This document shows, piece by piece, positions 1 through 64,000 of a DNA stretch of 64,000 nucleotides. The DNA is from Solirubrobacteraceae bacterium (GTDB lineage Bacteria > Actinomycetota > Thermoleophilia > Solirubrobacterales > Solirubrobacteraceae): assembly GCA_030447275.1 (NCBI GenBank), contig JAUJPF010000008.1, positions 1 through 64,000 of the forward strand, read 5' to 3'. Under the pieces are notes generated by a model. The model was not told the origin of the DNA and ran no database searches. It worked only from the letters and a program-made list of their open reading frames with translations. Position 1 is the stretch's first letter. The number at the start of each line of letters is the position of its first letter. The position numbers and the translations under genes are program-made.

Positions 1-196
1 CGGGTTCAACTTCTTCGGCGGCGTCGAGGCGCCGCTGCTCCAGGTCTTCATCTTCATCGGACTGCTGTTCATCGCCGTGAACTTCTCGCTGTCGCGGCTG
101 TCGCGACGGCTGGAGATCCGCGAGCAGCAGCGCAGCGGCGGCCCGCTGCGGCCGGTGCAGGGCGCCGAGGACCAGGCGGTGACCGCGCCGGCGTGA
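1..196 (+). CDS. amino-acid ABC transporter permease, C-terminal end (partial)
   Basis: Only the last 64 codons are present, read from position 2 to a TGA at 194-196. A hydrophobic stretch rich in Phe, Ile and Leu, taken as the last membrane helix, is followed by a basic segment (LSRRLEIRE) and a polar tail. This is the usual ending of polar amino-acid ABC permeases of the HisM/GlnP type, which import glutamate-like or other polar amino acids across the cytoplasmic membrane. The family call rests on this short end alone. The oxidoreductase downstream acts on amino-acid-derived 2-oxo acids, so an amino-acid theme is possible. Confidence 0.55.
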   Translation, partial: GFNFFGGVEAPLLQVFIFIGLLFIAVNFSLSRLSRRLEIREQQRSGGPLRPVQGAEDQAVTAPA

Positions 197-232
197 GCCG
201 GCGCGATCGCCTGGGGAGGTCGATCCCGTCCG

Positions 233-325
233 CTACGCGGCGGGGATCTCGTGGTTGGCCTGGAACACGCTGCCCGGGTCGTACACGCTCTTGACGGCCC
301 GCAGCATCGGGCGTGCGAGCCGCGC
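233..325 (-). pseudogene. remnant of FAD-linked oxidase, berberine-bridge (BBE) C-terminus
   Basis: On the minus strand about 30 codons read ARLARPMLRAVKSVYDPGSV followed by FQANHEIPAA and a stop at 233-235. This matches the very end of FAD-linked oxidases with a BBE domain, where a 'K..YDP...F..N..I' pattern is conserved. The frame is closed by a TGA at 326-328 just upstream and no FAD-binding domain is present, so it is a stub left after deletion of the rest of the gene. It lies between the permease end and the GntR regulator promoter. Confidence 0.6.
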
Positions 326-365
326 TCACATCGGGGGGTTCCCCAATCCGGTCCCCATCGCGACC

Positions 366-371
366 TACACT
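366..371 (+). promoter_or_regulatory. TANNNT -10 box of the GntR regulator (leaderless)
   Basis: TACACT sits 7 nt before the GTG at 379. The spacing places transcription start at or next to the start codon. It is one of many such boxes in this window and supports GTG 379 over the upstream in-frame ATG at 313. Confidence 0.5.
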
Positions 372-378
372 CCGCGCC

Positions 379-1083
379 GTGTTCACCCCCGTGCGCACCC
401 GGCGGACCTTCGAGGAGGCGGCCGAGCAGATCGCCGACAAGGTCCGCGCGGGCGAGCTCCGGATCGGCGACAAGCTCCCTCCCGAGCGCGACCTGGCCAT
501 CCAGATGGAGATCAGCCGCCCGACGCTGCGGGAGGCGGTGAAGGTGCTCGTCGACGCCGCGCTGCTCGAGGTGCGGCGCGGCCCGGGGGGCGGCATGTTC
601 GTCGCGACCGACGTCGTGCCCGTCGACCTCGTACGGCGCGTGAGCGAGCTGCGCCTCAGCGAGGCCGAGGGCGTGCTCGAGGCGCGCCGGATCATCGAGC
701 CGCACGTCGCGCGCCTCGCCCACAAGCGCGCCGGCGAGGAGGAGCTGGCGCCGGTCGAGCGCACGATCGAGGTCATGCGGGCGATCGTCGGACGCGGCTA
801 CCGGCCCGAGGACGAGGATCGCTTCCTCCAGCTCGACGTCCAGTTCCACCTCGCGCTCGCGCGGGCGGCGGCCAACCCGACGCTCGAGACGCTCCTGCGC
901 ATCGTCTTCCGCCAGCTCGAGATCCTGCGCGACATGGCGATGCACGTCCCGACGGTGCCCGAGTGGATCATCGACGTCCACGAGCGGACGCTCGCCGCCG
1001 TGCGCTCCGGCGAGGGCATCGACGAGGTCATGGAGGAGCACCTCGGCCGGCTCGAGCAGATGCTGCGCAGCGAGGTGGCGTAG
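379..1083 (+). CDS. GntR-family transcriptional regulator, FCD (FadR) subfamily
   Basis: A 234-aa cytoplasmic DNA-binding protein. Residues about 10-75 form the winged helix-turn-helix with the typical LPPERDLA...SRPTLREA...GPGGGMFV pattern. Residues about 90-225 form the all-helical FCD ligand-binding domain, with the D...H pair in LDVQFHLAL near residue 153 that often takes part in metal or ligand binding. The start was set at GTG 379 because a TANNNT box lies 7 nt upstream and the FadR wing begins soon after. It precedes the indolepyruvate oxidoreductase by 115 nt in the same direction and is a good candidate to bind the palindrome in front of that gene. The effector cannot be read from the sequence. 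Confidence 0.88.
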   Translation: MFTPVRTRRTFEEAAEQIADKVRAGELRIGDKLPPERDLAIQMEISRPTLREAVKVLVDAALLEVRRGPGGGMFVATDVVPVDLVRRVSELRLSEAEGVLEARRIIEPHVARLAHKRAGEEELAPVERTIEVMRAIVGRGYRPEDEDRFLQLDVQFHLALARAAANPTLETLLRIVFRQLEILRDMAMHVPTVPEWIIDVHERTLAAVRSGEGIDEVMEEHLGRLEQMLRSEVA

Positions 1084-1145
1084 GGCGGGCTGAGCCGCGC
1101 CGACGCGGCCGACCGCAAGTTCTCCCGTACGCCGTCGTTCGTTGG

Positions 1146-1171
1146 TAAGGTGCCTTGACCCAAATGGGTCA
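1146..1171 (+). promoter_or_regulatory. -10 box and overlapping palindromic operator of the indolepyruvate oxidoreductase gene
   Basis: TAAGGT (1146-1151) fits the TANNNT -10 pattern. It is followed directly by TGACCCA-AA-TGGGTCA (1156-1171), a perfect 7-bp inverted repeat with a 2-bp spacer lying over the expected transcription start. A factor bound here would block transcription. FCD regulators bind short palindromes of this size, and one is encoded immediately upstream, so local repression is a reasonable inference. The 5' leader would be about 40 nt with a strong AGAGGAGGGG ribosome site at 1187-1196. Confidence 0.55.
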
Positions 1172-1198
1172 GGGCGCTTGACCATCAGAGGAGGGGAC

Positions 1199-4100
1199 TT
1201 GGCTACGACGGCTGACACCACGCGCAACGCCGCGACGACGGGCACGGTCGCCCCCGCCTCCGGCGCGCGCCCGGTCAAGCTCAGCCGCCCCGAAACCACG
1301 CTCGACGACAAGTACCTCCTCGAGCAGGGCACGATCTTCCTCACCGGCATCCACGCGCTCGTGCGCGTGCTGCTCGACCAGCACCGCGCCGACGTCCGCG
1401 CCGGCCTGAGCACGGCGACCTTCGTCTCGGGCTACCAGGGCTCGCCGCTCGGCGGCTTCGACAAGGAGATCCTGCGCCTGCGCGACATGGCGACCGACCA
1501 CGGCATCGCCTTCACGCCCGGCCTCAACGAGGAGCTCGCGGCGACCGCCGTCTACGGGTCGCAGCTCGTCCAGAACCTGCCGACGCCCAAGCACGACGGC
1601 GTCACGGGCGTCTGGTACGGCAAGAACCCCGGCCTCGACCGCGCGATGGACGCGCTGCGCCACGCGAACTTCGCGGGCACCCACCCGAACGGCGGAGCGC
1701 TCGCGCTCGTCGGCGACGACCCGAGCTGCAAGTCCTCGACGCTGCCGAGCGCGGCCGAGGGCACGCTCGCCTCGCTGCACATGCCGACCTTCTTCCCGGG
1801 CACGCTGCAGGAGGTCCTCGACTTCGGCCGCCACGCGATCGCCTGCTCGCGCGCGTCGGGGCTGTGGTCGGCGCTGAAGATCGTCACGAACGTGGCCGAC
1901 GCGGCGGGCACCGCCCAGGTGTGGCCCGACCGCGTCGTGCCGCTCGCGCCGCGCGTCGAGTGGCAGGGGCGCCCGTACGTCCACCAGCCCTCCGGCCACC
2001 TCCTCGCGCCGCAGTCGCTCGAGCTGGAGAAGACGCTGTTCGGTCCGCGGCTGGAGATCGCACGCCAGTACGCGCAGCTCAACCACCTCAACCCGATCAC
2101 GATCCCGACGCCCGATGCGTGGCTGGGCATCGTCGCGAGCGGCAAGGTCTACTACGAGCTGCTCCAGGCTCTGCGCGACCTCGGCCTCGACCAGGCCGGG
2201 CTCGAGCGCGCCGGCATCCGCCTCATGAAGGTCGGCATGCTGTACCCGCACGACCGCGACGCCTTCCGCGAGCTGGGCCGCGGCCTCGACGAGATCCTCG
2301 TCGTCGAGGAGAAGCTCGAGTACCTCGAGCCCGCCGTCAAGGACGCGCTCTACGGGACGGCCGACGCGCCGCGCATCGTCGGCAAGCGCGACCCCGACGG
2401 CCGCGACCTCGTCTCGCCGCTGTCCGACCTCGACGCCGACGCGATCGCGCTGGCGGTCGCGCGCCGGCTCGACACGCGCGTGCATCTCGACAGCGTCCGC
2501 GCCCGCGTGGAGCAGATCACCGCGCGCCAGGCGACGACGGCGAAGACGCTCCCCACCGCCACCCGCACGCCGTACTTCTGCTCGGGCTGCCCGCACAACA
2601 CCTCGACGGCGAACCCCGAGGGGACGCTGCTCGGCGTCGGCATCGGGTGCCACACGATGGTGCTGCTCGACTCCGATGGCAAGGGCGAGATCACGGGCCT
2701 CACCCAGATGGGCGGCGAGGGCGCGCAGTTCGCGGGCATCCAGCCGTTCACCGACGCGGAGCACTTCGTCCAGAACCTCGGCGACGGCACGTTCCACCAC
2801 TCCGGCTCGCTGGCCATCCGCTTCGCCGCCTCGGCGGGCGTGAACGTCACCTACAAGCTGCTCTACAACGACACCGTCGCCATGACCGGCGGGCAGGTCG
2901 TCCTCGGCCAGCTCAAGGTCCCGCAGCTGACGCGCTGGCTCGCGCTCGAGGGCGTCAAGAAGATCGTCATCACCACCGACGAGCCGGAGAAGTACGACGG
3001 CGTCGAGCTCGACCCGATCGCCCGCGTCGAGCACCGCGACCGGCTCGCCGGCGCCCAGGCCGAGCTGGCCGCGATCGAGGGCGTCACCGTCCTCATCCAC
3101 GACCAGGGCTGCGCGGCCGAGAAGCGCCGCCTGCGCAAGCGCGGCAAGATCGCCGACCCGGTCCAGCGCATCCACATCAACGAGCGCGTGTGCGAGGGCT
3201 GCGGCGACTGCGGCGAGAAGAGCTCGTGCCTGAGCGTGCTGCCGGTCGAGACCGAGTTCGGGCGCAAGACGCAGATCCACCAGGCTTCGTGCAACAAGGA
3301 CCTCTCGTGCGCGAAGGGCGACTGCCCCTCGTTCCTCACCGTGATCCCCGGTGAGAAGGCGAAGAAGAGGGCGCCCGCGCCGCCGGAGGAGCTGCCCGAG
3401 CCGGCGCTGCGCGTCTCGCACCGCGACTTCCTCGTCCGCATGGCCGGCGTCGGCGGCACCGGCGTCGTCACCGTCTCGCAGATCCTCCAGATGGCGGCGC
3501 TGCTCGACGGCAAGCACGCGTTCGGCCTCGACCAGACCGGCCTCGCGCAGAAGGGCGGCCCGGTCACCAGCGACATCCGCATCAGCCGCGACCGCATCGA
3601 GGGCTCGAACAAGGCGGGCGCCGGCGCGGCCGACCTCCTCCTCGGCTTCGACGTCCTCGGCGCCGCCAGCCCGAAGAACCTGCTCGTCGGGACGCCCGAG
3701 AAGACGATCGCGGTCGTCAACACGGCGGCGGTCCCGACGGCGAAGATGGTCAAGAGCACCGCGGTCTCGTTCCCGGCCGAGCGGCGCAACCTCGCGGCGA
3801 TCGAGCGCGGCACGCGCGCGTCCGACAACGTGTACTTCGACGCGCAGGCGCTGGCCGAGGGCCTCTTCGGCGACCACATGCCGACGAACCTCCTGCTGCT
3901 CGGCGCGGCCTACCAGCACGGCTGCCTGCCGGTGTCGGCCGACGCGATCGCGCAGGCCATCCGGCTCAACGGCGCCGCCGTCGACAAGTCGCTCGCGTCG
4001 TTCCGGTGGGGCCGCGCGGCGATCGCGCGCCCCGAGCTCGTCCACGACGTGCTGAACCCGACGGTCCCCGAGCCCGAGGTCGACGGCAAGGCGCTCGCCA

Positions 4101-4777
4101 TCCTCGAGGCGACCGGCGCGACCGGTGAGGTGCGCCGGCTGCTCGCGGTGCGCATCCCCGACCTCGTCGCCTATGAGAGCGCCCGCTACGCCCGCCGGTA
4201 CGCCGACGCGGTGATGGAGGTCGCGCGGGTCGACGCCGAGGTCGGCGAGGCCTACGCCCGCGGGCTCTACAGGCTCATGTCCTACAAGGACGAGTACGAG
4301 GTCGCGCGGTTGCACCTCGACTCGGTCGAGCGCGCGAAGATCACCGACGAGTTCGGCGAGGGGACGAAGGTCTACTTCATGCTCCACCCGCCGCTGCTGC
4401 GCGCGCTCGGGCTGAAGCGCAAGCTCAAGCTCGGCCCGTGGTTCACCCCGGGCTTCCGCGCGCTGCACCGGATGCGCAAGCTGCGCGGCACGCCCGCCGA
4501 CGTCTTCGGCTTCGCGCAGGTCCGCCGCGTCGAGCGCGAGCTGATCGACGAGTACCGCGAGCTGGTCGCGCGCTCGCTCGCCGAGCTGCGCCCGGAAACC
4601 CAGCCGACGGTGAAGGAGATCGCCGCGCTGCCCGAGATGGTGCGCGGCTACGAGGACATCAAGCTGCGCAATGCCGAGCGCTACCGCGCCGAGGCCGAGC
4701 GGCTGGAGCGCGAGCTGCACGAGGGCCCGAAGGCCAAGCGCACGCCGCGCATCGAGCTGCCGGTCGTCCAGGCCTAG
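1199..4777 (+). CDS. indolepyruvate ferredoxin oxidoreductase, fused alpha-beta type
   Basis: A 1192-aa cytoplasmic enzyme that oxidatively decarboxylates aryl-pyruvates from aromatic (and possibly branched) amino acids to acyl-CoA. Seen in order: an N-terminal pyrimidine-binding domain (YQGSPLGG near 78), a TPP-binding domain (SGCPHNTST near 462), a cysteine-rich iron-sulfur segment (CEGCGDC...C..., about 664-714), the gamma/IorB domain (MAGVGGTGVV near 747), and a C-terminal helical region of the kind found in long aerobic IORs (about 985-1155). TTG 1199 is chosen because AGAGGAGGGG lies just before it. The ATG-like extension to 1142 would run through the operator. It meets the convergent SDR gene 4 nt downstream. 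Confidence 0.9.
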   Translation: MATTADTTRNAATTGTVAPASGARPVKLSRPETTLDDKYLLEQGTIFLTGIHALVRVLLDQHRADVRAGLSTATFVSGYQGSPLGGFDKEILRLRDMATDHGIAFTPGLNEELAATAVYGSQLVQNLPTPKHDGVTGVWYGKNPGLDRAMDALRHANFAGTHPNGGALALVGDDPSCKSSTLPSAAEGTLASLHMPTFFPGTLQEVLDFGRHAIACSRASGLWSALKIVTNVADAAGTAQVWPDRVVPLAPRVEWQGRPYVHQPSGHLLAPQSLELEKTLFGPRLEIARQYAQLNHLNPITIPTPDAWLGIVASGKVYYELLQALRDLGLDQAGLERAGIRLMKVGMLYPHDRDAFRELGRGLDEILVVEEKLEYLEPAVKDALYGTADAPRIVGKRDPDGRDLVSPLSDLDADAIALAVARRLDTRVHLDSVRARVEQITARQATTAKTLPTATRTPYFCSGCPHNTSTANPEGTLLGVGIGCHTMVLLDSDGKGEITGLTQMGGEGAQFAGIQPFTDAEHFVQNLGDGTFHHSGSLAIRFAASAGVNVTYKLLYNDTVAMTGGQVVLGQLKVPQLTRWLALEGVKKIVITTDEPEKYDGVELDPIARVEHRDRLAGAQAELAAIEGVTVLIHDQGCAAEKRRLRKRGKIADPVQRIHINERVCEGCGDCGEKSSCLSVLPVETEFGRKTQIHQASCNKDLSCAKGDCPSFLTVIPGEKAKKRAPAPPEELPEPALRVSHRDFLVRMAGVGGTGVVTVSQILQMAALLDGKHAFGLDQTGLAQKGGPVTSDIRISRDRIEGSNKAGAGAADLLLGFDVLGAASPKNLLVGTPEKTIAVVNTAAVPTAKMVKSTAVSFPAERRNLAAIERGTRASDNVYFDAQALAEGLFGDHMPTNLLLLGAAYQHGCLPVSADAIAQAIRLNGAAVDKSLASFRWGRAAIARPELVHDVLNPTVPEPEVDGKALAILEATGATGEVRRLLAVRIPDLVAYESARYARRYADAVMEVARVDAEVGEAYARGLYRLMSYKDEYEVARLHLDSVERAKITDEFGEGTKVYFMLHPPLLRALGLKRKLKLGPWFTPGFRALHRMRKLRGTPADVFGFAQVRRVERELIDEYRELVARSLAELRPETQPTVKEIAALPEMVRGYEDIKLRNAERYRAEAERLERELHEGPKAKRTPRIELPVVQA

Positions 4778-4781
4778 AGCG

Positions 4782-5645
4782 TCACGCCGTCGTCGGCTGC
4801 TCGGTGCCCCCGCGGGCGTCGAGCTCGCGGACGATCGCCTGCGTCGTCGCGTCGCGCTCGTTGCGCGCGTCGGTCAGCGGCCCGATGACGCCGCGCAGGA
4901 CGGAGAGGACCGCCCAGCGGCGCGGGCGGATGATGCGCGGGCTGCGCCGCTCGACCCCGCGGACGATCGCCTCGCCCGCCGCCGACGGCGGGAGGCGCTT
5001 GCGCAGCGGCGCCGGGATCGTGTCCATCATCGCCTCCGCGAGCGGCTCCTGGTCGATCGAGCGGCGGACCATCTCGGTGTCGATGAAGCCGAAGTACGCG
5101 ACGCTCGCGCTCGCGCCGTGCGGGGCGAGCTCGGTGCGCAGCGCGCGGCCGAGCTGCTCGACCGCGGCCTTGCTCATCGCGTAGGGCGTCGCGCCGGCGC
5201 CGTTCATGAACGAGTAGATCGACCCGACGACGACGACGTGGCCGCCGCGCCGGACGATCTCGGGCAGCGCCACGTCGACCGTGCGGCAGACGCCCATGAG
5301 GTTGACGTCCAGCACCCGGTCGAAGGTCTCGGTCGGCATCGCGCGCATCGTCGCGGCGCGCGGGGCGATGCCGGCGTTGGCGACGACGACGTCGAGGCCG
5401 CCGAACCGCTCGACGGCGGTCGCCACGGCCCGCTGCATCCCGCCGCGGTCGGTCACGTCGACGCCGAGCCCGAGCGCGTCGGTGGCGCGGAGCTGCGCGG
5501 CCGCCGCCTCGGCGGCGTCCTGCTCGAGGTCGACGAGCGCGACGCGCGCGCCGCGCCGGACGAACGCCCGCGCCGTCTCGAGGCCGATCCCGCGCGCGGC
5601 GCCGGTGACCAGCGCCACCTTCCCCCTCAGCTCATAGCGGTCCAT
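4782..5645 (-). CDS. short-chain dehydrogenase/reductase (classical SDR)
   Basis: A 287-aa cytoplasmic NAD(P)-dependent oxidoreductase. The nucleotide motif TGAARGIG is at residues 14-21, NAG at 90-92, the catalytic Ser at 142 (VGSIYS) and YxxxK at 155-159 (YAMSK), so all active-site residues are intact. D39 after the second strand (LVDL) suggests NAD rather than NADP. A basic C-terminal tail of about 60 residues (RRSPRIIRPRRWAV...) makes it longer than a minimal SDR and resembles membrane-associated SDRs of actinobacteria. ATG 5645 directly precedes the fold. It is 11 nt downstream of the broken yciI gene, so the two were probably co-transcribed. The substrate is unknown. Confidence 0.88.
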   Translation of the reverse strand: MDRYELRGKVALVTGAARGIGLETARAFVRRGARVALVDLEQDAAEAAAAQLRATDALGLGVDVTDRGGMQRAVATAVERFGGLDVVVANAGIAPRAATMRAMPTETFDRVLDVNLMGVCRTVDVALPEIVRRGGHVVVVGSIYSFMNGAGATPYAMSKAAVEQLGRALRTELAPHGASASVAYFGFIDTEMVRRSIDQEPLAEAMMDTIPAPLRKRLPPSAAGEAIVRGVERRSPRIIRPRRWAVLSVLRGVIGPLTDARNERDATTQAIVRELDARGGTEQPTTA

Positions 5646-5656
5646 GCGCGGGGACT

Positions 5657-5948
5657 CTAGGCGGGCGCGACGCCGCCTGCGACCACCGTCCACGGCTCGA
5701 CGCGCCAGGACGTGACGAGCCCTTCGCGGACGTAGGGGTCGACCGCGACGAACGCCTCGGCGTCGGCCCCCTCGCGGAAGACGATGAGCGCAGCCGCCGG
5801 CGGATCGCCGGTCGCGCCGCCGGCGATGACGCGGCCGTCGGCGACCCACTCGCCGATCAGCGCGGAGGTGCTCGGCGCGGTGCGGCGCGCGCCGCTCGAC
5901 GATGTTCTCGACGTAGTCGTAGTGCAGAAGGTGGAGGAGCTGAGCCAC
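5657..5948 (-). pseudogene. YciI-family protein, frameshifted
   Basis: The N-terminal part, from GTG 5948, reads AQLLHLLHYDYVENIVERRA then PHRAEHL. The rest of a YciI-type ferredoxin-like fold (ALIGEWVADGRVIAGGATGD, then ...ALIVFREGADAEAFVAVDPY, ending at 5657) continues in another frame. One extra base in the run at about 5861-5870 accounts for the shift. YciI-like proteins are small alpha-beta barrel proteins of uncertain enzymatic role. The gene directly precedes the SDR. Either the gene is inactive or the sequence has a one-base error in a GC-rich run. Confidence 0.65.
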
Positions 5949-6212
5949 TTCGGAGTAGTCCCTCCGGACGACGAAAGGTTCGTCCTTCAGACCGATGACG
6001 CGAGCGCGCGCCTCCGGCAGGCTACGCAGCGTCACTTCAAACGACCAGCGTTGAGCAAGAGCCGGCGGCGCGCCACCCCAGCCCCCCAGGGCCCGCGCCC
6101 GCCCCGCCGAGACCTCCGCCTCCTCCCCCGCAGGACCGCCGCCCTGTCTCCCCGGACGCGCGCCGCACCGGGCTCCGAGCGTCTACGCGCCCGGTCGAGG
6201 TGGCGTGACGGG

Positions 6213-7733
6213 CTAGGCGGGGGTGAGACGGAGGCCGCGGCGCTGGAGGTAGCCCACGACCTCGCGCACGAGCGCGCGCTCGAAGACGAGCGTGAGCACG
6301 GCGGTGATCGTCAGGTACGCCGCGAGCTCGGCGGCCGCCCGCGCGAGCGTGCGGTCGCCGGGGATGCCCGCCCGCGTCAGGAGCACGAGCGCCGCTCCGG
6401 GGAGCACCGGCGCCGCGGCGCGCGTGAGCTGCGCGAGCAGGTTGAACTGCGCGAACAGGCGCCGCAGGTAGTACCAGCGCACGCCGAGCGAGACGACCAT
6501 CGCCGCGGCCACGCCGAGGGCCCAGCCCGTCGTCCCCAGCAGCAGGATCGCGGGCAGGCTGACGACGAGGAACACGACGAGGTCGGCGAGCGCGCCGACG
6601 AACAGCGGGCGCGTGTTGCCGCGCGCCCGGACGAAGAGGCCCCAGTTGAACGCGACCTGGCCGACGCCCGCGGTGAGGCCGATCGCGGCGATGAGCCCGC
6701 CGGCCGACGCCCAGCTCGCGCCGAAGAGGAACGTGATGAGGTCGTCGGCGAACAGCGCGAGCGCGACCCCGAACGGCAGCCCCCACATCAGCGCGAGCCG
6801 GTTGGACTTCAGGAACACCTCGTACATCAGCGCGGTCCGGTCGGCGACGGCGCACACCGCCGGGTAGAGCGTCTGCGAGACGATCGCGTCGACGCGGTCG
6901 GCGAACGCGGCGATCCCCACCGCGAGGCCGATGGCGCCGATCCCCGCGAGCCCGGCCGAGGCGTTCGACGCCAGCAGCGAGCCCTGGACGATCACGAGCC
7001 CGATCACCCCGGTGCCGAACAGCGGCAGCGAGAACTCGACGTAGTCGCCGAGCGTCCCGCGGTCGAAGCGCAGGCGCAGGGGATACGGGCACGTCACGAT
7101 GCACGCGATCGCCGAGGTCGCCGCCCCCACGACCGCGCCGATGACGAAGCACCAGTAGCCGGCCCCGGCGATCGCCAGGCCGACGGTGGCGAGGAAGGTC
7201 ACGAACGGGTTGATCGCGATGAGCACCCGGTGGCGCAGGTAGTCGAGCCGGCGGTACGGGATCCACGCCGCGGCCTCGAACGCGGTCAGCGGCACCGCCA
7301 GCGAGGCCACGAGCCCGCCGGCGATGACCTCCGACTCGCCGTAGGCGAGCGCGTACAGCGGCAGCACGAGCGCGAGCAGCGCGAAGAACGCCACCGAGAT
7401 CGCCAGCTCGAGCGTGAACGCCTTCTGGAACGCCGCGACCTGGTCGGGCTCGTCCTGCTGGATGAACTTGTCGCCGATCCCCAGGTGCTTGAGCCAGCCG
7501 AGCGTGACGATGATGGTGAGGATCACCGCCCACAGCCCGAACTCGGACTGCGTGAGGAACGCGGCCACGACGAGGCGCTGCACGAGCCCGAGCGCGGCGA
7601 ACACCACGGTGAAGCCCGCGGTGATCATCGTGCCGCGCGCGGTGTGGCGCCGGACGTCGGTGATGGCGGGATCGATCCGCGAGCTGACCGGCGACTCCGG
7701 GTCGAGGGCGAGATCCGGGTTCGGCCCGCTCAC
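6213..7733 (-). CDS. polysaccharide flippase, Wzx/MOP superfamily
   Basis: A 506-aa polytopic membrane protein with about 12-14 hydrophobic helices starting near residue 35 (GTMITAGFTVVFAALGLVQR). The opening pattern 'F.VVAAFLTQSEFGLWAVI' is typical of lipopolysaccharide/teichuronic-acid type flippases that move lipid-linked glycans across the cytoplasmic membrane. GTG 7733 was chosen because the polar N-terminus follows and it lies 11 nt after the stop of the upstream CmcI-type gene, whose operon it shares. A second flippase of the same superfamily begins at 63347. Specificity cannot be told from sequence. Confidence 0.85.
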   Translation of the reverse strand: MSGPNPDLALDPESPVSSRIDPAITDVRRHTARGTMITAGFTVVFAALGLVQRLVVAAFLTQSEFGLWAVILTIIVTLGWLKHLGIGDKFIQQDEPDQVAAFQKAFTLELAISVAFFALLALVLPLYALAYGESEVIAGGLVASLAVPLTAFEAAAWIPYRRLDYLRHRVLIAINPFVTFLATVGLAIAGAGYWCFVIGAVVGAATSAIACIVTCPYPLRLRFDRGTLGDYVEFSLPLFGTGVIGLVIVQGSLLASNASAGLAGIGAIGLAVGIAAFADRVDAIVSQTLYPAVCAVADRTALMYEVFLKSNRLALMWGLPFGVALALFADDLITFLFGASWASAGGLIAAIGLTAGVGQVAFNWGLFVRARGNTRPLFVGALADLVVFLVVSLPAILLLGTTGWALGVAAAMVVSLGVRWYYLRRLFAQFNLLAQLTRAAAPVLPGAALVLLTRAGIPGDRTLARAAAELAAYLTITAVLTLVFERALVREVVGYLQRRGLRLTPA

Positions 7734-7744
7734 ACGCGCCCAGC

Positions 7745-8458
7745 CTACCGGGGGCGGCGCCGCATCCAGCCCAGCGGGTGGTGCGTGAGCAGGAAACGCT
7801 CCTCGCGCTCGCGGTCGTGCTCGAACTCGGGGTGGCGGGCGAGGAAGTCGCGGTTGGCCGGCAACGGTCCCGGCCGGCTGTCGCGGAAGAGCTCGAGGCG
7901 GTCGATGACCCCGTCCTGGCTCAGCAGCAGGCTGCCGGGCGTCACCATCGGCGCGTAGAGCTCGAGCTCCGCGGCGACGTGGTCGCGGTCGTGGTTGCCG
8001 TCGAGGATCACCATGACCGGCCCGCCGGCCGCGGCCGCTGCCGCGCGCACCTGGCCGGCGATCGCCGGGTCCGTCGAGCTGCCGTGGAGGAACGTGATGC
8101 GCGGGTGGTCGAGCTCGTGGAGCTCCACGATGTCGACGGTGACGACGCGCCCCTCGCCGAGGACGTCCATGAGCTGCGCGTAGAACAGCGCCGAGCCGCC
8201 CATGTTGGTCCCGGTCTCGATCAGCAGCGCGGGTCGCAGCTCGGAGATCGTCTCCTGGATCGTCCACAGGTCGAGGACGTTCTGCCAGATCGGGACGCCG
8301 GCCCACGACGTGGTGCCGAAGTTCTCGGTCTTGGCGATCAGGTCGTTGTGGAAGAGCCTCGCGACGGGCCGGCGCCCGGTCCGGCCCCACGCGTTCAGGG
8401 CCGCGGCGATGGCCCGCTTCCGTAGGGCGCCCGAGGACCTCCTGCGCCCGATCAGCAC
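7745..8458 (-). CDS. CmcI/cephalosporin-hydroxylase-family SAM-dependent methyltransferase
   Basis: A 237-aa protein with a Rossmann methyltransferase core: motif I ETGTNMGGSALFYA near residue 80, an acidic residue after strand 2 (TVDIVEL), and LDGNHDRDHV near residue 155. This last pattern is the hallmark of the family named after the cephalosporin hydroxylase CmcI, whose members in surface-glycan loci are probable sugar O-methyltransferases. GTG 8458 is set by a TATCGT box 7 nt upstream, giving a leaderless message shared with the flippase gene. It is divergent from another methyltransferase, with only 26 nt between the two starts. A basic N-terminus (GRRRSSGALRKR) could contact the membrane. 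Confidence 0.78.
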   Translation of the reverse strand: MLIGRRRSSGALRKRAIAAALNAWGRTGRRPVARLFHNDLIAKTENFGTTSWAGVPIWQNVLDLWTIQETISELRPALLIETGTNMGGSALFYAQLMDVLGEGRVVTVDIVELHELDHPRITFLHGSSTDPAIAGQVRAAAAAAGGPVMVILDGNHDRDHVAAELELYAPMVTPGSLLLSQDGVIDRLELFRDSRPGPLPANRDFLARHPEFEHDREREERFLLTHHPLGWMRRRPR

Positions 8459-8465
8459 TCCGGCG

Positions 8466-8477
8466 ACGATATACCCT
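8466..8477. promoter_or_regulatory. divergent leaderless promoter pair
   Basis: The 26-nt gap between two divergent GTG starts holds TATCGT on the minus strand (8471-8466, 7 nt from GTG 8458) and TACCCT on the plus strand (8472-8477, 7 nt from GTG 8485). The boxes abut. Both messages would have essentially no leader, and the -35 region of each promoter lies inside the other gene. Confidence 0.55.
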
Positions 8478-8484
8478 CGACCCC

Positions 8485-9189
8485 GTGCAAGGCGCCCAGT
8501 ACGTCGCGGACCGGCCCAAGGACCTCCGCCGGGCGCGGCCCTGGCACCGCCACCGGCACCACATCCAGACGCTGCCGGCGCGCCTGGAGGTGCTGTCGCG
8601 CGACCTCGCCGTCCCGCCGGGTGGACGCGTCCTCGACTACGGCTGCGCCGACGTGCCCTACCGCGGGTTCTTCGGCCCGGACGCGGAGTTCGTCGCCGCC
8701 GACCTGCCCGGCAACCCACACGCGACGCTGACGCTCAACGCCGACGCGACGGTGCCGGTGCCCGACGCGAGCTTCGACGCGGTCATGTCGACGCAGGTGC
8801 TCGAGCACGTCGCCGACCCGGCGGCGTACCTGCGCGAGTGCTTCCGCGTCCTGCGCCCCGGCGGCCGGCTCCTCCTCTCGACGCACGGCATCTTCATCTA
8901 CCACCCCGACCCGATCGACTGGTGGCGCTGGACGTGCGCGGGCCTCCACCACGTCGTCGAGGAGCCGGGGTTCGAGGTCGTCCGCTTCGAGGGGATCATC
9001 GGGCTGCTCGCCACCGGGATCCAGCTCGTGCAGGACGCCGTCTACTGGCACCTGCCGCGGCCGGTGCGCCCGGTGCTCGCGCTGTGCCTCCAGACGCTGG
9101 CCGCGCTGGCCGACCGGATCGAGGGAGAGCGCAGCCGCACCATGAACGCCCAGGTCTACGGGCTCGTCGCCGCGAAGCCCGGACCGTGA
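8485..9189 (+). CDS. class I SAM-dependent methyltransferase
   Basis: A 234-aa protein of the Methyltransf_11 type. Motif I VLDYGCADVPYRGFF lies near residue 50, followed by a charged residue after strand 2 (VAADLPG), VPVPDASFDAV near 90 and TQVLEHVADPAAYLRE near 103. The C-terminal half has a hydrophobic hairpin (IIGLLATGIQLVQDAVYWHL) that could dock on the membrane. It is the first gene of a plus-strand operon (methyltransferase, GT8, FAD oxidoreductase). Its TGA overlaps the GTG of the GT8 gene. The acceptor is probably a lipid-linked or nascent glycan, inferred from neighbours only. Confidence 0.82.
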   Translation: MQGAQYVADRPKDLRRARPWHRHRHHIQTLPARLEVLSRDLAVPPGGRVLDYGCADVPYRGFFGPDAEFVAADLPGNPHATLTLNADATVPVPDASFDAVMSTQVLEHVADPAAYLRECFRVLRPGGRLLLSTHGIFIYHPDPIDWWRWTCAGLHHVVEEPGFEVVRFEGIIGLLATGIQLVQDAVYWHLPRPVRPVLALCLQTLAALADRIEGERSRTMNAQVYGLVAAKPGP

Positions 9190-10058
9190 GCACCCGGCAC
9201 GTCGCGTGCGTCGCCGAGGGCGAGTACGTGAAGCACGCCGCGACGATGCTGCACTCCGTGCTGACGCACGAGGGGCGCGGCACCGTCCACGTGCACTACC
9301 TGCACGGCAGCGACCTGCGCAGGCGCGATCACGACAAGCTCGAGCGCTGGCTGGAGCGCCAGGGCGCAGCAGCGACGTTCCACCGCATCCCGGACGAGCG
9401 CTGCGACGAGCTGCCGACGGAGGGCTTCACCGGGCGCGCGACGTGGTACCGGATCTTCCTCCCCGAGCTGCTGCCAGGCGTCGAGCGCGTGCTGTTCCTC
9501 GACGCCGACATCATCGCGTGCGACGCGCTCGACGAGCTGTGGGAGACCGACCTCGAGGGCGCGTACCTCGCGGCGGTCACGAACGTGCTGCCCCCCGAGT
9601 ACGCGGACCGCCCCGCGGCGATGGGGCTGGCGTCGCCCGACGAGTACTTCAACGCCGGCGTGCTGCTCATGAACCTGGAGCTGATGCGGCGCGACGAGTG
9701 CACCGCGAAGCTCCGCGCCTTCGGCGTCGAGCGCGCCGCCGAGCTCGTCCTGCGCGACCAGGACGCGCTGAACGCCGTCCTCGCCGGGCGCCGGCGCCCA
9801 CTGCACCCGCGGTGGAACGCGATGAACATCTTCCGTCTGCCGGAGGCTGCGGTGGTGTTCGGGGCCGACGCGATCGCCGAGGCGCGCCGGGACCCGGCGC
9901 TGAGGCACTTCGAGGGGCCCGACGACAACAAGCCGTGGCACCCGGCGTGCACGCACGACGACCGCGAGCGGTACTTCGCCCACCGCCGCCGGACGCCGTG
10001 GCCGCGGGTGCGGCTCGAAGGGCCGCGCCGCGTGCCGCGCTGGAGCTTCCGTGCCTGA
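9186..10058 (+). CDS. glycosyltransferase family 8 protein
   Basis: A 290-aa cytoplasmic retaining transferase of the LgtC/GT8 type. The N-terminus has the family's 'HVACVAEGEYVKHAATMLHS' pattern. The metal-binding DxD is at residues 106-108 (LFLDADII), and a second motif YFNAGVLLMNLELM lies near 157. RWNAMN and the HxxGxxKPW-like HFEGPDDNKPWH near 260 complete the active site. Such enzymes add Gal or Glc from UDP-sugars. GTG 9186 overlaps the preceding stop, and the gene ends 8 nt inside the next one, so translation is coupled on both sides. Confidence 0.88.
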   Translation: MSTRHVACVAEGEYVKHAATMLHSVLTHEGRGTVHVHYLHGSDLRRRDHDKLERWLERQGAAATFHRIPDERCDELPTEGFTGRATWYRIFLPELLPGVERVLFLDADIIACDALDELWETDLEGAYLAAVTNVLPPEYADRPAAMGLASPDEYFNAGVLLMNLELMRRDECTAKLRAFGVERAAELVLRDQDALNAVLAGRRRPLHPRWNAMNIFRLPEAAVVFGADAIAEARRDPALRHFEGPDDNKPWHPACTHDDRERYFAHRRRTPWPRVRLEGPRRVPRWSFRA

Positions 10059-11373
10059 GCACGACGTCGCGATCGTCGGCGGCGGCATCGCCGGCCTCAG
10101 CGCGGCCATGACGCTCGCCCGCGGCGGGCGCCGGGTGGTGCTCCTGGAGGCCGAGGACGGGTTGGGCGGCCTCGCCGGGACGTTCCGGTTCGGCGACGGT
10201 GTGGAGGTCGAGCGCTTCTACCACCACTGGTTCACGAACGACCGTCATGTGCCCGAGCTCGTCGCGCAGCTCGGGCTCGACGACGACGTCGTGACGATGC
10301 CGTCGCGCACGGGGATGTACCTGAACGGCCGCATCTGGTCGCTGTCGACGCCGCTCGACCTGCTGCGGTTCGACCCGCTCCCGTTGCGCGACCGGCTGCG
10401 GCTCGGCCTCGCGACCCTGCGCGTGCGGCGGGTGCACGACTGGAAGGCGATCGAGGGCCTGAGCATCCGCGAGTGGCTGACGCCGCTGTGCGGCGCGCGG
10501 GCCTACGAGCGGGTGTGGGAGCCGCTCGTGCGGGCGAAGTTCGGGCGCCACGCCGACGAGGTGACGGCGGTGTGGATGTGGAAGAAGCTCGTCCTGCGCG
10601 GCGGCAGCCGCAGCGCCTCGGGCGGCGAGGAGCTGGCCTACTTCCGCGGCGGGTTCGGCCGGCTCGCCGCGGCGATGGGCGCGGACGTCGAGGCGCACGG
10701 AGGCGAGGTGCGGCTCGGCACCGCGGTCGAGCGCGTCGAGGTCGAGGGTGGCCGGGTCGCCGCGCTGCGTACCGACGGCGATCGCGTCGAGGCCCGCGAG
10801 CACCTCTTCACGCCCTCCCTCGAGATCATCGCGGACCTCTTCGAGGAGGCCGGCCCCGAGGAGTGGGTGCGCTCTCTGCGGCGGGTCGACTACCTGGGGA
10901 ACATCTGCCTCGTCCTGCGCCTGGAGCGCAGCCTGTCGGACACCTACTGGCTCAACGTCAACGATCCGGGCTTCCCGTTCGTCGGCGTGATCGAGCACAC
11001 GAACTTCGACGCCCCGGACCACTACGGCGGCGACCGGATCGCCTACCTCTCGCGCTACCTCGACACCGAGGACCCGGTGTGGTCGATGGACGACGACGCT
11101 TACTTCGAGGACGCGGCCGGCCACCTGACCCGGATGTTCCCCGAGTTCGACCGCTCCTGGGTCCGCGACTTCCGGACGTGGCGCGCCCGCTACGCGCAGC
11201 CCGTGACGGGGCGGAACTACTCGACCTACGTGCCGCCGAGCACCACGCCGTGGGCCAACGCGACGATCGCCACGATGGCCCAGATCTATCCGGAGGACCG
11301 CGGCACGAACTACGCGGTGCGCGAGGGGGTCGCGGCCGCGCGGCGGCTGCTCACGGCGCCATCGGCGCCCTGA
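10051..11373 (+). CDS. FAD-dependent NAD(P)-binding oxidoreductase (amine-oxidase/UGM-like)
   Basis: A 440-aa flavoprotein. The dinucleotide-binding motif IVGGGIAGLSAAMTLA is at residues 8-23, with an acid at the end of strand 2 (VVLLEAEDGLGGLAG). The substrate region has the FRFGDGVEVERFYHHWF pattern found in NAD(P)/FAD-dependent oxidoreductases of surface-polysaccharide clusters, distantly related to UDP-galactopyranose mutase and protoporphyrinogen oxidase. It closes the operon begun at 8485. The 3' end overlaps the convergent epimerase gene by 23 nt. Ring contraction of a sugar nucleotide is one possible role, but the UGM active-site signature was not confirmed. Confidence 0.78.
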   Translation: MPEHDVAIVGGGIAGLSAAMTLARGGRRVVLLEAEDGLGGLAGTFRFGDGVEVERFYHHWFTNDRHVPELVAQLGLDDDVVTMPSRTGMYLNGRIWSLSTPLDLLRFDPLPLRDRLRLGLATLRVRRVHDWKAIEGLSIREWLTPLCGARAYERVWEPLVRAKFGRHADEVTAVWMWKKLVLRGGSRSASGGEELAYFRGGFGRLAAAMGADVEAHGGEVRLGTAVERVEVEGGRVAALRTDGDRVEAREHLFTPSLEIIADLFEEAGPEEWVRSLRRVDYLGNICLVLRLERSLSDTYWLNVNDPGFPFVGVIEHTNFDAPDHYGGDRIAYLSRYLDTEDPVWSMDDDAYFEDAAGHLTRMFPEFDRSWVRDFRTWRARYAQPVTGRNYSTYVPPSTTPWANATIATMAQIYPEDRGTNYAVREGVAAARRLLTAPSAP

Positions 11374-12250
11374 GCATGCGGTGCACCGCCGCCGCCATCG
11401 GCGTGCGGCGCACGGGGTCGGCGCCGGGCGCCGCGCGGGCGAACCGCAGCACCCGCGGCTGGACGCGCGTCTCGGGGCGGACGGCGTACGTGACCGGGAC
11501 GCGCCGGCGCGAGACGTCGCCGATCACCGCGAGGATCTCGGAAACCGTGCGGGTGGCGCCGTCCCGGACGAGCGCGGTCGAGAAGCCGGCGGGGGCCGTC
11601 TCGGTCAGCCGCAGGGCGGCGCCGGCGGCATCGGTGTGGAAGAGCAGGTCGCGGCGGGTGTCGGGGCTGACGAAGACCGTCATCGGCTGGCGCAGGCGCG
11701 TCGCCCGGACGGCGGCGGGCACGAACCCGCGCGCCGGCAGGCGCCCTTCGGCGAGCCCGTAGAGGTTGCTGAACCGGCAGGCGAGCACGCGGCAGCCCGC
11801 CTCCTCGGCCAGCCGTCGCAGCGCCTGTTCCTGCGCGAGCTTGGCGCTCCCGTACGCCGTGACCGGCGTGGGCTCGCTGTCCTCGTCCACCTCGGCGTCG
11901 CCGTGCCCTCCGAAGAGCGCGCCGGCCGACGACGCGAACAGCAGCGTCAGGCCGAGACGCGCCTCGGCGGGCAGCGCGCGCACGGCGTCGCAGAGCGCGC
12001 CGACCGCGCGATTCTCGAGCTCCATCGCCTCGCGGCTCGCGCCGACGCGTCCGGCGCCCGCGGCCCAGACGAGCAGCGGCGCCTCCCCGTCGACGGCCGC
12101 GGGCAGCTGCTCGCGCAGGGTGGTCGCGACCGCCGTGGGGTCGCCCCACGGCGGCCGGAGGCGCACGCAACAGCCGCCCGATCGCCGGTCGAGGTGCTCG
12201 CGCAAGCCCGACCCGAGCACCCCGCCCCCGCCGAGCAGCACCGCGGTCAT
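11351..12250 (-). CDS. NAD-dependent epimerase/dehydratase (extended SDR)
   Basis: A 299-aa protein with glycine motif LLGGGGVLGSG at residues 5-15, an SSAG stretch (LLFASSAGALFGG) and YGSAKLAQEQ as the YxxxK pair. These are standard for extended SDRs acting on nucleotide sugars. The substrate half is short compared with about 320-340 aa in GalE or RmlB, which suggests a reductase or epimerase on a keto-sugar. ATG 12250 overlaps the stop of the upstream GT2 gene (ATGA), so the two are translationally coupled. The gene converges on the FAD oxidoreductase with a 23-nt overlap. Confidence 0.8.
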   Translation of the reverse strand: MTAVLLGGGGVLGSGLREHLDRRSGGCCVRLRPPWGDPTAVATTLREQLPAAVDGEAPLLVWAAGAGRVGASREAMELENRAVGALCDAVRALPAEARLGLTLLFASSAGALFGGHGDAEVDEDSEPTPVTAYGSAKLAQEQALRRLAEEAGCRVLACRFSNLYGLAEGRLPARGFVPAAVRATRLRQPMTVFVSPDTRRDLLFHTDAAGAALRLTETAPAGFSTALVRDGATRTVSEILAVIGDVSRRRVPVTYAVRPETRVQPRVLRFARAAPGADPVRRTPMAAAVHRMLRAPMAP

Positions 12251-13305
12251 CCCGGCGGGACGGGCGACGGAGGCGGCCCCGGGGAGACGGCCACGGCCGG
12301 CGGCGCCGGCACGCGCGCGGCGTCCTCGAGCGCTGCCTGGAGGCGCCACAGGACGCGCGCATCGGCGTGCTCGGCCGTCACGTAGAGCGGCTTGCCGATC
12401 GTGTTGCGAACGGCGAAGCCCACGTACTCGGCGACCACCGCCAGCGACGTGAACAGCCCGCCCATGAGGATGAGCAGCGCGACCATCACCGAGGTCCACC
12501 CCGGCGTCGGGAAGGCCCCGCTGATCCGCCGCTGGAGGACGATGGCGGCGATGACGAGCCCGACGAGCGCCACCACGACGCCGCCGAAGGCGATGGCCCG
12601 CAGCGGCCGCGTGCCGGTCGAGACGACCATCCGCCAGAAGTGCCCGAGCAGCGCGCGGAAGCGGTAGCTCGACTCCGCGTGCTCCTCGCGCATCGGCAGC
12701 GGGCAGATCGCGGCGTCGCCGCACGACCAGCGCAGCGCGACGTCGAGGTAGACGTTCTCGCCGACGTACGCACAGGCCGACCGAGCGACCGACCCCTCGA
12801 GCAGGCGGAAGGAGTGGAAGTCGACGTTCGCGCCTGACAGGCGGCGGAAGAGCCGCTTGGCGGCGCGCGACGCCGCGTTGCGCAGGCGCCCGTGCGGCGG
12901 TGGGTTCGTGGGCTTGGCGTAGGTGAGCGTCGCGCCGGCGGCAGCCGTCGCAAGCAGCATCGCGGGGATGTGGCGGGGGTCGTGCTGGCCGTCCTCGTCG
13001 ATCGTCACGACCCAGTCGCCGTTCGTCGAGACGATGCCGGCGATCGTGGCGGGGTGCTGACCGAAGTTCTGCGCCAGCCACAGCGTGCGGACGCGGCGGT
13101 CGAGCCGCTCGAGCCCCGCCAGATGGCGGCGCTCGTCGGGCGCCAGGCGCGGGTTGTCGCAGACGAGCACGACCTCGTCGAGGTCGAGGTGCACGCCGTC
13201 GGCGACCTCGAACGACGCGGCGACGTCGAGCAGCTCGCGCACGACGGCGTCGAGCGCGGCGCCCGCGCGGAAGACCGGAATCACGATGCTGAGCGTCTGC
13301 CTCAT
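12247..13305 (-). CDS. glycosyltransferase family 2, GtrB/DPM1-like with two membrane helices
   Basis: A 352-aa protein. The N-terminal GT2 domain opens with LSIVIPVFRAG and carries the DxD-like VTIDEDGQHDP near residue 100. Two hydrophobic helices follow (about 232-252 and 265-290: AIAFGGVVVALVGLVIAAIV and VMVALLILMGGLFTSLAVVA). This layout matches polyprenyl-phosphate glycosyltransferases, which charge undecaprenyl phosphate with a single sugar for use by GT-C enzymes outside the membrane. The polytopic transferase gene starting at 13327 on the other strand is a plausible user of that donor. A Pro/Ala-rich tail follows the helices. Confidence 0.85.
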   Translation of the reverse strand: MRQTLSIVIPVFRAGAALDAVVRELLDVAASFEVADGVHLDLDEVVLVCDNPRLAPDERRHLAGLERLDRRVRTLWLAQNFGQHPATIAGIVSTNGDWVVTIDEDGQHDPRHIPAMLLATAAAGATLTYAKPTNPPPHGRLRNAASRAAKRLFRRLSGANVDFHSFRLLEGSVARSACAYVGENVYLDVALRWSCGDAAICPLPMREEHAESSYRFRALLGHFWRMVVSTGTRPLRAIAFGGVVVALVGLVIAAIVLQRRISGAFPTPGWTSVMVALLILMGGLFTSLAVVAEYVGFAVRNTIGKPLYVTAEHADARVLWRLQAALEDAARVPAPPAVAVSPGPPPSPVPPG

Positions 13306-13312
13306 GCCGCCG

Positions 13313-13318
13313 TACCAT
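13313..13318 (+). promoter_or_regulatory. TANNNT -10 box of the membrane glycosyltransferase (leaderless)
   Basis: TACCAT lies 8 nt before the ATC codon at 13327, the same geometry as other leaderless genes here. No ATG, GTG or TTG is available in the frame at that spot, so the box is the main evidence for where translation begins. Confidence 0.45.
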
Positions 13319-13326
13319 CTTCGCCC

Positions 13327-14559
13327 ATCCGGAGGGTCCTCGTATCAGCGCCGCTGAGCCGTCCTGGTCTCCGGCTGCTGTGGGGGCTCCTCCTGGCCGG
13401 CACGGCGATCCGCCTCTACGTCGCGTTCGCGAGCCGCGGCGTCGGGTTCGACATCGACTCCTACGAGCTGGTCCGCGACGCGCTGTCCTCGGACCCGCTC
13501 CAGGTCTACACGGCGGTGAACGAGCCGGACGCGCCGCACTGGCCCTACCCGCCCGCCTTCTTCGCATGGTTCGTGCTCTCGGATCGGGCCGCCGGGCTGA
13601 CCGGGCTGCGCTACGACGGCTTCGTCCAGATCGCTCCGATCCTCGCCGACGCCGCCCTGGCGTGGATCGTCCAGGCGTTCCTCGGCTCCCGCGGTGCGCC
13701 GGAGCGGGTCCGGCTGGCGGCCGCTGCGCTCGTCGCGCTCGGGCCCTCGTTCGGGTTCGTGTCCGGCTACCACGGCCAGATCGACGCCGTGAGCATCCTG
13801 CCCGCGGTCCTGGGGCTCTGGCTCTGGTCGCGGAGCGAGGCGCCGCAGCGCGCTCTCGTCGCCGGGCTCCTCATCGGCCTCGGCGGCGCGGTCAAGATCG
13901 GCGCGCTGCTCACCGTCCTCGCGCTGCTGCCGAGCGCGCGTTCGTGGGGCGAGCGCGCGCGGCTCGTCGCGGCCGCCGGGTGCGTGCCGCTGCTGCTGCT
14001 CGTGCCGTGGCTGGCCGCCGACCCCGACGGGACCGCGCAGGCGCTCGGCTCCAACGACGGGCTGCCCGGGTTCGGCGGCATCAGCCTGCTCGTCCAACCG
14101 GAGTTGTCGGCGCTCTGGCTCCAGACGAAGCAGGTGGAGCTGACCGCCCTCAGCGAGACGCTGTTCGACCGCGCCGCCGTCATCGCGATCGGGGCGTTGC
14201 TCGCGACGGGCGTCGTCCTGCTCGCCCGCCGCGTCCCGCCGCTCGAGGCCGCGGTCGTGGTGTGGCTGTGCGTGTACGCGCTCGGGGTCAACTTCAGCCT
14301 CCAGTACCTGGTCTGGGGCCTGCCCTTCTTCCTCATGGCCGGTCGGCTGCGCGCGGTCGCCGCCCTCCAGGCGGCGGTGCTCGTGCCCACCGCGCTCATC
14401 TACGGCGTCGGCGCGCGCAGCGAGCCGCTGCACCGGATCTACACGCCGATCATGCTCGCCGTGTGGGCCGCGTTCGTCGCCTGGTACGTGCTGGAGCTGC
14501 GCCGTGCGGCCGCCGGCCCGAGCGGCCGTCAGGGCTTGACGGCGACGCGCCCGGTGTAG
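13327..14559 (+). CDS. polytopic membrane glycosyltransferase (GT-C, DUF2029/GT87-like)
   Basis: About 410 aa with roughly ten hydrophobic helices. The first loop holds an acidic pair (GFDIDSYELVRDAL) after helix 1 and YPPAFFAWF before helix 2, which is the usual GT-C arrangement of a loop Asp acting at the outer membrane face with a polyprenyl-phosphate sugar donor. GYHGQIDA near residue 145 and a positively charged end of helices support the fold. The start is unusual: no standard start codon occurs in frame between the upstream stop and the first helix. ATC 13327 is 8 nt behind a TACCAT box, and CTG 13354 is an alternative. The 3' end overlaps the convergent TylF gene by 31 nt. Confidence 0.72.
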   Translation: MRRVLVSAPLSRPGLRLLWGLLLAGTAIRLYVAFASRGVGFDIDSYELVRDALSSDPLQVYTAVNEPDAPHWPYPPAFFAWFVLSDRAAGLTGLRYDGFVQIAPILADAALAWIVQAFLGSRGAPERVRLAAAALVALGPSFGFVSGYHGQIDAVSILPAVLGLWLWSRSEAPQRALVAGLLIGLGGAVKIGALLTVLALLPSARSWGERARLVAAAGCVPLLLLVPWLAADPDGTAQALGSNDGLPGFGGISLLVQPELSALWLQTKQVELTALSETLFDRAAVIAIGALLATGVVLLARRVPPLEAAVVVWLCVYALGVNFSLQYLVWGLPFFLMAGRLRAVAALQAAVLVPTALIYGVGARSEPLHRIYTPIMLAVWAAFVAWYVLELRRAAAGPSGRQGLTATRPV

Positions 14560-15272
14560 TCGATCCGGTGCAGCAGCGGCGGCGAGCCGTGCTCGGCGAA
14601 GAACTCGTCCACCGCGCGCCGCGCGCCCTCCCAGTGCCCGTAGTCGTCGACGATGAGCACGCCGCCTGCGACGAGCCGCGGGTAGAGCTGCTCGAGCTCG
14701 TGGCGGGTCGACTCGTACCAGTCCGTGTCGAGCCGCAGCAGGGCGATGTCGCCGGTGTCGTGCGCCGGCAGCGTCTCCTCGACCGGACCGGCCACGAAGT
14801 GCAGCCGCTCCTCCGGGTAGCCGGTCGCGAGCAGCGTGGCGCGCACCGCCTCCTCCGTGAAGCACTCCGCACCGAAGACCTCGCCCCACGCGCGCTCCCC
14901 GCGGGCGCGGGCGCGACGCCAGTGCACGAGCGCCGCGCCCTCGAACGGCGAGACGTCGTGCTCCCCCGGCTCGGTCATGCCCTCGAAGGTGTCGAGCAGG
15001 TGGAGCTCGCGGTCGGCGCGCCCGATGTCCTGGAGCGTGAGGATCATCGCCAGCACCGAGCCGCCGCGCCACACGCCGCACTCGACGAACGAGCCGGGGA
15101 CCTCCGCCCGCACGCAATGGCGCACCGCGTCCACGAGCGCCTGGAGCCGCGCGGTCCCGGTCATCGTGAAGGGCTGCGCCGCACGCACGATCCCCTCGTC
15201 GGCCGCCGACATGAGGCGGAACGGGTCGTCGGCCGGCACCTCGGGGCGCCGGCGCCCCCAGCGGCGGATCAT
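14529..15272 (-). CDS. TylF/MycF-family O-methyltransferase
   Basis: A 247-aa SAM-dependent, metal-dependent sugar O-methyltransferase of the macrocin methyltransferase family. Motif I FVECGVWRGGSVLAM is near residue 68. LLDTFEGMTEP follows near 93, and LLRLDTDWYEST near 180 with VDDYGHW near 212 provide the Asp residues that bind Mg2+. All are intact. Family members methylate deoxysugars such as mycinose or rhamnose derivatives. It is the last gene of a three-gene minus operon (two GT4 genes upstream) and its ATG overlaps the previous stop (ATGA at 15269-15272). Confidence 0.85.
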   Translation of the reverse strand: MIRRWGRRRPEVPADDPFRLMSAADEGIVRAAQPFTMTGTARLQALVDAVRHCVRAEVPGSFVECGVWRGGSVLAMILTLQDIGRADRELHLLDTFEGMTEPGEHDVSPFEGAALVHWRRARARGERAWGEVFGAECFTEEAVRATLLATGYPEERLHFVAGPVEETLPAHDTGDIALLRLDTDWYESTRHELEQLYPRLVAGGVLIVDDYGHWEGARRAVDEFFAEHGSPPLLHRIDYTGRVAVKP

Positions 15273-16699
15273 CCGCCCCCGACGCGCGACGCGGCCGCCA
15301 GCCGCTCGGCGCGCGCTTCCTCGTACGCCCCCTGCATGTCGTCGGCGTGGCGCGCGATCGGGGTGACGATCTCGTCGCGCCGCGCGCGGATCGCCGCGTT
15401 CAGCTCCACCACCTCCTCGGGCCGCTCGACGATCCCGGCCATGATGCCTGCCAGCTCCTCCGCCGAGCATGAGCGGTTGAGCCAGCCGGTCTGGCCCTCG
15501 ACGACGTAGTCCGTCATCCCGCCGATCGCGTTGGCGGCGACCGGGATGGCCTTGGCCAGGAACTCGATGCCCGCGTAGCCGTAGGCCTCCTCCCAGATCG
15601 AGGGCATGAGGCCGACGTCGATCTCGTCGAGCATCTGGTCGAGCTGGTTGGGCGCGAACGGCGCGCGCAGCTCGATCGCGTCGAGCGCGGCCGCCGCCTC
15701 CGCGAACCGCGGGGCGATCCAGCCGTGGACGACGAGCCGGAAGCGCCCGGCCGCCGCGGACTCCGACAGCAACCGGACGGCGTCGAGCAGCAGCCGCCCG
15801 CCCTTGGCGAGGGACTCGAAGGCGCCGAGCGTGCCGAACGTGACGATGCCGTCCGGCGCCGCCACGCGGGGCGTGAGCTTCTCGATGTGCGCGAGCGTGA
15901 GGTGCACCGTGCGCACGCGCGCCGGGTCGACGCCGAGCGCGACGTGGATGTCGGCGACGCGCTCGGACATCGCGATCACGCGGTCGGCTGCGCTGAGCCG
16001 CGCGACGTTGAGCTGGCGACGGCGCTGGTAGTCCTGCGCCGTTCCCTGCGGGCCGCTCGTCGGCGCGGCGCGGCGGCCGACGGCGGAGGCCACGCGGCGG
16101 ATGTGCGGGTCGCGCCGCGCGGGCTCCAGCCTCCGCAGGGCCGGCGCGCGCTCCAGGTCGTAGCTCACCGTCGCGTCGAAGAGCGCGCCCGACGGCCGCG
16201 GGTCGGCCGCCGTGGTCGCGATGCAGCTCGCCCCCACGTCGCTGCGCGAGCAGACCCGCCCGCTGGCGTCGAGCAGCTTGAAGTTCGGGCAGACGAAGAA
16301 GTAGTCCTGGAGCGTGACGACGGTCGGCACGCCCATCCGGTGGGCGACGTCGAGGATCGACGAGGGAAGGCCGGCCAGCTCCTGGAGGTGCAGGACGTCG
16401 GGGCGGAACTCGTCGATCACCTCGGCGAGCAGCCGCTCGACGCGCGGCTCGGAGACCTCCAGTGCGGGCTGGCGGCCATGGTCGTACAGCGGCGAGTTGA
16501 GAACCTCGTACATCGGGATCTCGTCGCGGACCCACCGGCGCAGCGACGGCCCGCGGTTGCGCGGGTACATGCGCCCGCTGAAGAAGTACGCGGCCTCGTC
16601 GCCGCGACGGACCTGCTCGCACATGAGGTCCTCGATGTACGCGACGAGCCCGCCGCGCCGCCACGGGCGAAAGCCGCATCCGACGTGCAGGACCCTCAC
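15269..16699 (-). CDS. glycosyltransferase family 4 protein
   Basis: A 476-aa GT-B transferase. The N-terminal domain starts VRVLHVGCGFRPWRRGGLVA and contains DVLHLQELAGLPSSI and VVTLQDYFFVCPNF, typical of GT4 enzymes that recognise an acceptor. An Arg/Pro-rich insert (about 185-230) separates it from the donor-binding domain, where FGTLGAFESLAKGG and SIWEEAYGYAGIEFLAKAIP (the E..G..E motif, near 365) bind the nucleotide sugar. GTG 16699 overlaps the preceding stop (GTGA) and puts the first strand right at the N-terminus. The sugar specificity is unknown. Confidence 0.85.
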   Translation of the reverse strand: MRVLHVGCGFRPWRRGGLVAYIEDLMCEQVRRGDEAAYFFSGRMYPRNRGPSLRRWVRDEIPMYEVLNSPLYDHGRQPALEVSEPRVERLLAEVIDEFRPDVLHLQELAGLPSSILDVAHRMGVPTVVTLQDYFFVCPNFKLLDASGRVCSRSDVGASCIATTAADPRPSGALFDATVSYDLERAPALRRLEPARRDPHIRRVASAVGRRAAPTSGPQGTAQDYQRRRQLNVARLSAADRVIAMSERVADIHVALGVDPARVRTVHLTLAHIEKLTPRVAAPDGIVTFGTLGAFESLAKGGRLLLDAVRLLSESAAAGRFRLVVHGWIAPRFAEAAAALDAIELRAPFAPNQLDQMLDEIDVGLMPSIWEEAYGYAGIEFLAKAIPVAANAIGGMTDYVVEGQTGWLNRSCSAEELAGIMAGIVERPEEVVELNAAIRARRDEIVTPIARHADDMQGAYEEARAERLAAASRVGGG

Positions 16700-17880
16700 G
16701 CCGCCGCCTCCAGCACGGCCGCCTCGACCGCCTCGTTCAGCACGGGCTCGGTGTGCCGCGGCGCGGTCTCGAGGCCGCCGGCGCGCAGCCGGGCGCGCAG
16801 GCCGGCGTCGCCGGCCAGGCGCCGAACCGCGCCGGCCAGCGCCGACGCGTCCTCGGCTCCGAACAGCAGGCAGTTCTCGCCATCGCGCAGATACTCGGCC
16901 GAACCGCCGCGACCTGTCGCTACGACGGGCCGCCCCTGGGCCATCGCCTCGAGCGGGACGAGCCCCCACGGCTCCTCCCACACGACGGGGAACAGGACGG
17001 CGTCGGCGCCCGCGTAGAAGCCCGGAAGCTCGTCGCGGCCGCGCTGCCCGTGGAAGGCGACGCGCTCGGCGACGCCTTCGCGCGCGGCGTGCGCGCGCAG
17101 CCGTTGCTCCTCGGCCTCGTCCCAGCCGCCCACGAGGTCGAGGTGCGCCTCGGCGGGCAGGTGGCGCAGCGCCTCGATCGCGGTGTGCACGCCCTTGCGA
17201 CGGTCGAGCCGGCCGACGTAGAGCAGCCGCCAGCCCCAGTCGCGCTCCGGCGCCGGCGCGAGCAGCGCCGGGTCGATCCCGGAGTGGGCGACGCTCGTGT
17301 CGCGCAGCTCGAGCCCGACGTCGCGCGCGTGGCGGCGGACGTAGTCGCTGACGAAGACGTAGCGTGCCGCGCCGGCGAAGTCGACCCGCGTGGGGAGGCC
17401 GGTCAGCCGCTCGCCGAGGCCGGCGAGCAGGCGGCGGCGCGGCCCGGTGAAGCGCGAGAGCCACGGGTCGACGTAGCGGCCGTAGTCGAGCCAGTCGTCG
17501 TGCACGAACGCCACCGCGGGAATCCCGCGGCGCCGGACCGTCTCGAGCAGGCTGAGGGACAGGCCTCCCATCGACCACCACATCAACACGTCAGGGCGGC
17601 AGTTTGCAAGGTGGCTCTCTAGCACCCGGTGGTTGTGGCGCGTCAGCGCGGCGCGCTCGCGCCACCGCAGCGGCGTGAACTCCGCGTCGCTCAGGTTCCA
17701 GCGCAGCTCGCGGTGCACATGAGGAGCATCGCGCTCGTGCGCGCCGGTGCGGGTGTCGGTGGTAAGGACGCGAACGTCGTGGCCGCGGGCGCGGAGGTGG
17801 TCGGTGGCCGAGCGCCAGACCTGCTCGTAGCCTCCGTAGCTGTGCGGCGGATACATGTTCCCGACCCCCAGGAGACGCAA
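16696..17880 (-). CDS. glycosyltransferase family 4 protein
   Basis: A 394-aa GT-B transferase, head of the three-gene minus operon. LRLLGVGNMYPPHSYGGYEQ begins the acceptor domain. VGRLDRRKGVHTAIEALRHL near residue 220, and VVWEEPWGLVPLEAMAQGRP near 300, give the donor-site motifs with the paired Glu residues. Length and order match standard GT4 mannosyl- or rhamnosyltransferases. TTG 17880 was chosen over an ATG 102 nt upstream because TATCCT lies 8 nt before it on the minus strand and the Rossmann strand starts immediately after. The longer form would read through the divergent promoter. Confidence 0.87.
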   Translation of the reverse strand: MRLLGVGNMYPPHSYGGYEQVWRSATDHLRARGHDVRVLTTDTRTGAHERDAPHVHRELRWNLSDAEFTPLRWRERAALTRHNHRVLESHLANCRPDVLMWWSMGGLSLSLLETVRRRGIPAVAFVHDDWLDYGRYVDPWLSRFTGPRRRLLAGLGERLTGLPTRVDFAGAARYVFVSDYVRRHARDVGLELRDTSVAHSGIDPALLAPAPERDWGWRLLYVGRLDRRKGVHTAIEALRHLPAEAHLDLVGGWDEAEEQRLRAHAAREGVAERVAFHGQRGRDELPGFYAGADAVLFPVVWEEPWGLVPLEAMAQGRPVVATGRGGSAEYLRDGENCLLFGAEDASALAGAVRRLAGDAGLRARLRAGGLETAPRHTEPVLNEAVEAAVLEAAA

Positions 17881-17888
17881 CCTGCCGG

Positions 17889-17898
17889 AGGATAGAGT
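17889..17898. promoter_or_regulatory. divergent leaderless promoter pair
   Basis: TATCCT on the minus strand (17894-17889) is 8 nt from TTG 17880, and TAGAGT on the plus strand (17893-17898) is 10 nt from GTG 17909. The two boxes share the central TA, so the two polymerases cannot occupy them together. Confidence 0.52.
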
Positions 17899-17908
17899 TG
17901 CGCGCCGC

Positions 17909-18874
17909 GTGGAAGCGGAGATGTGGGTCACGGTGGTCGTTCCGTCGCACGGCCGGCATCTGCGGCTGTTGTGGCTGCTCAACGCGCTCGCGGAGCAGAC
18001 GCTGGCCGCGCCGTGGGAGGTCGTCGTCGTCCACGACTACGGCGCGGACGTCGCCGAGCGCATCCTCGACCGCCACCCGCTCGCGGGCGACGGGCGGCTG
18101 CGCCACGTCGCGATCGAGCCGGGCACGGGCAGCCCCGCGCGCCAGCGCAACATCGGGTGGCGGGCGGCGCGCGGGCGGCTCGTCGCGTTCACCGACGACG
18201 ACTGCCGCCCGGAGCCCGAGTGGCTCGACCGGCTCGTCGCCAGCGTGCGCGACCCCGACGCCGACGTCGTGCAGGGCCTGACGCGGCCGGACGGGCTCGA
18301 GCACCACCTGCTCGCCGCGCCGCACTTCCGCACGCTGCTCACCGACCCGCCCGGGCCCTACTTCCAGACGTGCAACATCATCTACCCGCGCGCCCTGCTC
18401 GAGCGCCTCGGCGGGTTCGACGAGCGGGCGATCAGCGGCGAGGACGTCGGCCTGGCCTTCCGCGCGCGCTCAGCGGGCACCCACGTCGTCGCGGCGCGGC
18501 GCGCGATCGTCAACCACGCGGTCGAGTCGCACACGCTGCCGGGGATGGTCCGCGAGAACCTGAAGTGGCGCCACCTGGCCTACCTCGTCAAGCGCCACCC
18601 CGAGGTCCGCGACGACCTGGTGCTGCGCGTCTTCTGGAACCGCGACCACCTGGCGATGACCGCCGCCGTCGCCGGGCTCGCCGCCGCGCGCCGCGACCGC
18701 CGCGCGCTCGCGCTCGCCGCGCCGTACGCGCTGCGCGCGGCGGGGCGGCGCGGGGGCGGGCCGCGCGCGCGGGTGACCGCGCTGGCCGAGCTTCCGGGCC
18801 AGTCGGTGCGCCAGCTCGCCGAGGTCGCGGGCATGGCGGCCGGGAGCGTCCGCCACCGGACGCTGCTGCTCTGA
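17909..18874 (+). CDS. glycosyltransferase family 2 protein
   Basis: A 321-aa GT-A transferase. VTVVVPSHGRHLRLLWLLNA starts near residue 6. The nucleotide-binding DDD is in VAFTDDDCRPEPEWL near 95. TCNIIYPRALLERLGGFDER near 155 and ISGEDVGLAFRARSAG near 175 supply the catalytic ED motif. The C-terminal third is basic and helical without clear membrane spans. GTG 17909 fits the TAGAGT box; ATG 17921 is the alternative and changes little. Its stop overlaps the ATG of the following small gene. The sugar transferred is not evident. Confidence 0.85.
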   Translation: MEAEMWVTVVVPSHGRHLRLLWLLNALAEQTLAAPWEVVVVHDYGADVAERILDRHPLAGDGRLRHVAIEPGTGSPARQRNIGWRAARGRLVAFTDDDCRPEPEWLDRLVASVRDPDADVVQGLTRPDGLEHHLLAAPHFRTLLTDPPGPYFQTCNIIYPRALLERLGGFDERAISGEDVGLAFRARSAGTHVVAARRAIVNHAVESHTLPGMVRENLKWRHLAYLVKRHPEVRDDLVLRVFWNRDHLAMTAAVAGLAAARRDRRALALAAPYALRAAGRRGGGPRARVTALAELPGQSVRQLAEVAGMAAGSVRHRTLLL

Positions 18875-19353
18875 TGCGGATCGCGCTGCTCGACGACGGC
18901 GGCGTGGACGCGCTCGCGGACGCGCTGCGCGCCGCCGGCTGCGACGTCGCCGTCGTCCGCGCGCCGCCGGTGGCGGCGGCCGAGGCGCTGCTGAGCCGGC
19001 GCGGGTTCACCGGGCCGCTGTCGCACGTGCCGGTCCTCGTCGCGCGCCTGCGCGCCGGGTTCGACGTCGCGCACGCGTTCACCGCGGTCGACGCGGCGGC
19101 GGCGCAGGCGTGGCGGCGGCTCGGCGGCGGCCGCGTGGTCTTCACGTGCCGCGAGACGCTCGATCGCTCGGGCGTCGCCGACCGCCGGCTGCGGCTCGCG
19201 ACGCTCAGCCGCGCCGTCGAGCGCAGCGACGCGGTCGCCGCCGCGAGCGAGCCGGTCCGCGCCTCGCTCTTGCGCTGGCTGGCCGTCGACGCGCCCGTGG
19301 TCGACCCCGGCGACGCGGCGGCGCAGCTGCGCCTGTACGCGGCGGCGGGCTAG
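18874..19353 (+). CDS. short GT4-like protein, N-terminal domain only
   Basis: A 159-aa protein. It starts like a GT-B acceptor domain (MRIALLDDGGVDALADALRA), passes through FDVAHAFTAVDAAAAQAWRR and VVFTCRETLD, and ends at SEPVRASLLRWLAVDAPVVD plus about 17 residues, the point where the donor-binding domain would begin. That second domain is missing, so it cannot be a normal transferase by itself. It is translationally coupled to the GT2 gene (TGATG). It may be a truncated gene, or a partner protein that works with a separate subunit. No frameshifted donor domain is visible downstream. Confidence 0.6.
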   Translation: MRIALLDDGGVDALADALRAAGCDVAVVRAPPVAAAEALLSRRGFTGPLSHVPVLVARLRAGFDVAHAFTAVDAAAAQAWRRLGGGRVVFTCRETLDRSGVADRRLRLATLSRAVERSDAVAAASEPVRASLLRWLAVDAPVVDPGDAAAQLRLYAAAG

Positions 19354-19366
19354 CGGACCTATCAGC

Positions 19367-20080
19367 TCAGACCCAGGCGCGGACGGCGCCGCGCAGGCCG
19401 CGCCAGTCGCCGCCCGTGCGAAACGGCAGCTCGAACGGCTCGCTCGCGTCGACGCGCGCGAAGCCCGCGGCGCGCACGAGCCGCACGAGCCCCTCGAGGT
19501 TCGTCACCCACCACTCGAAGTTGTCGATGCCGTCGAGCTCGGCGAGCGCGCGCCCGCGCTGGAAGCGAAACCGCTTGATGACGTTGACGATCACCGCGCT
19601 GCCCGTGCAGACGCTGCGGATGTTCTCGAGCGGCGTGATCGGGTCCTTGAGGTGCAGCAGGAGGTCGCCGCAGAAGACGAAGTCGAACTGGCCCAGCCTG
19701 TCGGAGCCGAGGTCGTACGCCGACATCAGCACGCGCTCGACCCTCGAGCCGAGCGCGCGGTGGGCCAGCGCGAACCGCTCGCCCTTGCTCTCGTCGAGCG
19801 CCTTGTCCTGGCTGCGCAGGGACGCGGGCCAGTCCAGCTCCTCGGGGTCCTCGAGGTCGAGGGCGGTGACCGACGCGGCGCCGCGGCGCTCCATCTCGAA
19901 GGCCCAGAAGCCGTCCATCGTCGCCACGTCGAGGCAGCGCATCCCGCTCAGGTCGGCGGGCAGCGGATAGCGGTCGAGGACGGGGCGGTGGTCGAACATC
20001 CCGGGCGTGACGACGCCGCCGCCGAGGTCGAGCGAGTGGTACCAGGGGTAGCGGGCGACCTCGTCGCTCAGAGCCTCCAT
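19367..20080 (-). CDS. class I SAM-dependent methyltransferase (DUF1698/CmoB-like fold)
   Basis: A 237-aa protein. MRCLDVATMDGFWAFEMERR near residue 45 is motif I, VTALDLEDPEELDWP the strand-2 acid, and FDFVFCGDLLLHLKDPITPL near 135 motif IV. The combination of CLDVAT.DGFW and LLHL.DP is typical of uncharacterised methyltransferases related to the tRNA carboxymethyltransferase CmoB, many of which sit in glycan loci. ATG 20080 has TAGCAT 10 nt upstream. It converges with the GT block (13 nt gap), and the phytoene-desaturase-like gene follows it upstream on the same strand with its own start. Confidence 0.78.
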   Translation of the reverse strand: MEALSDEVARYPWYHSLDLGGGVVTPGMFDHRPVLDRYPLPADLSGMRCLDVATMDGFWAFEMERRGAASVTALDLEDPEELDWPASLRSQDKALDESKGERFALAHRALGSRVERVLMSAYDLGSDRLGQFDFVFCGDLLLHLKDPITPLENIRSVCTGSAVIVNVIKRFRFQRGRALAELDGIDNFEWWVTNLEGLVRLVRAAGFARVDASEPFELPFRTGGDWRGLRGAVRAWV

Positions 20081-20090
20081 AGGGCGCGCG

Positions 20091-20096
20091 ATGCTA
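20091..20096 (-). promoter_or_regulatory. TANNNT -10 box of the methyltransferase
   Basis: TAGCAT on the minus strand is 10 nt before ATG 20080. The gap between this gene and the stop of the upstream oxidoreductase is 20 nt, so the box could give the methyltransferase its own message. Confidence 0.4.
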
Positions 20097-20100
20097 GCCG

Positions 20101-21567
20101 TCACCGGCCGAGGACGTGCATCGCGGCGTTGTGGCCCGCGACGCCGCTGACGCCGCCGCCGCGCCGGGCCGCCGCGCCGCAGACGACGATCCGCGGGTCG
20201 TCGGTGGCCACGCCCCAGCGGTCGCCGTCGTCGCTCCACGGCCAGGCGAGCGCGCCGTGGAAGATGTTGCCCGCCGGCAGGCGCAGCTCGCGCTCGAGGT
20301 CGAGGGGCGACTTGACCTCGACGCACGGCTCGCCGTGAGCGTCGCGGGCCAGGCAGCCGTCGAGCGGCTCTGCGAGCTGGGCGTCGAGCGCAGCGAGGTA
20401 CCGCTCGGCGAGCAGCGCCTTGACGCGCTCGCCGTCGGCGCGGAAGAGCGCCGCCGGCGTGTGGAGCCCGAAGAGCGTCAGCGTGTGGCCGGCGTCGACG
20501 ATCGACGGGTCGGTGAGCGTGTGGCAGTAGAGCTCGGCGGGCGGCGGTTCCGGCACCTCGCCGGCCGCCGCCTGGCGGAACGCCGCCTCGAGCTCGTCGT
20601 CGCGCTCGTGGAGGCGGAACGTGCCGGCGAAGGCGTCCTCCGGGGCGACGCCGGTGCGCAGCCGGGGCAGGCGGTCGAGCAGCAGGTTGACCTTCGTCTG
20701 GCAGCCCTCGGCGGCGGGCGGCGGCGTCTTGCCGCGCAGCCGCGCCAGCTCGGGCGGTGCGACGTTGGCGAGCACGTGGCCGGCGGTGACCGCGTGCTCG
20801 GCGCCGTCCTCGGTCCACGTCACCTCGCCGCCGTCGATCCGCTGCACCTCGGCGCCGGTGCGGATCTCGGCGCCCGCGCCCACGGCTGCGGCCGCAAGCG
20901 CGCGGCTCAGCGCGCCCATGCCGCCGACCGGGACGCGCCACGGCCCGCCGATCACGTGCCAGAGGAAGCACCGGTTCTGCGCGAGCGACGGGTCGTCGAG
21001 GCTCGCGAACGTGCCGATCAGCCCGTCGGTGGCGAGGACGCCGCGGACCAGCGGGTGCTCGAAGCGCTCGGCCAGCGTCGCGCCGAGCGGTCGCTCGGCG
21101 AGCAGGGGCCAGGCGTCGCCGAGCACCGTTCGCGCCTCGGCGCTCGTCGGCAGCGGCCCGATGACCGTCTCGAACAGGCGGCGCGCCGGGCCGTCGATGG
21201 CGGCCTGGAACGCCAGCCACGCATCGTGGTCGCGCTCAGCGCCGAGCGCCGCGAACGACGCGCGCGTGCGCTCCGACGCGGCGTCGGCGTCGATCAGCAG
21301 GCCGTCGGCGTACGCGGCGACGGGCCGCGCGCGCAGCTCGACGCGGACACCGAGGTCGCGGGCGATCCGCGGCGGCAGCAGGCTGACCAGGTACGCGTAG
21401 CGGGAGAGCGAGGCGTCGCGGCCCGCGAACGGCCGCTCGCTCACCGCGGCGCCGCCCGCCTCCGCCCGCCGCTCGAGCACGAGCACCGACCGCCCGGCGC
21501 GCGCCAAGTAGGCGGCGGCGACGAGCCCGTTGTGGCCGCCGCCGGCGATGACGACGTCGACCGGCAT
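20101..21567 (-). CDS. FAD-dependent phytoene-desaturase-like oxidoreductase
   Basis: A 488-aa flavoprotein. VVIAGGGHNGLVAAAYLARA near residue 5 is the FAD-binding motif in the exact GGGHNGL form seen in pyridine-nucleotide-disulfide oxidoreductase domain 2 (PYROXD2-like) and CrtI-like families. An acid follows strand 2 (VLVLERRAEAGG). The C-terminal FAD loop GAAARRGGGVSGVAGHNAAM closes the fold. The central region GGMGALSRALAAAAVGAGAE is typical of this group. The reaction is unknown; carotenoid genes are not nearby. ATG 21567 or 21576 are both possible. It is divergent from murB with 22 nt between starts. Confidence 0.82.
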   Translation of the reverse strand: MPVDVVIAGGGHNGLVAAAYLARAGRSVLVLERRAEAGGAAVSERPFAGRDASLSRYAYLVSLLPPRIARDLGVRVELRARPVAAYADGLLIDADAASERTRASFAALGAERDHDAWLAFQAAIDGPARRLFETVIGPLPTSAEARTVLGDAWPLLAERPLGATLAERFEHPLVRGVLATDGLIGTFASLDDPSLAQNRCFLWHVIGGPWRVPVGGMGALSRALAAAAVGAGAEIRTGAEVQRIDGGEVTWTEDGAEHAVTAGHVLANVAPPELARLRGKTPPPAAEGCQTKVNLLLDRLPRLRTGVAPEDAFAGTFRLHERDDELEAAFRQAAAGEVPEPPPAELYCHTLTDPSIVDAGHTLTLFGLHTPAALFRADGERVKALLAERYLAALDAQLAEPLDGCLARDAHGEPCVEVKSPLDLERELRLPAGNIFHGALAWPWSDDGDRWGVATDDPRIVVCGAAARRGGGVSGVAGHNAAMHVLGR

Positions 21568-21575
21568 GCCGCCCA

Positions 21576-21581
21576 TACCCT
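21576..21581 (+). promoter_or_regulatory. TANNNT -10 box of murB (leaderless)
   Basis: TACCCT lies 8 nt before the GTG at 21590, the same box and spacing as ctaA, wzt and others in the window. Confidence 0.5.
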
Positions 21582-21589
21582 GACACGCC

Positions 21590-22636
21590 GTGCCCGCGCC
21601 GCTCGCCCCCCTGACCACCCTCCGCCTCGGCGGCCCCGCCCGCCGCCTCCTCCGCGCGCACACCGAGGAGCAGCTCGTCGCGGCGGTGCGCGAGGCCGAC
21701 GCCGCCGGCGAGCCGCTCCTGGTCCTCGCCGGCGGAAGCAACGTCGTGATCGCCGACGAGGGGTTCGCCGGGACCGTGGTCCTGGTCGCGACGGAGGGGA
21801 TCGAGGCCGTCACCGCCACCACCCTCCGCGTCGCCGCCGGCGAGCCGTGGGACCCCTTCGTCGAGCGCTGTGTTCGCGACGGCCTCGCCGGCGTCGAGTC
21901 CCTCTCCGGCATCCCGGGGTCGGTCGGGGCGACGCCGATCCAGAACGTCGGCGCGTACGGGCAGGAGGTCAGCGAGACGATCGCCGCGGTGCGCGTGCTC
22001 GATCGCCGCTCCGGGGCCGTCGAGGAGCTGCCGCCCGAGGCCTGCGGCTTCTCCTACCGCTCGAGCGCGTTCAAGCGCGACCCGTCGCGCTGGGTGGTCC
22101 TGTCGGTCGACTTCGCGCTCGGCCGCGACCCGCTGAGCCCGCCGGTCCGCTACGCGGAGCTGGCGCGCGCGCTCGGGATCGGCGCCGGCGACCGCGCCCC
22201 GCTCGCCGACGTCCGCGACGCCGTGCTCGCGCTGCGCCGCCGCAAGGGGATGGTCGTCGACCCGTCCGATCCCGACTCGGTGTCGGCGGGCTCGTTCTTC
22301 ACGAACCCGATCCTCTCGGCGGAGGAGTTCGCCGGCCTCGCCGAGCGCTTCGACGGGCCGGTCCCGCACTGGCCGCAGCCCGACGGCCGCGTGAAGGCGT
22401 CGGCGGCGTGGCTCATCGAGCGCGCCGGCTTCGGCAAGGGCTACGGCGACCCGCGGACGATCGCCATCTCCTCCAAGCACACGCTCGCGATCACGAATCG
22501 GGGCGAGGGGACGACCGCGAAGCTCGTCGCGCTGGCCCGCCAGGTCGCCGGCGGGGTCGAGCGCGAGTTCGGGGTCGCGCTCCATCCCGAGCCGGTGTTC
22601 GTCGGCCACGAGTGGCGTCAGAGTGAGCGCTCGTAG
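21590..22636 (+). CDS. murB: UDP-N-acetylmuramate dehydrogenase
   Basis: A 348-aa cytoplasmic FAD enzyme that reduces UDP-GlcNAc-enolpyruvate to UDP-MurNAc in peptidoglycan synthesis. FAD-binding residues are seen at LAGGSNVVIAD (47-56) and SGIPGSVGATPIQNVGAYGQ (106-125). Catalytic residues are R157 (SYRSSAFK), S235 (GSFFTNP) and E334 (HPEPVFVG). Length and the SYR..FK loop match the E. coli type I enzyme. GTG 21590 is supported by the leaderless box. It stands apart from a dcw cluster, between surface-glycan genes, so it is probably a dispersed housekeeping gene. Confidence 0.93.
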   Translation: MPAPLAPLTTLRLGGPARRLLRAHTEEQLVAAVREADAAGEPLLVLAGGSNVVIADEGFAGTVVLVATEGIEAVTATTLRVAAGEPWDPFVERCVRDGLAGVESLSGIPGSVGATPIQNVGAYGQEVSETIAAVRVLDRRSGAVEELPPEACGFSYRSSAFKRDPSRWVVLSVDFALGRDPLSPPVRYAELARALGIGAGDRAPLADVRDAVLALRRRKGMVVDPSDPDSVSAGSFFTNPILSAEEFAGLAERFDGPVPHWPQPDGRVKASAAWLIERAGFGKGYGDPRTIAISSKHTLAITNRGEGTTAKLVALARQVAGGVEREFGVALHPEPVFVGHEWRQSERS

Positions 22637-22665
22637 CGCACGACGTCCGCGCCGTCGCCCGCGCG

Positions 22666-23916
22666 TCACGCGCCGCCGCGCGCGCTGAGCGCTCTCGGCA
22701 CCCGCAGCGCCGCGGGGCCGCGCAGCGCGAGGCCCATCCCGGCCAGGATCAGCAGCCAGCTCAGCGCCGGCCGGACGATCTCGAAGCCCTGCGGCTCGAA
22801 CTCCTGCATGCGGTCGCCGAACGGCACGATCATCAGCGCCAGCCCGGCCAGCGCCACGGGATGGCGCAGGAGCGCGCCGGGGCGCGCGACGGTCACGGCC
22901 AGCGGCAGGAGGTACAGGCCGTAGTACAGCCAGCTGAACGAGAAGCAGAGCAGCGTCGCGAGGAGCAGGAGCCCGGTCGTCTCGATCACGCGCAGGCGCC
23001 GGTCCGCGTCGCCGTCCGCACCGTCCGCGGGCGCGCGCCACCGCGTCCACGCGAGCCACAGCGCGACGACGAGCGTCGCCAGCCGGAGGACCTCGCCCGC
23101 CGCCCGCGGCAGGCCCACGTTCTCAGCCGTGCCCAGGATCGACACGTTGCCGTTCTGCAACACGTCGGCGTTGCCGCTGAGCAGGAACGACAGCTTGTCG
23201 GTCACGAACCCGATCGCGCCGGCGTTGAGGGCGATCGCGAGGAGGGACAAGGCGACGGGGATCGCGACCGCCAGCGCGACGCTGCCCCACCGGCGCGCGG
23301 CGAGCGGCACCACGAGCAGCGGCACGAGGATCGGCTTGACGGCGAAGCTCAGCCCGAGCGCGATGCCGCCCAGGACCCAGCGCGAGCCGAGCATCGCCAC
23401 CAGCGCGGCGGCCTCGCACAGCACGATCAGCGAGTTGACGTTGCCGAGGCCGAGCGTCGAGCGCACGGCCGACGGGTGCGCGAGCAGCAGGAGAGCGACC
23501 GCGCCGGCGAGCCCCCACCAGCGCACCCGCGCCGCATGCAGCGACAGGAGCGCGGCCGCTGCGATGCACGCGGCGCTCGCCGCGAGGAACACCGCGTGCG
23601 CCATGCCGAAGCTCAGGGCCGACAGGGGCGCGAACAGCAGCAGCGTCGCCGGAGGGTTGACGTACATGTAGACGTCGTACGGGTCGCCCCCGGCGAGGTA
23701 GCCGTCGAGCGCCAGGTCGATCCACCAGAAGTCCCAGGCCCTCGCGTCGTAGGCGTCGTAGGCCGAGTAGGCAAGGAAGGCGAACTGCGCGGCCGCGACG
23801 AGCCAGAGCATCCGTACGAGGGGGCTCGTCTGGAGCCACCGCCGCGCGGCGGCGCCACGCGCCCGCGCGAGCCGCTCGCCGTCCTCGGCGCGCGAGGGCC
23901 TGACGTCGAGGGCCAT
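22666..23916 (-). CDS. polytopic membrane mannosyltransferase-like protein (GT87/DUF2029)
   Basis: A 416-aa membrane protein with about ten helices from residue 35 (PLVRMLWLVAAAQFAFLAYS). The first outer loop has WWIDLALDGYLAGGDPYDVY followed by YVNPPATLLLFAPL, the GT87 pattern with an Asp used in catalysis. LGNVNSLIVLCEAAAL near 170 and SFAVKPILVPLLVVPLA near 205 are further family hallmarks. GT87 members in actinobacteria use polyprenyl-phosphate mannose. ATG 23916 is 7 nt from the stop of the GH3 gene, so both are likely on one message. A polar N-terminus of 30 residues precedes helix 1. Confidence 0.82.
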   Translation of the reverse strand: MALDVRPSRAEDGERLARARGAAARRWLQTSPLVRMLWLVAAAQFAFLAYSAYDAYDARAWDFWWIDLALDGYLAGGDPYDVYMYVNPPATLLLFAPLSALSFGMAHAVFLAASAACIAAAALLSLHAARVRWWGLAGAVALLLLAHPSAVRSTLGLGNVNSLIVLCEAAALVAMLGSRWVLGGIALGLSFAVKPILVPLLVVPLAARRWGSVALAVAIPVALSLLAIALNAGAIGFVTDKLSFLLSGNADVLQNGNVSILGTAENVGLPRAAGEVLRLATLVVALWLAWTRWRAPADGADGDADRRLRVIETTGLLLLATLLCFSFSWLYYGLYLLPLAVTVARPGALLRHPVALAGLALMIVPFGDRMQEFEPQGFEIVRPALSWLLILAGMGLALRGPAALRVPRALSARGGA

Positions 23917-23923
23917 CGCGCCG

Positions 23924-26374
23924 CTAGCCGCGCCGGCGCCGCGGCCAGCGCGTCGACGTCGTCGGCTTCGTCGCACACGGCCGGTACACGCGCGTCTCGC
24001 GCACGATCCGGCCCGACCGCGTGCGGCCGACGATCCGCACCCGCACCGTGCGCCGCGGCAGCCCGCGCAGGTCGACCCGCGCGCGCAGCCGCCGGCCGCG
24101 GATGATCTTCCCGCGCCGCCCGGCGTAGGTCACCTTCGCCCGGCGGACCCCGCGCGGCAGCCGGATGAGGAAGGTGCGCCGGCTCTTGCACGTCCGCGCG
24201 TCGCGCGGGAGCTGGAGCGCGCCGCCGCAGTCCTGCCCGCGCCCGATGACACCCTGCACCGCCGCGTCGCGCGCGTGCTGGCCGACGACGATCCGGTAGC
24301 AGCCCTGGCTCACGCGCCAGCCGTTGGCGCGCTCGTCCCAGTGCGAGAAGGCCCGCTCGTCGAGCGTGAACGACACGCGCTTCGTCTCGCCCGGCGCCAG
24401 CCGCACGCGCTCGAAGCCCTTGAGCTGGAGCGGCGGCTGGTCGATCCCCCGCTCCGGCATCCCGACGTAGAGCTGCGGCGCCGCGCTGCCCGCGCGGGCG
24501 CCCGTGTTCGTGACCGCGACGCTCGCCACCGCGTCGCTGCCCGGCTCGAGCCGCAGCCCGTCGACGCGGAACGTCGTGTAGCCCAGCCCGTAGCCGAACG
24601 GATACGCGACGCCGAGCCGGTGCTCGTCGAACCAGCGATAGCCGATGTGGATGCCCTCCTTGTAGTGGACGGTCTCGCCGACGCCCGGGTACTTCTCGGG
24701 GTCGCCCGCCGTCGGCTCGTCCTCCTCGCGCAGCGGGAACGTCGCCGGCAGCCGGCCGCCGGGCTCGGCGTCGCCGAACAGCACCCGCGCGATCGCCGTC
24801 CCGCCGTTCTGGCCCGGGTACCACGCCTCGAGCAGCCCCTTGACCCGGTCGCGCCACGGGGTCAGCACCGGGCCGCCGCTCTGGAGCACGACGACCGTCC
24901 GCGGCTGGGCGGCGGCGACGGCGGCGATCAGCGCATCGCGGTCGATGCGGTCGAGCTGCGAGCAGTTGAGGCCCATGCACGCCTTGTCCCGGCCCTCGGT
25001 CATCCGGTCGCCGACGAGGACGACGGCGACGTCGGCGGTCTGCGCCACGGAGGCGGCGCGCGCGGCGTCCGAGCCGTCGTCGTAGACGACCTTCTCGTCC
25101 CCGAGCCGCTCCCTGATGCCCTGCTCCGGCGTCGTGATCTTGAACTCCTCGATCGCCGACGAGCCCCCGCCGTCCTTGATCGTGCGGGCCTCCGGGCCGA
25201 TCACCGCGAGCCGGTTGGTGCGCGCGGCGTCGAGCGGCAGGATCCCGTCGTCGTTCTCGAGCAGCACCATCCCCTCCTGCTCGAGCTCGGCGGCGGCGGC
25301 GTCGTGCGCCGCCTGGTCGATCGAGCGCTCGTCGTCCACGTAGGCGGCCCGGTCGAAGAAGCCGAACGCGAACAGCGTGCGCAGGATGCGGCGGACGTGC
25401 TCGTCGACGGCGGACTCGGCGACCTGGCTCGACGCCAGCGCCGCGTTGACCAGCTCGGGCCGGTACGCGATGGCCGGCCAGATGTCGAGGTCGAGGCCGT
25501 TGTTGAGCGAGTTGACGGTGCTCTTGGCCGCGCCGTAGTCGGTCAGGACGAAGCCGGGGAAGTCCCACTCGCGCTTGAGGACGTCCTCGAGCAGCTTCTG
25601 GTTCTCGCACGCGAACGCGCCGTTGACGCGCGGATAGGCGCACATCACCGAGCCGGCGCCCGCCTCCTTGACCGCCGCCTCGAACTGGGGCAGGTAGATC
25701 TCGCGCAGCGTGCGCTCGTCGAGCCGGGCGTCGAGGGTGAGGCGGCTGTTCGGCCCGCCGCCGAACGGGGGCACCCCGCTCGGTCCCTCCTGGTTGTTCA
25801 CGGCGAAGTGCTTGACGTTGGCGATGACGCCGGTGGACTGCACGCCGCGCGTCCATCCGACCGCGATCCGCGCGGAGAGGAACGGGTCCTCGCCGAAGTA
25901 CTCGAACGTCCGCCCGTTGAGCGGCGTGCGGAGCATGTTCACCGCCGGCGCGTAGATCACGTCGTTGCCCTTGCGCTTGACCTCGTCGCCGATGACCTCG
26001 GCGTGGCGGAACGCGGCCATCGGGTCGAACGTCGAGGCGATCGTCATCGGCGACGGCATCCCCGTCGCGCGGCCCTGGCGCGGGCCGACCGGCCCGTCGG
26101 AGAAGTACACGGTCGGCAGGCCGACGCGGTCGACGCCGGTGCTCGTCCCGGTGTGGGTGCCCTCCTGGCCGAGCACGCCGGTCACCTCGTCGCCCGCCAG
26201 CAGCGAGATCTTCTCGTCGCGGGTCAGCGCGGCGAGGAGCAGCCCGGCCCGCTCGCCGGCCGGCTTCGCGGTGTCGCACCACGGCCGCGTCGCGACGTCG
26301 CCGCAGCGCCCGGCCGCCGCGGCCGGGGCGGCGAGGACGAGGAACGAGGCGAGAGCGAGCAGCAGCGCGCGCAC
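23924..26374 (-). CDS. secreted glycoside hydrolase family 3 beta-glucosidase-like enzyme
   Basis: An 816-aa exported protein. A signal peptide (LLLALASFLVLAAPAAAAG) precedes the GH3 barrel, with NVKHFAVNNQE near 186 and the nucleophile Asp in FVLTDYGAA near 277. The second domain (LPLDAARTNRLAVIGPEA...) supplies the acid/base, and a fibronectin-III-like domain lies near 620-710 (VAVTNTGARAGSAAPQLYVG). The last 100 residues (CKSRRTFLIRLPRGVRRAKV ... YRPC) form a basic Cys-bounded beta domain not part of GH3. GTG 26374 is 10 nt behind TACGGT. It probably cleaves beta-linked glucose or xylose outside the cell. Confidence 0.88.
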   Translation of the reverse strand: MRALLLALASFLVLAAPAAAAGRCGDVATRPWCDTAKPAGERAGLLLAALTRDEKISLLAGDEVTGVLGQEGTHTGTSTGVDRVGLPTVYFSDGPVGPRQGRATGMPSPMTIASTFDPMAAFRHAEVIGDEVKRKGNDVIYAPAVNMLRTPLNGRTFEYFGEDPFLSARIAVGWTRGVQSTGVIANVKHFAVNNQEGPSGVPPFGGGPNSRLTLDARLDERTLREIYLPQFEAAVKEAGAGSVMCAYPRVNGAFACENQKLLEDVLKREWDFPGFVLTDYGAAKSTVNSLNNGLDLDIWPAIAYRPELVNAALASSQVAESAVDEHVRRILRTLFAFGFFDRAAYVDDERSIDQAAHDAAAAELEQEGMVLLENDDGILPLDAARTNRLAVIGPEARTIKDGGGSSAIEEFKITTPEQGIRERLGDEKVVYDDGSDAARAASVAQTADVAVVLVGDRMTEGRDKACMGLNCSQLDRIDRDALIAAVAAAQPRTVVVLQSGGPVLTPWRDRVKGLLEAWYPGQNGGTAIARVLFGDAEPGGRLPATFPLREEDEPTAGDPEKYPGVGETVHYKEGIHIGYRWFDEHRLGVAYPFGYGLGYTTFRVDGLRLEPGSDAVASVAVTNTGARAGSAAPQLYVGMPERGIDQPPLQLKGFERVRLAPGETKRVSFTLDERAFSHWDERANGWRVSQGCYRIVVGQHARDAAVQGVIGRGQDCGGALQLPRDARTCKSRRTFLIRLPRGVRRAKVTYAGRRGKIIRGRRLRARVDLRGLPRRTVRVRIVGRTRSGRIVRETRVYRPCATKPTTSTRWPRRRRG

Positions 26375-26384
26375 GGCGCCACGA

Positions 26385-26390
26385 ACCGTA
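26385..26390 (-). promoter_or_regulatory. TANNNT -10 box of the GH3 gene
   Basis: TACGGT on the minus strand lies 10 nt before GTG 26374 and supports this start, which places the signal peptide at the N-terminus. Confidence 0.42.
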
Positions 26391-26429
26391 GGGCGATCCG
26401 GCGCGCCCCGCGCCGGGTAGGGGCGGAGC

Positions 26430-26633
26430 ATGACCCATTCCCACGGAGGCGCCGACCGCGTCGGCCACGGCGAAGCGTCGCTCGGCGAGGCGCAGGCCGC
26501 CAACCCGCCCGACGATCCCGACATGATCTACGAGGACGCCGAGCCGCTCGACGCCGACGTCGAGTTCGAGGGCGACGGCAAGCCGCCGCCCGAGGAGCGC
26601 GGCAACGAGGACCCGGCGCCGAACGCGCCCTAG
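26430..26633 (+). CDS. small acidic hypothetical protein
   Basis: A 67-aa protein, very acidic and Pro/Gly/Ala-rich (PPDDPDMIYEDAEPLDADVE), with an N-terminal MTHSHGG. No domain or membrane segment is seen, and it is probably disordered. ATG 26430 has GGGGCGGAG just before it. Its stop shares the CTAG tetranucleotide with the stop of the convergent 84-aa gene. Composition is compatible with a real small protein, but short reading frames are weak evidence by themselves. Confidence 0.5.
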   Translation: MTHSHGGADRVGHGEASLGEAQAANPPDDPDMIYEDAEPLDADVEFEGDGKPPPEERGNEDPAPNAP

Positions 26634-26884
26634 TCGCTCCTCACCAGCCGCACGAAGCGGTGGCCGCCCGCGCGCGGCCGCCGCCACGGCCCCTCGCCCT
26701 CCGGCGGCTCGGGCGCGTCGAGCAGCAGCGCCGCGAGCCGCCGCGCGTCGTCGAGCGGCTGCGGCGGCGACGTGTAGCTCGCGCCGACGCGGCGGCTGAG
26801 CGCCGTCGAGAGCTGCTCGGTCACCTCCACGACGTAGAGGGGGCCGAGCGTCATCGCGAGCTGGCTGTCCATCATCCACAGCAT
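26630..26884 (-). CDS. small hypothetical protein between two genes without spacer
   Basis: An 84-aa protein beginning MLWMMDSQLAMTLGPLYVVE, with a mixed middle part (TEQLSTALSRRV) and a basic end (HRFVRLVRSD). No known family is recognised. The reading frame fits exactly between its neighbours: its TAG shares CTAG (26630-26633) with the upstream small gene, and its ATG shares CATG (26882-26885) with the ATG of the ADP-ribosylglycohydrolase gene on the other strand. Later in-frame ATGs (26875, 26872) are alternatives that would free the shared start. Confidence 0.5.
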   Translation of the reverse strand: MLWMMDSQLAMTLGPLYVVEVTEQLSTALSRRVGASYTSPPQPLDDARRLAALLLDAPEPPEGEGPWRRPRAGGHRFVRLVRSD

Positions 26885-27767
26885 GCCCGACCTCCGGTCC
26901 TCGGTCACCGGCTCGCTGCTCGGCCTCTTCTGCGGCGACGCGCTCGGCATGCCCTACGAGGCGCAGCCGCCCGAGGCGATCCCCGCGCGGCTCGAGATGG
27001 AGGAGGCGCGCCTCGGCCGCGGCACCTACACCGACGACACCCAGATGGCGATCGCGGTGTGCGAGTCGCTGCTGCGCTGCGACCGCGTCGACGAGGACGA
27101 CCTGGCGGCGACGATCGCGGCGGCGTTCGACCCCGACCGCGGCTACGGCGCCGGCACCACGACCGTCGTCCGCCTCTGGCGCGAGGGCGTGCCGGTGGCC
27201 GAGGCCGCGGGGACGCTCTTCGCCGGCGAGGGCTCCGCCGCCAACGGGGCGGCGATGCGCGTCGCGCCCGTCGGGCTGCGCTTCGCCCATGACCACGACC
27301 GGTGCGTGGCCGAGGCCCGCCGGCAGGCACGCCTGACCCACGCCCACCCGTTCGGCGTCGACGGCGCCGCCGCGCAGGCCGCCGCCGTCGCCGCCGCCGC
27401 CCGGGGCGTCGACCACGTCGCCGCCGCGCTCGCCGCCGCCGAAACCGCCGCGCTGCGCGAGCCGCTGCGCCGCGCGGCGGGGATGGCGTGGCGCGAGGCC
27501 GGCGTCCTCGGGGCCACCGCCGCCGCGCACGAGTCCGTCCCCGCGGCGCTGCTCGCCGCGACGGCCCCGACGTTCGAGCAGGCGCTGACCGCCGCCGTCC
27601 GCTGCGGCGGCGACACCGACACCGTCGCCGCGATGGCCGGCGCCGTGGCGGGGGCGCGGCTCGGCGTCGAGGCGATCCCGCCGCGCTGGCTCGACGCGCT
27701 GGAGGACGGCGAGCGGGGACGGACGCACGTGGAAGAGCTCGCCGGGCGCCTGTCTGCTCTCTACTAG
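26883..27767 (+). CDS. ADP-ribosylglycohydrolase family protein
   Basis: A 294-aa all-helical enzyme of the DraG/ARH family, which removes ADP-ribose from proteins or small molecules using two Mg2+ ions. GSLLGLFCGDALGMPYEAQP near residue 10 and the metal motif YTDDTQM (about 49-55) are intact. GSAANGAAMRVAPVGL near 120 and the second metal motif RCGGDTDTVAAMAGA near 240 complete the site. A start at ATG 26883 gives the family's normal N-terminus. The stop TAG forms the left half of a palindrome ahead of the iron-transporter gene. The physiological target is unknown. Confidence 0.88.
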   Translation: MPDLRSSVTGSLLGLFCGDALGMPYEAQPPEAIPARLEMEEARLGRGTYTDDTQMAIAVCESLLRCDRVDEDDLAATIAAAFDPDRGYGAGTTTVVRLWREGVPVAEAAGTLFAGEGSAANGAAMRVAPVGLRFAHDHDRCVAEARRQARLTHAHPFGVDGAAAQAAAVAAAARGVDHVAAALAAAETAALREPLRRAAGMAWREAGVLGATAAAHESVPAALLAATAPTFEQALTAAVRCGGDTDTVAAMAGAVAGARLGVEAIPPRWLDALEDGERGRTHVEELAGRLSALY

Positions 27768-27776
27768 GGCACCCTA
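27765..27776 (+). promoter_or_regulatory. palindrome upstream of the iron-type ABC transporter, possible iron-responsive operator
   Basis: TAGGG-CA-CCCTA followed by ATT lies 25 nt before the binding-protein start and overlaps the stop codon of the preceding gene. Its right half (CACCCTAA) resembles half of actinobacterial DtxR/IdeR iron boxes, but the left half does not fully match the 19-bp consensus. Regulation by iron is inferred from the gene it precedes. Confidence 0.3.
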
Positions 27777-27801
27777 ATTCCGACTCCGGAGACTGGAGAT
27801 C

Positions 27802-28806
27802 GTGCCGAAGTTCCTCTTCCTGCTCGCCGCCGTCGCGTCCGCCCTCACCCTCGCCGCCTGCGGAGGCGACGACGCGGCGACGGCCTCGTCGTCTACTCCG
27901 GCCGCAACCAGGAGCTCGTCGGCGACCTGCTGAAGCGCTACCAGGACGACACCGGCGCGAAGCTCGAGATCCGGTACGGCGACTCCTCCGATCTCGCGGC
28001 GACCCTGCTCGAGGAGGGCGAGAACAGCCCGGCCGACGTCTTCCTCTCCCAGGACGCGGGCGCCCTCGGCGCCGTCCAGGCCAAGGGCCTCCTCGCGCCG
28101 CTCCCCCAGCCCGTGCTCGACGCGGTCGAGCCGCGCTTTCGCTCCGACCAGGGGCGCTGGGTCGGGCTGACCGGCCGCGCCCGCGTCATCGCCTACGACA
28201 AGCGCGAGCTGAAGCCGCGCGACCTGCCGCCCTCCGTCTACAACGTGCCCGACCCGGAATGGAAGGGCCGCGTCGGGTGGGCCCCGACCAACCCGTCGTT
28301 CGAGTCGTTCGTCACCGCGATGCGCAGGCTCGACGGCGAGCAGACCGCGCGGCAGTGGCTCCGCGCGATGCTCGAGAACGACGTCAAGGCGTACCCGAAC
28401 AACATCGCGGTCCGCGACGCGATCGCCAACGGCGAGATCGACATCGGCCTGATCAACCACTACTACGTCGCCGAGGCCGTGGCCGAGGAGGGCGAGGACT
28501 ACCCGGTCGGCGTCTTCTCCCCGCCCAACGGCGACGTCGGCGCGCTCGTCAACGTCTCGGGCGCCGCGATCCTCGCGGGCTCGAAGAAGGCGGGAGAGGC
28601 GCGCAAGCTCGTCGAGTACCTGCTCTCGAAGCAGGGGTCAGGAGTACTTCGCGAAGGTCACCAAGGAGTACCCGCTCGCGGCAGGCGTGCAGCCCGACCC
28701 GGCGCTCGCGCCGTTCGACGAGATCCAGTCGCCGGAGATCGACCTGGCCGACCTGGCCGGGGTGCAGGAGACGGTGAAGCTGCTCCAGGAGACGGAGGCG
28801 CTGTAG
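27802..28806 (+). pseudogene. ferric-iron ABC transporter substrate-binding lipoprotein, two frameshifts
   Basis: GTG 27802 starts a lipoprotein signal (FLFLLAAVASALTLAACGGD). The mature protein (GLVVYSGRNQELVGDLLKRY ...) continues in a second frame from about 27880 to 28637, and the end (QEYFAKVTKEYPLAAGVQPD ... LLQETEAL) returns to the first frame and stops at 28804-28806. A missing base near 27878 and an extra T near 28639 (CAGGGG-T-CAGGAG) explain this. The protein is of the FutA/FbpA type, which binds Fe3+ outside the membrane (YSGRN, INHYY). It is the first gene of a binding protein, permease, ATPase operon. Decay or sequence error cannot be separated here. Confidence 0.72.
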
Positions 28807-28905
28807 CCGCGGAGGCCGACCTCCGGCTGCTCGAGGCGCCCGCTCGCCGCGGCGCGCGCGCCGCTCGCGCTGCTCGTCGCCGGCGCGATCGTCGCGGCGT
28901 TCGCG

Positions 28906-30408
28906 GTGCTGCCGCTCGTCTACCTGGCGATCGTCGTCGTCGGCGAGCCCTCCGACGCCCGCGACGCGGTGTGGTCGCGCGAGGCGCTCGAGCTCATGCT
29001 GCGCTCGGTCGGCCTCGCGGCGGCGGTGACCGAGACCGCCGTCGCCGTCGCGGTGGCGATCGCGTGGCTGACCGTGCGCACCGACCTCCGGGGCCGCCGG
29101 ACGTGGGCGGTGCTGTGCGCGCTGCCGCTCGTCATCCCGAGCTACATCGGCGCCTACCTGATGGTCTCCGCGCTCGGCCCCAGCGGGCTCGTGCAGGACG
29201 CGCTCGGCGTCGGCAGCCTTCCCTCGATCTACGGCTTCGCGGGCGCGTGGCTCGTGCTCAGCGCGTTCACGTTCCCCTACGTCCTGCTCCCCGTCCAGTC
29301 GGTGCTGCGCGGGCTCGACCCGCAGCTCGAGGACGCCGCGCGCGGGCTCGGCCGCTCGCCGCGCCAGGTGTTCGTCTCCGTCGTCCTGCCCCAGCTCGTC
29401 CCGGCCATCGCCGCGGGCGCGCTGCTCGTCGCGCTCTACGTGCTGAGCGACTTCGGCGCCGTCTCGATCCTCCAGTTCGACTCGTTCACCCGCGTCATCT
29501 ACACGACCTACCGCTCGTCGTTCGAGCGCGAGGGCGCGGCGGCGCTGGCGTGTCTGCTCGTCGCCGTGACGCTGCTCGTGCTGTGGCTCGAGGGGCGCAC
29601 GCGCCGCCGCACGCGCGCCTACCACCGGATCGCGCCGGGGGCCCAGCGCCGCCCGGCCGTCGTGCCGCTCGGGCGCTGGCGCCTGCCGGCGCTCGCGCTC
29701 GTCGGCGGCGTCGTGCTGCTCGCGCTCGTCCTCCCGGTCGGCGTGCTCGGCTACTGGGCCACGAAGAGCGTCGCCGCCGACATCGACTGGGGCCTCGTCG
29801 CCTCGGCGGCAGGCGGGTCGCTGCTCGCGGCGGCGCTGGCCGCCGCAGTCGCGGCCGCGGCGGCGCTGCCGGTCGCGCTGCTCGCCGCCCGCCACCCGAG
29901 CCGCGCGTCCACCGTCCTCGAGCGCTTCTCGTTCGCCGGGCACGCGCTGCCGGGCATCGTCGTCGCGCTGGCGCTCGTCTTCCTCGGCACGCGCGCGTGG
30001 CCGGCGCTCTACCAGACGCTCGCGATGCTCGTGCTCGCCTACGTGGTGCTCTTCCTCCCCCAGGCGATCGGGTCGATCCGCGCGTCGCTGCTCCAGATCG
30101 ACCCGCACGTCGAGGAGGCCGCGCGCTCGCTCGGGCGCTCGCCGCTCGCGGTGCTGCGGACGATCACGGCGCCGCTCGCGCGCTCCGGCGTGCTCGCCGG
30201 GGCGGCGCTCGTCTTCCTCACCGCGGTCAAGGAGCTGCCGGCGACGCTCCTGCTGGCGCCGATAGGATTCGAGACCCTCGCCACCGAGATCTGGCGGCTG
30301 ACGAGCGCCAGCTTCTTCGAGCGAGGCGCGGTGCCGAGCCTCGTCCTCCTCGCCGTGTCCGCCGTCCCGCTCGCCCTGTTGACCTTCCGGGCCCACTTCG
30401 ATCAATGA
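28906..30408 (+). CDS. ferric-iron-type ABC transporter permease (duplicated membrane domains)
   Basis: About 500 aa or more with 12 predicted helices and two binding-protein-dependent transport domains in tandem, each with an EAA loop (QLEDAARGLGRSPRQVFVSV near 145 and HVEEAARSLGRSPLAVLRTI near 400). This is the FutB/SfuB/FbpB arrangement for Fe3+ uptake. The start is uncertain. The first standard codon in frame is GTG 28906, but coding-like sequence for the missing first half of helix 1 (PLAAARAPLALLVAGAIVAA) extends upstream to about 28840 without ATG/GTG/TTG, which suggests another frame break near the GC repeat at 28848-28862. The stop overlaps the ATPase start (ATGA). Confidence 0.82.
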   Translation: MLPLVYLAIVVVGEPSDARDAVWSREALELMLRSVGLAAAVTETAVAVAVAIAWLTVRTDLRGRRTWAVLCALPLVIPSYIGAYLMVSALGPSGLVQDALGVGSLPSIYGFAGAWLVLSAFTFPYVLLPVQSVLRGLDPQLEDAARGLGRSPRQVFVSVVLPQLVPAIAAGALLVALYVLSDFGAVSILQFDSFTRVIYTTYRSSFEREGAAALACLLVAVTLLVLWLEGRTRRRTRAYHRIAPGAQRRPAVVPLGRWRLPALALVGGVVLLALVLPVGVLGYWATKSVAADIDWGLVASAAGGSLLAAALAAAVAAAAALPVALLAARHPSRASTVLERFSFAGHALPGIVVALALVFLGTRAWPALYQTLAMLVLAYVVLFLPQAIGSIRASLLQIDPHVEEAARSLGRSPLAVLRTITAPLARSGVLAGAALVFLTAVKELPATLLLAPIGFETLATEIWRLTSASFFERGAVPSLVLLAVSAVPLALLTFRAHFDQ

Positions 30409-31454
30409 GCGCCATCCGGTCCATCGCCGTCCACAAGCACTTCGGCGGGTGCCGTGCCGTCGATGGCGTCACGCTCGACGTCGAGGAGGGCGAGGTCTGT
30501 GCGCTGCTCGGCCCGAGCGGCTGCGGCAAGACGACGATGCTGCGCCTGCTCGCCGGCTTCGAGCGCCCCGACTCCGGCTGCCTGATGGTCGGCGGCGAGA
30601 TCGTCGCCGGCGGGAAGACCTTCGTGTCGCCCGAGCGGCGCCGGATCGGGATGGTCTTCCAGGACTACGCCCTGTTCCCGCACATGACGGTCGAGGCGAA
30701 CGTCGCCTACGCGCTCGGGCGCCGCGCCGAGGGCGCGGCGGCGCGCGTGCGCGAGGTGCTCGAGCTGGTCGGCCTCGGCGACCTCGGGTCGCGCCAGCCG
30801 CACGAGCTGTCGGGCGGCCAGCAGCAGCGCGTCGCGCTCGCGCGCGCGCTCGCGGGGACGCCGAAGGTGGTGCTGCTCGACGAGCCGTTCAGCGGCCTCG
30901 ACGCCGCGCTGCGCGCACGCGTGCGCCAGGAGGTCCGCGCGATCCTGCTCGCGGCCGGCGTCACCGCGCTCTTCGTCACGCACGACCAGGAGGAGGCGCT
31001 GTCGCTCGCCGACCGCGTCGCGGTCATGCGCGACGGCCGCGTCGAGCAGGTCGGCACGCCGGAGGAGGTCTACGGCCGGCCCGCGTCGCGGTGGGTGGCC
31101 GAGTTCCTCGGCGAGGCCGACGTCCTCCCGGGAACGGTCGACGACGGCTGGGTCGACTGCGAGCTCGCGCGGGTGCGCGCCGAGGGCGTCGGCAGCGGCG
31201 ACGCCGAGGTGCTCGTGCGCCCGGAGTCGGTGTCGCTGTCGCTGGGCCCGGCGGCCGGCGGGCGCACGCAGGTCGAGGGCGTCGTCGTGGAGCGCGAGTT
31301 CTTCGGGCACGACCAGCTCGTCCACGTCGAGCTCCCCAGCGGGCGGCGGCTGCGGTCGCGCTCGCTCTCGCATCCGGTGTGGCACCCGGGCGACCGGGTC
31401 CGGGTGCAGCTCGACGGGCCCGTCAGCGTGTACGCGGCGGCTAGCCCTGCGTGA
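30405..31454 (+). CDS. ferric-iron-type ABC transporter ATP-binding protein
   Basis: A 349-aa ATPase that powers the permease upstream. Walker A GPSGCGKTT lies near residue 37, the Q-loop VFQDYALFPHM near 84, the signature LSGGQQQRVALARAL near 133, Walker B VVLLDEPFSGLDA near 155 and the switch His in VTHDQEEAL near 188. A C-terminal TOBE-type regulatory domain (about 240-349, VLVRPESVSLSL) matches FbpC/FutC proteins. ATG 30405 overlaps the permease stop. The last 14 nt overlap the convergent cupin gene. With the binding protein broken, the importer may lack its receptor. Confidence 0.9.
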   Translation: MSAIRSIAVHKHFGGCRAVDGVTLDVEEGEVCALLGPSGCGKTTMLRLLAGFERPDSGCLMVGGEIVAGGKTFVSPERRRIGMVFQDYALFPHMTVEANVAYALGRRAEGAAARVREVLELVGLGDLGSRQPHELSGGQQQRVALARALAGTPKVVLLDEPFSGLDAALRARVRQEVRAILLAAGVTALFVTHDQEEALSLADRVAVMRDGRVEQVGTPEEVYGRPASRWVAEFLGEADVLPGTVDDGWVDCELARVRAEGVGSGDAEVLVRPESVSLSLGPAAGGRTQVEGVVVEREFFGHDQLVHVELPSGRRLRSRSLSHPVWHPGDRVRVQLDGPVSVYAAASPA

Positions 31455-31839
31455 CGCCGCGCTGCTCGCCCTCGGGCATGCGCCCGTCGCGCCCGACGTA
31501 GCCGTCGGCGCCGCCGACGATGACGTAGACGGCGTCCTCCTCGCCGACGTTGCCGATCCGCCGCACGGTGGAGGCGTCGACCCGCACGACCCCGCCCGCA
31601 TCGAGGCGGACGCGCTCGCCGTCGCCGAACTCGAACTCGAGCGTGCCGCGGTGGACGAAGTACGTCTCCTCCTGACGCTCGTGGAAGTGCCGGTTCGTCC
31701 ACAGGCCGGCGGGCAGGACGATCGCATTGATCCCGAAGGCGGTGACGCCGAGCTCCTTGCGGATCTTGCGGAAGCCCGGGCCGTCGCCGAGGTCGTCGAG
31801 CTGCGCGGCGGCCCAGCCGGTGCCCTCCGAGCGCGCCAT
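31441..31839 (-). CDS. cupin-domain protein
   Basis: A 132-aa single-domain cupin. Motif 1 appears as NRHFHERQEETYFVHRGTLE (about 50-69) with the H..H...E pattern of metal ligands, and motif 2 as RVDASTVRRIGN near 90, in which the usual last His is replaced by Arg. Such small cupins bind sugars or metals and can act as isomerases or sensors. ATG 31839 overlaps the stop of the lipoprotein gene (TGATG), so the two form an operon. No substrate can be deduced. Confidence 0.8.
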   Translation of the reverse strand: MARSEGTGWAAAQLDDLGDGPGFRKIRKELGVTAFGINAIVLPAGLWTNRHFHERQEETYFVHRGTLEFEFGDGERVRLDAGGVVRVDASTVRRIGNVGEEDAVYVIVGGADGYVGRDGRMPEGEQRGVTQG

Positions 31840-32114
31840 CAGCGGTCGTCGCTCGTGTTGCGAGGCGGCTTCTGGTCTGCGTCGCCGAAGGGCTGGTCGC
31901 CGGGCTCGGCGGTGTCCGGGCCCGCGGCGACGCCGCCGCGCGCGGCCCGGCCCTCCTTGCCGTCGGCGCCCGAGCCGTCCTTGCCGCCCAGCTCGTAGGC
32001 GTCGCCGGTGGTGATCGCGGGCGCGCCGCCGGTCGTCCGCTTGGGGTCGCCCTCGCCGCAGCCGGCCGCGACGAGCGCGAGGGCGACAAGGGCGGCGGGG
32101 ACGAGGCGCGGCAT
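31839..32114 (-). CDS. small lipoprotein of unknown function
   Basis: A 91-aa protein with a lipoprotein signal (LVPAALVALALVAAGCGEGD, lipobox AAGC near residue 18), so it should be anchored to the outer face of the membrane. The rest is Gly/Asp/Lys-rich and probably unfolded (GGKDGSGADGKEGRAARGG). No known domain is seen. ATG 32114 has TAGGCT 9 nt upstream on the minus strand (32129-32124). It heads the operon with the cupin gene. Confidence 0.7.
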   Translation of the reverse strand: MPRLVPAALVALALVAAGCGEGDPKRTTGGAPAITTGDAYELGGKDGSGADGKEGRAARGGVAAGPDTAEPGDQPFGDADQKPPRNTSDDR

Positions 32115-32123
32115 CAGCGGCGG

Positions 32124-32198
32124 AGCCTACACGCGCGGCGCCCCGCTCCGGGACGGCAGGAGGGGCCACCAACAAATCTCAGCGCGACCCGCTAAGAT
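32124..32198. promoter_or_regulatory. divergent promoters: lipoprotein/cupin operon (-) and lon (+)
   Basis: TAGGCT at 32129-32124 on the minus strand is 9 nt from ATG 32114. On the plus strand TAAGAT at 32193-32198 precedes the lon start by 38 nt, which would give lon a leader of about 30 nt with AAAGG (32224-32228) as ribosome site. lon is thus one of the few heads here that looks leadered. No HspR/HAIR or CtsR-type heat-shock operator was recognised in the gap. Confidence 0.4.
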
Positions 32199-32236
32199 TG
32201 CGCGTGCAACTACGCCTCTCGCCAAAGGTCTCCCGC

Positions 32237-34526
32237 ATGCCCGACACGCTTCTCCTCGTTCCCCTCGACGACTCCGTCGTCTTCCCCACCATGGACGTCA
32301 CCCTCCCGGTCGACGGCGACGGCGAGGAGCGCGTGCTCCTCGTCCCGCGCCACGACGGCCAGTTCGCGTCGGTGGGCACGATCGCCAAGGTCGTCGAGAC
32401 CGTCCGCCTGCCCGGCGGCGCGCGCGGCGCGGCGCTCGACGGCCAGGCGCGCGGCGTCGTCGTCGACGCCGCCGAGCCCGACGGCCGCGGCCGCCTGCGC
32501 GTCGGCGTGACCGAGCACACCGACGCCGACCCGGCCGACGGACGCACGCGCGAGCTCGAGCGCGACCTCCGCGCCGTCTACGAGGAGATCCTCGACGAGC
32601 GCGGTGCGGATGAGAGGGTCGCCGCCTTCCTGCGCTCCATCGTCGAGCCCGGAGCGCTGGCCGACGCGTCCGGCTACGCCCCCGACCTGTCGTTCGCGCA
32701 GAAGCTCGAGCTGCTGGAGACGGTCGAGGTCACCGAGCGGCTGGGCAAGGCGCTCGAGATGCAGCGCGAGCGGCTCACCGCGCTGCAGGTCCGCCGCAAG
32801 ATCCGCGACGACGTCGAGTCGGGCGCGCAGAAGCAGCAGCGCGAGTACTTCCTGCGCAAGCAGATGGCGTCGATCCGCCGCGAGCTGGGCGAGGACGAGG
32901 GCTCGGTCACCGAGGACCTCCGCACGAAGATCGACGAGGCGGGGATGCCCGACGACGTGCGCGAGCAGGCCGAGCGCGAGCTGGCCCGGCTCGAGCGCAT
33001 GGGCGAGGGCGGCGGCGGCGAGGGCCAGATGCTCCGCACGTACCTCGAGTGGCTCGTCAGCCTGCCGTGGAGCGAGCGCTCCGACGAGGTCCTGGACCCG
33101 GTCCGGGCGCGCGAGGTCCTCGACGCCGACCACGCCGGCCTGGAGGACGTCAAGGACCGCATCGTCGAGTACATCGCCGTGCGGAAGCTGCGCACCGAGC
33201 GCGGCATCGAGGCCGACAAGAAGGCCGGGGCGATCCTCACCCTGATCGGCCCGCCCGGCACCGGCAAGACGTCGATCGGCGAGTCGATCGCGCGCGCCAC
33301 GGGCCGCGAGTTCGTCCGCATGTCGCTCGGCGGCGTCCGCGACGAGGCGGAGATCCGCGGCCACCGGCGCACGTACATCGGCGCGCTCCCGGGCCGCCTG
33401 GTGCGCGCGCTGCGCGACGCCGGGACGATGAACCCGGTGATCATGCTCGACGAGGTCGACAAGGTCGGCTCGGACTGGCGCGGCGACACGAGCTCGGCCC
33501 TGCTCGAGGTGCTCGACCCCGCGCAGAACCACTCGTTCCGCGACCACTACCTCGACGTCGAGCTCGACCTGTCCGAGGTCATGTTCATCGCCACGGCGAA
33601 CATGGCCGAGACGATCCCCGGCCCGCTGCTCGACCGCATGGAGGTCATCCGCTTCGACGGCTACACGGTCGAGGAGAAGGTCGCCATCGCCCGCGACTAC
33701 CTGGTCCCCCGCCAGCGCGAGCGCAACGGCCTGAACGAGGACGAGGTGACGATCGACGACGGCGTGCTGCGCACGGTCGTGCAGGAGTACACCCGCGAGG
33801 CGGGCGTGCGGAACCTCGAGCGCGAGCTCGGGACCGTCCTGCGCAAGGTGGCCACGCAGGTCGCCTCTCAGAAGCGGACGCCGCCGGTGCCCGTCGACCT
33901 CGCGATCGTGCGCGACGCGCTCGGCCGCCAGCGGTTCTTCCAGGAGGCCGCGATCCGCACGGCGGTGCCGGGCGTCGCGACCGGGCTGGCGTTCACGCCG
34001 GTGGGCGGCGACGTGCTGTTCATCGAGGCGAACGGGATGAACGGCACGGCCGGACTGACGCTGACCGGCCAGCTCGGCGACGTCATGAAGGAGTCGGCGC
34101 GCATCGCGCTCACCTACGTGCAGGCGCACGCGGGCGAGCTCGGCATCGACGACGACGCGTTCTCCGAGCGCGAGTTCCACGTCCACGTCCCGGCGGGCGC
34201 GATCCCCAAGGACGGCCCGAGCGCCGTTGGCTGTCACGATGACGACGGCCCTCGCCTCGCTGCTCACGAGCCGCCCCGTGAAGCACACGGTGGGCATGAC
34301 CGGCGAGGTCACGCTCCAGGGCCGCGTGCTCCCGATCGGCGGGCTCAAGCAGAAGGTCCTCGCGGCCCACGCCGCCGGGCTGACCGACGTGATCATCCCC
34401 GAGCGCAACCGCGCCGACCTCGACGACGTCCCCGCCGAGGTCCGCGACGAGATGACGTTCCACCCGGTGATGACCGTCGCCGAGGTGCTCGAGATCGCGC
34501 TCGAGCCCGTCCCCGCCCACGTGTAG
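32237..34526 (+). pseudogene. lon: ATP-dependent protease Lon, frame broken at the catalytic serine
   Basis: The gene encodes the whole of bacterial LonA: N-terminal substrate domain, coiled helical region (KQQREYFLRKQMASIRRELG), AAA+ module with Walker A GPPGTGKT near 338 and Walker B VIMLDEVDK near 400, and the protease domain. The serine of PKDGPSA is residue 662 (codon 34220). Right after it four extra bases (34227-34230) shift the frame. Removing them gives [12 protein letters not shown] and the Lys of GGLKQK, ending at 34526. As given, the frame runs to 34570 and lacks the Lys of the dyad. Lon degrades misfolded and regulatory proteins, so a null allele would be notable. A sequence error is equally possible. 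Confidence 0.85.
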
Positions 34527-34602
34527 GCGTTCGAGGCAGCACGGCTCCGGCATCCGGCCATCGCCCCTGACATAGAGCGGCTTCGTCCGGCCGCCGTTCT
34601 CT

Positions 34603-34633
34603 GGACGGCGCGGCTTGAGCGGCCGCGCCGTCC
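34603..34633 (+). terminator. strong hairpin after lon
   Basis: GGACGGCGCGGC (34603-34614), a 7-nt loop and GCCGCGCCGTCC (34622-34633) form a perfect 12-bp stem. There is no T run, which is common for terminators in GC-rich actinobacteria. It lies 77 nt after the lon end and 43 nt before the next start, so it could also act in the leader of the next gene. Confidence 0.55.
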
Positions 34634-34675
34634 ATGGACGCATGTGCGATTTCGCTTTCCGTGGCGAGGGGCAAT

Positions 34676-35506
34676 ATGCAGGGCGAGATGTGGCACGGAC
34701 GCCTCCTCCTCGCAGCGGTCGTCGCTGTCCTGAGCACCTTCACGGTCGCCGTTGCGGCCGACGCGGGTCAGGACCTCGTGGCCGCGCAGCTGCCCGACCT
34801 GGTGCAGGAGACGCCGCGCGACCTCGGCGTCGTCACGGCGACGACGGCGAAGGGCCCGCGCTTCCGCCTCGGGTTTCGCTCGGCGGTCCACAACAAGGGG
34901 ACCGGCCCGCTGCTGCTCGACGCGAGCCGCCCGGACACCGGGCAGCTCAACATGACGGCGAGCCAGGTCGTGCGCCACGACGACGGCCGCACGACGGTCC
35001 GCCCGGGCGTCGGCCAGCTGCGCTACACGAAGGCCGCCGGCCACACCCACTGGCACCTGCTCGGCTTCGAGGTCTACGAGCTGCGCAGCGTCGACGGCCG
35101 GCTCGCCCGGCCCAGCCAGAAGACCGGGTTCTGCATCGGCGACCGCTACGACGTCGACTTCTTCGCCGACTGGCCGAACGAGCCGCCCACGAGCATCTGG
35201 CGCCAGCAGTGCGGGCTCAACCGGCCCGAGCTGCTCCGGCTGCGCGGCGGCATGTCCGTCGGCTGGGGCGACGACTACGACCCGCAGCTCGAGGGCCAGT
35301 ACATCGACGTGACCGGACTGCCCGCAGGCCGCTACGACCTCGTCCACCGCGTCAACGTCGACAGCGCCCTGCTGGAGAGCGACTACACGAACAACGTCGC
35401 GTGCCGCGGCGTGAAGCTCTCCTGGCCGCGCGGAGCGGCGAAGCGCCCGTCCTTCCACAGCACCAAGTGCAGCACCCCTCAAACCCACACGGAGGTAGGT
35501 TCATGA
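34676..35506 (+). CDS. secreted lysyl-oxidase-like copper protein
   Basis: A 276-aa exported protein with a signal peptide (LLLAAVVAVLSTFTVAVAAD). The copper-binding triad H123-T-H125-W-H127 followed by LLGFEVYEL is the diagnostic lysyl oxidase pattern. Downstream MSVGWGDDYDPQLEGQYIDV and LPAGRYDLVHRVN match the conserved end of the domain, as does ESDYTNN. Four Cys residues could form disulfides. Eukaryotic members oxidise peptidyl lysine to allysine for cross-linking; bacterial roles are little known. ATG 34676 follows GAGGGG; ATG 34688 is an alternative. The stop overlaps the next start (ATGA), so it leads a secreted-protein operon. Confidence 0.8.
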   Translation: MQGEMWHGRLLLAAVVAVLSTFTVAVAADAGQDLVAAQLPDLVQETPRDLGVVTATTAKGPRFRLGFRSAVHNKGTGPLLLDASRPDTGQLNMTASQVVRHDDGRTTVRPGVGQLRYTKAAGHTHWHLLGFEVYELRSVDGRLARPSQKTGFCIGDRYDVDFFADWPNEPPTSIWRQQCGLNRPELLRLRGGMSVGWGDDYDPQLEGQYIDVTGLPAGRYDLVHRVNVDSALLESDYTNNVACRGVKLSWPRGAAKRPSFHSTKCSTPQTHTEVGS

Positions 35507-36063
35507 GCAGTTCTCTCAAGCGCCTCGTCGTCGGCACGGTCGCCGCGGCGTGCGTGCTCACCCCGGCGGCCGCCATGGCCGGCGGCAAGGCCGACAAGGT
35601 CCGCGCCCGCATGACGGGCGGCGGCCACGTCCTCGGCATGTCGCTGGGCGAGGTCGTGAAGGTCACGCACGGCTTCGCGCTGCACTGCCGCACGGCGACC
35701 GAGCCGCAGCGGCTCCAGATCAACTGGAGCGGCGGCAACTCGTTCCACCTCACGAAGCTGATCAGCTCGTCCTGCACCGAGAGCTCCCGGATCGATCAGG
35801 AGAACCCGGACGCGCCGATCGACACGTACAACGGCCAGGGCACCGGCCGCCTGAACTTCGGTGGCGGCCAGACCGACACCGGCACGGCGACGTGGCGGTT
35901 CGTCGACGGCGGCGAGCCCGGCGGCGGCAACGACCGCATCCGGCTCACGATCGTCGACAGCGCCGGCAAGACCGTCGTCAGCGTCGTGACGAGCTCCGGC
36001 GACTCCAAGCCGCTGACCAGCGGCAACCACCAGGCCCACCGCGGCACGGGCAGCAAGGCCTAG
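35503..36063 (+). CDS. secreted beta-rich protein of unknown function (MTGGG type)
   Basis: A 186-aa exported protein with a signal peptide (LKRLVVGTVAAACVLTPAAA). The mature part runs ARMTGGGHVLGMS, VTHGFALHCRTATEPQRLQI, NWSGGNSFHLTKL, TYNGQGTGRLNF and GNHQAH, with two Cys. This pattern resembles uncharacterised secreted proteins of bacteria with a 'MTGGG ... HGFxLHC ... GNHQAH' frame; I do not know a function for them. GGAGG at 35491-35495 is an ideal ribosome site for ATG 35503, which overlaps the end of the lysyl-oxidase-like gene. Co-expression with that enzyme suggests it might be a partner or substrate, though Lys residues are few. Confidence 0.65.
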   Translation: MSSSLKRLVVGTVAAACVLTPAAAMAGGKADKVRARMTGGGHVLGMSLGEVVKVTHGFALHCRTATEPQRLQINWSGGNSFHLTKLISSSCTESSRIDQENPDAPIDTYNGQGTGRLNFGGGQTDTGTATWRFVDGGEPGGGNDRIRLTIVDSAGKTVVSVVTSSGDSKPLTSGNHQAHRGTGSKA

Positions 36064-36067
36064 CCGC

Positions 36068-36793
36068 ATGAAGCTCCGGCTCCTCACCGTCCTGGTCGTC
36101 CTCGCGGCCGCGCTGTCAGCGGTGGTTCCCGCTGCCGCGTGGGCGACGGACGGTGGGGAGTCCGGCGACAACGCCTCGCGCGTCGAGCCGGACGACCCGG
36201 AGCCCATTCCCGACTTCTGGACCGAGGAGGAGCCGGCGTCCGGCTCCGGCGGCGGCGGCGACGACGCCCCGCGACCCTCGGGCGACACCTCCACCTCTCC
36301 GGGTGGGACCGCGCCTGGCTCCGGGACCGTGACGACCGGTCCCGGAGCCCAGGTGCCCACGTCTCCGACGCGCCCCGCGACGCGCCAGGCGGCGCCCGCC
36401 GAGGACGCGCCGGTGTGCGATCCGCCGGCGGGCCTGCGCCAGGCGCTGCGCTCGCTGCGCCGCGCGGTGCGCGGCCATGACCTCCTCGCGGCGAACCCGA
36501 GGCCGGTGTCGGTGCGCGTGGCCGCGTGCCTGCCAGGCACGTTCGAGCTTGCCGTCGTCGTCGCCGGCAGCGAAACCGTCCTGTGGCGCGGACGGCGCGA
36601 CCTGCGCACGACGCGCCCCGCGACGCTGCGGCTCACGATGACCCCTGCGGGCCGCCGCTTCGTGGCGCGGGTGCGCCGCAACGGCGGCGGCGTCGTGCGC
36701 ATGCGCCTGCGGGCGCGGCTGTACCCCGCCGCGGCGCGCCGCGCCCACGCGCCCGCGTCCTCGAGCGCCTCGACGAGCGCCTCGACGTCGTAG
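36068..36793 (+). CDS. secreted low-complexity protein of unknown function
   Basis: A 241-aa exported protein. Signal peptide (LRLLTVLVVLAAALSAVVPA), then an acidic and Pro/Gly/Thr-rich linker (about 30-115), then a compact basic domain with two Cys (VCDPPAGLRQALRSLRRAVR ... VAACLPGTFELAVVVAG) ending in RLRARLYP near residue 220. The last 20 residues (APASSSASTSAST) are antisense to the end of the DsbA-like gene and are unlikely to be part of the original protein. It starts 4 nt after the previous stop and completes the secreted operon. No known domain is recognised. Confidence 0.62.
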   Translation: MKLRLLTVLVVLAAALSAVVPAAAWATDGGESGDNASRVEPDDPEPIPDFWTEEEPASGSGGGGDDAPRPSGDTSTSPGGTAPGSGTVTTGPGAQVPTSPTRPATRQAAPAEDAPVCDPPAGLRQALRSLRRAVRGHDLLAANPRPVSVRVAACLPGTFELAVVVAGSETVLWRGRRDLRTTRPATLRLTMTPAGRRFVARVRRNGGGVVRMRLRARLYPAAARRAHAPASSSASTSASTS

Positions 36794-37260
36794 AACCCGC
36801 GGTGCCGCTCGCCGGCGATGAAGAACGCGGGCGTGCCGGTGACGCCGCTGGCCTCGCCGCTCGCGCGGTCCTCGGCCACGCGGTCGGCGGCCGCCTCGAG
36901 GTCGTGCTCGAACCGCCCGGCGTCGAGCCCGATGTCGCGTGCGTAGCCGATGAGGTCCGCGTCCTCGAGCGCATCCCGGGGCGCGGCGAAGAGCACGTCG
37001 TGCATCTCCCAGAAGAGGCCCTGCTGCGCCGCCGCCTCGGCGGCCTGCGCCGCCCGCTGCGCGTTCGGGTGCTTCGACGTGACGGGGAAGTGGCGGAAGA
37101 CGAGCCGCACGCGGCCGTCGAGACGGGCGAGCACGCGGTTGAGCGACGGGACCGCGTCGCGGCAGTACGGGCACTGGAAGTCGCCGTACTCCACGAGGTC
37201 GACGGTTCCCGTGCCGCGGACGTGGTCGCGCGACGGGTCGACCGGCGGGACGAGGCTCAC
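36736..37260 (-). CDS. DsbA-like thioredoxin-fold protein without a nearby stop codon
   Basis: The recognisable protein is about 175 aa: VDLVEYGDFQCPYCRDAVPS with the CPYC active site at residues 30-33, a helical insert, and VTGTPAFFIAG with the cis-Pro near 144. No signal peptide is seen. The DPSRDHVRG lead and this domain resemble the DsbA-like tail fused to some NhaA antiporters, and here the gene overlaps a CPA1 antiporter gene by GTGA (37257-37260). After residue 175 the frame stays open, antisense to two secreted-protein genes, until 35479. The end given is where the fold ends, not a stop codon. Confidence 0.72.
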
Positions 37261-38819
37261 GCCGGCACCATCCTGCGCGCGAGCCGCTCGAGCTCGAGGT
37301 CGATGTCGCGCTGCACGGCGTTCATCTGCGGCGTCGTGATCTCGCCCTCGTCGCGCAGCTGCGCCAGCCGGGCGCGCTCGATCTGGAGCAGCTCGATGCG
37401 CAGCCGCAGCCACGCGCCGGTGTCGGACTCGGGCTGCGGCACGCCGTCCGCGCACTCGCCCGCGAGCTGGTTGGCCCGCTGCGCGTAGAGCGCACGGCCG
37501 CGCTCGAGCGTCACGGCGTCGAACGCCTCGCCGGCGAGCGACATGCGCCCGATCTGCGCGAGCGCCGCCTCGATCGTCCGGAACCGGACCATCGCGTGGC
37601 GCCGCTGGTCGGGCGCCTCCTCGGGGAAGCGCATCGCGCGGATGAGCAGCGGCAGCGACAGCCCCTGGACGGTCAGCGTCACGACGATCACGACGACGGT
37701 CAGGAAGATGATCTCGTCGCGGCCCTCGACGCCCAGCGGGATCGCGAGCGCGACGGCGAGCGACACGGCCCCGCGCATGCCCGCCCAGCCGACGACCACG
37801 CGCTCGCGCCAGGGGATGTCGTCGCGCCCGCCGATGCGCTCGTCGAGCTCGAGCGTCGTGAACTGGTGCAGCATCCGCACCCCCATCACGACGAGCGAGA
37901 GGACGACGCCGGCGACCAGCAGCGTGCCGACCGTCCCCTCGCCGAGGTCGTCGAGCAGCGTGGGGAACTGGAGCCCGACGAGCACGAACAGCAGCGACTC
38001 GAGCAGGAAGACGAGGATCTCCCAGAACCCGAAGGCCTGGATCCGCGTCGCGGCGTCGGACAGGTCGTGGTCGTAGAAGCCGAGGTAGATGCCGCTCACG
38101 ACGGCGGCGAGGATGCCGGAGACCTCGAGCTGCTCGGCCCCGATGTAGAGCAGGTACGGCGTGAGCAGCGTCACCGTGATCTCGACGAGCGCGTCGTCGA
38201 GCCGCCGGCGCAGCCACGCGACCGCCCAACCGCCGGCGAGGCCCACGAGCGTCCCTCCGCCCGCGACGAGGAGGAGCTCGACGGCGGCGGCGCCGAGCGA
38301 GAACGTCCCGGCGACCGCCGCGGCGACCGCCACCCGCCACGCGGTCAGCGCGGTCGCGTCGTTGACGAGGTTCTCGCCCTCGACGAGGTTCACGATCCGC
38401 TCGGGCGCGCCCAGGCGCCGGAACACCGCGGTCGCGGCGACGAGGTCGGTCGGGGCGAGGACGGTGGCGAGCACGAACGCCGCCGTCCACGACAGCTCGT
38501 CGACCAGCGCGTGCGCGGCGACGGCGACCGCGACGATCGTCGCCGCCACGAGCACGACCGCGGCGAGCGCGATCGGCCGCACGTCGCGCAGCAGCCGCCG
38601 CGGCGAGGCCTGGTAGCCCGCCGCATGGACGAGCGGCGGGACGAAGACGAGGAAGACGACCTCCGGATCGAGCTCGATCTCCGGCAGCCCCGGCAGCGCG
38701 CCGAGCCCCAGCCCGCCGAGGACGAGGAAGATCGGGTACGGCAGCCCGAGCTGCCGGGCGAGCGAGACGAGCAGGACGATCGCGACGAGGAGCGCGAAGA
38801 GGAACTCGATCTCGCTCAC
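37257..38819 (-). CDS. Na+/H+ antiporter, CPA1 (NhaP-type)
   Basis: A 520-aa membrane protein with 12 hydrophobic helices followed by a cytosolic helical tail (about 410-520, ERGRALYAQRANQLAGEC). The transport core holds LAPTDLVAATAV (the ND/TD site, near residue 125), EGENLVNDATAL near 147 and GWAGMRGAVSLAVALAIP near 345. These residues bind Na+ and H+ in CPA1 exchangers. GTG 38819 is 6 nt behind TAGTCT, so the message is leaderless. The DsbA-like gene follows with a 4-nt overlap. The pair may serve pH or salt homeostasis with redox control. Confidence 0.9.
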   Translation of the reverse strand: MSEIEFLFALLVAIVLLVSLARQLGLPYPIFLVLGGLGLGALPGLPEIELDPEVVFLVFVPPLVHAAGYQASPRRLLRDVRPIALAAVVLVAATIVAVAVAAHALVDELSWTAAFVLATVLAPTDLVAATAVFRRLGAPERIVNLVEGENLVNDATALTAWRVAVAAAVAGTFSLGAAAVELLLVAGGGTLVGLAGGWAVAWLRRRLDDALVEITVTLLTPYLLYIGAEQLEVSGILAAVVSGIYLGFYDHDLSDAATRIQAFGFWEILVFLLESLLFVLVGLQFPTLLDDLGEGTVGTLLVAGVVLSLVVMGVRMLHQFTTLELDERIGGRDDIPWRERVVVGWAGMRGAVSLAVALAIPLGVEGRDEIIFLTVVVIVVTLTVQGLSLPLLIRAMRFPEEAPDQRRHAMVRFRTIEAALAQIGRMSLAGEAFDAVTLERGRALYAQRANQLAGECADGVPQPESDTGAWLRLRIELLQIERARLAQLRDEGEITTPQMNAVQRDIDLELERLARRMVPA

Positions 38820-38825
38820 GGAGCG

Positions 38826-38831
38826 AGACTA
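38826..38831 (-). promoter_or_regulatory. TANNNT -10 box of the antiporter gene (leaderless)
   Basis: TAGTCT on the minus strand lies 6 nt before GTG 38819. It falls in the 16-nt gap after the stop of the GGDEF-EAL gene. Confidence 0.48.
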
Positions 38832-38835
38832 GGTG

Positions 38836-40674
38836 CTACGCGGCGGCGGCGAGGTCGCGCGCGCCGGCCCACGCCAGCAGCGCCGCGCCCTCGAGCGGGC
38901 GGCTGAAGTACCACCCCTGCCCCTGGTCGCACCCGAGCCCGGCGAGCTCGTTGCGGACGTGCACGTCCTCGACGCCCTCGGCGACGACACGCAGCCCGAG
39001 GTTGCGCGCGAGGTCGATCGTCGAGCGGACGATGGTGGCGTCGCTGCGGTCGTGCTTCATCCCGACGACGAACGAGCGGTCGATCTTGATCTCGTCGACG
39101 GGGAGGCGCTTGAGGTAGGCGAGCGACGAGTAGCCCGTGCCGAAGTCGTCGATCGACAGGCCGACGCCCAGCGCGTGCAGCGCGTCGAGGATCTCCAGCG
39201 CGCGCTGCGGGTCGGCCATGATCGTCGACTCGGTCAGCTCGAGCACGAGCGCCTGCGGGGGCACGTCGTACTTGGCGAGCAGCGCCTCGACGTCCTCGAT
39301 CAGCGCCCGGTCGAGCAGGCTGCGCATCGACAGGTTGACGGCGACGGTCATGTCGAGCCCGGCATCGCGCCACTCGCCGACCTGCGCGAGCGCCGTCCCG
39401 AGGACGTGCATCGTCAGCGGCCGGATCAGGCCGGTGTGCTCGGCGTGCCCGACGAAGCTCCCGGGCAGGACGAGGCCGCGCAGCGGGTGCTCCCAGCGCA
39501 CGAGCGCCTCGGCGCCGCGCACCTCGCCGGTGGCCAGGTCGACCTTCGGCTGGTAGAGCACGCCGAGCTCGCCGTCGGACATCCCGCGGCGGAGGTCGCC
39601 CACCACGGCGAGCGGGTCCGGCCGGCCGCCGGCGACGTCGAAGAGCTCATGGCCGGAGCGGGTCCCCTTGGCCAGGTACATCGCCATGTCGGCGCGCTGC
39701 ATCAGCGTGTCGACGTCCTCGCCGTGCTCCGGGAAGCAGGCGATGCCGAGCGACGCGCCGACCTCGAGGTCGGCTCCGTCGATCCGGAACGGCCGCTCGA
39801 GCGCCTGGAGGATCTTCTGCCCGACCTCGGCGCCGGCCTCCGCGTCGGGCGCGGTGGGCAGCAGGACCGCGAACTCGTCGCCGCCCAGCCGGGCGACGGT
39901 GTCGCTCGAGCGCAGCACCGCCGCGATCCGCGGGCCGACGAGCTTGAGCAGCTCGTCGCCGCGGTGGTGGCCGAGCGTGTCGTTGACCTCCTTGAACTTG
40001 TCGAGGTCGAGCAGCATGACGACGGGCTTCGTGCGCTCGCGCTGGGCGCTCGACAGCGCCCGGTCGACACGGTCCTGGAACAGCGCGCGGTTGGGCAGGC
40101 CGGTGAGGACGTCGTGCAGGGCGCGGTTCTCGCTCAGGAGCGCGTGACGCCCGGCGACGTGGAGCGCGACGAGCGGGAGCAGGAGCCCCGGGAGCAGCGC
40201 CGCGGAGAAGTCGGCCACGAGCACGGCGATCGGCGCGAGGCCGAGCGTTCCCGCTCCCGCGAGGACGGTGAAGACGACGTCGTCGCGGCGCGCGCCGACC
40301 GCGCGGACCGCGAGCAGCGCCGCGGCGGCGGCGAAGATCGCGGGAAGGTCGGCGGCCAGGAACGGCGCGCCGCCGGTGCGCGGCACGACGCTGAGCGCCG
40401 TCAGCACCGCCGCGGCGGCGGCGACGGCCAGCAGGTTGCCGCCGGTGCCGATCAAAAAGGCGGCGGGGCGCGGACGCGTGCGCGCCCCGTGCACGGCGCA
40501 GGCGGCGAGCTGCGCACCGGCGGCGATCCACGGCCCGGCGAAGAGCAGGACGGCGAACGCCACGGCCGGTGACACCGGCACCTCGCGCTCGGCGCTGCGG
40601 CGCGCCACGCGGACCGGCCATGCGGCGGCCAGCGGTGCCGTGACCGCGAGTGCGAGCTGAGCGGCGAGGCTCAT
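38836..40674 (-). CDS. membrane GGDEF-EAL protein (c-di-GMP turnover)
   Basis: A 612-aa protein with five or six N-terminal hydrophobic helices (1-165), a GGDEF domain (about 180-345, motif RLGGDEFAVLL near 262) and an EAL domain (about 360-605, GAEALVRWEHP near 387, VLELTES, IDDFGTGYSSL, EGVED). Both motifs are intact, so it could make and break cyclic di-GMP; in many such hybrids only one activity is used. The RxxD inhibitory site was not clearly seen. ATG 40674 follows GGAGGG by 6 nt, so this head has a ribosome site, unlike most here. c-di-GMP often controls exopolysaccharide output, and glycan-export genes lie nearby. Confidence 0.92.
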   Translation of the reverse strand: MSLAAQLALAVTAPLAAAWPVRVARRSAEREVPVSPAVAFAVLLFAGPWIAAGAQLAACAVHGARTRPRPAAFLIGTGGNLLAVAAAAAVLTALSVVPRTGGAPFLAADLPAIFAAAAALLAVRAVGARRDDVVFTVLAGAGTLGLAPIAVLVADFSAALLPGLLLPLVALHVAGRHALLSENRALHDVLTGLPNRALFQDRVDRALSSAQRERTKPVVMLLDLDKFKEVNDTLGHHRGDELLKLVGPRIAAVLRSSDTVARLGGDEFAVLLPTAPDAEAGAEVGQKILQALERPFRIDGADLEVGASLGIACFPEHGEDVDTLMQRADMAMYLAKGTRSGHELFDVAGGRPDPLAVVGDLRRGMSDGELGVLYQPKVDLATGEVRGAEALVRWEHPLRGLVLPGSFVGHAEHTGLIRPLTMHVLGTALAQVGEWRDAGLDMTVAVNLSMRSLLDRALIEDVEALLAKYDVPPQALVLELTESTIMADPQRALEILDALHALGVGLSIDDFGTGYSSLAYLKRLPVDEIKIDRSFVVGMKHDRSDATIVRSTIDLARNLGLRVVAEGVEDVHVRNELAGLGCDQGQGWYFSRPLEGAALLAWAGARDLAAAA

Positions 40675-40767
40675 GTGGCGCCCTCCGTGGGCTGTTGCGT
40701 GCGTCCGTGCATCGCGTCGAGCATCATCGGGGTCCTGCCCGCCCCGCAGGGCGGATGCGGGCCGGAT

Positions 40768-41742
40768 TCAACGCATGTGTGGCCCGGCACTCCCCAGAAC
40801 TGGGGAGGCGCGGCGGTCCGGCTCGACGTCTGTACGAGCCGCCGGGGCGAGCCGCCCCGCCGCCGCGACCGCGAACAGCAGCGCGATCCAGGCGCCGGTC
40901 GCGACGAGGATGTGCAGCCACACGATCTCGGCCGGCAGCTCGAGCTGGTACTGGGCGAACCCGATCACGCCCTGCGCCCCGACGAGCAGGCACAGCGCGG
41001 TCAGCGCGCGCCGCAGCTCCGGCCCGCCGCCCCAGCGCCGGGCCAGGAACCACACCGCGAGCGCCGAGAGCCCCAGCAGCGTCCCGGTCCGCCCGTGCCA
41101 GTGGATGACCGTGTCGAGCGTGCCGAACGTGTCGAGCCGCGACACGGGGTCCTGCTCCTCGTTCTCGCCGGCGTGCGGCCCGGCCGCGGTGGCGAGCGTG
41201 CCGGCGGCGAGCGCCAGCGCGCCGACGGGCAGCAGGAGCCGCGTCGCCTTGACCAGCCGCGAGTCGTGCTCGGGCTGCGCGAGCTGCTCGGGCTCGCGGC
41301 GCGCCCGCCAGTAGAGGGCGACCGCGGCGCAGAGGATGACCATCGAGAGCAGGAAGTGACCGATGACGAAGCCCGGCTTGAGGTGGAAGATCACGGTGAG
41401 CCCGCCGAGCACGCCCTGCATGAGGACGCCGAGCGGGAGCAGCGTCCCGACGATCGCCAGGTCGCGCCGGAACGGCCGGCGCCGCCACGCGGCGATGCCG
41501 GCGACCAGCGACACGAGCCCGACGAGCGCCGAGGCCAGCCGGTTGCCGTACTCGATCCAGGCGTGGGTCTCGAGCGGCGCGACCACCGACTCCCCGCACT
41601 TCGGCCAGTTCGGGCAGCCGAGCCCGGAGCCGCTCAGCCGCACCGCCGCCCCGGTCAGGACGATCAGGCCGAGCGCGACGAGCGCGAACAGCGCGAGCTG
41701 CTCGACCCGGCGCGGGGTGAACGTGGGCAGCCGGCGGAGCAC
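40768..41742 (-). CDS. ctaA: heme A synthase (CtaA/Cox15)
   Basis: A 324-aa membrane enzyme with eight helices that oxidises the C8 methyl of heme O to give heme A for cytochrome oxidase. The pseudo-symmetric four-helix halves carry the heme-binding His residues: H60 (ETHAWIEYGNR), HFLLSMVI near 130, IHWHGRTG near 220 and LHILVATG near 284. C43 and C49 in GLGCPNWPKC form the loop Cys pair of the disulfide-bearing class. GTG 41742 lies 6 nt behind TACCCT (leaderless). It is divergent from the wzt gene; ctaB and oxidase genes are not in the window. Confidence 0.92.
   Translation of the reverse strand: MLRRLPTFTPRRVEQLALFALVALGLIVLTGAAVRLSGSGLGCPNWPKCGESVVAPLETHAWIEYGNRLASALVGLVSLVAGIAAWRRRPFRRDLAIVGTLLPLGVLMQGVLGGLTVIFHLKPGFVIGHFLLSMVILCAAVALYWRARREPEQLAQPEHDSRLVKATRLLLPVGALALAAGTLATAAGPHAGENEEQDPVSRLDTFGTLDTVIHWHGRTGTLLGLSALAVWFLARRWGGGPELRRALTALCLLVGAQGVIGFAQYQLELPAEIVWLHILVATGAWIALLFAVAAAGRLAPAARTDVEPDRRASPVLGSAGPHMR
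40790..40807 (-). terminator. hairpin inside the 3' end of ctaA
   Basis: CTCCCCA-GAAC-TGGGGAG is a perfect 7-bp stem with a 4-nt loop, located 22 nt before the end of the ctaA stop codon. It may help terminate ctaA transcription before the GGDEF-EAL gene, which has its own ribosome site and probably its own promoter. No T run follows. Confidence 0.35.
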
Positions 41743-41748
41743 GGTGGA

Positions 41749-41776
41749 AGGGTAGGAGAGGCGCCGCGACTACCCT
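41749..41776. promoter_or_regulatory. divergent leaderless promoters of ctaA and wzt
   Basis: TACCCT occurs on both strands: 41754-41749 (minus, 6 nt from GTG 41742) and 41771-41776 (plus, 6 nt from GTG 41783). The two starts are only 40 nt apart and the boxes are mirror images with equal spacing. Confidence 0.58.
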
Positions 41777-41782
41777 CTCCGC

Positions 41783-43048
41783 GTGCCTCCCGCGGTCTCC
41801 GTCCAGTCGCTCTCCAAGGGCTTCCGCGTGCCGTCCGAGCAGGTCAACACGCTCAAGGAGCGCGTGCTGCACCCGCTGCGCGGCACGCGCGGCGCGCGGT
41901 TCGAGGCGCTGCGCGACGTCTCGTTCGAGGTCGAGCAAGGGGAGTTCTTCGGGATCGTCGGGCGCAACGGGTCGGGCAAGTCGACGCTGCTCAAGTGCCT
42001 CGCGGGGATCTACCGCGCCGACGGCGGGCAGGCGTGGATCGACGGCCGGCTCTCGGCGTTCATCGAGCTGGGCGTCGGGTTCAACATGGACCTCGCCGCG
42101 CGCGACAACATCCGCATCAACGCGGTGATGCTCGGGCTCTCCACGCGCGACGCGCGCAGGCGCGAGGACGAGATCCTCGAGTTCGCCGGCCTCGAGCAGT
42201 TCCAGGACCTGAAGATCAAGAACTACTCGTCGGGCATGCTCGTGCGGCTGGGGTTCGCGATCATGGCTCACGTCGACGCGGACGTCCTGCTGATCGACGA
42301 GGTGCTCGCCGTCGGTGACGCCGCGTTCCAGCAGAAGTGCTTCGACCAGTTCAACCGCATCCGCGACGAGGGCCGCACGGTCCTGTTCGTCACCCACGAC
42401 ATGGGCGCGGTCGAGCGCTACTGCGACCGGGCGATGCTGCTCGAGCACGGCGAGATGGTGGTCCTCGGCGACGCGCACCGCGTCGGGCAGGAGTACCTCC
42501 GCGTGAACTTCGCCGACGTCGAGACGGCGCCCGAGCCCGACCCCGCCGCAGACGAGCAGGCCGTCGAGGAGGAGCCCGAGACCGACCCGCTCCGTTCGAC
42601 CGACGGGCGGGCGGAGATCGTGCGCGCGTGGTTCGAGGACGCCGAGGGCAACGAGTCGAGCGCGCTCCCGCACGGCGAGCGCTGCGCGTTCGCGGCGACC
42701 GTCCGCTTCCAGGCCGAGGTGGAGCACCCGCTGTTCGGCGTCGTGCTCCAGAACGACCGCGACCACACGGTCTTCGCGGCGTCGACCGCGTGGACGCAGG
42801 AACGCAGCGGCCTCTTCCGCGCCGGCGACGAGGTCACCTACCGCGTGAGCTTCGACAACGTGTTCAGCGGGGGGCGCTACTTCGCGACGCCGGCGGTGGC
42901 GCGGCGCGGCGCGGGCGTCGCGTGGATCGACCGGCGGGAGAAGTTCGTCACGGCGCTCGTGACGTCGACGCGGACGACCGACGCCGCGGTGGACATCCCG
43001 TACGCGATCGACCTCGTGCGCGCCGAGGCGCGCACGCCGGCGGCGTGA
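41783..43048 (+). CDS. wzt: Wzt-type ABC transporter ATP-binding protein with C-terminal glycan-binding domain
   Basis: A 421-aa protein. The ATPase domain has Walker A GRNGSGKST near residue 57, the signature YSSGMLVRLGFA near 150 and Walker B VLLIDEVLAVGD near 170. After an acidic linker (about 250-272) a beta-sandwich of about 150 residues follows (AEIVRAWFEDAEGN ... FDNVFSGGRYF), like the Wzt C-terminal domain that recognises the end of a finished O-polysaccharide. It powers export of undecaprenyl-linked glycan together with the permease gene it overlaps (GTGA). In a Gram-positive the product would be a wall glycan or teichoic-like polymer. Confidence 0.9.
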   Translation: MPPAVSVQSLSKGFRVPSEQVNTLKERVLHPLRGTRGARFEALRDVSFEVEQGEFFGIVGRNGSGKSTLLKCLAGIYRADGGQAWIDGRLSAFIELGVGFNMDLAARDNIRINAVMLGLSTRDARRREDEILEFAGLEQFQDLKIKNYSSGMLVRLGFAIMAHVDADVLLIDEVLAVGDAAFQQKCFDQFNRIRDEGRTVLFVTHDMGAVERYCDRAMLLEHGEMVVLGDAHRVGQEYLRVNFADVETAPEPDPAADEQAVEEEPETDPLRSTDGRAEIVRAWFEDAEGNESSALPHGERCAFAATVRFQAEVEHPLFGVVLQNDRDHTVFAASTAWTQERSGLFRAGDEVTYRVSFDNVFSGGRYFATPAVARRGAGVAWIDRREKFVTALVTSTRTTDAAVDIPYAIDLVRAEARTPAA

Positions 43049-43902
43049 GTGCGACGGGCCTGCCCTCCGGCCGGCCGCTCGCCGGCCCGAGCGCGCTCGG
43101 CGGCGACGCCGGGCGCCTTTGGCGCCTGACGTGGACGCTCGCGGTGACGAACTTCAAGCTGCGCTTCTACGGCAGCGCGCTCGGCTACCTGTGGCAGCTC
43201 ATGCGGCCGCTGCTCCTGTTCGGCGTGCTGTACGTCGTGTTCACCGAGTTCGTGCGGCTCGGCGGCGACATCGAGCACTACCCGGTCGTCCTGCTCACCG
43301 GCGTCATGCTCTTCACGTTCCTCTCCGAGGCGACGAGCGGCGGCGTGACGTCGATCGTGCAGAGCGAGGCGCTGATCCGCAAGGTCGAGTTTCCGCGCAT
43401 GGCGATCCCCTGCTCGATCGTGCTCACGTCGCTGTTCAACCTCGGCCTCAACCTCGTCGCGGTCGTCGTGTTCGCGGCGATCAGCGGCGTCGACTTCCAC
43501 ACGTCGCTGATCCAGGTCCCCGTGATCGTCGGCGCGCTGTGCGCGTTCGTCCTCGGGATCGTCCTCCTCACCTCGGCGATGTTCGTGCGCTACCGCGACA
43601 TCCAGCCGATCTGGGACGTCGTGCTTCAGATGCTCTTCTACGGGACGCCGGTGCTGTACCCGATCGAGATCGTGCAGGAGCGCAGTGCGGCAGCGGCGGA
43701 GTGGCTGGTCACGCTGAACCCGTTCGCGGCGATCGTGCAGCAGGCGCGGCACGCGTTCATCGACCCGACCGCCGACTCCGCGGCGGTCGCGGCCGGCGGC
43801 TGGGGCCACCTCGCGATCACGGGCGCGATCACGCTCGCGATCCTCGTCGGCGGCTTCCTCGTCTTCCGACGCCGGGCCCCCTATGTGGCTGAGGAGCTCT
43901 AG
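43045..43902 (+). CDS. wzm: Wzm-type ABC-2 transporter permease
   Basis: A 285-aa membrane protein with six helices of the ABC-2 family. The amphipathic segment LWRLTWTLAVTNFKLRFYGS leads into helix 1 (ALGYLWQLMRPLLLFGVLYV). The conserved EALIRKVEFPRMAIP loop near residue 108 contacts the ATPase, and RYRDIQPIWDVVLQMLFYGT near 195 matches TagG/RfbA permeases. GTG 43045 overlaps the wzt stop, so the pair is translated together. It moves a lipid-linked polysaccharide outward. The stop is 3 nt from the end of the convergent glycosyltransferase. Confidence 0.9.
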   Translation: MSATGLPSGRPLAGPSALGGDAGRLWRLTWTLAVTNFKLRFYGSALGYLWQLMRPLLLFGVLYVVFTEFVRLGGDIEHYPVVLLTGVMLFTFLSEATSGGVTSIVQSEALIRKVEFPRMAIPCSIVLTSLFNLGLNLVAVVVFAAISGVDFHTSLIQVPVIVGALCAFVLGIVLLTSAMFVRYRDIQPIWDVVLQMLFYGTPVLYPIEIVQERSAAAAEWLVTLNPFAAIVQQARHAFIDPTADSAAVAAGGWGHLAITGAITLAILVGGFLVFRRRAPYVAEEL

Positions 43903-43905
43903 CGG

Positions 43906-44901
43906 TCAGCTCGCCAGGCGCGCCTTGACCCGCCGCTTCAGCTTCTGAAGCGTGCGCCGCGCGACCTGCCGCCTCGGCGTCCGGGGCCGGTGGAGCGCGG
44001 CGCTCAGCGCCGCGTGCTCCTGGCCGAAGACCGCGGCGCCGGCGATGGCGTCTCCCATCAACCGCACGGGCCAGTGGGCCTGCGCCGGCGGGTCCTCGGA
44101 GACCAGGCGCTCGAGCGCTGAGCGGAGCTCGTCGGCGGCCCGGTCCCACGTCGGCCAGGCCTCCCCCGTCGCCCGTGCGCGCTCCTGGACGCGGGCGAGC
44201 AGCTCGCGGTCGCGCGCGAGAAGGTCCAAAAACCGCGACGCGCCGCGTGGATCGTCGGCGTCGGCGACGAACCCGTTCTCGCCGTGCTCGACGAGGTCGG
44301 CCGCGTCGTGCGCCGGCCCGACGACGGCGGTCGCGCCGATGCGGAACCCGGCGAGCGGCGCGCCGAGCACTCCGTCGACGGTCGACAGCAGCAGCACCAC
44401 GTCCGCGTCGCCGAGCGCGGCCTCGACCGCCGGCTGTTCCATCCCCTCCAGTGCCGCGCGCTCGGTCCCGTCGCCCGCCAGGTGGACGCGAAGCGGGTCG
44501 CCCCCGGCGCGACCGGAGGCGACGGGCGGTCCCGGCTCCGCCCCGCCGGGCGGGCCGCTCGTGACGAGGAGGCAGCGCGCGTCCGGGCGCAGGTCGGCGA
44601 GCGTGTCGCGCACCCACGGCGCGGCGGCGAGGAAGTCGACGGGCAGGTCGTAGGCGAGCTGTGCCGCGAACCGCTCGGCCTGCCAGGTTCCCATCCGCCG
44701 GTGCGCGAAGTGATCGACCCAGAACGCATGCCGCGTCGCGCCGACCTCGAACAGCCGCGCGGTCGTCGTCCAATCGGTGGCGATCGCGACGTCGAACTCG
44801 CCGCTGGGCACGGCGTCCGACACGACCGCGTCGAGCCGCCGCGCGTACTGCGCGACGGGGTCGGGCGCGGGCAGCTCGGGGATCAGGAAGCAGACGCGCA
44901 C
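43906..44901 (-). CDS. glycosyltransferase, GT4-like (WsaF-related)
   Basis: A 331-aa protein opening VCFLIPELPAPDPVAQYARR. VAIATDWTTTARLFEVGATR and HAFWVDHFAHRRMGTWQAER near residue 60-75 match the start of rhamnosyltransferase-like GT4 proteins and parallel the gene at 52328 (WWETTFSLFDVPAERYAYFV). The donor domain is seen as LAGDGTE, DADVVLLLSTVDGVLGAPLA (near 170) and GFRIGATAVVG. A basic helical tail ends the protein (RRTLQKLKRRVKARL). GTG 44901 has TAGGAT 9 nt upstream. The donor may be dTDP-rhamnose, since RmlC and RmlD are encoded nearby; that is inference. Confidence 0.75.
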   Translation of the reverse strand: MRVCFLIPELPAPDPVAQYARRLDAVVSDAVPSGEFDVAIATDWTTTARLFEVGATRHAFWVDHFAHRRMGTWQAERFAAQLAYDLPVDFLAAAPWVRDTLADLRPDARCLLVTSGPPGGAEPGPPVASGRAGGDPLRVHLAGDGTERAALEGMEQPAVEAALGDADVVLLLSTVDGVLGAPLAGFRIGATAVVGPAHDAADLVEHGENGFVADADDPRGASRFLDLLARDRELLARVQERARATGEAWPTWDRAADELRSALERLVSEDPPAQAHWPVRLMGDAIAGAAVFGQEHAALSAALHRPRTPRRQVARRTLQKLKRRVKARLAS

Positions 44902-44910
44902 GGGCGGAAG

Positions 44911-44920
44911 ATCCTAGGGT
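44911..44920. promoter_or_regulatory. divergent leaderless promoter pair
   Basis: TAGGAT on the minus strand (44916-44911) is 9 nt from GTG 44901; TAGGGT on the plus strand (44915-44920) is 8 nt from ATG 44929. The boxes share the central TA, as in the pair at 17889. Confidence 0.55.
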
Positions 44921-44928
44921 GAAGCGCG

Positions 44929-45882
44929 ATGCCGCTCAGCCTCGCCTTCGTCGGGCAGCGCGAGTACTTCCACTACACGTCCCTCCAGGCGCCCGTCGGC
45001 GGGGTCGAGCCCTCGTTCGTTCACTTCTACCCGGACGCGCCGGCCGAGCCCATGCTGCGCGCGCTGGCTGAGATCCAGCCCGACGTCGTCTTCGTCTGGC
45101 GCCCCGAGCTGGTCCCGGCGGGCGCCTTCGCCGACCTCGACGCGATCACCGTCGGCTACATCACCGAGCCGCTCCCGCGGCCCGGCGCCGCGCCGCCGCA
45201 CCCCGACCTGCGCATGCGGTGGAACAACCTCCTGCGCACCGACCCGAGCAACTTCGACCGCATCGCGTCGTTCGATCCCCTGGTGGTCCCGACCGTCGAC
45301 GCCCACATGCGCGTGTGGCGCTCGTTCCCGATTCCCGTGTCCGACAGCTACTTCGCCCCCGTCAACGATCCGCACCCTGGCCCCGCCGTGCTCTTCACGG
45401 GCCGCTCGACCGACCACCGCGAGCGATTCCTCGGCCACGTCAAGAAGGACTTCGACACCGTCCACCTCGCGCACGGCGTGACCGACGAGCAGCTGCTCCC
45501 CTTCCTTCGCCAGAGCGACATCGGCGTGAACCTCCACAACCACCCCTATCCGACGTTCGAGAACCGCGTGCCCGCCTACCTCGCCGCCGGGCTGCTGGTG
45601 ATCACCGAGCCGCTGTCTCCCCATCACGGCCTCCAGCCCGGCCGCGACCTCCTCGAGGTTTCCGAGCCGCAGCACCTGTACGAGCTCGTCCGGCGCGCCG
45701 GCCAGGTGCCGCACACGTTCGACACCGTCCGTCGCAGCGGCCGCCGCGCGGCCGAGCGCTGGCGCGCATCGCGGGTGTATCCGCGCTTCGTCGACGACCT
45801 GATCCGGGACGTCCGCACCTTCGGGCGTGGACGTCCGGCAAGAGATGCCCCCGCTACCATCGGAGCCCCATATGAGTCATGA
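44929..45882 (+). CDS. glycosyltransferase, CgeB-like GT-B protein
   Basis: A 317-aa protein that begins SLAFVGQREYFHYTSLQAPV. Key stretches are PDVVFVWRPELVPAGAFADL (near 52), VGYITEPLPR, FDRIASFDPLVVPT, VLFTGRSTDHRERFL and SDIGVNLHNHPYPTFENRVP (near 195) with LAAGLLVITEPLSPHHGLQP. The last parts correspond to the donor-binding half of CgeB/GT1-group transferases. The whole protein is a paralog of the one at 50444, with the same blocks in the same order. ATG 44929 is 8 nt behind TAGGGT and leads an operon with the epimerase and rmlD. Its last 11 nt overlap the epimerase start. Confidence 0.75.
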   Translation: MPLSLAFVGQREYFHYTSLQAPVGGVEPSFVHFYPDAPAEPMLRALAEIQPDVVFVWRPELVPAGAFADLDAITVGYITEPLPRPGAAPPHPDLRMRWNNLLRTDPSNFDRIASFDPLVVPTVDAHMRVWRSFPIPVSDSYFAPVNDPHPGPAVLFTGRSTDHRERFLGHVKKDFDTVHLAHGVTDEQLLPFLRQSDIGVNLHNHPYPTFENRVPAYLAAGLLVITEPLSPHHGLQPGRDLLEVSEPQHLYELVRRAGQVPHTFDTVRRSGRRAAERWRASRVYPRFVDDLIRDVRTFGRGRPARDAPATIGAPYES

Positions 45883-46960
45883 ATTCGAGCCGGCCGAGGG
45901 TCGGCAGAACGGCCTCGCACCGCAGGCCCCCGATCCCGATCAGACCATCCTCGTGGCGGGAGGCGCCGGCTACATCGGCTGCGTGCTCATCCCGCGGCTG
46001 CTGGCGCGCGGCTACCGCGTCCGGCTGCTGGACCGCCTCTACTTCGGTGAGAGCGGGCTCGCCTCGTTCCGCGACCAGATCGAGCTCGTCGTCGCCGACG
46101 TGCGCGACGTGCCGGACACGGCCCTCGACGGCGTCGACGGCGTCATCAACCTGTCCGGCCTGTCGAACGACCCGACCGCGGAGTTCGACCCGGACGCCAA
46201 CTGGCAGATGAACGCGATCGCCACTGAGACGCTCGGCCAGAAGTGCGTCGAGCGGGGGATCGAGCGCTACGTCTTCGCGTCGTCCTGCTCGCTGTACGAC
46301 GGCCTGCCCCCGGGCATGCACGACGAGACCGCGGACATCCAGCCGCGCGCGGCGTACGCGACCTCGAAGCGCTACGGCGAGGAGGCGCTGCTCAAGCTGG
46401 CCGACGACGGCCTCGTGCCGGTGCTGATGCGCAACGGGACGGTCTACGGGTGGTCGCCGCGGATGCGCTTCGACCTCGTCGTCAACACCTTCGTCAAGGA
46501 CGCGCTGCTCAACGGCAGGCTCAACCTCCACGGCGGCGGCTGGATGTGGCGTCCGCTCGTGGACGTCCGCGACGTCTCCGACGCGATGATCGCTGCCTAC
46601 GAGGCGCCGGCCGAGAAGGTGCAGGGCGAGATCTTCAACGTCCTGCACTCGAACTACCAGATCCGCGAGCTGGCGTTGCTCGTGGCCGGCACCGTGCAGC
46701 TGACCGGCCGCACGGTGACCCTCTCCGAGACGCCGGCGCCGAAGCTGACGCGCGACTACGAGTGCTCGAACGCGAAGCTCTCGACCACGCTCGGCTTCAT
46801 CCCGCGCCACTCGGTGCTCGAGGCCGCGAGCGACCTCGTGAACCGCCTCGAGGGCAGCGACAAGACGACGCTCACCGACCCGCGCCACTACAACATCCGG
46901 TGGCTCGAGCTGATGAGCGAGCTCAAGCCGTCGCTCGAGCGGTTCGAAACCGTCCTGTGA
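45872..46960 (+). CDS. NAD-dependent sugar epimerase/dehydratase (extended SDR)
   Basis: A 362-aa cytoplasmic enzyme. ILVAGGAGYIGCVLIPRLLA gives the NAD motif at residues 26-45, with a 25-residue polar leader before it. FASSCSLYDGLPP near 147 carries the catalytic Ser/Thr position and AYATSKRYGEEAL near 168 the YxxxK pair. WMWRPLVDVRDVSDAMIAAY near 232 is the substrate-side motif. It is not a clear RmlB, as the dehydratase Asp-Glu signature was not found. It may epimerise or reduce a keto-deoxysugar. ATG 45872 overlaps the previous gene, and the stop overlaps rmlD (GTGA). TACCAT at 45855-45860 could be an internal promoter. Confidence 0.82.
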   Translation: MSHEFEPAEGRQNGLAPQAPDPDQTILVAGGAGYIGCVLIPRLLARGYRVRLLDRLYFGESGLASFRDQIELVVADVRDVPDTALDGVDGVINLSGLSNDPTAEFDPDANWQMNAIATETLGQKCVERGIERYVFASSCSLYDGLPPGMHDETADIQPRAAYATSKRYGEEALLKLADDGLVPVLMRNGTVYGWSPRMRFDLVVNTFVKDALLNGRLNLHGGGWMWRPLVDVRDVSDAMIAAYEAPAEKVQGEIFNVLHSNYQIRELALLVAGTVQLTGRTVTLSETPAPKLTRDYECSNAKLSTTLGFIPRHSVLEAASDLVNRLEGSDKTTLTDPRHYNIRWLELMSELKPSLERFETVL

Positions 46961-47814
46961 GGGCGCTGATCACGGGCGGGGGCGGCCAGCTCGCCTCCGA
47001 CCTCCAGACCCTGCTCGGCGACGACGCGGTCTCGCTGTCGCATGCCGAGCTGGACATCGACGACGCGGGCGCGATCGACCGCGCCTTCGGGCAGCACGCC
47101 CCCGACGTCGTCTTCAACTGCGCGGCGTTCCACAACGTCGATGAGTGCGAGCGCGAGCCCGACCAGTCGTGGACGACGAACGTGCTCGCGGTGATGGAGC
47201 TGGCAAAGCGGCCGGCGAAGCTGGTCCACCTGTCCACGAACTACGTGTTCGACGGGCGGCGCAGCGCCCCCTACCGGGAGGACGACGTCCCGTCGCCGCG
47301 CTCGGTCTACGCGCTGACCAAGCTCGCCGGCGAGTACGCCGCGCTCGGCTACGCGCAGGACTCGCTGGTGGTGCGCAGCGGCGGGCTGTACGGCTTCGCC
47401 GGGAACGCGTCGAAGGGCGGCAACTTCGTCCAGCGGATGACCACCCGCGCTCGCGAGCAGGGCGCGCTGAAGATGGTCTCAGACCAGCGGCTCCAGCCGA
47501 CCTTCACCGAGGATCTGGCGAAGGCGCTCGTCGAGGCGGTGGAGCGCGACTTCAAGGGCGTGCTGCACCTGGTCAACGAGGGCCCCATGTCGTGGCACGA
47601 CTTCACCGTGGCGATCATGGAGCACGCCGGGATCGACGTCCCGGTGGAGGCGGTCTCCACGACCATCCCGGAGGGTGGTGTCGACCGGCCGCTGAACGGC
47701 GTGCTGGCCCGCCCCCGCGCCGACGCGCTGGGCCTTCCGAAGCTGCGCTCGGTCGACGACGCGCTCCAGGACTACATGTCGCGTGCCGGCCTCAGCGCGG
47801 GCGCCACGGCGTAG
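46957..47814 (+). CDS. rmlD: dTDP-4-dehydrorhamnose reductase-like protein (RmlD family)
   Basis: A 285-aa SDR that in the family reduces dTDP-4-keto-L-rhamnose to dTDP-L-rhamnose with NADPH. ALITGGGGQLASDLQTLL is the nucleotide motif, VFNCAAFHNVDECEREPDQS near 50 the RmlD-specific stretch (family A.TAVD.AE), LSTNYVFDG near 90 and YALTKLAGE near 113 the catalytic Thr/Tyr/Lys set. FHNVDE in place of YTAVDK departs a little from classic RmlD, so a related reductase is possible. GTG 46957 overlaps the epimerase stop. The 3' end overlaps the convergent hydrolase gene by 23 nt. Confidence 0.82.
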   Translation: MRALITGGGGQLASDLQTLLGDDAVSLSHAELDIDDAGAIDRAFGQHAPDVVFNCAAFHNVDECEREPDQSWTTNVLAVMELAKRPAKLVHLSTNYVFDGRRSAPYREDDVPSPRSVYALTKLAGEYAALGYAQDSLVVRSGGLYGFAGNASKGGNFVQRMTTRAREQGALKMVSDQRLQPTFTEDLAKALVEAVERDFKGVLHLVNEGPMSWHDFTVAIMEHAGIDVPVEAVSTTIPEGGVDRPLNGVLARPRADALGLPKLRSVDDALQDYMSRAGLSAGATA

Positions 47815-48379
47815 CCGCCAGCCACGCCGCCACCGCCGCGCCGACCGCGGGCAGGTCCTTCTTGAGTCCGTGGTCGCCCGCGACCTCGACCACCGTGCGG
47901 GCCGGGCCCGGCGGCGGCATGCCGAAGCGGTCGCCGGTCCCCTGCACGACGAGCGTCGGCGCCGCGACCGGGTCGAGCTCGTCCAGCCGCGACGCCCCGC
48001 GCGGCGACACGAGCGGAAACGCGAGGCAGAGCACTCCGGCGGCGCCCGTCTCCGCGGCGGTGCGGCACGCGACGCGCGCGCCGCTCGACCGGCCGCCGGC
48101 GACGAACGGCAGTCCACCGAGCGGCAGCCCCTCGACGACGGCCCTCCACGCGGCGTCGAGCACCGGCGCCCGGGGTGGCGAGCGCCGGCCGGCCACGCGG
48201 TAGGGCTGCTCGACGAGGGCCACGGCAAAGCCCTCCCCCTCGGCCGCCCTGCGCGCCGCCTGGAGGTCGGGTGCACCGACGCCTCCGCCCGCGCCGTGGC
48301 CGAGCACGAGCCAGCCGCGCGCGCCGTCCACCGGACATAGGTCCGCCCGCGCGGCACCGTGCGGGGTCTCGATCTCCAC
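47792..48379 (-). CDS. alpha/beta-hydrolase, Tex30/KANL3-like
   Basis: A 195-aa compact alpha/beta hydrolase. WLVLGHGAGGGVGAPDLQAA near residue 20 carries the oxyanion region, FVAGGRSSGARVACRTAAET near 85 the nucleophile elbow (G-R-S-S-G), VLCLAFPLVSP a following strand, VVQGTGDRFG near 145 the acid position, and VAGDHGLKK near 168 the catalytic His. The family (TEX30/KANL3) is widespread but without known substrate. GTG 48379 precedes the first strand (VEIETPHG). It is divergent from the S4 gene with 9 nt between starts. Confidence 0.82.
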   Translation of the reverse strand: MEIETPHGAARADLCPVDGARGWLVLGHGAGGGVGAPDLQAARRAAEGEGFAVALVEQPYRVAGRRSPPRAPVLDAAWRAVVEGLPLGGLPFVAGGRSSGARVACRTAAETGAAGVLCLAFPLVSPRGASRLDELDPVAAPTLVVQGTGDRFGMPPPGPARTVVEVAGDHGLKKDLPAVGAAVAAWLAATPWRPR

Positions 48380-48388
48380 CCTGCCAGC

Positions 48389-48766
48389 ATGCCGCACATG
48401 CGCCTCGACAAGTGGCTCTGGATCGCACGGCTCATGAAGACGCGCTCCGCCGCCGCCGAGGCCGTGAGCGGCGGGAAGGTCCACCTCAACGGCCGCGCCG
48501 TGAAGCCGAGCCGCGAGGTCGGCCCCGGCGACGAGCTCGAGATCACCCGCGGTGCGCTGCGCCAGACCGTCGTCGTCAGGGGCCTCGCGCCGCGCCGCGG
48601 CCCGGCCAGCGAGGCCGCGTTGCTCTACGAGGAGACGCCGGAGAGCGTCGCGGCGCGCGAGCGCTACGCCGAGCAGCGCCGGCTGGCCGCCGAGACACAG
48701 CCCGACTTCGGCGGGCGGCCCACCAAGCGCGACCGGCGGCGCCTGGACCGGACACGGCGGCGGTGA
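48389..48766 (+). CDS. S4-domain RNA-binding protein, Hsp15-like
   Basis: A 125-aa protein. The S4 RNA-binding motif is at residues 4-60 (MRLDKWLWIARLMKTRSAAA, VSGGKVHLNGRAVKPSREVG), followed by a basic tail (RPTKRDRRRLDRTRRR). Hsp15 (HslR) binds stalled 50S subunits carrying peptidyl-tRNA, and the layout here is the same, though the bacterial group also includes uncharacterised relatives. ATG 48389 and ATG 48398 are both possible; the second gives the usual MRLDKWL opening. No TANNNT box or clear ribosome site was found in the 9-nt divergent gap. Confidence 0.85.
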   Translation: MPHMRLDKWLWIARLMKTRSAAAEAVSGGKVHLNGRAVKPSREVGPGDELEITRGALRQTVVVRGLAPRRGPASEAALLYEETPESVAARERYAEQRRLAAETQPDFGGRPTKRDRRRLDRTRRR

Positions 48767-48775
48767 TCCGGCGAG

Positions 48776-49114
48776 TCAGGCCGCGGCAGGCGGGCCACCG
48801 GGCGCGCTGCCCGTGCGGCGCTCGACCACCTGCGCCGCCTCGAGGGCGCCCTCGGCGGTCCAGCTCACCACCAGTGCCTCGTCGGATCGCTCGCCCTCGA
48901 TCGTCTGCTCGAGGTACGCGTTGATCTCCGGGAAGCGCTGGGAGACCGACAGCCAGTAGCCGGCCAGCTCGTCGGTCGAGGCCTCCTCGTGCCGCTGCTC
49001 ACGATCGTCGACGTCGCCTGTCGCCCACCGCCGGATCGCCGGCGCGAGGTCGCGAAGCTCCTCGGGCAGGCGGTCGAGGTCGACGTGCACCCCACCGATC
49101 TCTTCGGTCGCCAT
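48776..49114 (-). CDS. hypothetical protein, 112 aa
   Basis: A soluble acidic protein: MATEEIGGVHVDLDRLPEEL at the start, APAIRRWATGDVDDREQRHE in the middle and a stretch WLSVSQRFPEINAYLEQTIE then EGERSDEALVVSWTAEGALE. It is probably helical with no membrane segment. No family is recognised. It lies alone between the S4 gene (10 nt gap, convergent) and the acyltransferase gene. Codon use fits its neighbours, so it is likely real. Confidence 0.6.
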   Translation of the reverse strand: MATEEIGGVHVDLDRLPEELRDLAPAIRRWATGDVDDREQRHEEASTDELAGYWLSVSQRFPEINAYLEQTIEGERSDEALVVSWTAEGALEAAQVVERRTGSAPGGPPAAA

Positions 49115-49167
49115 GTGACAACGATGGCAAAGCCGTCGGCGGAAGGCGTCCGACCGGGAGTCGTGCG

Positions 49168-49860
49168 CTACAGCAGGTCGGCCTCCGGCACCTCGCGCAC
49201 CTCCCGCGCCGGGACGCCCATCACCACCGCCCGCGCCGGGACGTCACGGGTGACGACGGCGCCCGCGGCGACGTAGGCGTCCTCGCCGACCTCGACGCCC
49301 GGCGTCAGCACCGCGCCGCCGCCGATGCGGCACGCGCGGCGCAGGGTCGGTCCCCGCAGCGTGCCGGGATGGCGGTTCATCGTGTCGTCGTTGGTCGTGG
49401 TGGCGCCGGGGCCGAGGAAGACGTCGTCCTCGACGACGGTGGCCGCTGTGACGTAGACGCCCGTCTGGATCCGCACGCCCGCGCCGATCGCGACGTCGTT
49501 GTCGATCGCGCTGCCGCGGCCGACGACGGTCGCGCGCCCGACCACCGCGCGCTCGCGCACGTAGGACTGGTCCCCGACGATCGCCTCGTCGTCGATGCGC
49601 GCACCCGCGAAGACGACGCATCCGGCGCACAGCGTCACCCGGTCGCCGATCACGAGCGGCCCGACCTCCCGCCCCGCCGCCGCCGACGTGCGCGCGAGCT
49701 TCGGCCGTTTGCCGAGGATCGCGCCGTCCTCGATCACGCACCCGTCCCCGACCACCGTCCCGTCGTGGATCGTCACGTGCGCCCCGATCGTCACCTCCGA
49801 GCCGAGCCGGACGTCCGCGCCGAGCGCGAGCCCGGGCGCCAGGTCGGACGGCCGGAGCAC
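49168..49860 (-). CDS. hexapeptide-repeat acyltransferase (left-handed beta helix)
   Basis: A 230-aa protein made almost entirely of hexapeptide turns ([LIV]-G-x-x-x-x): VTIGAHVTIHDGTVVGDGCV, RATVVGRGSAIDNDVAIGAG, VFLGPGATTTNDD and GAVLTPGVEVGEDAYVAAGA. It ends in the PARAVVMGVPA motif common to sugar O/N-acyltransferases of the WbbJ/FdtC type. NDD near 162 is similar to the active-site NxxH/N region of dTDP-sugar acetyltransferases. GTG 49860 lies 2 nt after the rmlC stop, so it is in the rmlC operon and probably acetylates a deoxysugar or glycan. Confidence 0.83.
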   Translation of the reverse strand: MLRPSDLAPGLALGADVRLGSEVTIGAHVTIHDGTVVGDGCVIEDGAILGKRPKLARTSAAAGREVGPLVIGDRVTLCAGCVVFAGARIDDEAIVGDQSYVRERAVVGRATVVGRGSAIDNDVAIGAGVRIQTGVYVTAATVVEDDVFLGPGATTTNDDTMNRHPGTLRGPTLRRACRIGGGAVLTPGVEVGEDAYVAAGAVVTRDVPARAVVMGVPAREVREVPEADLL

Positions 49861-49862
49861 GC

Positions 49863-50435
49863 TCAGCCCTGGTGGCGGAACGGAAGCTGGTCCTCGATCT
49901 CCTTGAGCGTCGGCGCGTCCGTGTCGCGCTGGGACGGGATGAGCTCGTCGGTCGGAACCGGCCACTCGATGCCGACCTCCGGGTCGTCGTACTTGATCCC
50001 GCGCTCGTGCTCGTCCGAGTAGTAGCTCGACTGCTTGTAGAAGACGTCGGCGAGCTCGGAGACGACGCAGAAGCCGTGTGCGAAGCCGATCGGGCAGTAG
50101 ACCATCCGGCCGTTCTCGTCGGTGAGGTCGAACGCCTCCCACTCGCCGAACGTCGGCGACCCCTTGCGCACGTCGACCACCACGTCGACGATGTGACCGC
50201 GCCCGCAACGGATCAGCTTCGCGGCGCCGTCGCCGATCTGGAAGTGCATCCCCCGCACGATCCCCCGCTTGGAGCGCGAGTGGTTGTCCTGCACCATCTC
50301 CTCATGCAAGCCGATGTCGGCGAACTCGTTGCGCCGGTAGGTCTCGACGAAGAAGCCGCGCTCGTCGCCGAGCACCTTGGGCTGGATGAGGCCTACGCCG
50401 TCGATCCGGGTGTCAAGTCGTTCAAATCGCGCCAT
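49863..50435 (-). CDS. rmlC: dTDP-4-dehydrorhamnose 3,5-epimerase (RmlC family)
   Basis: A 190-aa cupin-fold epimerase of the dTDP-rhamnose pathway. DERGFFVETYRRNEF at 24-38, RGIVRGMHFQIGDGAAKLIR with the catalytic base H64 and K73, VVDVRKGSPTFGEWEAF at 86-102 and FYKQSSYYS with Y133 are intact. IKYDDPEVGIEWP near 152 matches the dTDP-binding end. ATG 50435 is 8 nt after the stop of the upstream glycosyltransferase. RmlD is encoded 2 kb away on the other strand; RmlA and RmlB are absent from the window, so the pathway needs genes elsewhere. Confidence 0.9.
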   Translation of the reverse strand: MARFERLDTRIDGVGLIQPKVLGDERGFFVETYRRNEFADIGLHEEMVQDNHSRSKRGIVRGMHFQIGDGAAKLIRCGRGHIVDVVVDVRKGSPTFGEWEAFDLTDENGRMVYCPIGFAHGFCVVSELADVFYKQSSYYSDEHERGIKYDDPEVGIEWPVPTDELIPSQRDTDAPTLKEIEDQLPFRHQG

Positions 50436-50443
50436 GTCGGCGG

Positions 50444-51388
50444 TTAGCCTACGACGCGCGCGGTGCCGAACGCCGCGAGGTCGGCGTGCAGGTCGGCGAG
50501 CAGCCGAGGCCAGACGCGCGAGGCGCGGAACTGCTCGGCCTTCAGGCGCCCGCGCACGCGGACTCGGTGCCACGTGCGCGGGAAGCGCTCGAGCGAGCCG
50601 ATCAGGTGCGCGAGCGATCCGCCGTGTGAGATCTCGATGTAGTCGATCCCGCGCTCGAGCCCGTGCTGGGGCGACAGCGGCTCGCTGACGACGAGGTGGC
50701 CGGCGGCGAGGTGCAGCGAGACGCGGTTGTCGAACGACGGGTACGTGGCGTCGTGGAGGTTCACGCCGACGTCGTGCGCGGCCAGCAGCGCCTCGAGCTC
50801 GCCGGCATCGACGTCGGACGCCTGGTGCAGCAGGTCGGGGTGGTCGGCCTTCGCCGCGGCGAGCATCCGCTCGCGGTGCGGCGTCGAGCGCCCGACGAAC
50901 AGCACGCGCGGCCTGCCCCGGACCGGCTCGACGTCGCGGAAGAGCCGATCGCTCACCGGCAGCGGCACCGAGCGCCACACCGGCACGATCGCCTGCGCCG
51001 TCCGCACGATCAGCGGGTCGAAGGAGACGACGCGGTCGAACGACGCCGCGTCGAGCTGCTGGAGCTCCGACCGCCCGCGCTCGAGGTCGTCGTGGCCGCC
51101 CTCCGCGTCGCGCGGGATCGGCTCGGTGATGAAGCCGACCGTCGCCGCACGCAGCCCGGCGAACGTTCCCGCCGGGACGGTCTCGGGGCGGAACACGACG
51201 ACCACGTGCGGTCGGAACGCGTCGAGGTCGCGCCGCAGCGCGTCGGCGTCGCCGTGGCGCCCGAACTCGATGAACCGCGTCTGGCAGTCCGGCCGCTCGT
51301 CGGCCAGCGCGCAGACCTCGAAGCGGGTCCGCTGCCCGACGAAGGCGAGCCGGAGAGGCCGCCCCGCGGGCGGAGTCGGATGCGGCAT
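50444..51388 (-). CDS. glycosyltransferase, CgeB-like GT-B protein
   Basis: A 314-aa paralog of the protein at 44929. Shared blocks in order: LRLAFVGQRTRFEVCAL, VVVFRPETVPAGTFAGL, VGFITEPIPRD, FDRVVSFDPLIVRTAQAIVP, WRSVPLPVSDRLF, VLFVGRSTPHRERML, VGVNLHDATYPSFDNRVSLH and VVSEPLSPQHGLERGIDYIE. The last blocks belong to the donor-binding half. ATG 51388 is 10 nt from TATCGT on the minus strand and leads the operon glycosyltransferase, rmlC, acyltransferase. The two paralogs bracket the rhamnose genes, which suggests successive steps on related acceptors. Confidence 0.77.
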   Translation of the reverse strand: MPHPTPPAGRPLRLAFVGQRTRFEVCALADERPDCQTRFIEFGRHGDADALRRDLDAFRPHVVVVFRPETVPAGTFAGLRAATVGFITEPIPRDAEGGHDDLERGRSELQQLDAASFDRVVSFDPLIVRTAQAIVPVWRSVPLPVSDRLFRDVEPVRGRPRVLFVGRSTPHRERMLAAAKADHPDLLHQASDVDAGELEALLAAHDVGVNLHDATYPSFDNRVSLHLAAGHLVVSEPLSPQHGLERGIDYIEISHGGSLAHLIGSLERFPRTWHRVRVRGRLKAEQFRASRVWPRLLADLHADLAAFGTARVVG

Positions 51389-51397
51389 GGGCGCGAG

Positions 51398-51404
51398 TAC
51401 GATA
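51398..51404. promoter_or_regulatory. divergent leaderless promoter pair
   Basis: TATCGT on the minus strand (51404-51399) lies 10 nt from ATG 51388, and TACGAT on the plus strand (51398-51403) lies 10 nt from ATG 51414. The two boxes overlap almost completely (ACGAT core), so the promoters must exclude each other. Confidence 0.55.
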
Positions 51405-51413
51405 CCCCGCTCC

Positions 51414-52331
51414 ATGCCCGACTGGCAGGAGCGCATCACGCGCGAGACCAACCCGGCGGTGCGCGTCGAGCACGACCTGCGCTACCGCCTCGCCGAGCCG
51501 CTGATCCTCGGCGCCCGGACCTGGGCGGACCTCGGCTGCGGCAACGGCGTCGCCGCGGCTGACGTCGTCGCCGGCGGGTTCGACGGGCGTGCGGTGCTCG
51601 TGGACGTCGAGCAGAGCGCGGTCGACGCGGCGGGCGCCGAGCTGCGCACGGGCGACGCCGTGCCGATCGTGGCCGACCTCACCGATCGCGACGCCCTTGC
51701 GCGCGTCCGCGAGGCGGTGCTCGAGGGCGAGGCCCCGCGCGCGATCACCTGCTTCGAGGTCATCGAGCACCTGACGACGTTCGTGCCGCTCGTCGAGCTG
51801 CTGTCCGAGCTCGCCGAGGCCGGCGAGGCGACCGTCGTGCTCAGCGTCCCCAACGACGAGTTCTGGGCGATCGAGAACCCGTTTCATCAGAGCGCGTGGG
51901 GCGAGGGCTCGTTCGCCGAGCTGCGCACCCTGCTGCCCCCGGGCTCGGTCGTCGCGCGTCAGCTCGCGCTCCAGGGCTCCGCGGTCGTCCCCGACGGGGC
52001 GAACGGCGCGCACGTGGATGTGCGCGTCGAGCCTCGGACGGAGGGCGCGGTGGCGACGCACTTCCTCGCCGCGGTGGGGCCGCAGGCGGTGGAGCTGCGC
52101 ACCCACGTCGACGTCGCGCAGTCCGACCTCGACGGGCAGCGGCAGTGGGAGCGTCAGCGCGAGGCCGACCTCGCCCACCTCGAGGCGCTGCACCGCCACA
52201 TCGACAAGCTCCAGGGCCAGAACGACGGCTTCCGCTCCGAGCTGAGGGCCAACCACAAGGAGTTCGAGGACTGGCGGCGGTACATCCACGAGCTCGAGGG
52301 CAAGCTCGGCCTCCCGCTGTCGGGCACGTGA
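51414..52331 (+). CDS. SAM-dependent methyltransferase with C-terminal coiled coil
   Basis: A 305-aa protein. TWADLGCGNGVAAADVVAGG near residue 36 is motif I, VLVDVEQSAVD the strand-2 acid, and ITCFEVIEHLTTFVPLVELL near 107 motif IV. From about 230 the chain becomes a long charged helix (DGQRQWERQREADLAHLEAL ... EFEDWRRYIHELEGKLG) predicted to form a coiled coil. In glycan systems such as WbdD, a methyltransferase joined to a coiled coil caps the chain end and measures its length; the same role here is speculation. ATG 51414 has TACGAT 10 nt upstream. Its stop overlaps the next gene. Confidence 0.8.
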   Translation: MPDWQERITRETNPAVRVEHDLRYRLAEPLILGARTWADLGCGNGVAAADVVAGGFDGRAVLVDVEQSAVDAAGAELRTGDAVPIVADLTDRDALARVREAVLEGEAPRAITCFEVIEHLTTFVPLVELLSELAEAGEATVVLSVPNDEFWAIENPFHQSAWGEGSFAELRTLLPPGSVVARQLALQGSAVVPDGANGAHVDVRVEPRTEGAVATHFLAAVGPQAVELRTHVDVAQSDLDGQRQWERQREADLAHLEALHRHIDKLQGQNDGFRSELRANHKEFEDWRRYIHELEGKLGLPLSGT

Positions 52332-53587
52332 AGGTCTGCTTCCTCGTCAACGACCTGCAGCTCTCGGGCGGGGTGGGCGTCGTCGTCGAGCACGCGCGGC
52401 GGCTGGCCCACGACCATGGCTTCGACACCTCGCTCGTCCTGGTCCGCGAATGGGACCTGCCGAGCTGGCGCTACGAGGCGCTGGCCGAGGTGCGGGTCCT
52501 CTCGCTTCAGGAGGCGCGCGCCGAGCGCTTCGACGTCGCGGTCGCGACGTGGTGGGAGACGACGTTCAGCCTCTTCGACGTCCCCGCCGAGCGGTACGCC
52601 TACTTCGTGCAGTCGCTCGAGGACCGCTTCTACAAGCACGACCAGCCCGAGCGCGTCGGTGCGGCGCTGACGCTCGACCTGCCCGTGGCCTTCATCACCG
52701 AGGCCCGCTGGATCCAGCGCACGCTCAACGAGCTGCGCCCCGGCGCGCCGGTGCACCTCGTGCGCAACGGGATCGACAAGGGCGTGTTCGGCCCGCCGCA
52801 GCGCCTCGAGCCCGTCGTCGATCCCGCCCGCCCGCTGCGGGTCCTCGTGGAGGGCCATCCGGGCGTCTGGTTCAAGGGCGTGCCCGCCGCGGTCGTGAGC
52901 GTTCGCGCGATGCGCGAGCCGCACCACCTGACGATCGTCACCGGCTGGCCGGAGGAGCTGGGCGAGCTGGCCGGCGCGGCCGACCGCGTGATGAGCCAGC
53001 TCACCCACCGCGAGATGGCGGCGGCCTACGCGGAGACCGACGTCGTCGTGAAGCTCTCGCACGTCGAGGGCATGTACGGCCCGCCGCTCGAGGGCTTCCA
53101 CATGGGCGCGACGACGGTGACGACCGAGGTGACCGGCCATGACGAGTACGTACGCCACGGCTGGAACGGGCTCGTCGTCGACTGGGACGACGTCCGCGGG
53201 ACGGCCCGCGCACTGGACCTGCTGGCCCGCGACCGCCGGTACCTGAACTTCCTGCGCCACAACGCCCTGGCCACGGCGCGCGGGTGGCCGTCATGGGAGC
53301 AGGCGGCGCAGTTCATGGCGCTGGCGCTGCTGCGCGTCCGCCGCGCGCCCGCGCCGGCCGCCGACGCCGGCGCGGCGGCGCTCCTGAGCGACCTTCGCGG
53401 CGGGCTCGAGACCTACCGCGAGCACCTCGCGGAGCGCAACGACTTCGCGCGGCAGGTCGAGCGCATCGAGCGCGTCAAGCGGATCGGTCCGGTGCGCCGG
53501 GTGCGCGCGGTGTGGCGCTCGCCGGCGGTGCAGCGGACGGTCGGGCCGTACGTCCTCCGCGCCGCCAAGCGCGCGCTGGGGCGGTAG
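52328..53587 (+). CDS. glycosyltransferase family 4 protein (WsaF-like)
   Basis: A 419-aa protein. VCFLVNDLQLSGGVGVVVEH begins the acceptor domain; WWETTFSLFDVPAERYAYFV with QSLEDRFYKHDQPERVGAAL near 80-115 is the pattern of rhamnosyltransferase WsaF. VRNGIDKGVFGPP near 150, VLVEGHPGVWFKGVPAAV near 180 and KLSHVEGMYGPPLEGFHMGA near 243 form the donor site. A 110-residue basic tail with coiled-coil character (YREHLAERNDFARQVERIER) follows. It resembles the gene at 43906. GTG 52328 overlaps the preceding stop (GTGA); its own TAG overlaps the next GTG. Confidence 0.82.
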   Translation: MKVCFLVNDLQLSGGVGVVVEHARRLAHDHGFDTSLVLVREWDLPSWRYEALAEVRVLSLQEARAERFDVAVATWWETTFSLFDVPAERYAYFVQSLEDRFYKHDQPERVGAALTLDLPVAFITEARWIQRTLNELRPGAPVHLVRNGIDKGVFGPPQRLEPVVDPARPLRVLVEGHPGVWFKGVPAAVVSVRAMREPHHLTIVTGWPEELGELAGAADRVMSQLTHREMAAAYAETDVVVKLSHVEGMYGPPLEGFHMGATTVTTEVTGHDEYVRHGWNGLVVDWDDVRGTARALDLLARDRRYLNFLRHNALATARGWPSWEQAAQFMALALLRVRRAPAPAADAGAAALLSDLRGGLETYREHLAERNDFARQVERIERVKRIGPVRRVRAVWRSPAVQRTVGPYVLRAAKRALGR

Positions 53588-54804
53588 TGCTCGGCCGCCT
53601 GCGGCGCCGCCGCATCCAGCCGCTGCGGATCCAGGCGCCGCCGGCCCTGCTCGAGTGGCGGCGCTCGGGCCCCGCTGCGCTCGAGCCCGGCCCCGTCGGG
53701 GACCGCATGCGTGTCGCGATCGTCATCCCGTGGTTCTCCGAGGGCAGCGGCGGCCACTCGACGATCGCCAACCTCGTCCGCGGGCTCGAGGCGCGCGGGC
53801 ACGAGTGCTCGCTGTGGATCGAAGGCGATTCGGCCGCCGGGGACTTCGAGCGGTTCTTCGGCCCGGTCGTCGGCACGGTCCACGACGGCTTCGCAGCGTG
53901 GGACGGCGCCGACGTGGTCGTCGCGACGGGCTGGCAGACCGTCCACCGCACGCTGCTGCTCGGAGGCTGCGCGGCACGCGCGTACCTCGTCCAGGACCAC
54001 GAGGTCGAGTTCCACGGGACGTCGGCGGAGCGGACCTGGGCCGAGCAGACGTACCGGCTCGGGCTGCATTGCGTGTGCGCCTCGCCGTGGCTCGCCGACG
54101 TGATGCGCGAGCGCTACGGGGCGACGGCGTCGTCGTTCGATCTCGGCGTGCGCCACGACGTGTACCGGCCGCTCGACGTCACGCGCCGCGACGACCTCGT
54201 GCTCCTCTACGCCCGCGCCGTGACGCCGCGCCGCGCGGTTCCGCTGGGGCTGCTCGCGATGGAGGAGGTGCGTTCCGCGGACGTCCTGCTCTTCGGCGAG
54301 CAGCGCCCGCTGGGGTCGCGCTTCGCACAGCGCGGCGTGCTCGCGCCCGCGGACCTCGCGCGTCTGTACGGCGAGGCGACGGTCGGCGTGGTGCTGTCGA
54401 TGACCAACCCCTCGCTCGTGCCGACGGAGATGCTCGCCTGCGGCCTGCCGGTCGTCGACCTCGCGTCGGACGCGATGCTCGCGACGTTCGGCGCGGACGG
54501 TCCGGTGGTCCTCGCCGACTTCGACCCGCTCGCGCTGGGCGAGGCGATCAACCGCCTGCTGTCCGACCCCCGCGAGCGCGCGCGGCGCTCGGCGGCGGCG
54601 ACCGCGCGGGCGCGCGGGCGCGCGGGGGAGGCGGCCGCCGCTCAGGTCGAGCGCGGCCTGCGCACGGCGCTCGCGCCCCCGGCCGGAGCGTCCGCAGTCC
54701 AGGTCGATCTGCGCGGCGCGGAAGCCCACGCCGGCGTGGGGCGTGGAGCCCGGCGCGGGCCGGCTGCGCACGCGGTTGGGGTTTGTAGCCCTCCTCGGTC
54801 GTGA
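53587..54804 (+). CDS. glycosyltransferase family 4 protein (WsaF-like)
   Basis: A 405-aa protein. After 38 basic residues, VAIVIPWFSEGSGGHSTIAN starts the acceptor domain. ATGWQTVHRTLLLGGCAARA, YLVQDHEVEFHGTSAERTWA and SFDLGVRHDVYRPL are WsaF-type rhamnosyltransferase blocks. VLSMTNPSLVPTEMLACGLP near 275 is the donor motif. The natural end is near residue 360 (AAAQVERGLRTAL); the last 45 residues are antisense to the convergent membrane protein gene and low in complexity. GTG 53587 shares one base with the previous stop; ATG 53707 would remove the basic leader. Confidence 0.8.
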   Translation: MLGRLRRRRIQPLRIQAPPALLEWRRSGPAALEPGPVGDRMRVAIVIPWFSEGSGGHSTIANLVRGLEARGHECSLWIEGDSAAGDFERFFGPVVGTVHDGFAAWDGADVVVATGWQTVHRTLLLGGCAARAYLVQDHEVEFHGTSAERTWAEQTYRLGLHCVCASPWLADVMRERYGATASSFDLGVRHDVYRPLDVTRRDDLVLLYARAVTPRRAVPLGLLAMEEVRSADVLLFGEQRPLGSRFAQRGVLAPADLARLYGEATVGVVLSMTNPSLVPTEMLACGLPVVDLASDAMLATFGADGPVVLADFDPLALGEAINRLLSDPRERARRSAAATARARGRAGEAAAAQVERGLRTALAPPAGASAVQVDLRGAEAHAGVGRGARRGPAAHAVGVCSPPRS

Positions 54805-56875
54805 TATGCAGGCTGGGGGGGGCGCCGTGGCGGCCGGCGCGCGCGACGCGGACGCTGACCTCGCCGTCGCGCGGCACCATGCGCTCGATCGGCGGGCCCG
54901 CGGCGTCGATCACGACGCGGACGGCGCGCTTGACGTCAGCCGGGGGGGTCAGCGTCAGCCGGACGCTGCCGCGCACGTCGGCCCGCTCGCCGACCCGCGC
55001 GAAGACGAGCAGCCGCTGCCGCGCCTTGCCGAGGCCGTCGATGTACGAGCTCGCCTGCCACGGGCGGTCGGGAACGATCACGCTCGCGCCGTCGGGCGCC
55101 GATGCGACCTGGCGGCCGCGCACCCGGAGCGTCGCGTCGTTGCGCGAGACGAAGAGGTGGGTGGTGCCGTCGGCTTCGGCGTGGATGCGGCCGTCGCGGG
55201 GATCCACGCGCGTCGCGGTCATGCTGTACGGCACGATCCCCGGCCGATCCTGCACCTGGAGGATCCGCTCCACGCGCTTGTTCCAGAACGTGTGCCACTG
55301 CCACTGGAGGTTCTCGTCGCCCTGCTGGAGGTACCCCGTGACCAGTCCGACGCGGCCCTCCTCGCCGACCGCCCGGTCGATCCAGTCGCGCGGCACTTCG
55401 CGCACGTGCGGCAGGACGTAGGGATAGGACTCGTTGATTGCCCGGGCGGACTTCGGGACGAGGTGGATCGCCTGCACGGCGCCGCCGAGGACGACCGCGA
55501 CCGCGAGCGCGGGGCCGGCCCAGCGCCGCCAGGCCGGGCGCAGCACCACGGCGGAGACGACGCCCAGCACGACGGTGAGGAGCAGCAGGGCGTCGACCGT
55601 CTCGAGCGTCTTGCCGAACAGCAGCCGCGGGCTCCAGACGCGCACCTGGCCCTCGATCACCGCGTTGAAGGCCGAGCCCGCGTTCGCGATCCGCGAGAAC
55701 GCTCCGAGGCTCTCGCCGCCGGGGTACAAGGGGTCGGCCGCGGCGACGAACGCGGCCGCGGTGACCGCCCCGAGCGCGAGCGAGGCCCGCGGCGCCGGGA
55801 GTCGCCGGTCCGCGACGAGCGCGGTCGCGCCCACCGTCAGCAGCGGCGCGAGGTAGAAGACGTAGCGCTCCTGGTACTGACCGCCGGCGATCGCCTGCGT
55901 GAAGAACCCGACCTGGTAGGCGATCACGGCGAACGTCGGCGCCGCCACCAGCGCGAAGGCGTGCTGGCCGCGGTTCGCCGGCCACCCGAGTGCGCGGGGC
56001 AGCCAGGCGAAGAAGAGGATCGCGGGCAGGATCCCGACGCCGACGACCAGGTGCGCGAGGTGGCGGCCGGAGGCGGTGAGCCACCCGCTCGGGAACGGCG
56101 GCTTCTCGAACGTGCCGCGGTAGCTGCCCGCGACGTCGACCGATGCCGCCAACGCGACGAGCAGCGCGAGGGCGGCGACCGCGACGAGCCCGCCGAGCAC
56201 CGCGTGGGGACGCAGCCGCTCGCGCAGTGAGGCGCCGGCGCGAGCGGCGGGCGACGCCGCGCTGAACGCCTCGAGCGCCAGTGCGAGCAGGAAGATCGCG
56301 GCCAGCAGGAAGAACTGCGCGCGCGCCAGCGATGCGGCACCGATGGCGATCACCGCCAGCACGTCGTGGCGCGGGGAGGGACGGGCGATGGCGTGCGACA
56401 TGGCGAACACGGCCCACGCGAACAGCGGGTACGCGAGCGACTCGGTCATCACGACGTTGACCGCGACCGCCCACGGGACCATCACCGCCGACAGCCCGGC
56501 GGCGAGCGCGTAGCCCCACGGAAGCTCGAGCGTGCGCCGCGCGAGGAGGTAGATGGGCGCGGCGGTGCTGGCGAAGAGCATCGCGTTGATGGCGTGCACC
56601 AGGTGGAAGGCGGTGACGCTGCCGAACAGCGCGTAGACCGGGGCCAGCAGCAGCGGGTAGAGCGGGTTCGGCACCGCCTCGGGCTGGCCGAACAGCTGCG
56701 GACCGAGGTGCGCGCCGTCGCTGTAGAACAGCGCCGTCTTCGAGTACAGAAGCTCGTCGATCAGCCAGACGAAGCTCTCGACGTGAAGCGACCAGCGGGC
56801 CAGCCAGGCGGCCCACAGCGCCACCGCCACCACCACGACGACCGGTGCCGGGACGCGGCGGAGGCGGGCGATCAC
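54548..56875 (-). CDS. GT-C membrane protein with C-terminal extracellular domain; end uncertain
   Basis: About 775 aa as read. Twelve or more helices span residues 10-510 (APVVVVVAVALWAAWLARWS ...). The first loop WLIDELLYSKTALFYSDGAH, with an acidic pair, is typical of GT39/GT83-like transferases, followed by NPLYPLLLAPVY. An outer beta-rich domain follows (LRVRGRQVASAPDGASVIVP, about 590-710). After EEGYKPQ (near 54780) the frame becomes Arg/Pro-rich. Dropping one C from the run at 54778-54781 continues more naturally (NRVRSRPAPGSTPHAGVGFR, then AAQIDLDCG). So the last 80 residues are doubtful. GTG 56875 overlaps the upstream stop. Confidence 0.75.
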   Translation of the reverse strand: MIARLRRVPAPVVVVVAVALWAAWLARWSLHVESFVWLIDELLYSKTALFYSDGAHLGPQLFGQPEAVPNPLYPLLLAPVYALFGSVTAFHLVHAINAMLFASTAAPIYLLARRTLELPWGYALAAGLSAVMVPWAVAVNVVMTESLAYPLFAWAVFAMSHAIARPSPRHDVLAVIAIGAASLARAQFFLLAAIFLLALALEAFSAASPAARAGASLRERLRPHAVLGGLVAVAALALLVALAASVDVAGSYRGTFEKPPFPSGWLTASGRHLAHLVVGVGILPAILFFAWLPRALGWPANRGQHAFALVAAPTFAVIAYQVGFFTQAIAGGQYQERYVFYLAPLLTVGATALVADRRLPAPRASLALGAVTAAAFVAAADPLYPGGESLGAFSRIANAGSAFNAVIEGQVRVWSPRLLFGKTLETVDALLLLTVVLGVVSAVVLRPAWRRWAGPALAVAVVLGGAVQAIHLVPKSARAINESYPYVLPHVREVPRDWIDRAVGEEGRVGLVTGYLQQGDENLQWQWHTFWNKRVERILQVQDRPGIVPYSMTATRVDPRDGRIHAEADGTTHLFVSRNDATLRVRGRQVASAPDGASVIVPDRPWQASSYIDGLGKARQRLLVFARVGERADVRGSVRLTLTPPADVKRAVRVVIDAAGPPIERMVPRDGEVSVRVARAGRHGAPPSLHITTEEGYKPQPRAQPARAGLHAPRRRGLPRRADRPGLRTLRPGARAPCAGRARPERRPPPPRARAPARSPPPSAARARGGRTAGG

Positions 56876-57546
56876 TCGGCGGCCTCGTCGTCGGCCGCCG
56901 ACCGGAACAGCGCGACGACGAGCGCGAGCGGGACGGCGCCCAGCAGCAGGATCGCGAGCGCCCAGGGCAGCCACGCCCCGCCGGGGCGGAACGTCGCCAG
57001 CCGGTGCGCGATCGTCGCGAACCGCGCGCCGAAGCCGGCCTCGCCGCGCTCGGTGAAGAGGATTGTGAAGTTCGGGAACACGCGCCGGCCGTCGACGCGG
57101 GTCTCGCCGCGGGTGCGCGTCCGGTCGGCGGCGGCGTACAGGTCGACGGGGAGCCGGCCCTCGTTGCCCACGCAGATCACCGCCTTCCGCGGCGTCCGGG
57201 ACGGCTTCATCGTGAACGTCACGGTGTCGTTGTCGCGGTAGGTCGACGGGTGTCGACGCTCGACGACGTAGTCGCCGGCGGTGATGCGGAACGAGAGCGG
57301 CTGCCCCGCCTTGCGGCGCGTGCCCACCTTGATGTGCGCCACCTCGCTGCGGTCGTCGACGACGGCGTTTCGCATGCACGCCTCGGCGCCGGCCCGGAGC
57401 GGCACCACCGCCGTCCCGAAGAGCGGCGACGGCTGCGGGATCGCCGCCGGCAGCACCCGGTCCTTGCTCAGGAACGGCACGATGAGGGCCAGCCCGACGA
57501 CGAGCGCCGCCGTGAGCCCGGCGGCGAGGGCGATCCACCTAGCCAT
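56872..57546 (-). CDS. membrane-anchored protein of unknown function
   Basis: A 224-aa protein with one helix at each end: WIALAAGLTAALVVGLALIV (4-23) and LPWALAILLLGAVPLALVVA (about 192-211). Between them lies an extracytoplasmic beta-rich domain with two Cys (EACMRNAV, AVICVGNE) and LSFRITAGDYVVERRHPSTY. A basic stretch RLATFRPGG precedes the second helix. No known family is recognised. It overlaps both neighbours (8 nt and 4 nt) in an operon of membrane glycan proteins, so it may assist or regulate the adjacent transferases. Confidence 0.65.
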   Translation of the reverse strand: MARWIALAAGLTAALVVGLALIVPFLSKDRVLPAAIPQPSPLFGTAVVPLRAGAEACMRNAVVDDRSEVAHIKVGTRRKAGQPLSFRITAGDYVVERRHPSTYRDNDTVTFTMKPSRTPRKAVICVGNEGRLPVDLYAAADRTRTRGETRVDGRRVFPNFTILFTERGEAGFGARFATIAHRLATFRPGGAWLPWALAILLLGAVPLALVVALFRSAADDEAAE

Positions 57547-58993
57547 GGAAGCGCACCATCACCGCGCCGAGCATGGCCAAGTGCAACGCAAAGCTCGCGA
57601 ACACCAGCACCGACGCCACCACCGGCAGGACGCGCCGCGGCAGCCAGGACACGCCGACAGCCACGGCCGCGCCGAGCAGGACCAGGAACGGGATCAGGTA
57701 GCGGCCGGTCACCACCGGGTCCCCGGCGCCGCCGATGATGCTCCGGTACCCCGCGACGTGCAGCACCACGAGATACGTGACGAAGGCGACGACGAGCACG
57801 AGCAGGAGCGCGCGCGCCCGTGCCACGGTCCGCCAGCGCGCGACCAGCACGACGAGCAGCGCGAGCAGCCCGATCCGCGAGGCGGTGGCCATCGCGTCGA
57901 GGATCCATGGGTCGACCGCGCCGTCCAGGTTCGGCGCGATACCCCAGAACCGGTCGATGAAGACGTCACGGACGCTCCAGTCCGTACGCAGGTCCGTCTT
58001 CATGAACTCGAGCTTCGGCAGGTAGAACTGCCAGAGGTACGAGCCGAACTCCCGCGCTCGGTCGAAGTCGAGTGCGCGCCCGGTGGCGGTACGCAGGACG
58101 ACGAGCGTGCTCGCCGCGACGGCGCCCGCCGCCGCCACCCCCGCCGCCACCCGCGTCCGGATGCCGTGGGGCCGGGTCGCGCGCCACCAGGCGATCGCGC
58201 CGGTCAGGGCCACCGGCAGCACGAGCGGCAGCCCGCGGCCGTGCGTGAGCCCGGCCGCGACCGTCACGGTGACCAGCGCGATCGTCCGCGCGCGCGTGGG
58301 GCCCCGGAGCAGGATCGCCGCCATGAGGGCGATCGCGACGCTCCATAGCGCCGTGACGAGCGCGTCCGCGTTGACCGACGACGTCGTCGTGATGAACTGC
58401 GCGTTGGTCGCCACGACGGCCGTCGCAAGGGTCTGGAGCGTCCGCCGCGGCCCGACGATCAGCCCGGTGAAGAGCCACGCGGCGACGATCACGGCGACGA
58501 TCAGCGGGATGTTCCAGAGCCGCAGGACATACAGCCGCGAGAAGACGTCGAGGCGCGACGTCGCCGCGTACGGCGCCGCCTGGTAGAGCGGGAAGCCCGG
58601 CGGGTTGAGCATCGTGGCCATGAAGTCGGTCTTCTTCTTCGCGTCCTTGCCGATCGCCGTCTCGACCTCCTCCCAGAACACCTCGTCCGGGTGGCGGTTG
58701 ACGTCCTTCATCGACGGGTTGCCCTCGCGCGCGCGGGCGTTGCTCTGGACCGTCGCGCTGCCGACCTCCGCCGACGCGCCGTGCGGCACGCCCGCGGGCT
58801 CCCCGTTCGTGTACCACGGGATCTCGCGCTGCTCGACCGTGCGCTGGACGTACGCGAAGTGCCCGACCTCGTCCGGTCCGTTCCAGGGCGGCTGGAGGGT
58901 CGCCCACGACAGGGAGAGGACGATCCCCACGGCGACGAGGAGGGCGAGCGGCAGGGGAACGGACGCGCGGACGTGACGGAGTCGGCGGCGCAC
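57539..58993 (-). CDS. DUF2142 family membrane protein
   Basis: A 484-aa polytopic protein with 10-12 helices. The first outer loop LQPPWNGPDEVGHFAYVQRT near residue 33 is the DUF2142 signature (PPDE..HF.Y), and ATMLNPPGFPLYQAAPYAAT near 127 precedes helix 2. VNADALVTALWSVAIALMAA near 210 is also typical. DUF2142 proteins are GT-C-like and occur in surface-polysaccharide loci, with presumed sugar transfer from lipid donors. GTG 58993 lies 8 nt behind TAGTCT (leaderless) and heads the three-gene minus operon ending with the protein at 54548. Confidence 0.85.
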   Translation of the reverse strand: MRRRLRHVRASVPLPLALLVAVGIVLSLSWATLQPPWNGPDEVGHFAYVQRTVEQREIPWYTNGEPAGVPHGASAEVGSATVQSNARAREGNPSMKDVNRHPDEVFWEEVETAIGKDAKKKTDFMATMLNPPGFPLYQAAPYAATSRLDVFSRLYVLRLWNIPLIVAVIVAAWLFTGLIVGPRRTLQTLATAVVATNAQFITTTSSVNADALVTALWSVAIALMAAILLRGPTRARTIALVTVTVAAGLTHGRGLPLVLPVALTGAIAWWRATRPHGIRTRVAAGVAAAGAVAASTLVVLRTATGRALDFDRAREFGSYLWQFYLPKLEFMKTDLRTDWSVRDVFIDRFWGIAPNLDGAVDPWILDAMATASRIGLLALLVVLVARWRTVARARALLLVLVVAFVTYLVVLHVAGYRSIIGGAGDPVVTGRYLIPFLVLLGAAVAVGVSWLPRRVLPVVASVLVFASFALHLAMLGAVMVRFHG

Positions 58994-59001
58994 GGCGAGT
59001 C

Positions 59002-59007
59002 AGACTA
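59002..59007 (-). promoter_or_regulatory. TANNNT -10 box of the DUF2142 operon (leaderless)
   Basis: TAGTCT on the minus strand is 8 nt before GTG 58993. It overlaps the last codons of the upstream GT2 gene. Confidence 0.48.
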
Positions 59008-60042
59008 GCGGCGGGGTCCGGCCTCACCGGCGGCGATCAGCGCGCGCCGGTAGAGCTCCAGGACGGCGCCGATCGCGCCCACCATCGGGGCCTGGACCAG
59101 CGGCGTGGCGAGCCGGGCGGTCATAGGCCGCAGCAGCTCCGCGTCGCTCGTCCGGCGGCGCGCCTGGACGCGCCGGCGCCACCGTGCGAGCGCGCGCCAC
59201 TCGCGCGCCACGTCACGCCACGCCTGCACCTTCTGCGGCCACCAACCGTCCCGCCGCGCGAGCAGCGCTATGCCCGCCTCGGCGGCGAGCAGCAGGGGGG
59301 CGAGCAGCAGCAGCGTCCGCGCCTCGTAGTTGGCGAGCACCGTCCACAGGCGGTTGTGCTCGAGGTAGAGCCACTTCTTGACGCCCTTGTCGAAGACGTA
59401 GTCGTGACGGACCACCGCCCGCGGCACGAAGCGCACGCGCCAGCCCGCCATGCGCGCGCGCCAGGCGATGTCCACGTCGTCGTGGTAGAGGAAGAACGCC
59501 GGGCAGTGCCCGCCCAGCTCGCGGAAGACGTCGGTCCGCATCATCAACGCCGCGCCGGAGACGGCGGCGACGTCGCGCGGTGGCCCGTCCTCCCGCGGCT
59601 CGAGGTAGCGCCCCGACCAGGACAGCCCGGCGACGTGGACCGGGTTGTCGCCCGCGTTCACCGTCCCGTCGGGCAGCAGCACCTGGGCGCCGGCGATGGC
59701 GACGTCCTCGCCGGCCGCCTCGAGCAGCCGCTCGAGGCGCTCGGCGTCGGCGCGCGCGTCCGGGTTCAGGAACAGCATCCACCGCTGGGACGCGTGAGGG
59801 GCGACGAAGTTGCACGCCTGCGGATAGCCGAGGTTGCGCCCGGGACGCAGCACGCGGACTCCGAGCCCTTCGGCCTCGAAGCGCGAGCCGATGACGGACT
59901 CTGGATGGTTGTCGACGACGAGCACCTCATCCGGCGGCCGCGTCTGCGCGAGGAGGCTGTCGACGGTGCCCCGCACCGTGTCGGGCTCCTCGAACGAGCA
60001 GACGACCACCGCCGACACCGGCGCGGTGGGCGAGCCCGTCAT
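59005..60042 (-). CDS. glycosyltransferase family 2 protein (rhamnosyltransferase-like)
   Basis: A 345-aa GT-A transferase. VSAVVVCSFEEPDTVRGTVD opens the fold; VLVVDNHPESVIG, NLGYPQACNFVAP, and LFLNPDARADAERL near 92 hold the nucleotide-binding Asp. VSGAALMMRTDVFRELGG near 165 and FFLYHDDVDIAWRARMAGWR near 187 carry the DD catalytic motif. A C-terminal part with a hydrophobic helix (LLLLAPLLLAAEAGIALLAR) and an Arg-rich region suggests membrane contact. It is the third of three tandem GT2 genes; ATG 60042 overlaps the preceding stop (ATGA). Confidence 0.87.
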   Translation of the reverse strand: MTGSPTAPVSAVVVCSFEEPDTVRGTVDSLLAQTRPPDEVLVVDNHPESVIGSRFEAEGLGVRVLRPGRNLGYPQACNFVAPHASQRWMLFLNPDARADAERLERLLEAAGEDVAIAGAQVLLPDGTVNAGDNPVHVAGLSWSGRYLEPREDGPPRDVAAVSGAALMMRTDVFRELGGHCPAFFLYHDDVDIAWRARMAGWRVRFVPRAVVRHDYVFDKGVKKWLYLEHNRLWTVLANYEARTLLLLAPLLLAAEAGIALLARRDGWWPQKVQAWRDVAREWRALARWRRRVQARRRTSDAELLRPMTARLATPLVQAPMVGAIGAVLELYRRALIAAGEAGPRR

Positions 60043-61005
60043 CCCAAGCGCCCGGTCACCCGGCCGACCGCCCGTGTGAAGGCCATCGAGTACGCGCCGG
60101 CGCCATGACCCATCCGCGCCCGCAGCTCCCGCGCGCCGACGCGACGCGAGCGCTGGACCGCGCGGCGCTCGCGGAGCACGCGGGGGATCCCGGCGATCGC
60201 GTCGCGCTTGGCGGCGAGGGTCACGCGAGCGCGGCCGCGCATCGAGAACCACGCGGCCATGAGGACGTTCACCGCGAGGTGCTGCGGCAGGTAGAGCAGC
60301 AGCAGCGGCAGCGGCATCCCCTTCACCCACAGCCAGATCATGTTGCGCTGCGTGTGGTAGACGGTGTATTCGCTCTCCACACCCGTCGTCGCCGAGCCGA
60401 CGTGGTGGACGACCGAGTTGGCGACGTACAGGCAGCGCCGGCCGGTGAGCTGCATCCGCAGCCCGAGGTCGGTGTCCTCGAGGTAGCCGAAGAACCGCTC
60501 GTCGAAGCCGCCCATCTCGAGGAACGCGTCGCGGCGGTACATGGCGGCCCCGCCGCAGGCCGAGAACACCTCGGCGGTCTCGAGCGCGTGCGGGGCGCCG
60601 TCGAGCGGGCGCCCGTGGTCGCGCCGCCACGCGAGGCCGCTGACGTGCAGGACGTCGCCCGCCCCGTCGAGCTCGCCCGTCGGGATGATCCCGCGCGGCC
60701 GCGACCAGCGCCTCGAGCCACCGCGGCTCGGGGTACGCGTCGGCGTTGAGCAGCACGACGAGGTCGCAGTCGGCCGCCGCGCGCACGCCGACGTTGTTCG
60801 CGACCGCGAACCCGACGTTCCGGCCGAGACGGACCACCTCGACCTCCCCGAAGCGCTCCTCGATCGCGTCCGGCGAGCCGTCGGTGCTGTCGTTGTCCAT
60901 GACGAGGACGCGATCCGGGCGCCGCGTCTGCTCGCGCAGCAGGCCGAGCGTCTTGAACAGGAAGTCGCCCTCGTTCGTGTCGACGAGGATCACCGCGACC
61001 TTCAC
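60039..61005 (-). pseudogene. glycosyltransferase family 2 protein with internal deletion and frameshift
   Basis: GTG 61005 starts VKVAVILVDTNEGDFLFKTL, and the N-terminal half reads normally to LEALVAAARDHPD near 60683. The rest (GELDGAGDVLHVSGLAWRRD ... EDTDLGLRMQLTGRRCLYVA) continues in another frame to the stop at 60039. Aligned by eye with the intact neighbour at 61002, about 15 codons between AAR..PE and LLDGAGD are missing, so a deletion of about 44 nt at 60675-60685 removed the segment and shifted the frame. Both halves still carry their motifs (NADAYPEP; EDTD). The shared stop/start overlaps with both neighbours remain. Confidence 0.75.
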
Positions 61006-62015
61006 CGGCGCGTCACCCTGTCGAGCAATGCGGGCAGCCGCGTCGGCGCGGCGCCGACCGCCATCGCGCGCCGCAGCGCGAGCGCACCGACGCGCCGGCG
61101 CGCCTGCACCTGCCGGCGCTGCCGCAACACCCGTGGGAGCCCGAGCATCGCGTCGCGCTTGGCCCGCAGCACCACCGCGCCGCGGTCGCGACGCGCCCAC
61201 GCAAGCGCCGTCCAGGCGTTCGCGAGCACGTGCTGCGGCAGGTACAGCAGCGCGAGCGGCCACGGCATGTTCTTCACCCAGGTCCACACCATGTTGCGCT
61301 GCTGGTGGTAGACGGTGAAGTCGCTCCCGGCCCCGGTGGTCGCGGAGCCGACGTGGTGCACCACCGAGCCCGGGACGTAGAGGCAACGCTGCCCGTCGAG
61401 GCGCAGCCGGAAGCCGAGGTCGGTGTCCTCGAAGTACGCGAAGAACTCCTCGTCGAAGCCGCCGTTGGCGACGTAGGCGTCGCGCCGGTACATCGCCGCG
61501 CCGCCGCACGCGGCGAAGACCTCCTCCTCCTCGAGCGCGTCCTGCGTCTCGGTGAGCCCGCGGCCGTGGTCGCGCCGCCAGGCGAGCCCGCTGACGTGGT
61601 AGAGGTCGCCGGCGCCGTCGAGCAGCTCGGGCTCGTCCGCCTGCATCATCCGGCTCGAGAACGAGGCGAACTCGGGACGGCGTCGGGCGGCGTCGAGCAA
61701 CCCCTCGAGCCACCGCGGCGCCGGATACGCGTCGGCGTTGAGGAGCGCGACCCAGCCGCAGTCCTCGGCCGCCCGCACCCCGGCGTTGTTCGCGCGCGCG
61801 AACCCCGCGTTGCGCCCGAGGCGCAGGACCTCGACCTCGGTGAACCGAGCCTCGATGGCGTCGGGAGAGCCGTCGCTGCTCGCGTTGTCGACGACAAGGA
61901 TGCGGTCGGGACGGCGCGTCTGCTCGCGGAGCAGCCCGAGCGTCCGCTCGAAGAAGTGGCCCTGGTTGTAATCGACCATCACGATGGCGACGCGCTCGTC
62001 GGCTCCCCTGCGCAC
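61002..62015 (-). CDS. glycosyltransferase family 2 protein (rhamnosyltransferase-like)
   Basis: A 337-aa GT-A transferase, head of the GT2 trio. VAIVMVDYNQGHFFERTLGL, ILVVDNASSDGSPDAIEARF and NAGFARANNAGVRAA are the WbbL-type opening; VALLNADAYPAPRWLEGLLD near 97 binds the nucleotide sugar. FAACGGAAMYRRDAYVANGG near 180 and FEDTDLGFRLRLDGQRCLYV near 207 carry the catalytic Asp. A C-terminal amphipathic region (WPLALLYLPQHVLANAW) may touch the membrane. GTG 62015 is 6 nt behind TACCCT. It is the intact paralog of the broken gene at 60039. Confidence 0.87.
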   Translation of the reverse strand: MRRGADERVAIVMVDYNQGHFFERTLGLLREQTRRPDRILVVDNASSDGSPDAIEARFTEVEVLRLGRNAGFARANNAGVRAAEDCGWVALLNADAYPAPRWLEGLLDAARRRPEFASFSSRMMQADEPELLDGAGDLYHVSGLAWRRDHGRGLTETQDALEEEEVFAACGGAAMYRRDAYVANGGFDEEFFAYFEDTDLGFRLRLDGQRCLYVPGSVVHHVGSATTGAGSDFTVYHQQRNMVWTWVKNMPWPLALLYLPQHVLANAWTALAWARRDRGAVVLRAKRDAMLGLPRVLRQRRQVQARRRVGALALRRAMAVGAAPTRLPALLDRVTRR

Positions 62016-62021
62016 GCGGCG

Positions 62022-62041
62022 AGGGTACTGGCCTCTACTCT
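62022..62041. promoter_or_regulatory. divergent leaderless promoter pair
   Basis: TACCCT on the minus strand (62027-62022) is 6 nt from GTG 62015; TACTCT on the plus strand (62036-62041) is 7 nt from GTG 62049. Both starts are fixed by these boxes, 33 nt apart. Confidence 0.57.
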
Positions 62042-62048
62042 CGTCGCC

Positions 62049-63362
62049 GTGCCCCGGCGCCGCGTCCTGGTCGTCTCGCCCGTCCCGGTCGGACGGAGCA
62101 TGGCCGGCCCGGGATTGCGGGCCTACGAGATCGGCCGCGTCCTGCGCGACGCCGCCGATGCGGAAGTCACGATCGCCGGCGTCGCGCCCGATTCGGGCGG
62201 CGACCTCGGCCTGCCCCGACTGACGTACACGCACCAGGACCCATCGCCGCTGCGCAACGCGATCAGAGCGGCCGACGCGATCGTCGCGCCGCCGCCGACG
62301 CCGATGATGGCCGCGCTGCTGCGGCGGTCGCGCGCCCGGCTGATCTTCGACCTCTGTACCCCGGACGCCCTGGAAGGGCTCGAGCAGTACCGCGGCTCGC
62401 ATGCAGCCTACCGCCGTCTCATGACCGTGCTGAGCGTGGACCGGCTCGGCGAGGCGCTGCGCCTCGGCCATCACTTCGTCTGCGCGGGCGAGCGCCAGCG
62501 CGATCTCTGGCTCGGCGCGATGCTCGGCCAGCACCTGATCCGGCCCGACGTGCGCTACGACGCGGATCCGACCTACCGATCGGTGATCGATGTAGTGCCC
62601 TTCGGGCTTCCCGCCGAACCGGCGGAGCGTGCCGGCGCTGGGGGCCCGCGGACGCGCTGGCGACTGCCCGACGAGGCGGAGGTCGTCCTGTGGAACGCGG
62701 GCATCTGGAACTGGTTCGACGCGCCGACGGCCATTCGCGCGGTGGCCGCGCTCGCGCAACGGCGCCCGCAGGTGCGGCTCGTGTTCATGGCCACGGGCCA
62801 CGATGCGGCAGCGACGGAGGCCCGCCTCGTCGCGCGCGAGCTCGGCGCGCTGGACCGCATCGTCTTCTTCAACGACGGCTGGGTCCCCTATGGCGAGCGG
62901 GCTGACTGGCTGCTCGACGCCCAGTGCGCGATCTCGACGCACGTCGAGCACCTCGAGACGCGCTTCGCCGTGCGCACACGGGCCGCCGACTGCTTCTGGG
63001 CGCGCCTGCCGATCGTCTGCACCCGGGGCGACGAGCTGGCGGACCGCGTCGCGCGCGACGAGCTGGGCGCGACCGCCCCGCCCCGCGACCCGGCCGCGGT
63101 CGCCGACGCGCTCTTCGCCGTCCTGGAGCGCGGCAAGGAGAGCTACGCGCCGCGGCTGGACGCAGCCGCCGAGCGCCTGACCTGGGAGCGGGCGGCCGAG
63201 CCGCTCGTGCGGTACGTCACCGCGGACGAGCGCCCGTCACGCCCGGGCGAGCGGCCGTTGGTCGCGCCGCGTCCGGTCGTCCCTTCGGTTCGCGGCCTCG
63301 CGTACCGTGGCATCCGTAACGCGCTCAACGCCGCGGGCCTCCGCCGGTGGCCGAGCGCGTAG
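62049..63362 (+). CDS. glycosyltransferase family 4 protein
   Basis: A 437-aa GT-B transferase. VLVVSPVPVGRSMAGPGLRA starts the acceptor domain, followed by ADAIVAPPPTPMMAALLRRS and LIFDLCTPDALEGLEQYRGS near 97-120. In the donor half VLWNAGIWNWFDAPTAIRAV near 218 and CAISTHVEHLETRFAVRTRA near 296 are seen, with FWARLPIVCTRGDELAD near 318. This set is typical of a GT4 subgroup found in actinobacterial glycan loci. GTG 62049 is leaderless. The last 16 nt overlap the flippase start, so the two genes form an operon. Confidence 0.83.
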   Translation: MPRRRVLVVSPVPVGRSMAGPGLRAYEIGRVLRDAADAEVTIAGVAPDSGGDLGLPRLTYTHQDPSPLRNAIRAADAIVAPPPTPMMAALLRRSRARLIFDLCTPDALEGLEQYRGSHAAYRRLMTVLSVDRLGEALRLGHHFVCAGERQRDLWLGAMLGQHLIRPDVRYDADPTYRSVIDVVPFGLPAEPAERAGAGGPRTRWRLPDEAEVVLWNAGIWNWFDAPTAIRAVAALAQRRPQVRLVFMATGHDAAATEARLVARELGALDRIVFFNDGWVPYGERADWLLDAQCAISTHVEHLETRFAVRTRAADCFWARLPIVCTRGDELADRVARDELGATAPPRDPAAVADALFAVLERGKESYAPRLDAAAERLTWERAAEPLVRYVTADERPSRPGERPLVAPRPVVPSVRGLAYRGIRNALNAAGLRRWPSA

Positions 63363-64000
63363 CGGGCACCCCGCCCGCGCAGACGCGGGGCGGGCTGAGC
63401 CGCAACGTGGTCGCCAGTCTCGCCAGCGCGTGCTTCCAGATCGCCGCCGCGCTCGTGGTCATCCCGTTGATCGTCGACGCCGTGGGCAAGGCCGGCCTGG
63501 GCGTGTGGACGCTCGGCCAGGCGGTGCTCCTGTATGTCGTCACCGCGGAGGCCGGGATCGGGCCGTCCGTCCAGCGGTTCGTCGCCGTGGCGCGCGGCGG
63601 CAGCGACGACGAACGCGTCGTCCGGCTGTGGTGGTCGACGGTGCTGCTGTACGTCGTGGGCGGGGCGGTGGGGGCGGCGCTCGTGGCAGCGCTTGCGGTA
63701 CCGCTCACGCGGCTGTTCAACATCCCCGCCGAGTTGGAGAGCCAGGCCGTCGACATGTTCCGGCTCATCGGCATCGTGATCGCGCTGGGCCTCCTCGCGG
63801 CCGCTGCCGCGAATGTGCTGCAGGGCCTCGAGCGGTTCGTGATCGTCTCGCTGAGCAGCGCGGCCGGCTCGGCGACCTTCATCGTGGCCGTCGCGGTCGG
63901 GCTCTCCGAGGACGGCGACCTCGTGACGCTCGCGTGGGCGGCGCTGTGGCAGCAGTTGGTGATGCTCGTTCTCCGACTCGGCGCGCTGGCGACCTTCTTG
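63347..64000 (+). CDS. polysaccharide flippase, MOP/Wzx superfamily (partial, runs off the window)
   Basis: The first 218 codons are present. After a polar leader (VAERVAGTPPAQTRGGLSRN) hydrophobic helices begin: VVASLASACFQIAAALVVIP, GLGVWTLGQAVLLYVVTAEA, GIGPSVQRFVAVARGGSDDE and the pair near 95-115 and 140-160 (LIGIVIALGLLAAAAANVLQ). 'GLGVWTL..A...Y....D.G' is the usual start of Wzx-type lipid-linked-glycan flippases. GTG 63347 overlaps the glycosyltransferase end by 16 nt. It would be the second flippase of the window, besides the one at 6213. Confidence 0.82.
   Translation, partial: MAERVAGTPPAQTRGGLSRNVVASLASACFQIAAALVVIPLIVDAVGKAGLGVWTLGQAVLLYVVTAEAGIGPSVQRFVAVARGGSDDERVVRLWWSTVLLYVVGGAVGAALVAALAVPLTRLFNIPAELESQAVDMFRLIGIVIALGLLAAAAANVLQGLERFVIVSLSSAAGSATFIVAVAVGLSEDGDLVTLAWAALWQQLVMLVLRLGALATFL

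What the first reader, a model, noticed from the sequence alone, without database searches (positions are those of the whole stretch)
34676..36793. Operon of three secreted proteins led by a lysyl-oxidase-like copper enzyme
The HTHWH copper triad and the conserved YDxxLxGQYIDV end mark the lysyl oxidase fold. It is coupled by ATGA to a secreted 'MTGGG' protein and, 4 nt on, to a third exported protein with an acidic Gly/Thr/Pro linker and two Cys. Lysyl oxidase generates cross-linking aldehydes in animals; a bacterial wall or matrix cross-linking set would be new. The partners could be substrate, chaperone or scaffold.
Basis: partly seen in the sequence, partly recalled or inferred. Interest (0 to 1): 0.7.

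Follow-up and report, generated by a model that had tools for sequence, protein, structure and literature searches.

The report
Bacterial lysyl oxidase with secreted partner
A soil-type actinobacterium (order Solirubrobacterales) carries a secreted copper enzyme of the animal lysyl-oxidase family, a kind already known in bacteria, and its gene is joined to one small secreted protein of unknown role, a pairing found again in one other species of the genus and nowhere else that I looked.

Summary
Gene 1 (34676-35506) is a genuine lysyl oxidase (LOX) domain protein: Pfam PF01186 above cut-off (3e-11), human LOXL2 the only confident PDB match by sequence and by predicted fold. The 'three-gene set' is only partly supported. 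LOX and gene 2 overlap by ATGA here and in the one other genome of the genus, although the pair is inverted there. But of 67 named LOX loci in bacterial genomes only that one has gene 2. Gene 2 is a signal peptide plus a divergent post-COAP-1-like domain. Gene 3 is an orphan, absent from the sister species and 119 other genomes. Its mature part has no lysine, so it cannot be a lysyl-oxidase substrate, and its last 15 codons lie antisense to the conserved end of a DsbA-like gene. Bacterial and archaeal LOX are already published, one with measured activity. What is new is a genus-level coupling of LOX to a post-COAP-1-like protein. Cross-linking remains untested. Verdict: an ordinary member of a known family, with one modestly interesting lead.

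The parts
34664..34675 (+). purine-rich ribosome-binding-site-like stretch (GCGAGGGGCAAT) before the ATG at 34676; an upstream in-frame ATG at 34634 exists but is less likely
   Evidence: sequence; inference
34676..35506 (+). gene 1: secreted lysyl-oxidase-domain protein (276 aa from this ATG). Cu ligands His123, His125, His127; LTQ Lys149 (SQKTGFC) and Tyr201 (DDYDPQLEGQ)
   Evidence: PF01186 3e-11; LOXL2 phmmer 2.7e-7, profile 1.2e-15; five catalytic residues invariant in 38 sequences; AlphaFold2 pLDDT 86, Foldseek best hit hLOXL2 5ze3 E 4.5e-9
35490..35506 (+). junction: GGAGG ribosome-binding site inside the end of gene 1 and ATGA stop/start overlap (ATG at 35503, TGA 35504-35506)
   Evidence: same arrangement in the sister species (AAGGAGTACCTCATGA)
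35503..36063 (+). gene 2: secreted 186-aa protein, signal peptide plus divergent post-COAP-1-like domain (MTGGG ... DxGEPGxxD ... GNHQAHR)
   Evidence: sister orthologue 39% identical hits NCBIfam NF041523 6.5e-6, below its cut-off; profile-profile 96% with true post_COAP_1 domains
36068..36793 (+). gene 3: predicted secreted orphan, acidic Gly/Thr/Pro linker, Arg-rich C-terminal part, two Cys in the mature region, no Lys in the mature part; membership in the set not supported
   Evidence: no family; no relative in 120 other genomes; 0 Lys; 3' end antisense to DsbA-like C-terminus 36748-36771

Best explanation
Gene 1 is a Sec-exported LTQ-type copper amine oxidase of the lysyl oxidase family. 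Outside the cell it would load Cu at His123/125/127, form the lysine tyrosylquinone from Lys149 and Tyr201, and convert primary amines (peptide lysines or free amines) into aldehydes with release of NH3 and H2O2. Gene 2, a small secreted beta-rich domain of the post-COAP-1 type, is translated in fixed proportion to it through the ATGA overlap and most likely works with the enzyme as a partner that holds or targets it at the surface, or less likely as a substrate. Gene 3 happens to be co-transcribed and is not a core part. Shown by computation: the family, the intact catalytic residues, and the LOX-gene 2 coupling in two species. Inferred: export, activity, and what gene 2 does.
For: PF01186 over cut-off. 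LOXL2 is the only solved relative by sequence, with K653/Y689-type residues aligned, and by fold (E 4.5e-9, prob 1.00). Five catalytic residues invariant in 38 actinobacterial LOX sequences. A related archaeal LOX is an active, beta-aminopropionitrile-sensitive amine oxidase once refolded with Cu (PMC6452851). LOX-gene 2 coupling with ATGA overlap in two species that share the flanking lon and DsbA/antiporter/GGDEF genes, the pair inverted as a unit.
Against: Gene 2 is next to LOX in only two genomes, both incomplete MAGs. No other sampled LOX locus has it, and no other post-COAP-1 locus sampled has LOX within about 1.5 kb. No expression, export or activity data exist for these proteins. The gene 2 model is low confidence (pLDDT 42), so binding or targeting roles rest on family resemblance only.
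Confidence: 0.6

Rival explanations
1. Enzyme and substrate: LOX oxidises lysines of gene 2 protein (or of gene 2 and surface polymers), and the aldehydes cross-link an extracellular layer.
For: Mature gene 2 has 4.4% Lys, K/(K+R) 0.41, above all 21 background ORFs of the window (maximum 4.1% and 0.35); the sister orthologue has 5.8% and 0.50. Coupling would give fixed stoichiometry.
Against: A post-COAP-1-like domain far from any LOX (L090) is at least as lysine-rich (sequence), so lysine richness is a trait of some family members. Lysine positions are mostly not conserved between the two orthologues. Gene 3 has no lysine in its mature part. Most LOX-bearing genomes have no gene 2.
Confidence: 0.15
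2. LOX is a stand-alone broad-range secreted amine oxidase (amine or ammonia scavenging, H2O2 release, attack on amine antibiotics); gene 2 merely shares its transcript in this genus.
For: LOX neighbours differ from clade to clade. The archaeal LOX oxidises many primary amines including aminoglycosides and polymyxin (PMC6452851). LOX is in 64 of 151 genomes of the order whereas gene 2 is in 3 of 232.
Against: The ATGA overlap with its ribosome-binding site has been kept in two species whose LOX proteins are only about 41% identical and whose pair is inverted relative to the flanks, which is more than chance adjacency suggests.
Confidence: 0.25
3. The LOX domain is catalytically dead and used as a structural or adhesive beta domain.
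For: Weak fold similarity to CARDB beta domains (E about 0.1).
Against: All Cu ligands and both LTQ residues are invariant across 38 divergent homologues, which is hard to explain without catalysis.
Confidence: 0.03

Closest known systems
Lysyl oxidase family (Pfam PF01186; human LOXL2 structure 5ze3)
   Same: Catalytic domain, Cu-talon His triad, LTQ Lys and Tyr, secreted
   Different: Single short domain without SRCR or pro-domains; no collagen or elastin substrate known; lacks the extra first His of animals, as in other bacteria (PMC4448552)
Prokaryotic lysyl oxidases (Grau-Bove et al. 2015, PMC4448552; Haloterrigena turkmenica HTU-LOX, PMC6452851)
   Same: Simple architecture, signal peptide plus LOX domain, in Actinobacteria among others; catalytic residues kept
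   Different: Coupling to a post-COAP-1-like gene is not mentioned in the parts of those papers I read
post-COAP-1 domain (NCBIfam NF041523)
   Same: MTGGG start, DxGEPGxxD motif, GN.Q.H end; profile-profile 96%
   Different: Below the family cut-off (26.6 against 40 bits for the sister orthologue, no hit for the window protein); stand-alone domain instead of the C-terminal part of a larger protein

Membership tests
Lysyl oxidase (PF01186) | Profile match over the curated cut-off | tested here: met
   43.8 bits against 20.4
Lysyl oxidase (PF01186) | Copper-binding His triad | tested here: met
   His123, 125, 127 invariant in 38 sequences
Lysyl oxidase (PF01186) | Lys and Tyr that form LTQ | tested here: met
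   Lys149 and Tyr201 invariant, aligned to the LOXL2 residues
Lysyl oxidase (PF01186) | Fold of the catalytic domain | tested here: met
   AlphaFold2 pLDDT 86; Foldseek top hits are both chains of hLOXL2, E 4.5e-9 and 1.6e-8, prob 1.00, TM 0.48 by query length
Lysyl oxidase (PF01186) | Copper-dependent amine oxidase activity | not testable with these tools
   Needs purified protein
post-COAP-1 domain (NF041523), gene 2 | Profile match over the curated cut-off | tested here: not met
   Window protein no hit, sister orthologue 26.6 of 40 bits; hence called post-COAP-1-like, not a member
post-COAP-1 domain (NF041523), gene 2 | Homology by profile-profile comparison with accepted members | tested here: met
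   hhalign probability 96.4%, E 1.2e-9
   LOX + gene 2 in 2 genomes; gene 3 in 1

The most novel reading that the evidence does not exclude
A dedicated bacterial pair in which a secreted lysyl oxidase acts on, or is positioned by, a coupled lysine-rich post-COAP-1-like protein to build a covalently cross-linked extracellular layer: a prokaryotic counterpart of LOX and its matrix protein.
Probability: 0.12. Interest if true: 0.65.

Novelty: new member of a known kind. Interest (0 to 1): 0.3.

Why it matters
The native role of prokaryotic lysyl oxidases is unknown (PMC6452851 calls it cryptic; PMC4448552 leaves it open). A conserved translational coupling to one specific secreted protein gives a concrete candidate partner to test. 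If gene 2 protein is a substrate, it would be evidence for LOX-made cross-links in bacteria.

Tried and rejected
Genome-wide search with the window LOX alone in genome contigs found nothing; the alignment query worked. Pfam, NCBIfam and PDB sequence searches for gene 2 and gene 3 gave nothing significant apart from the sub-threshold post_COAP_1 match. The AlphaFold2 model of gene 2 from two sequences was too poor to search with (pLDDT 42). Lysine enrichment of gene 2 as proof of a substrate was rejected, because a lysine-rich relative (L090) lies away from LOX. A sister relation of the two LOX copies could not be decided: unresolved tree with long branches, clade not rejected, p-AU 0.31. No sigma-70-like promoter or terminator was found, which is uninformative in a 71-77% G+C window. 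A paper search for the post-COAP-1 term itself returned none.

Full report
Where it lies. The window is part of a 123-kb contig of a 97-contig metagenome-assembled genome, 78% complete. The order of genes is lon (+), LOX (+), gene 2 (+), gene 3 (+), then on the other strand a DsbA-like gene, a Na+/H+ antiporter and a GGDEF/EAL gene (the last three named from sequence motifs, not from a family search).

Gene 1 is a lysyl oxidase. Pfam PF01186 scores 43.8 bits against a cut-off of 20.4. phmmer finds LOXL2 (5ze3) as the only PDB match (2.7e-7), and a 38-sequence profile gives 1.2e-15. In these alignments SQKTGFC meets LOXL2's GHKASFC and DDYDPQLEGQYIDV meets its DMYRHDIDCQWVDI, that is, the LTQ lysine and tyrosine. 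His123, His125, His127, Lys149 and Tyr201 are invariant in all 38 actinobacterial sequences and in the ten nearest ones. The AlphaFold2 model (pLDDT 86) retrieves both hLOXL2 chains as the only matches at E <= 0.001.

It is not new as such. LOX genes were reported in five bacterial clades including Actinobacteria in 2015, mostly as short single-domain proteins with the catalytic residues kept (PMC4448552). An archaeal one was shown to be active, with broad amine range and beta-aminopropionitrile sensitivity, though its native role was called cryptic (PMC6452851). Here PF01186 is found in 64 of 151 genomes of the order, and 67 loci were fetched by name from Thermoleophilia, Lentzea, Saccharothrix, Pseudonocardia, Kutzneria and others.

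The LOX-gene 2 coupling is real but narrow. In G151 a LOX (about 41% identical) is followed by a gene 2 orthologue (39% identical) with the same ATGA overlap and a ribosome-binding site just before it (AAGGAGTACCTCATGA there, GGAGGTAGGTTCATGA here). The flanking lon and DsbA/antiporter/GGDEF genes are shared, but the LOX-gene 2 pair is inverted relative to them, so it has stayed together through a rearrangement. Gene 2-type proteins were found in only 3 of 232 genomes of the order and 6 of 399 of the class. Scanning every locus held, the only LOX loci with one are those two genomes. The neighbours of LOX in other clades are different and change from clade to clade.

What gene 2 is. It has a signal-peptide-like start and one compact domain with MTGGG, TxGxGTGxxN, DxGEPGxxD and GNHQAH motifs. 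The sister orthologue hits NCBIfam post_COAP_1 at 6.5e-6, below the family cut-off; relatives at the C-termini of larger secreted proteins in G169 do likewise. Profile-profile comparison with bona fide post_COAP_1 domains gives 96%. I therefore call it post-COAP-1-like. That domain is found mostly at the end of larger, apparently secreted proteins, is present in 19 of 299 genomes of the class, and none of the 30 loci fetched has LOX in its flanks.

Substrate or partner? Mature gene 2 is lysine-rich for this genome (4.4%, against at most 4.1% in 21 background ORFs; sister 5.8%), which would suit a substrate, whereas mature gene 3 has no lysine at all. Two facts weaken the substrate reading: lysine positions are mostly not shared by the two orthologues, and a post-COAP-1-like relative away from LOX is also very lysine-rich.

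Gene 3. No family, no relative in 120 other genomes including the sister species. Its codon-position G+C (0.76, 0.68, 0.92) is compatible with a low-complexity coding gene. Its final 15 codons (36748-36790) are antisense to the conserved C-terminus of the DsbA-like gene, whose stop, present in G151, is missing here. Gene 3 is best left out of the functional unit.

Conclusion. Best-supported mechanism: a secreted, LTQ-dependent copper amine oxidase made in fixed ratio with a small secreted post-COAP-1-like partner. The family, the catalytic residues and the coupling are shown by computation; export, activity, substrate and partner role are inferred. A wall or matrix cross-linking set is possible but unsupported.

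Noticed in passing
window 34215-34235 (lon, 32198-34526): The lon gene is frameshifted near [16 protein letters not shown] compared with G151: an assembly error or a real lesion.
   Followed up: partly
window about 28680 (ORF 28113-31454): The substrate-binding protein of an ABC-transporter operon appears to leave its frame after KLVEYLLSKQGSGV (reading), another likely indel in this genome.
   Followed up: no
window 36748-37400, - strand: DsbA-like gene has lost the stop codon seen in G151 and its frame stays open antisense through gene 3 and gene 2 to 35479.
   Followed up: partly
L063 2-1989 (Conexibacter sp. RYN_258, = L112): There LOX overlaps at its 3' end with a secreted S8 subtilase-like gene: a different LOX coupling in a relative.
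   Followed up: no
L078 3770-6576, L086 5040-8393, L087 9983-11152: In several genomes of another family of the order, LOX sits beside ResA/CcdA-type cytochrome c maturation or thioredoxin genes.
   Followed up: no
L088 4538-18038 (G022) and L164: Several LOX-domain genes clustered in one genome (three in about 14 kb in L088; a tandem pair in L164), some 400-770 aa long with extra domains.
   Followed up: no
L090-L093 (G169): Four post-COAP-1-like domains at the C-termini of larger secreted proteins in one genome, one of them very lysine-rich.
   Followed up: partly
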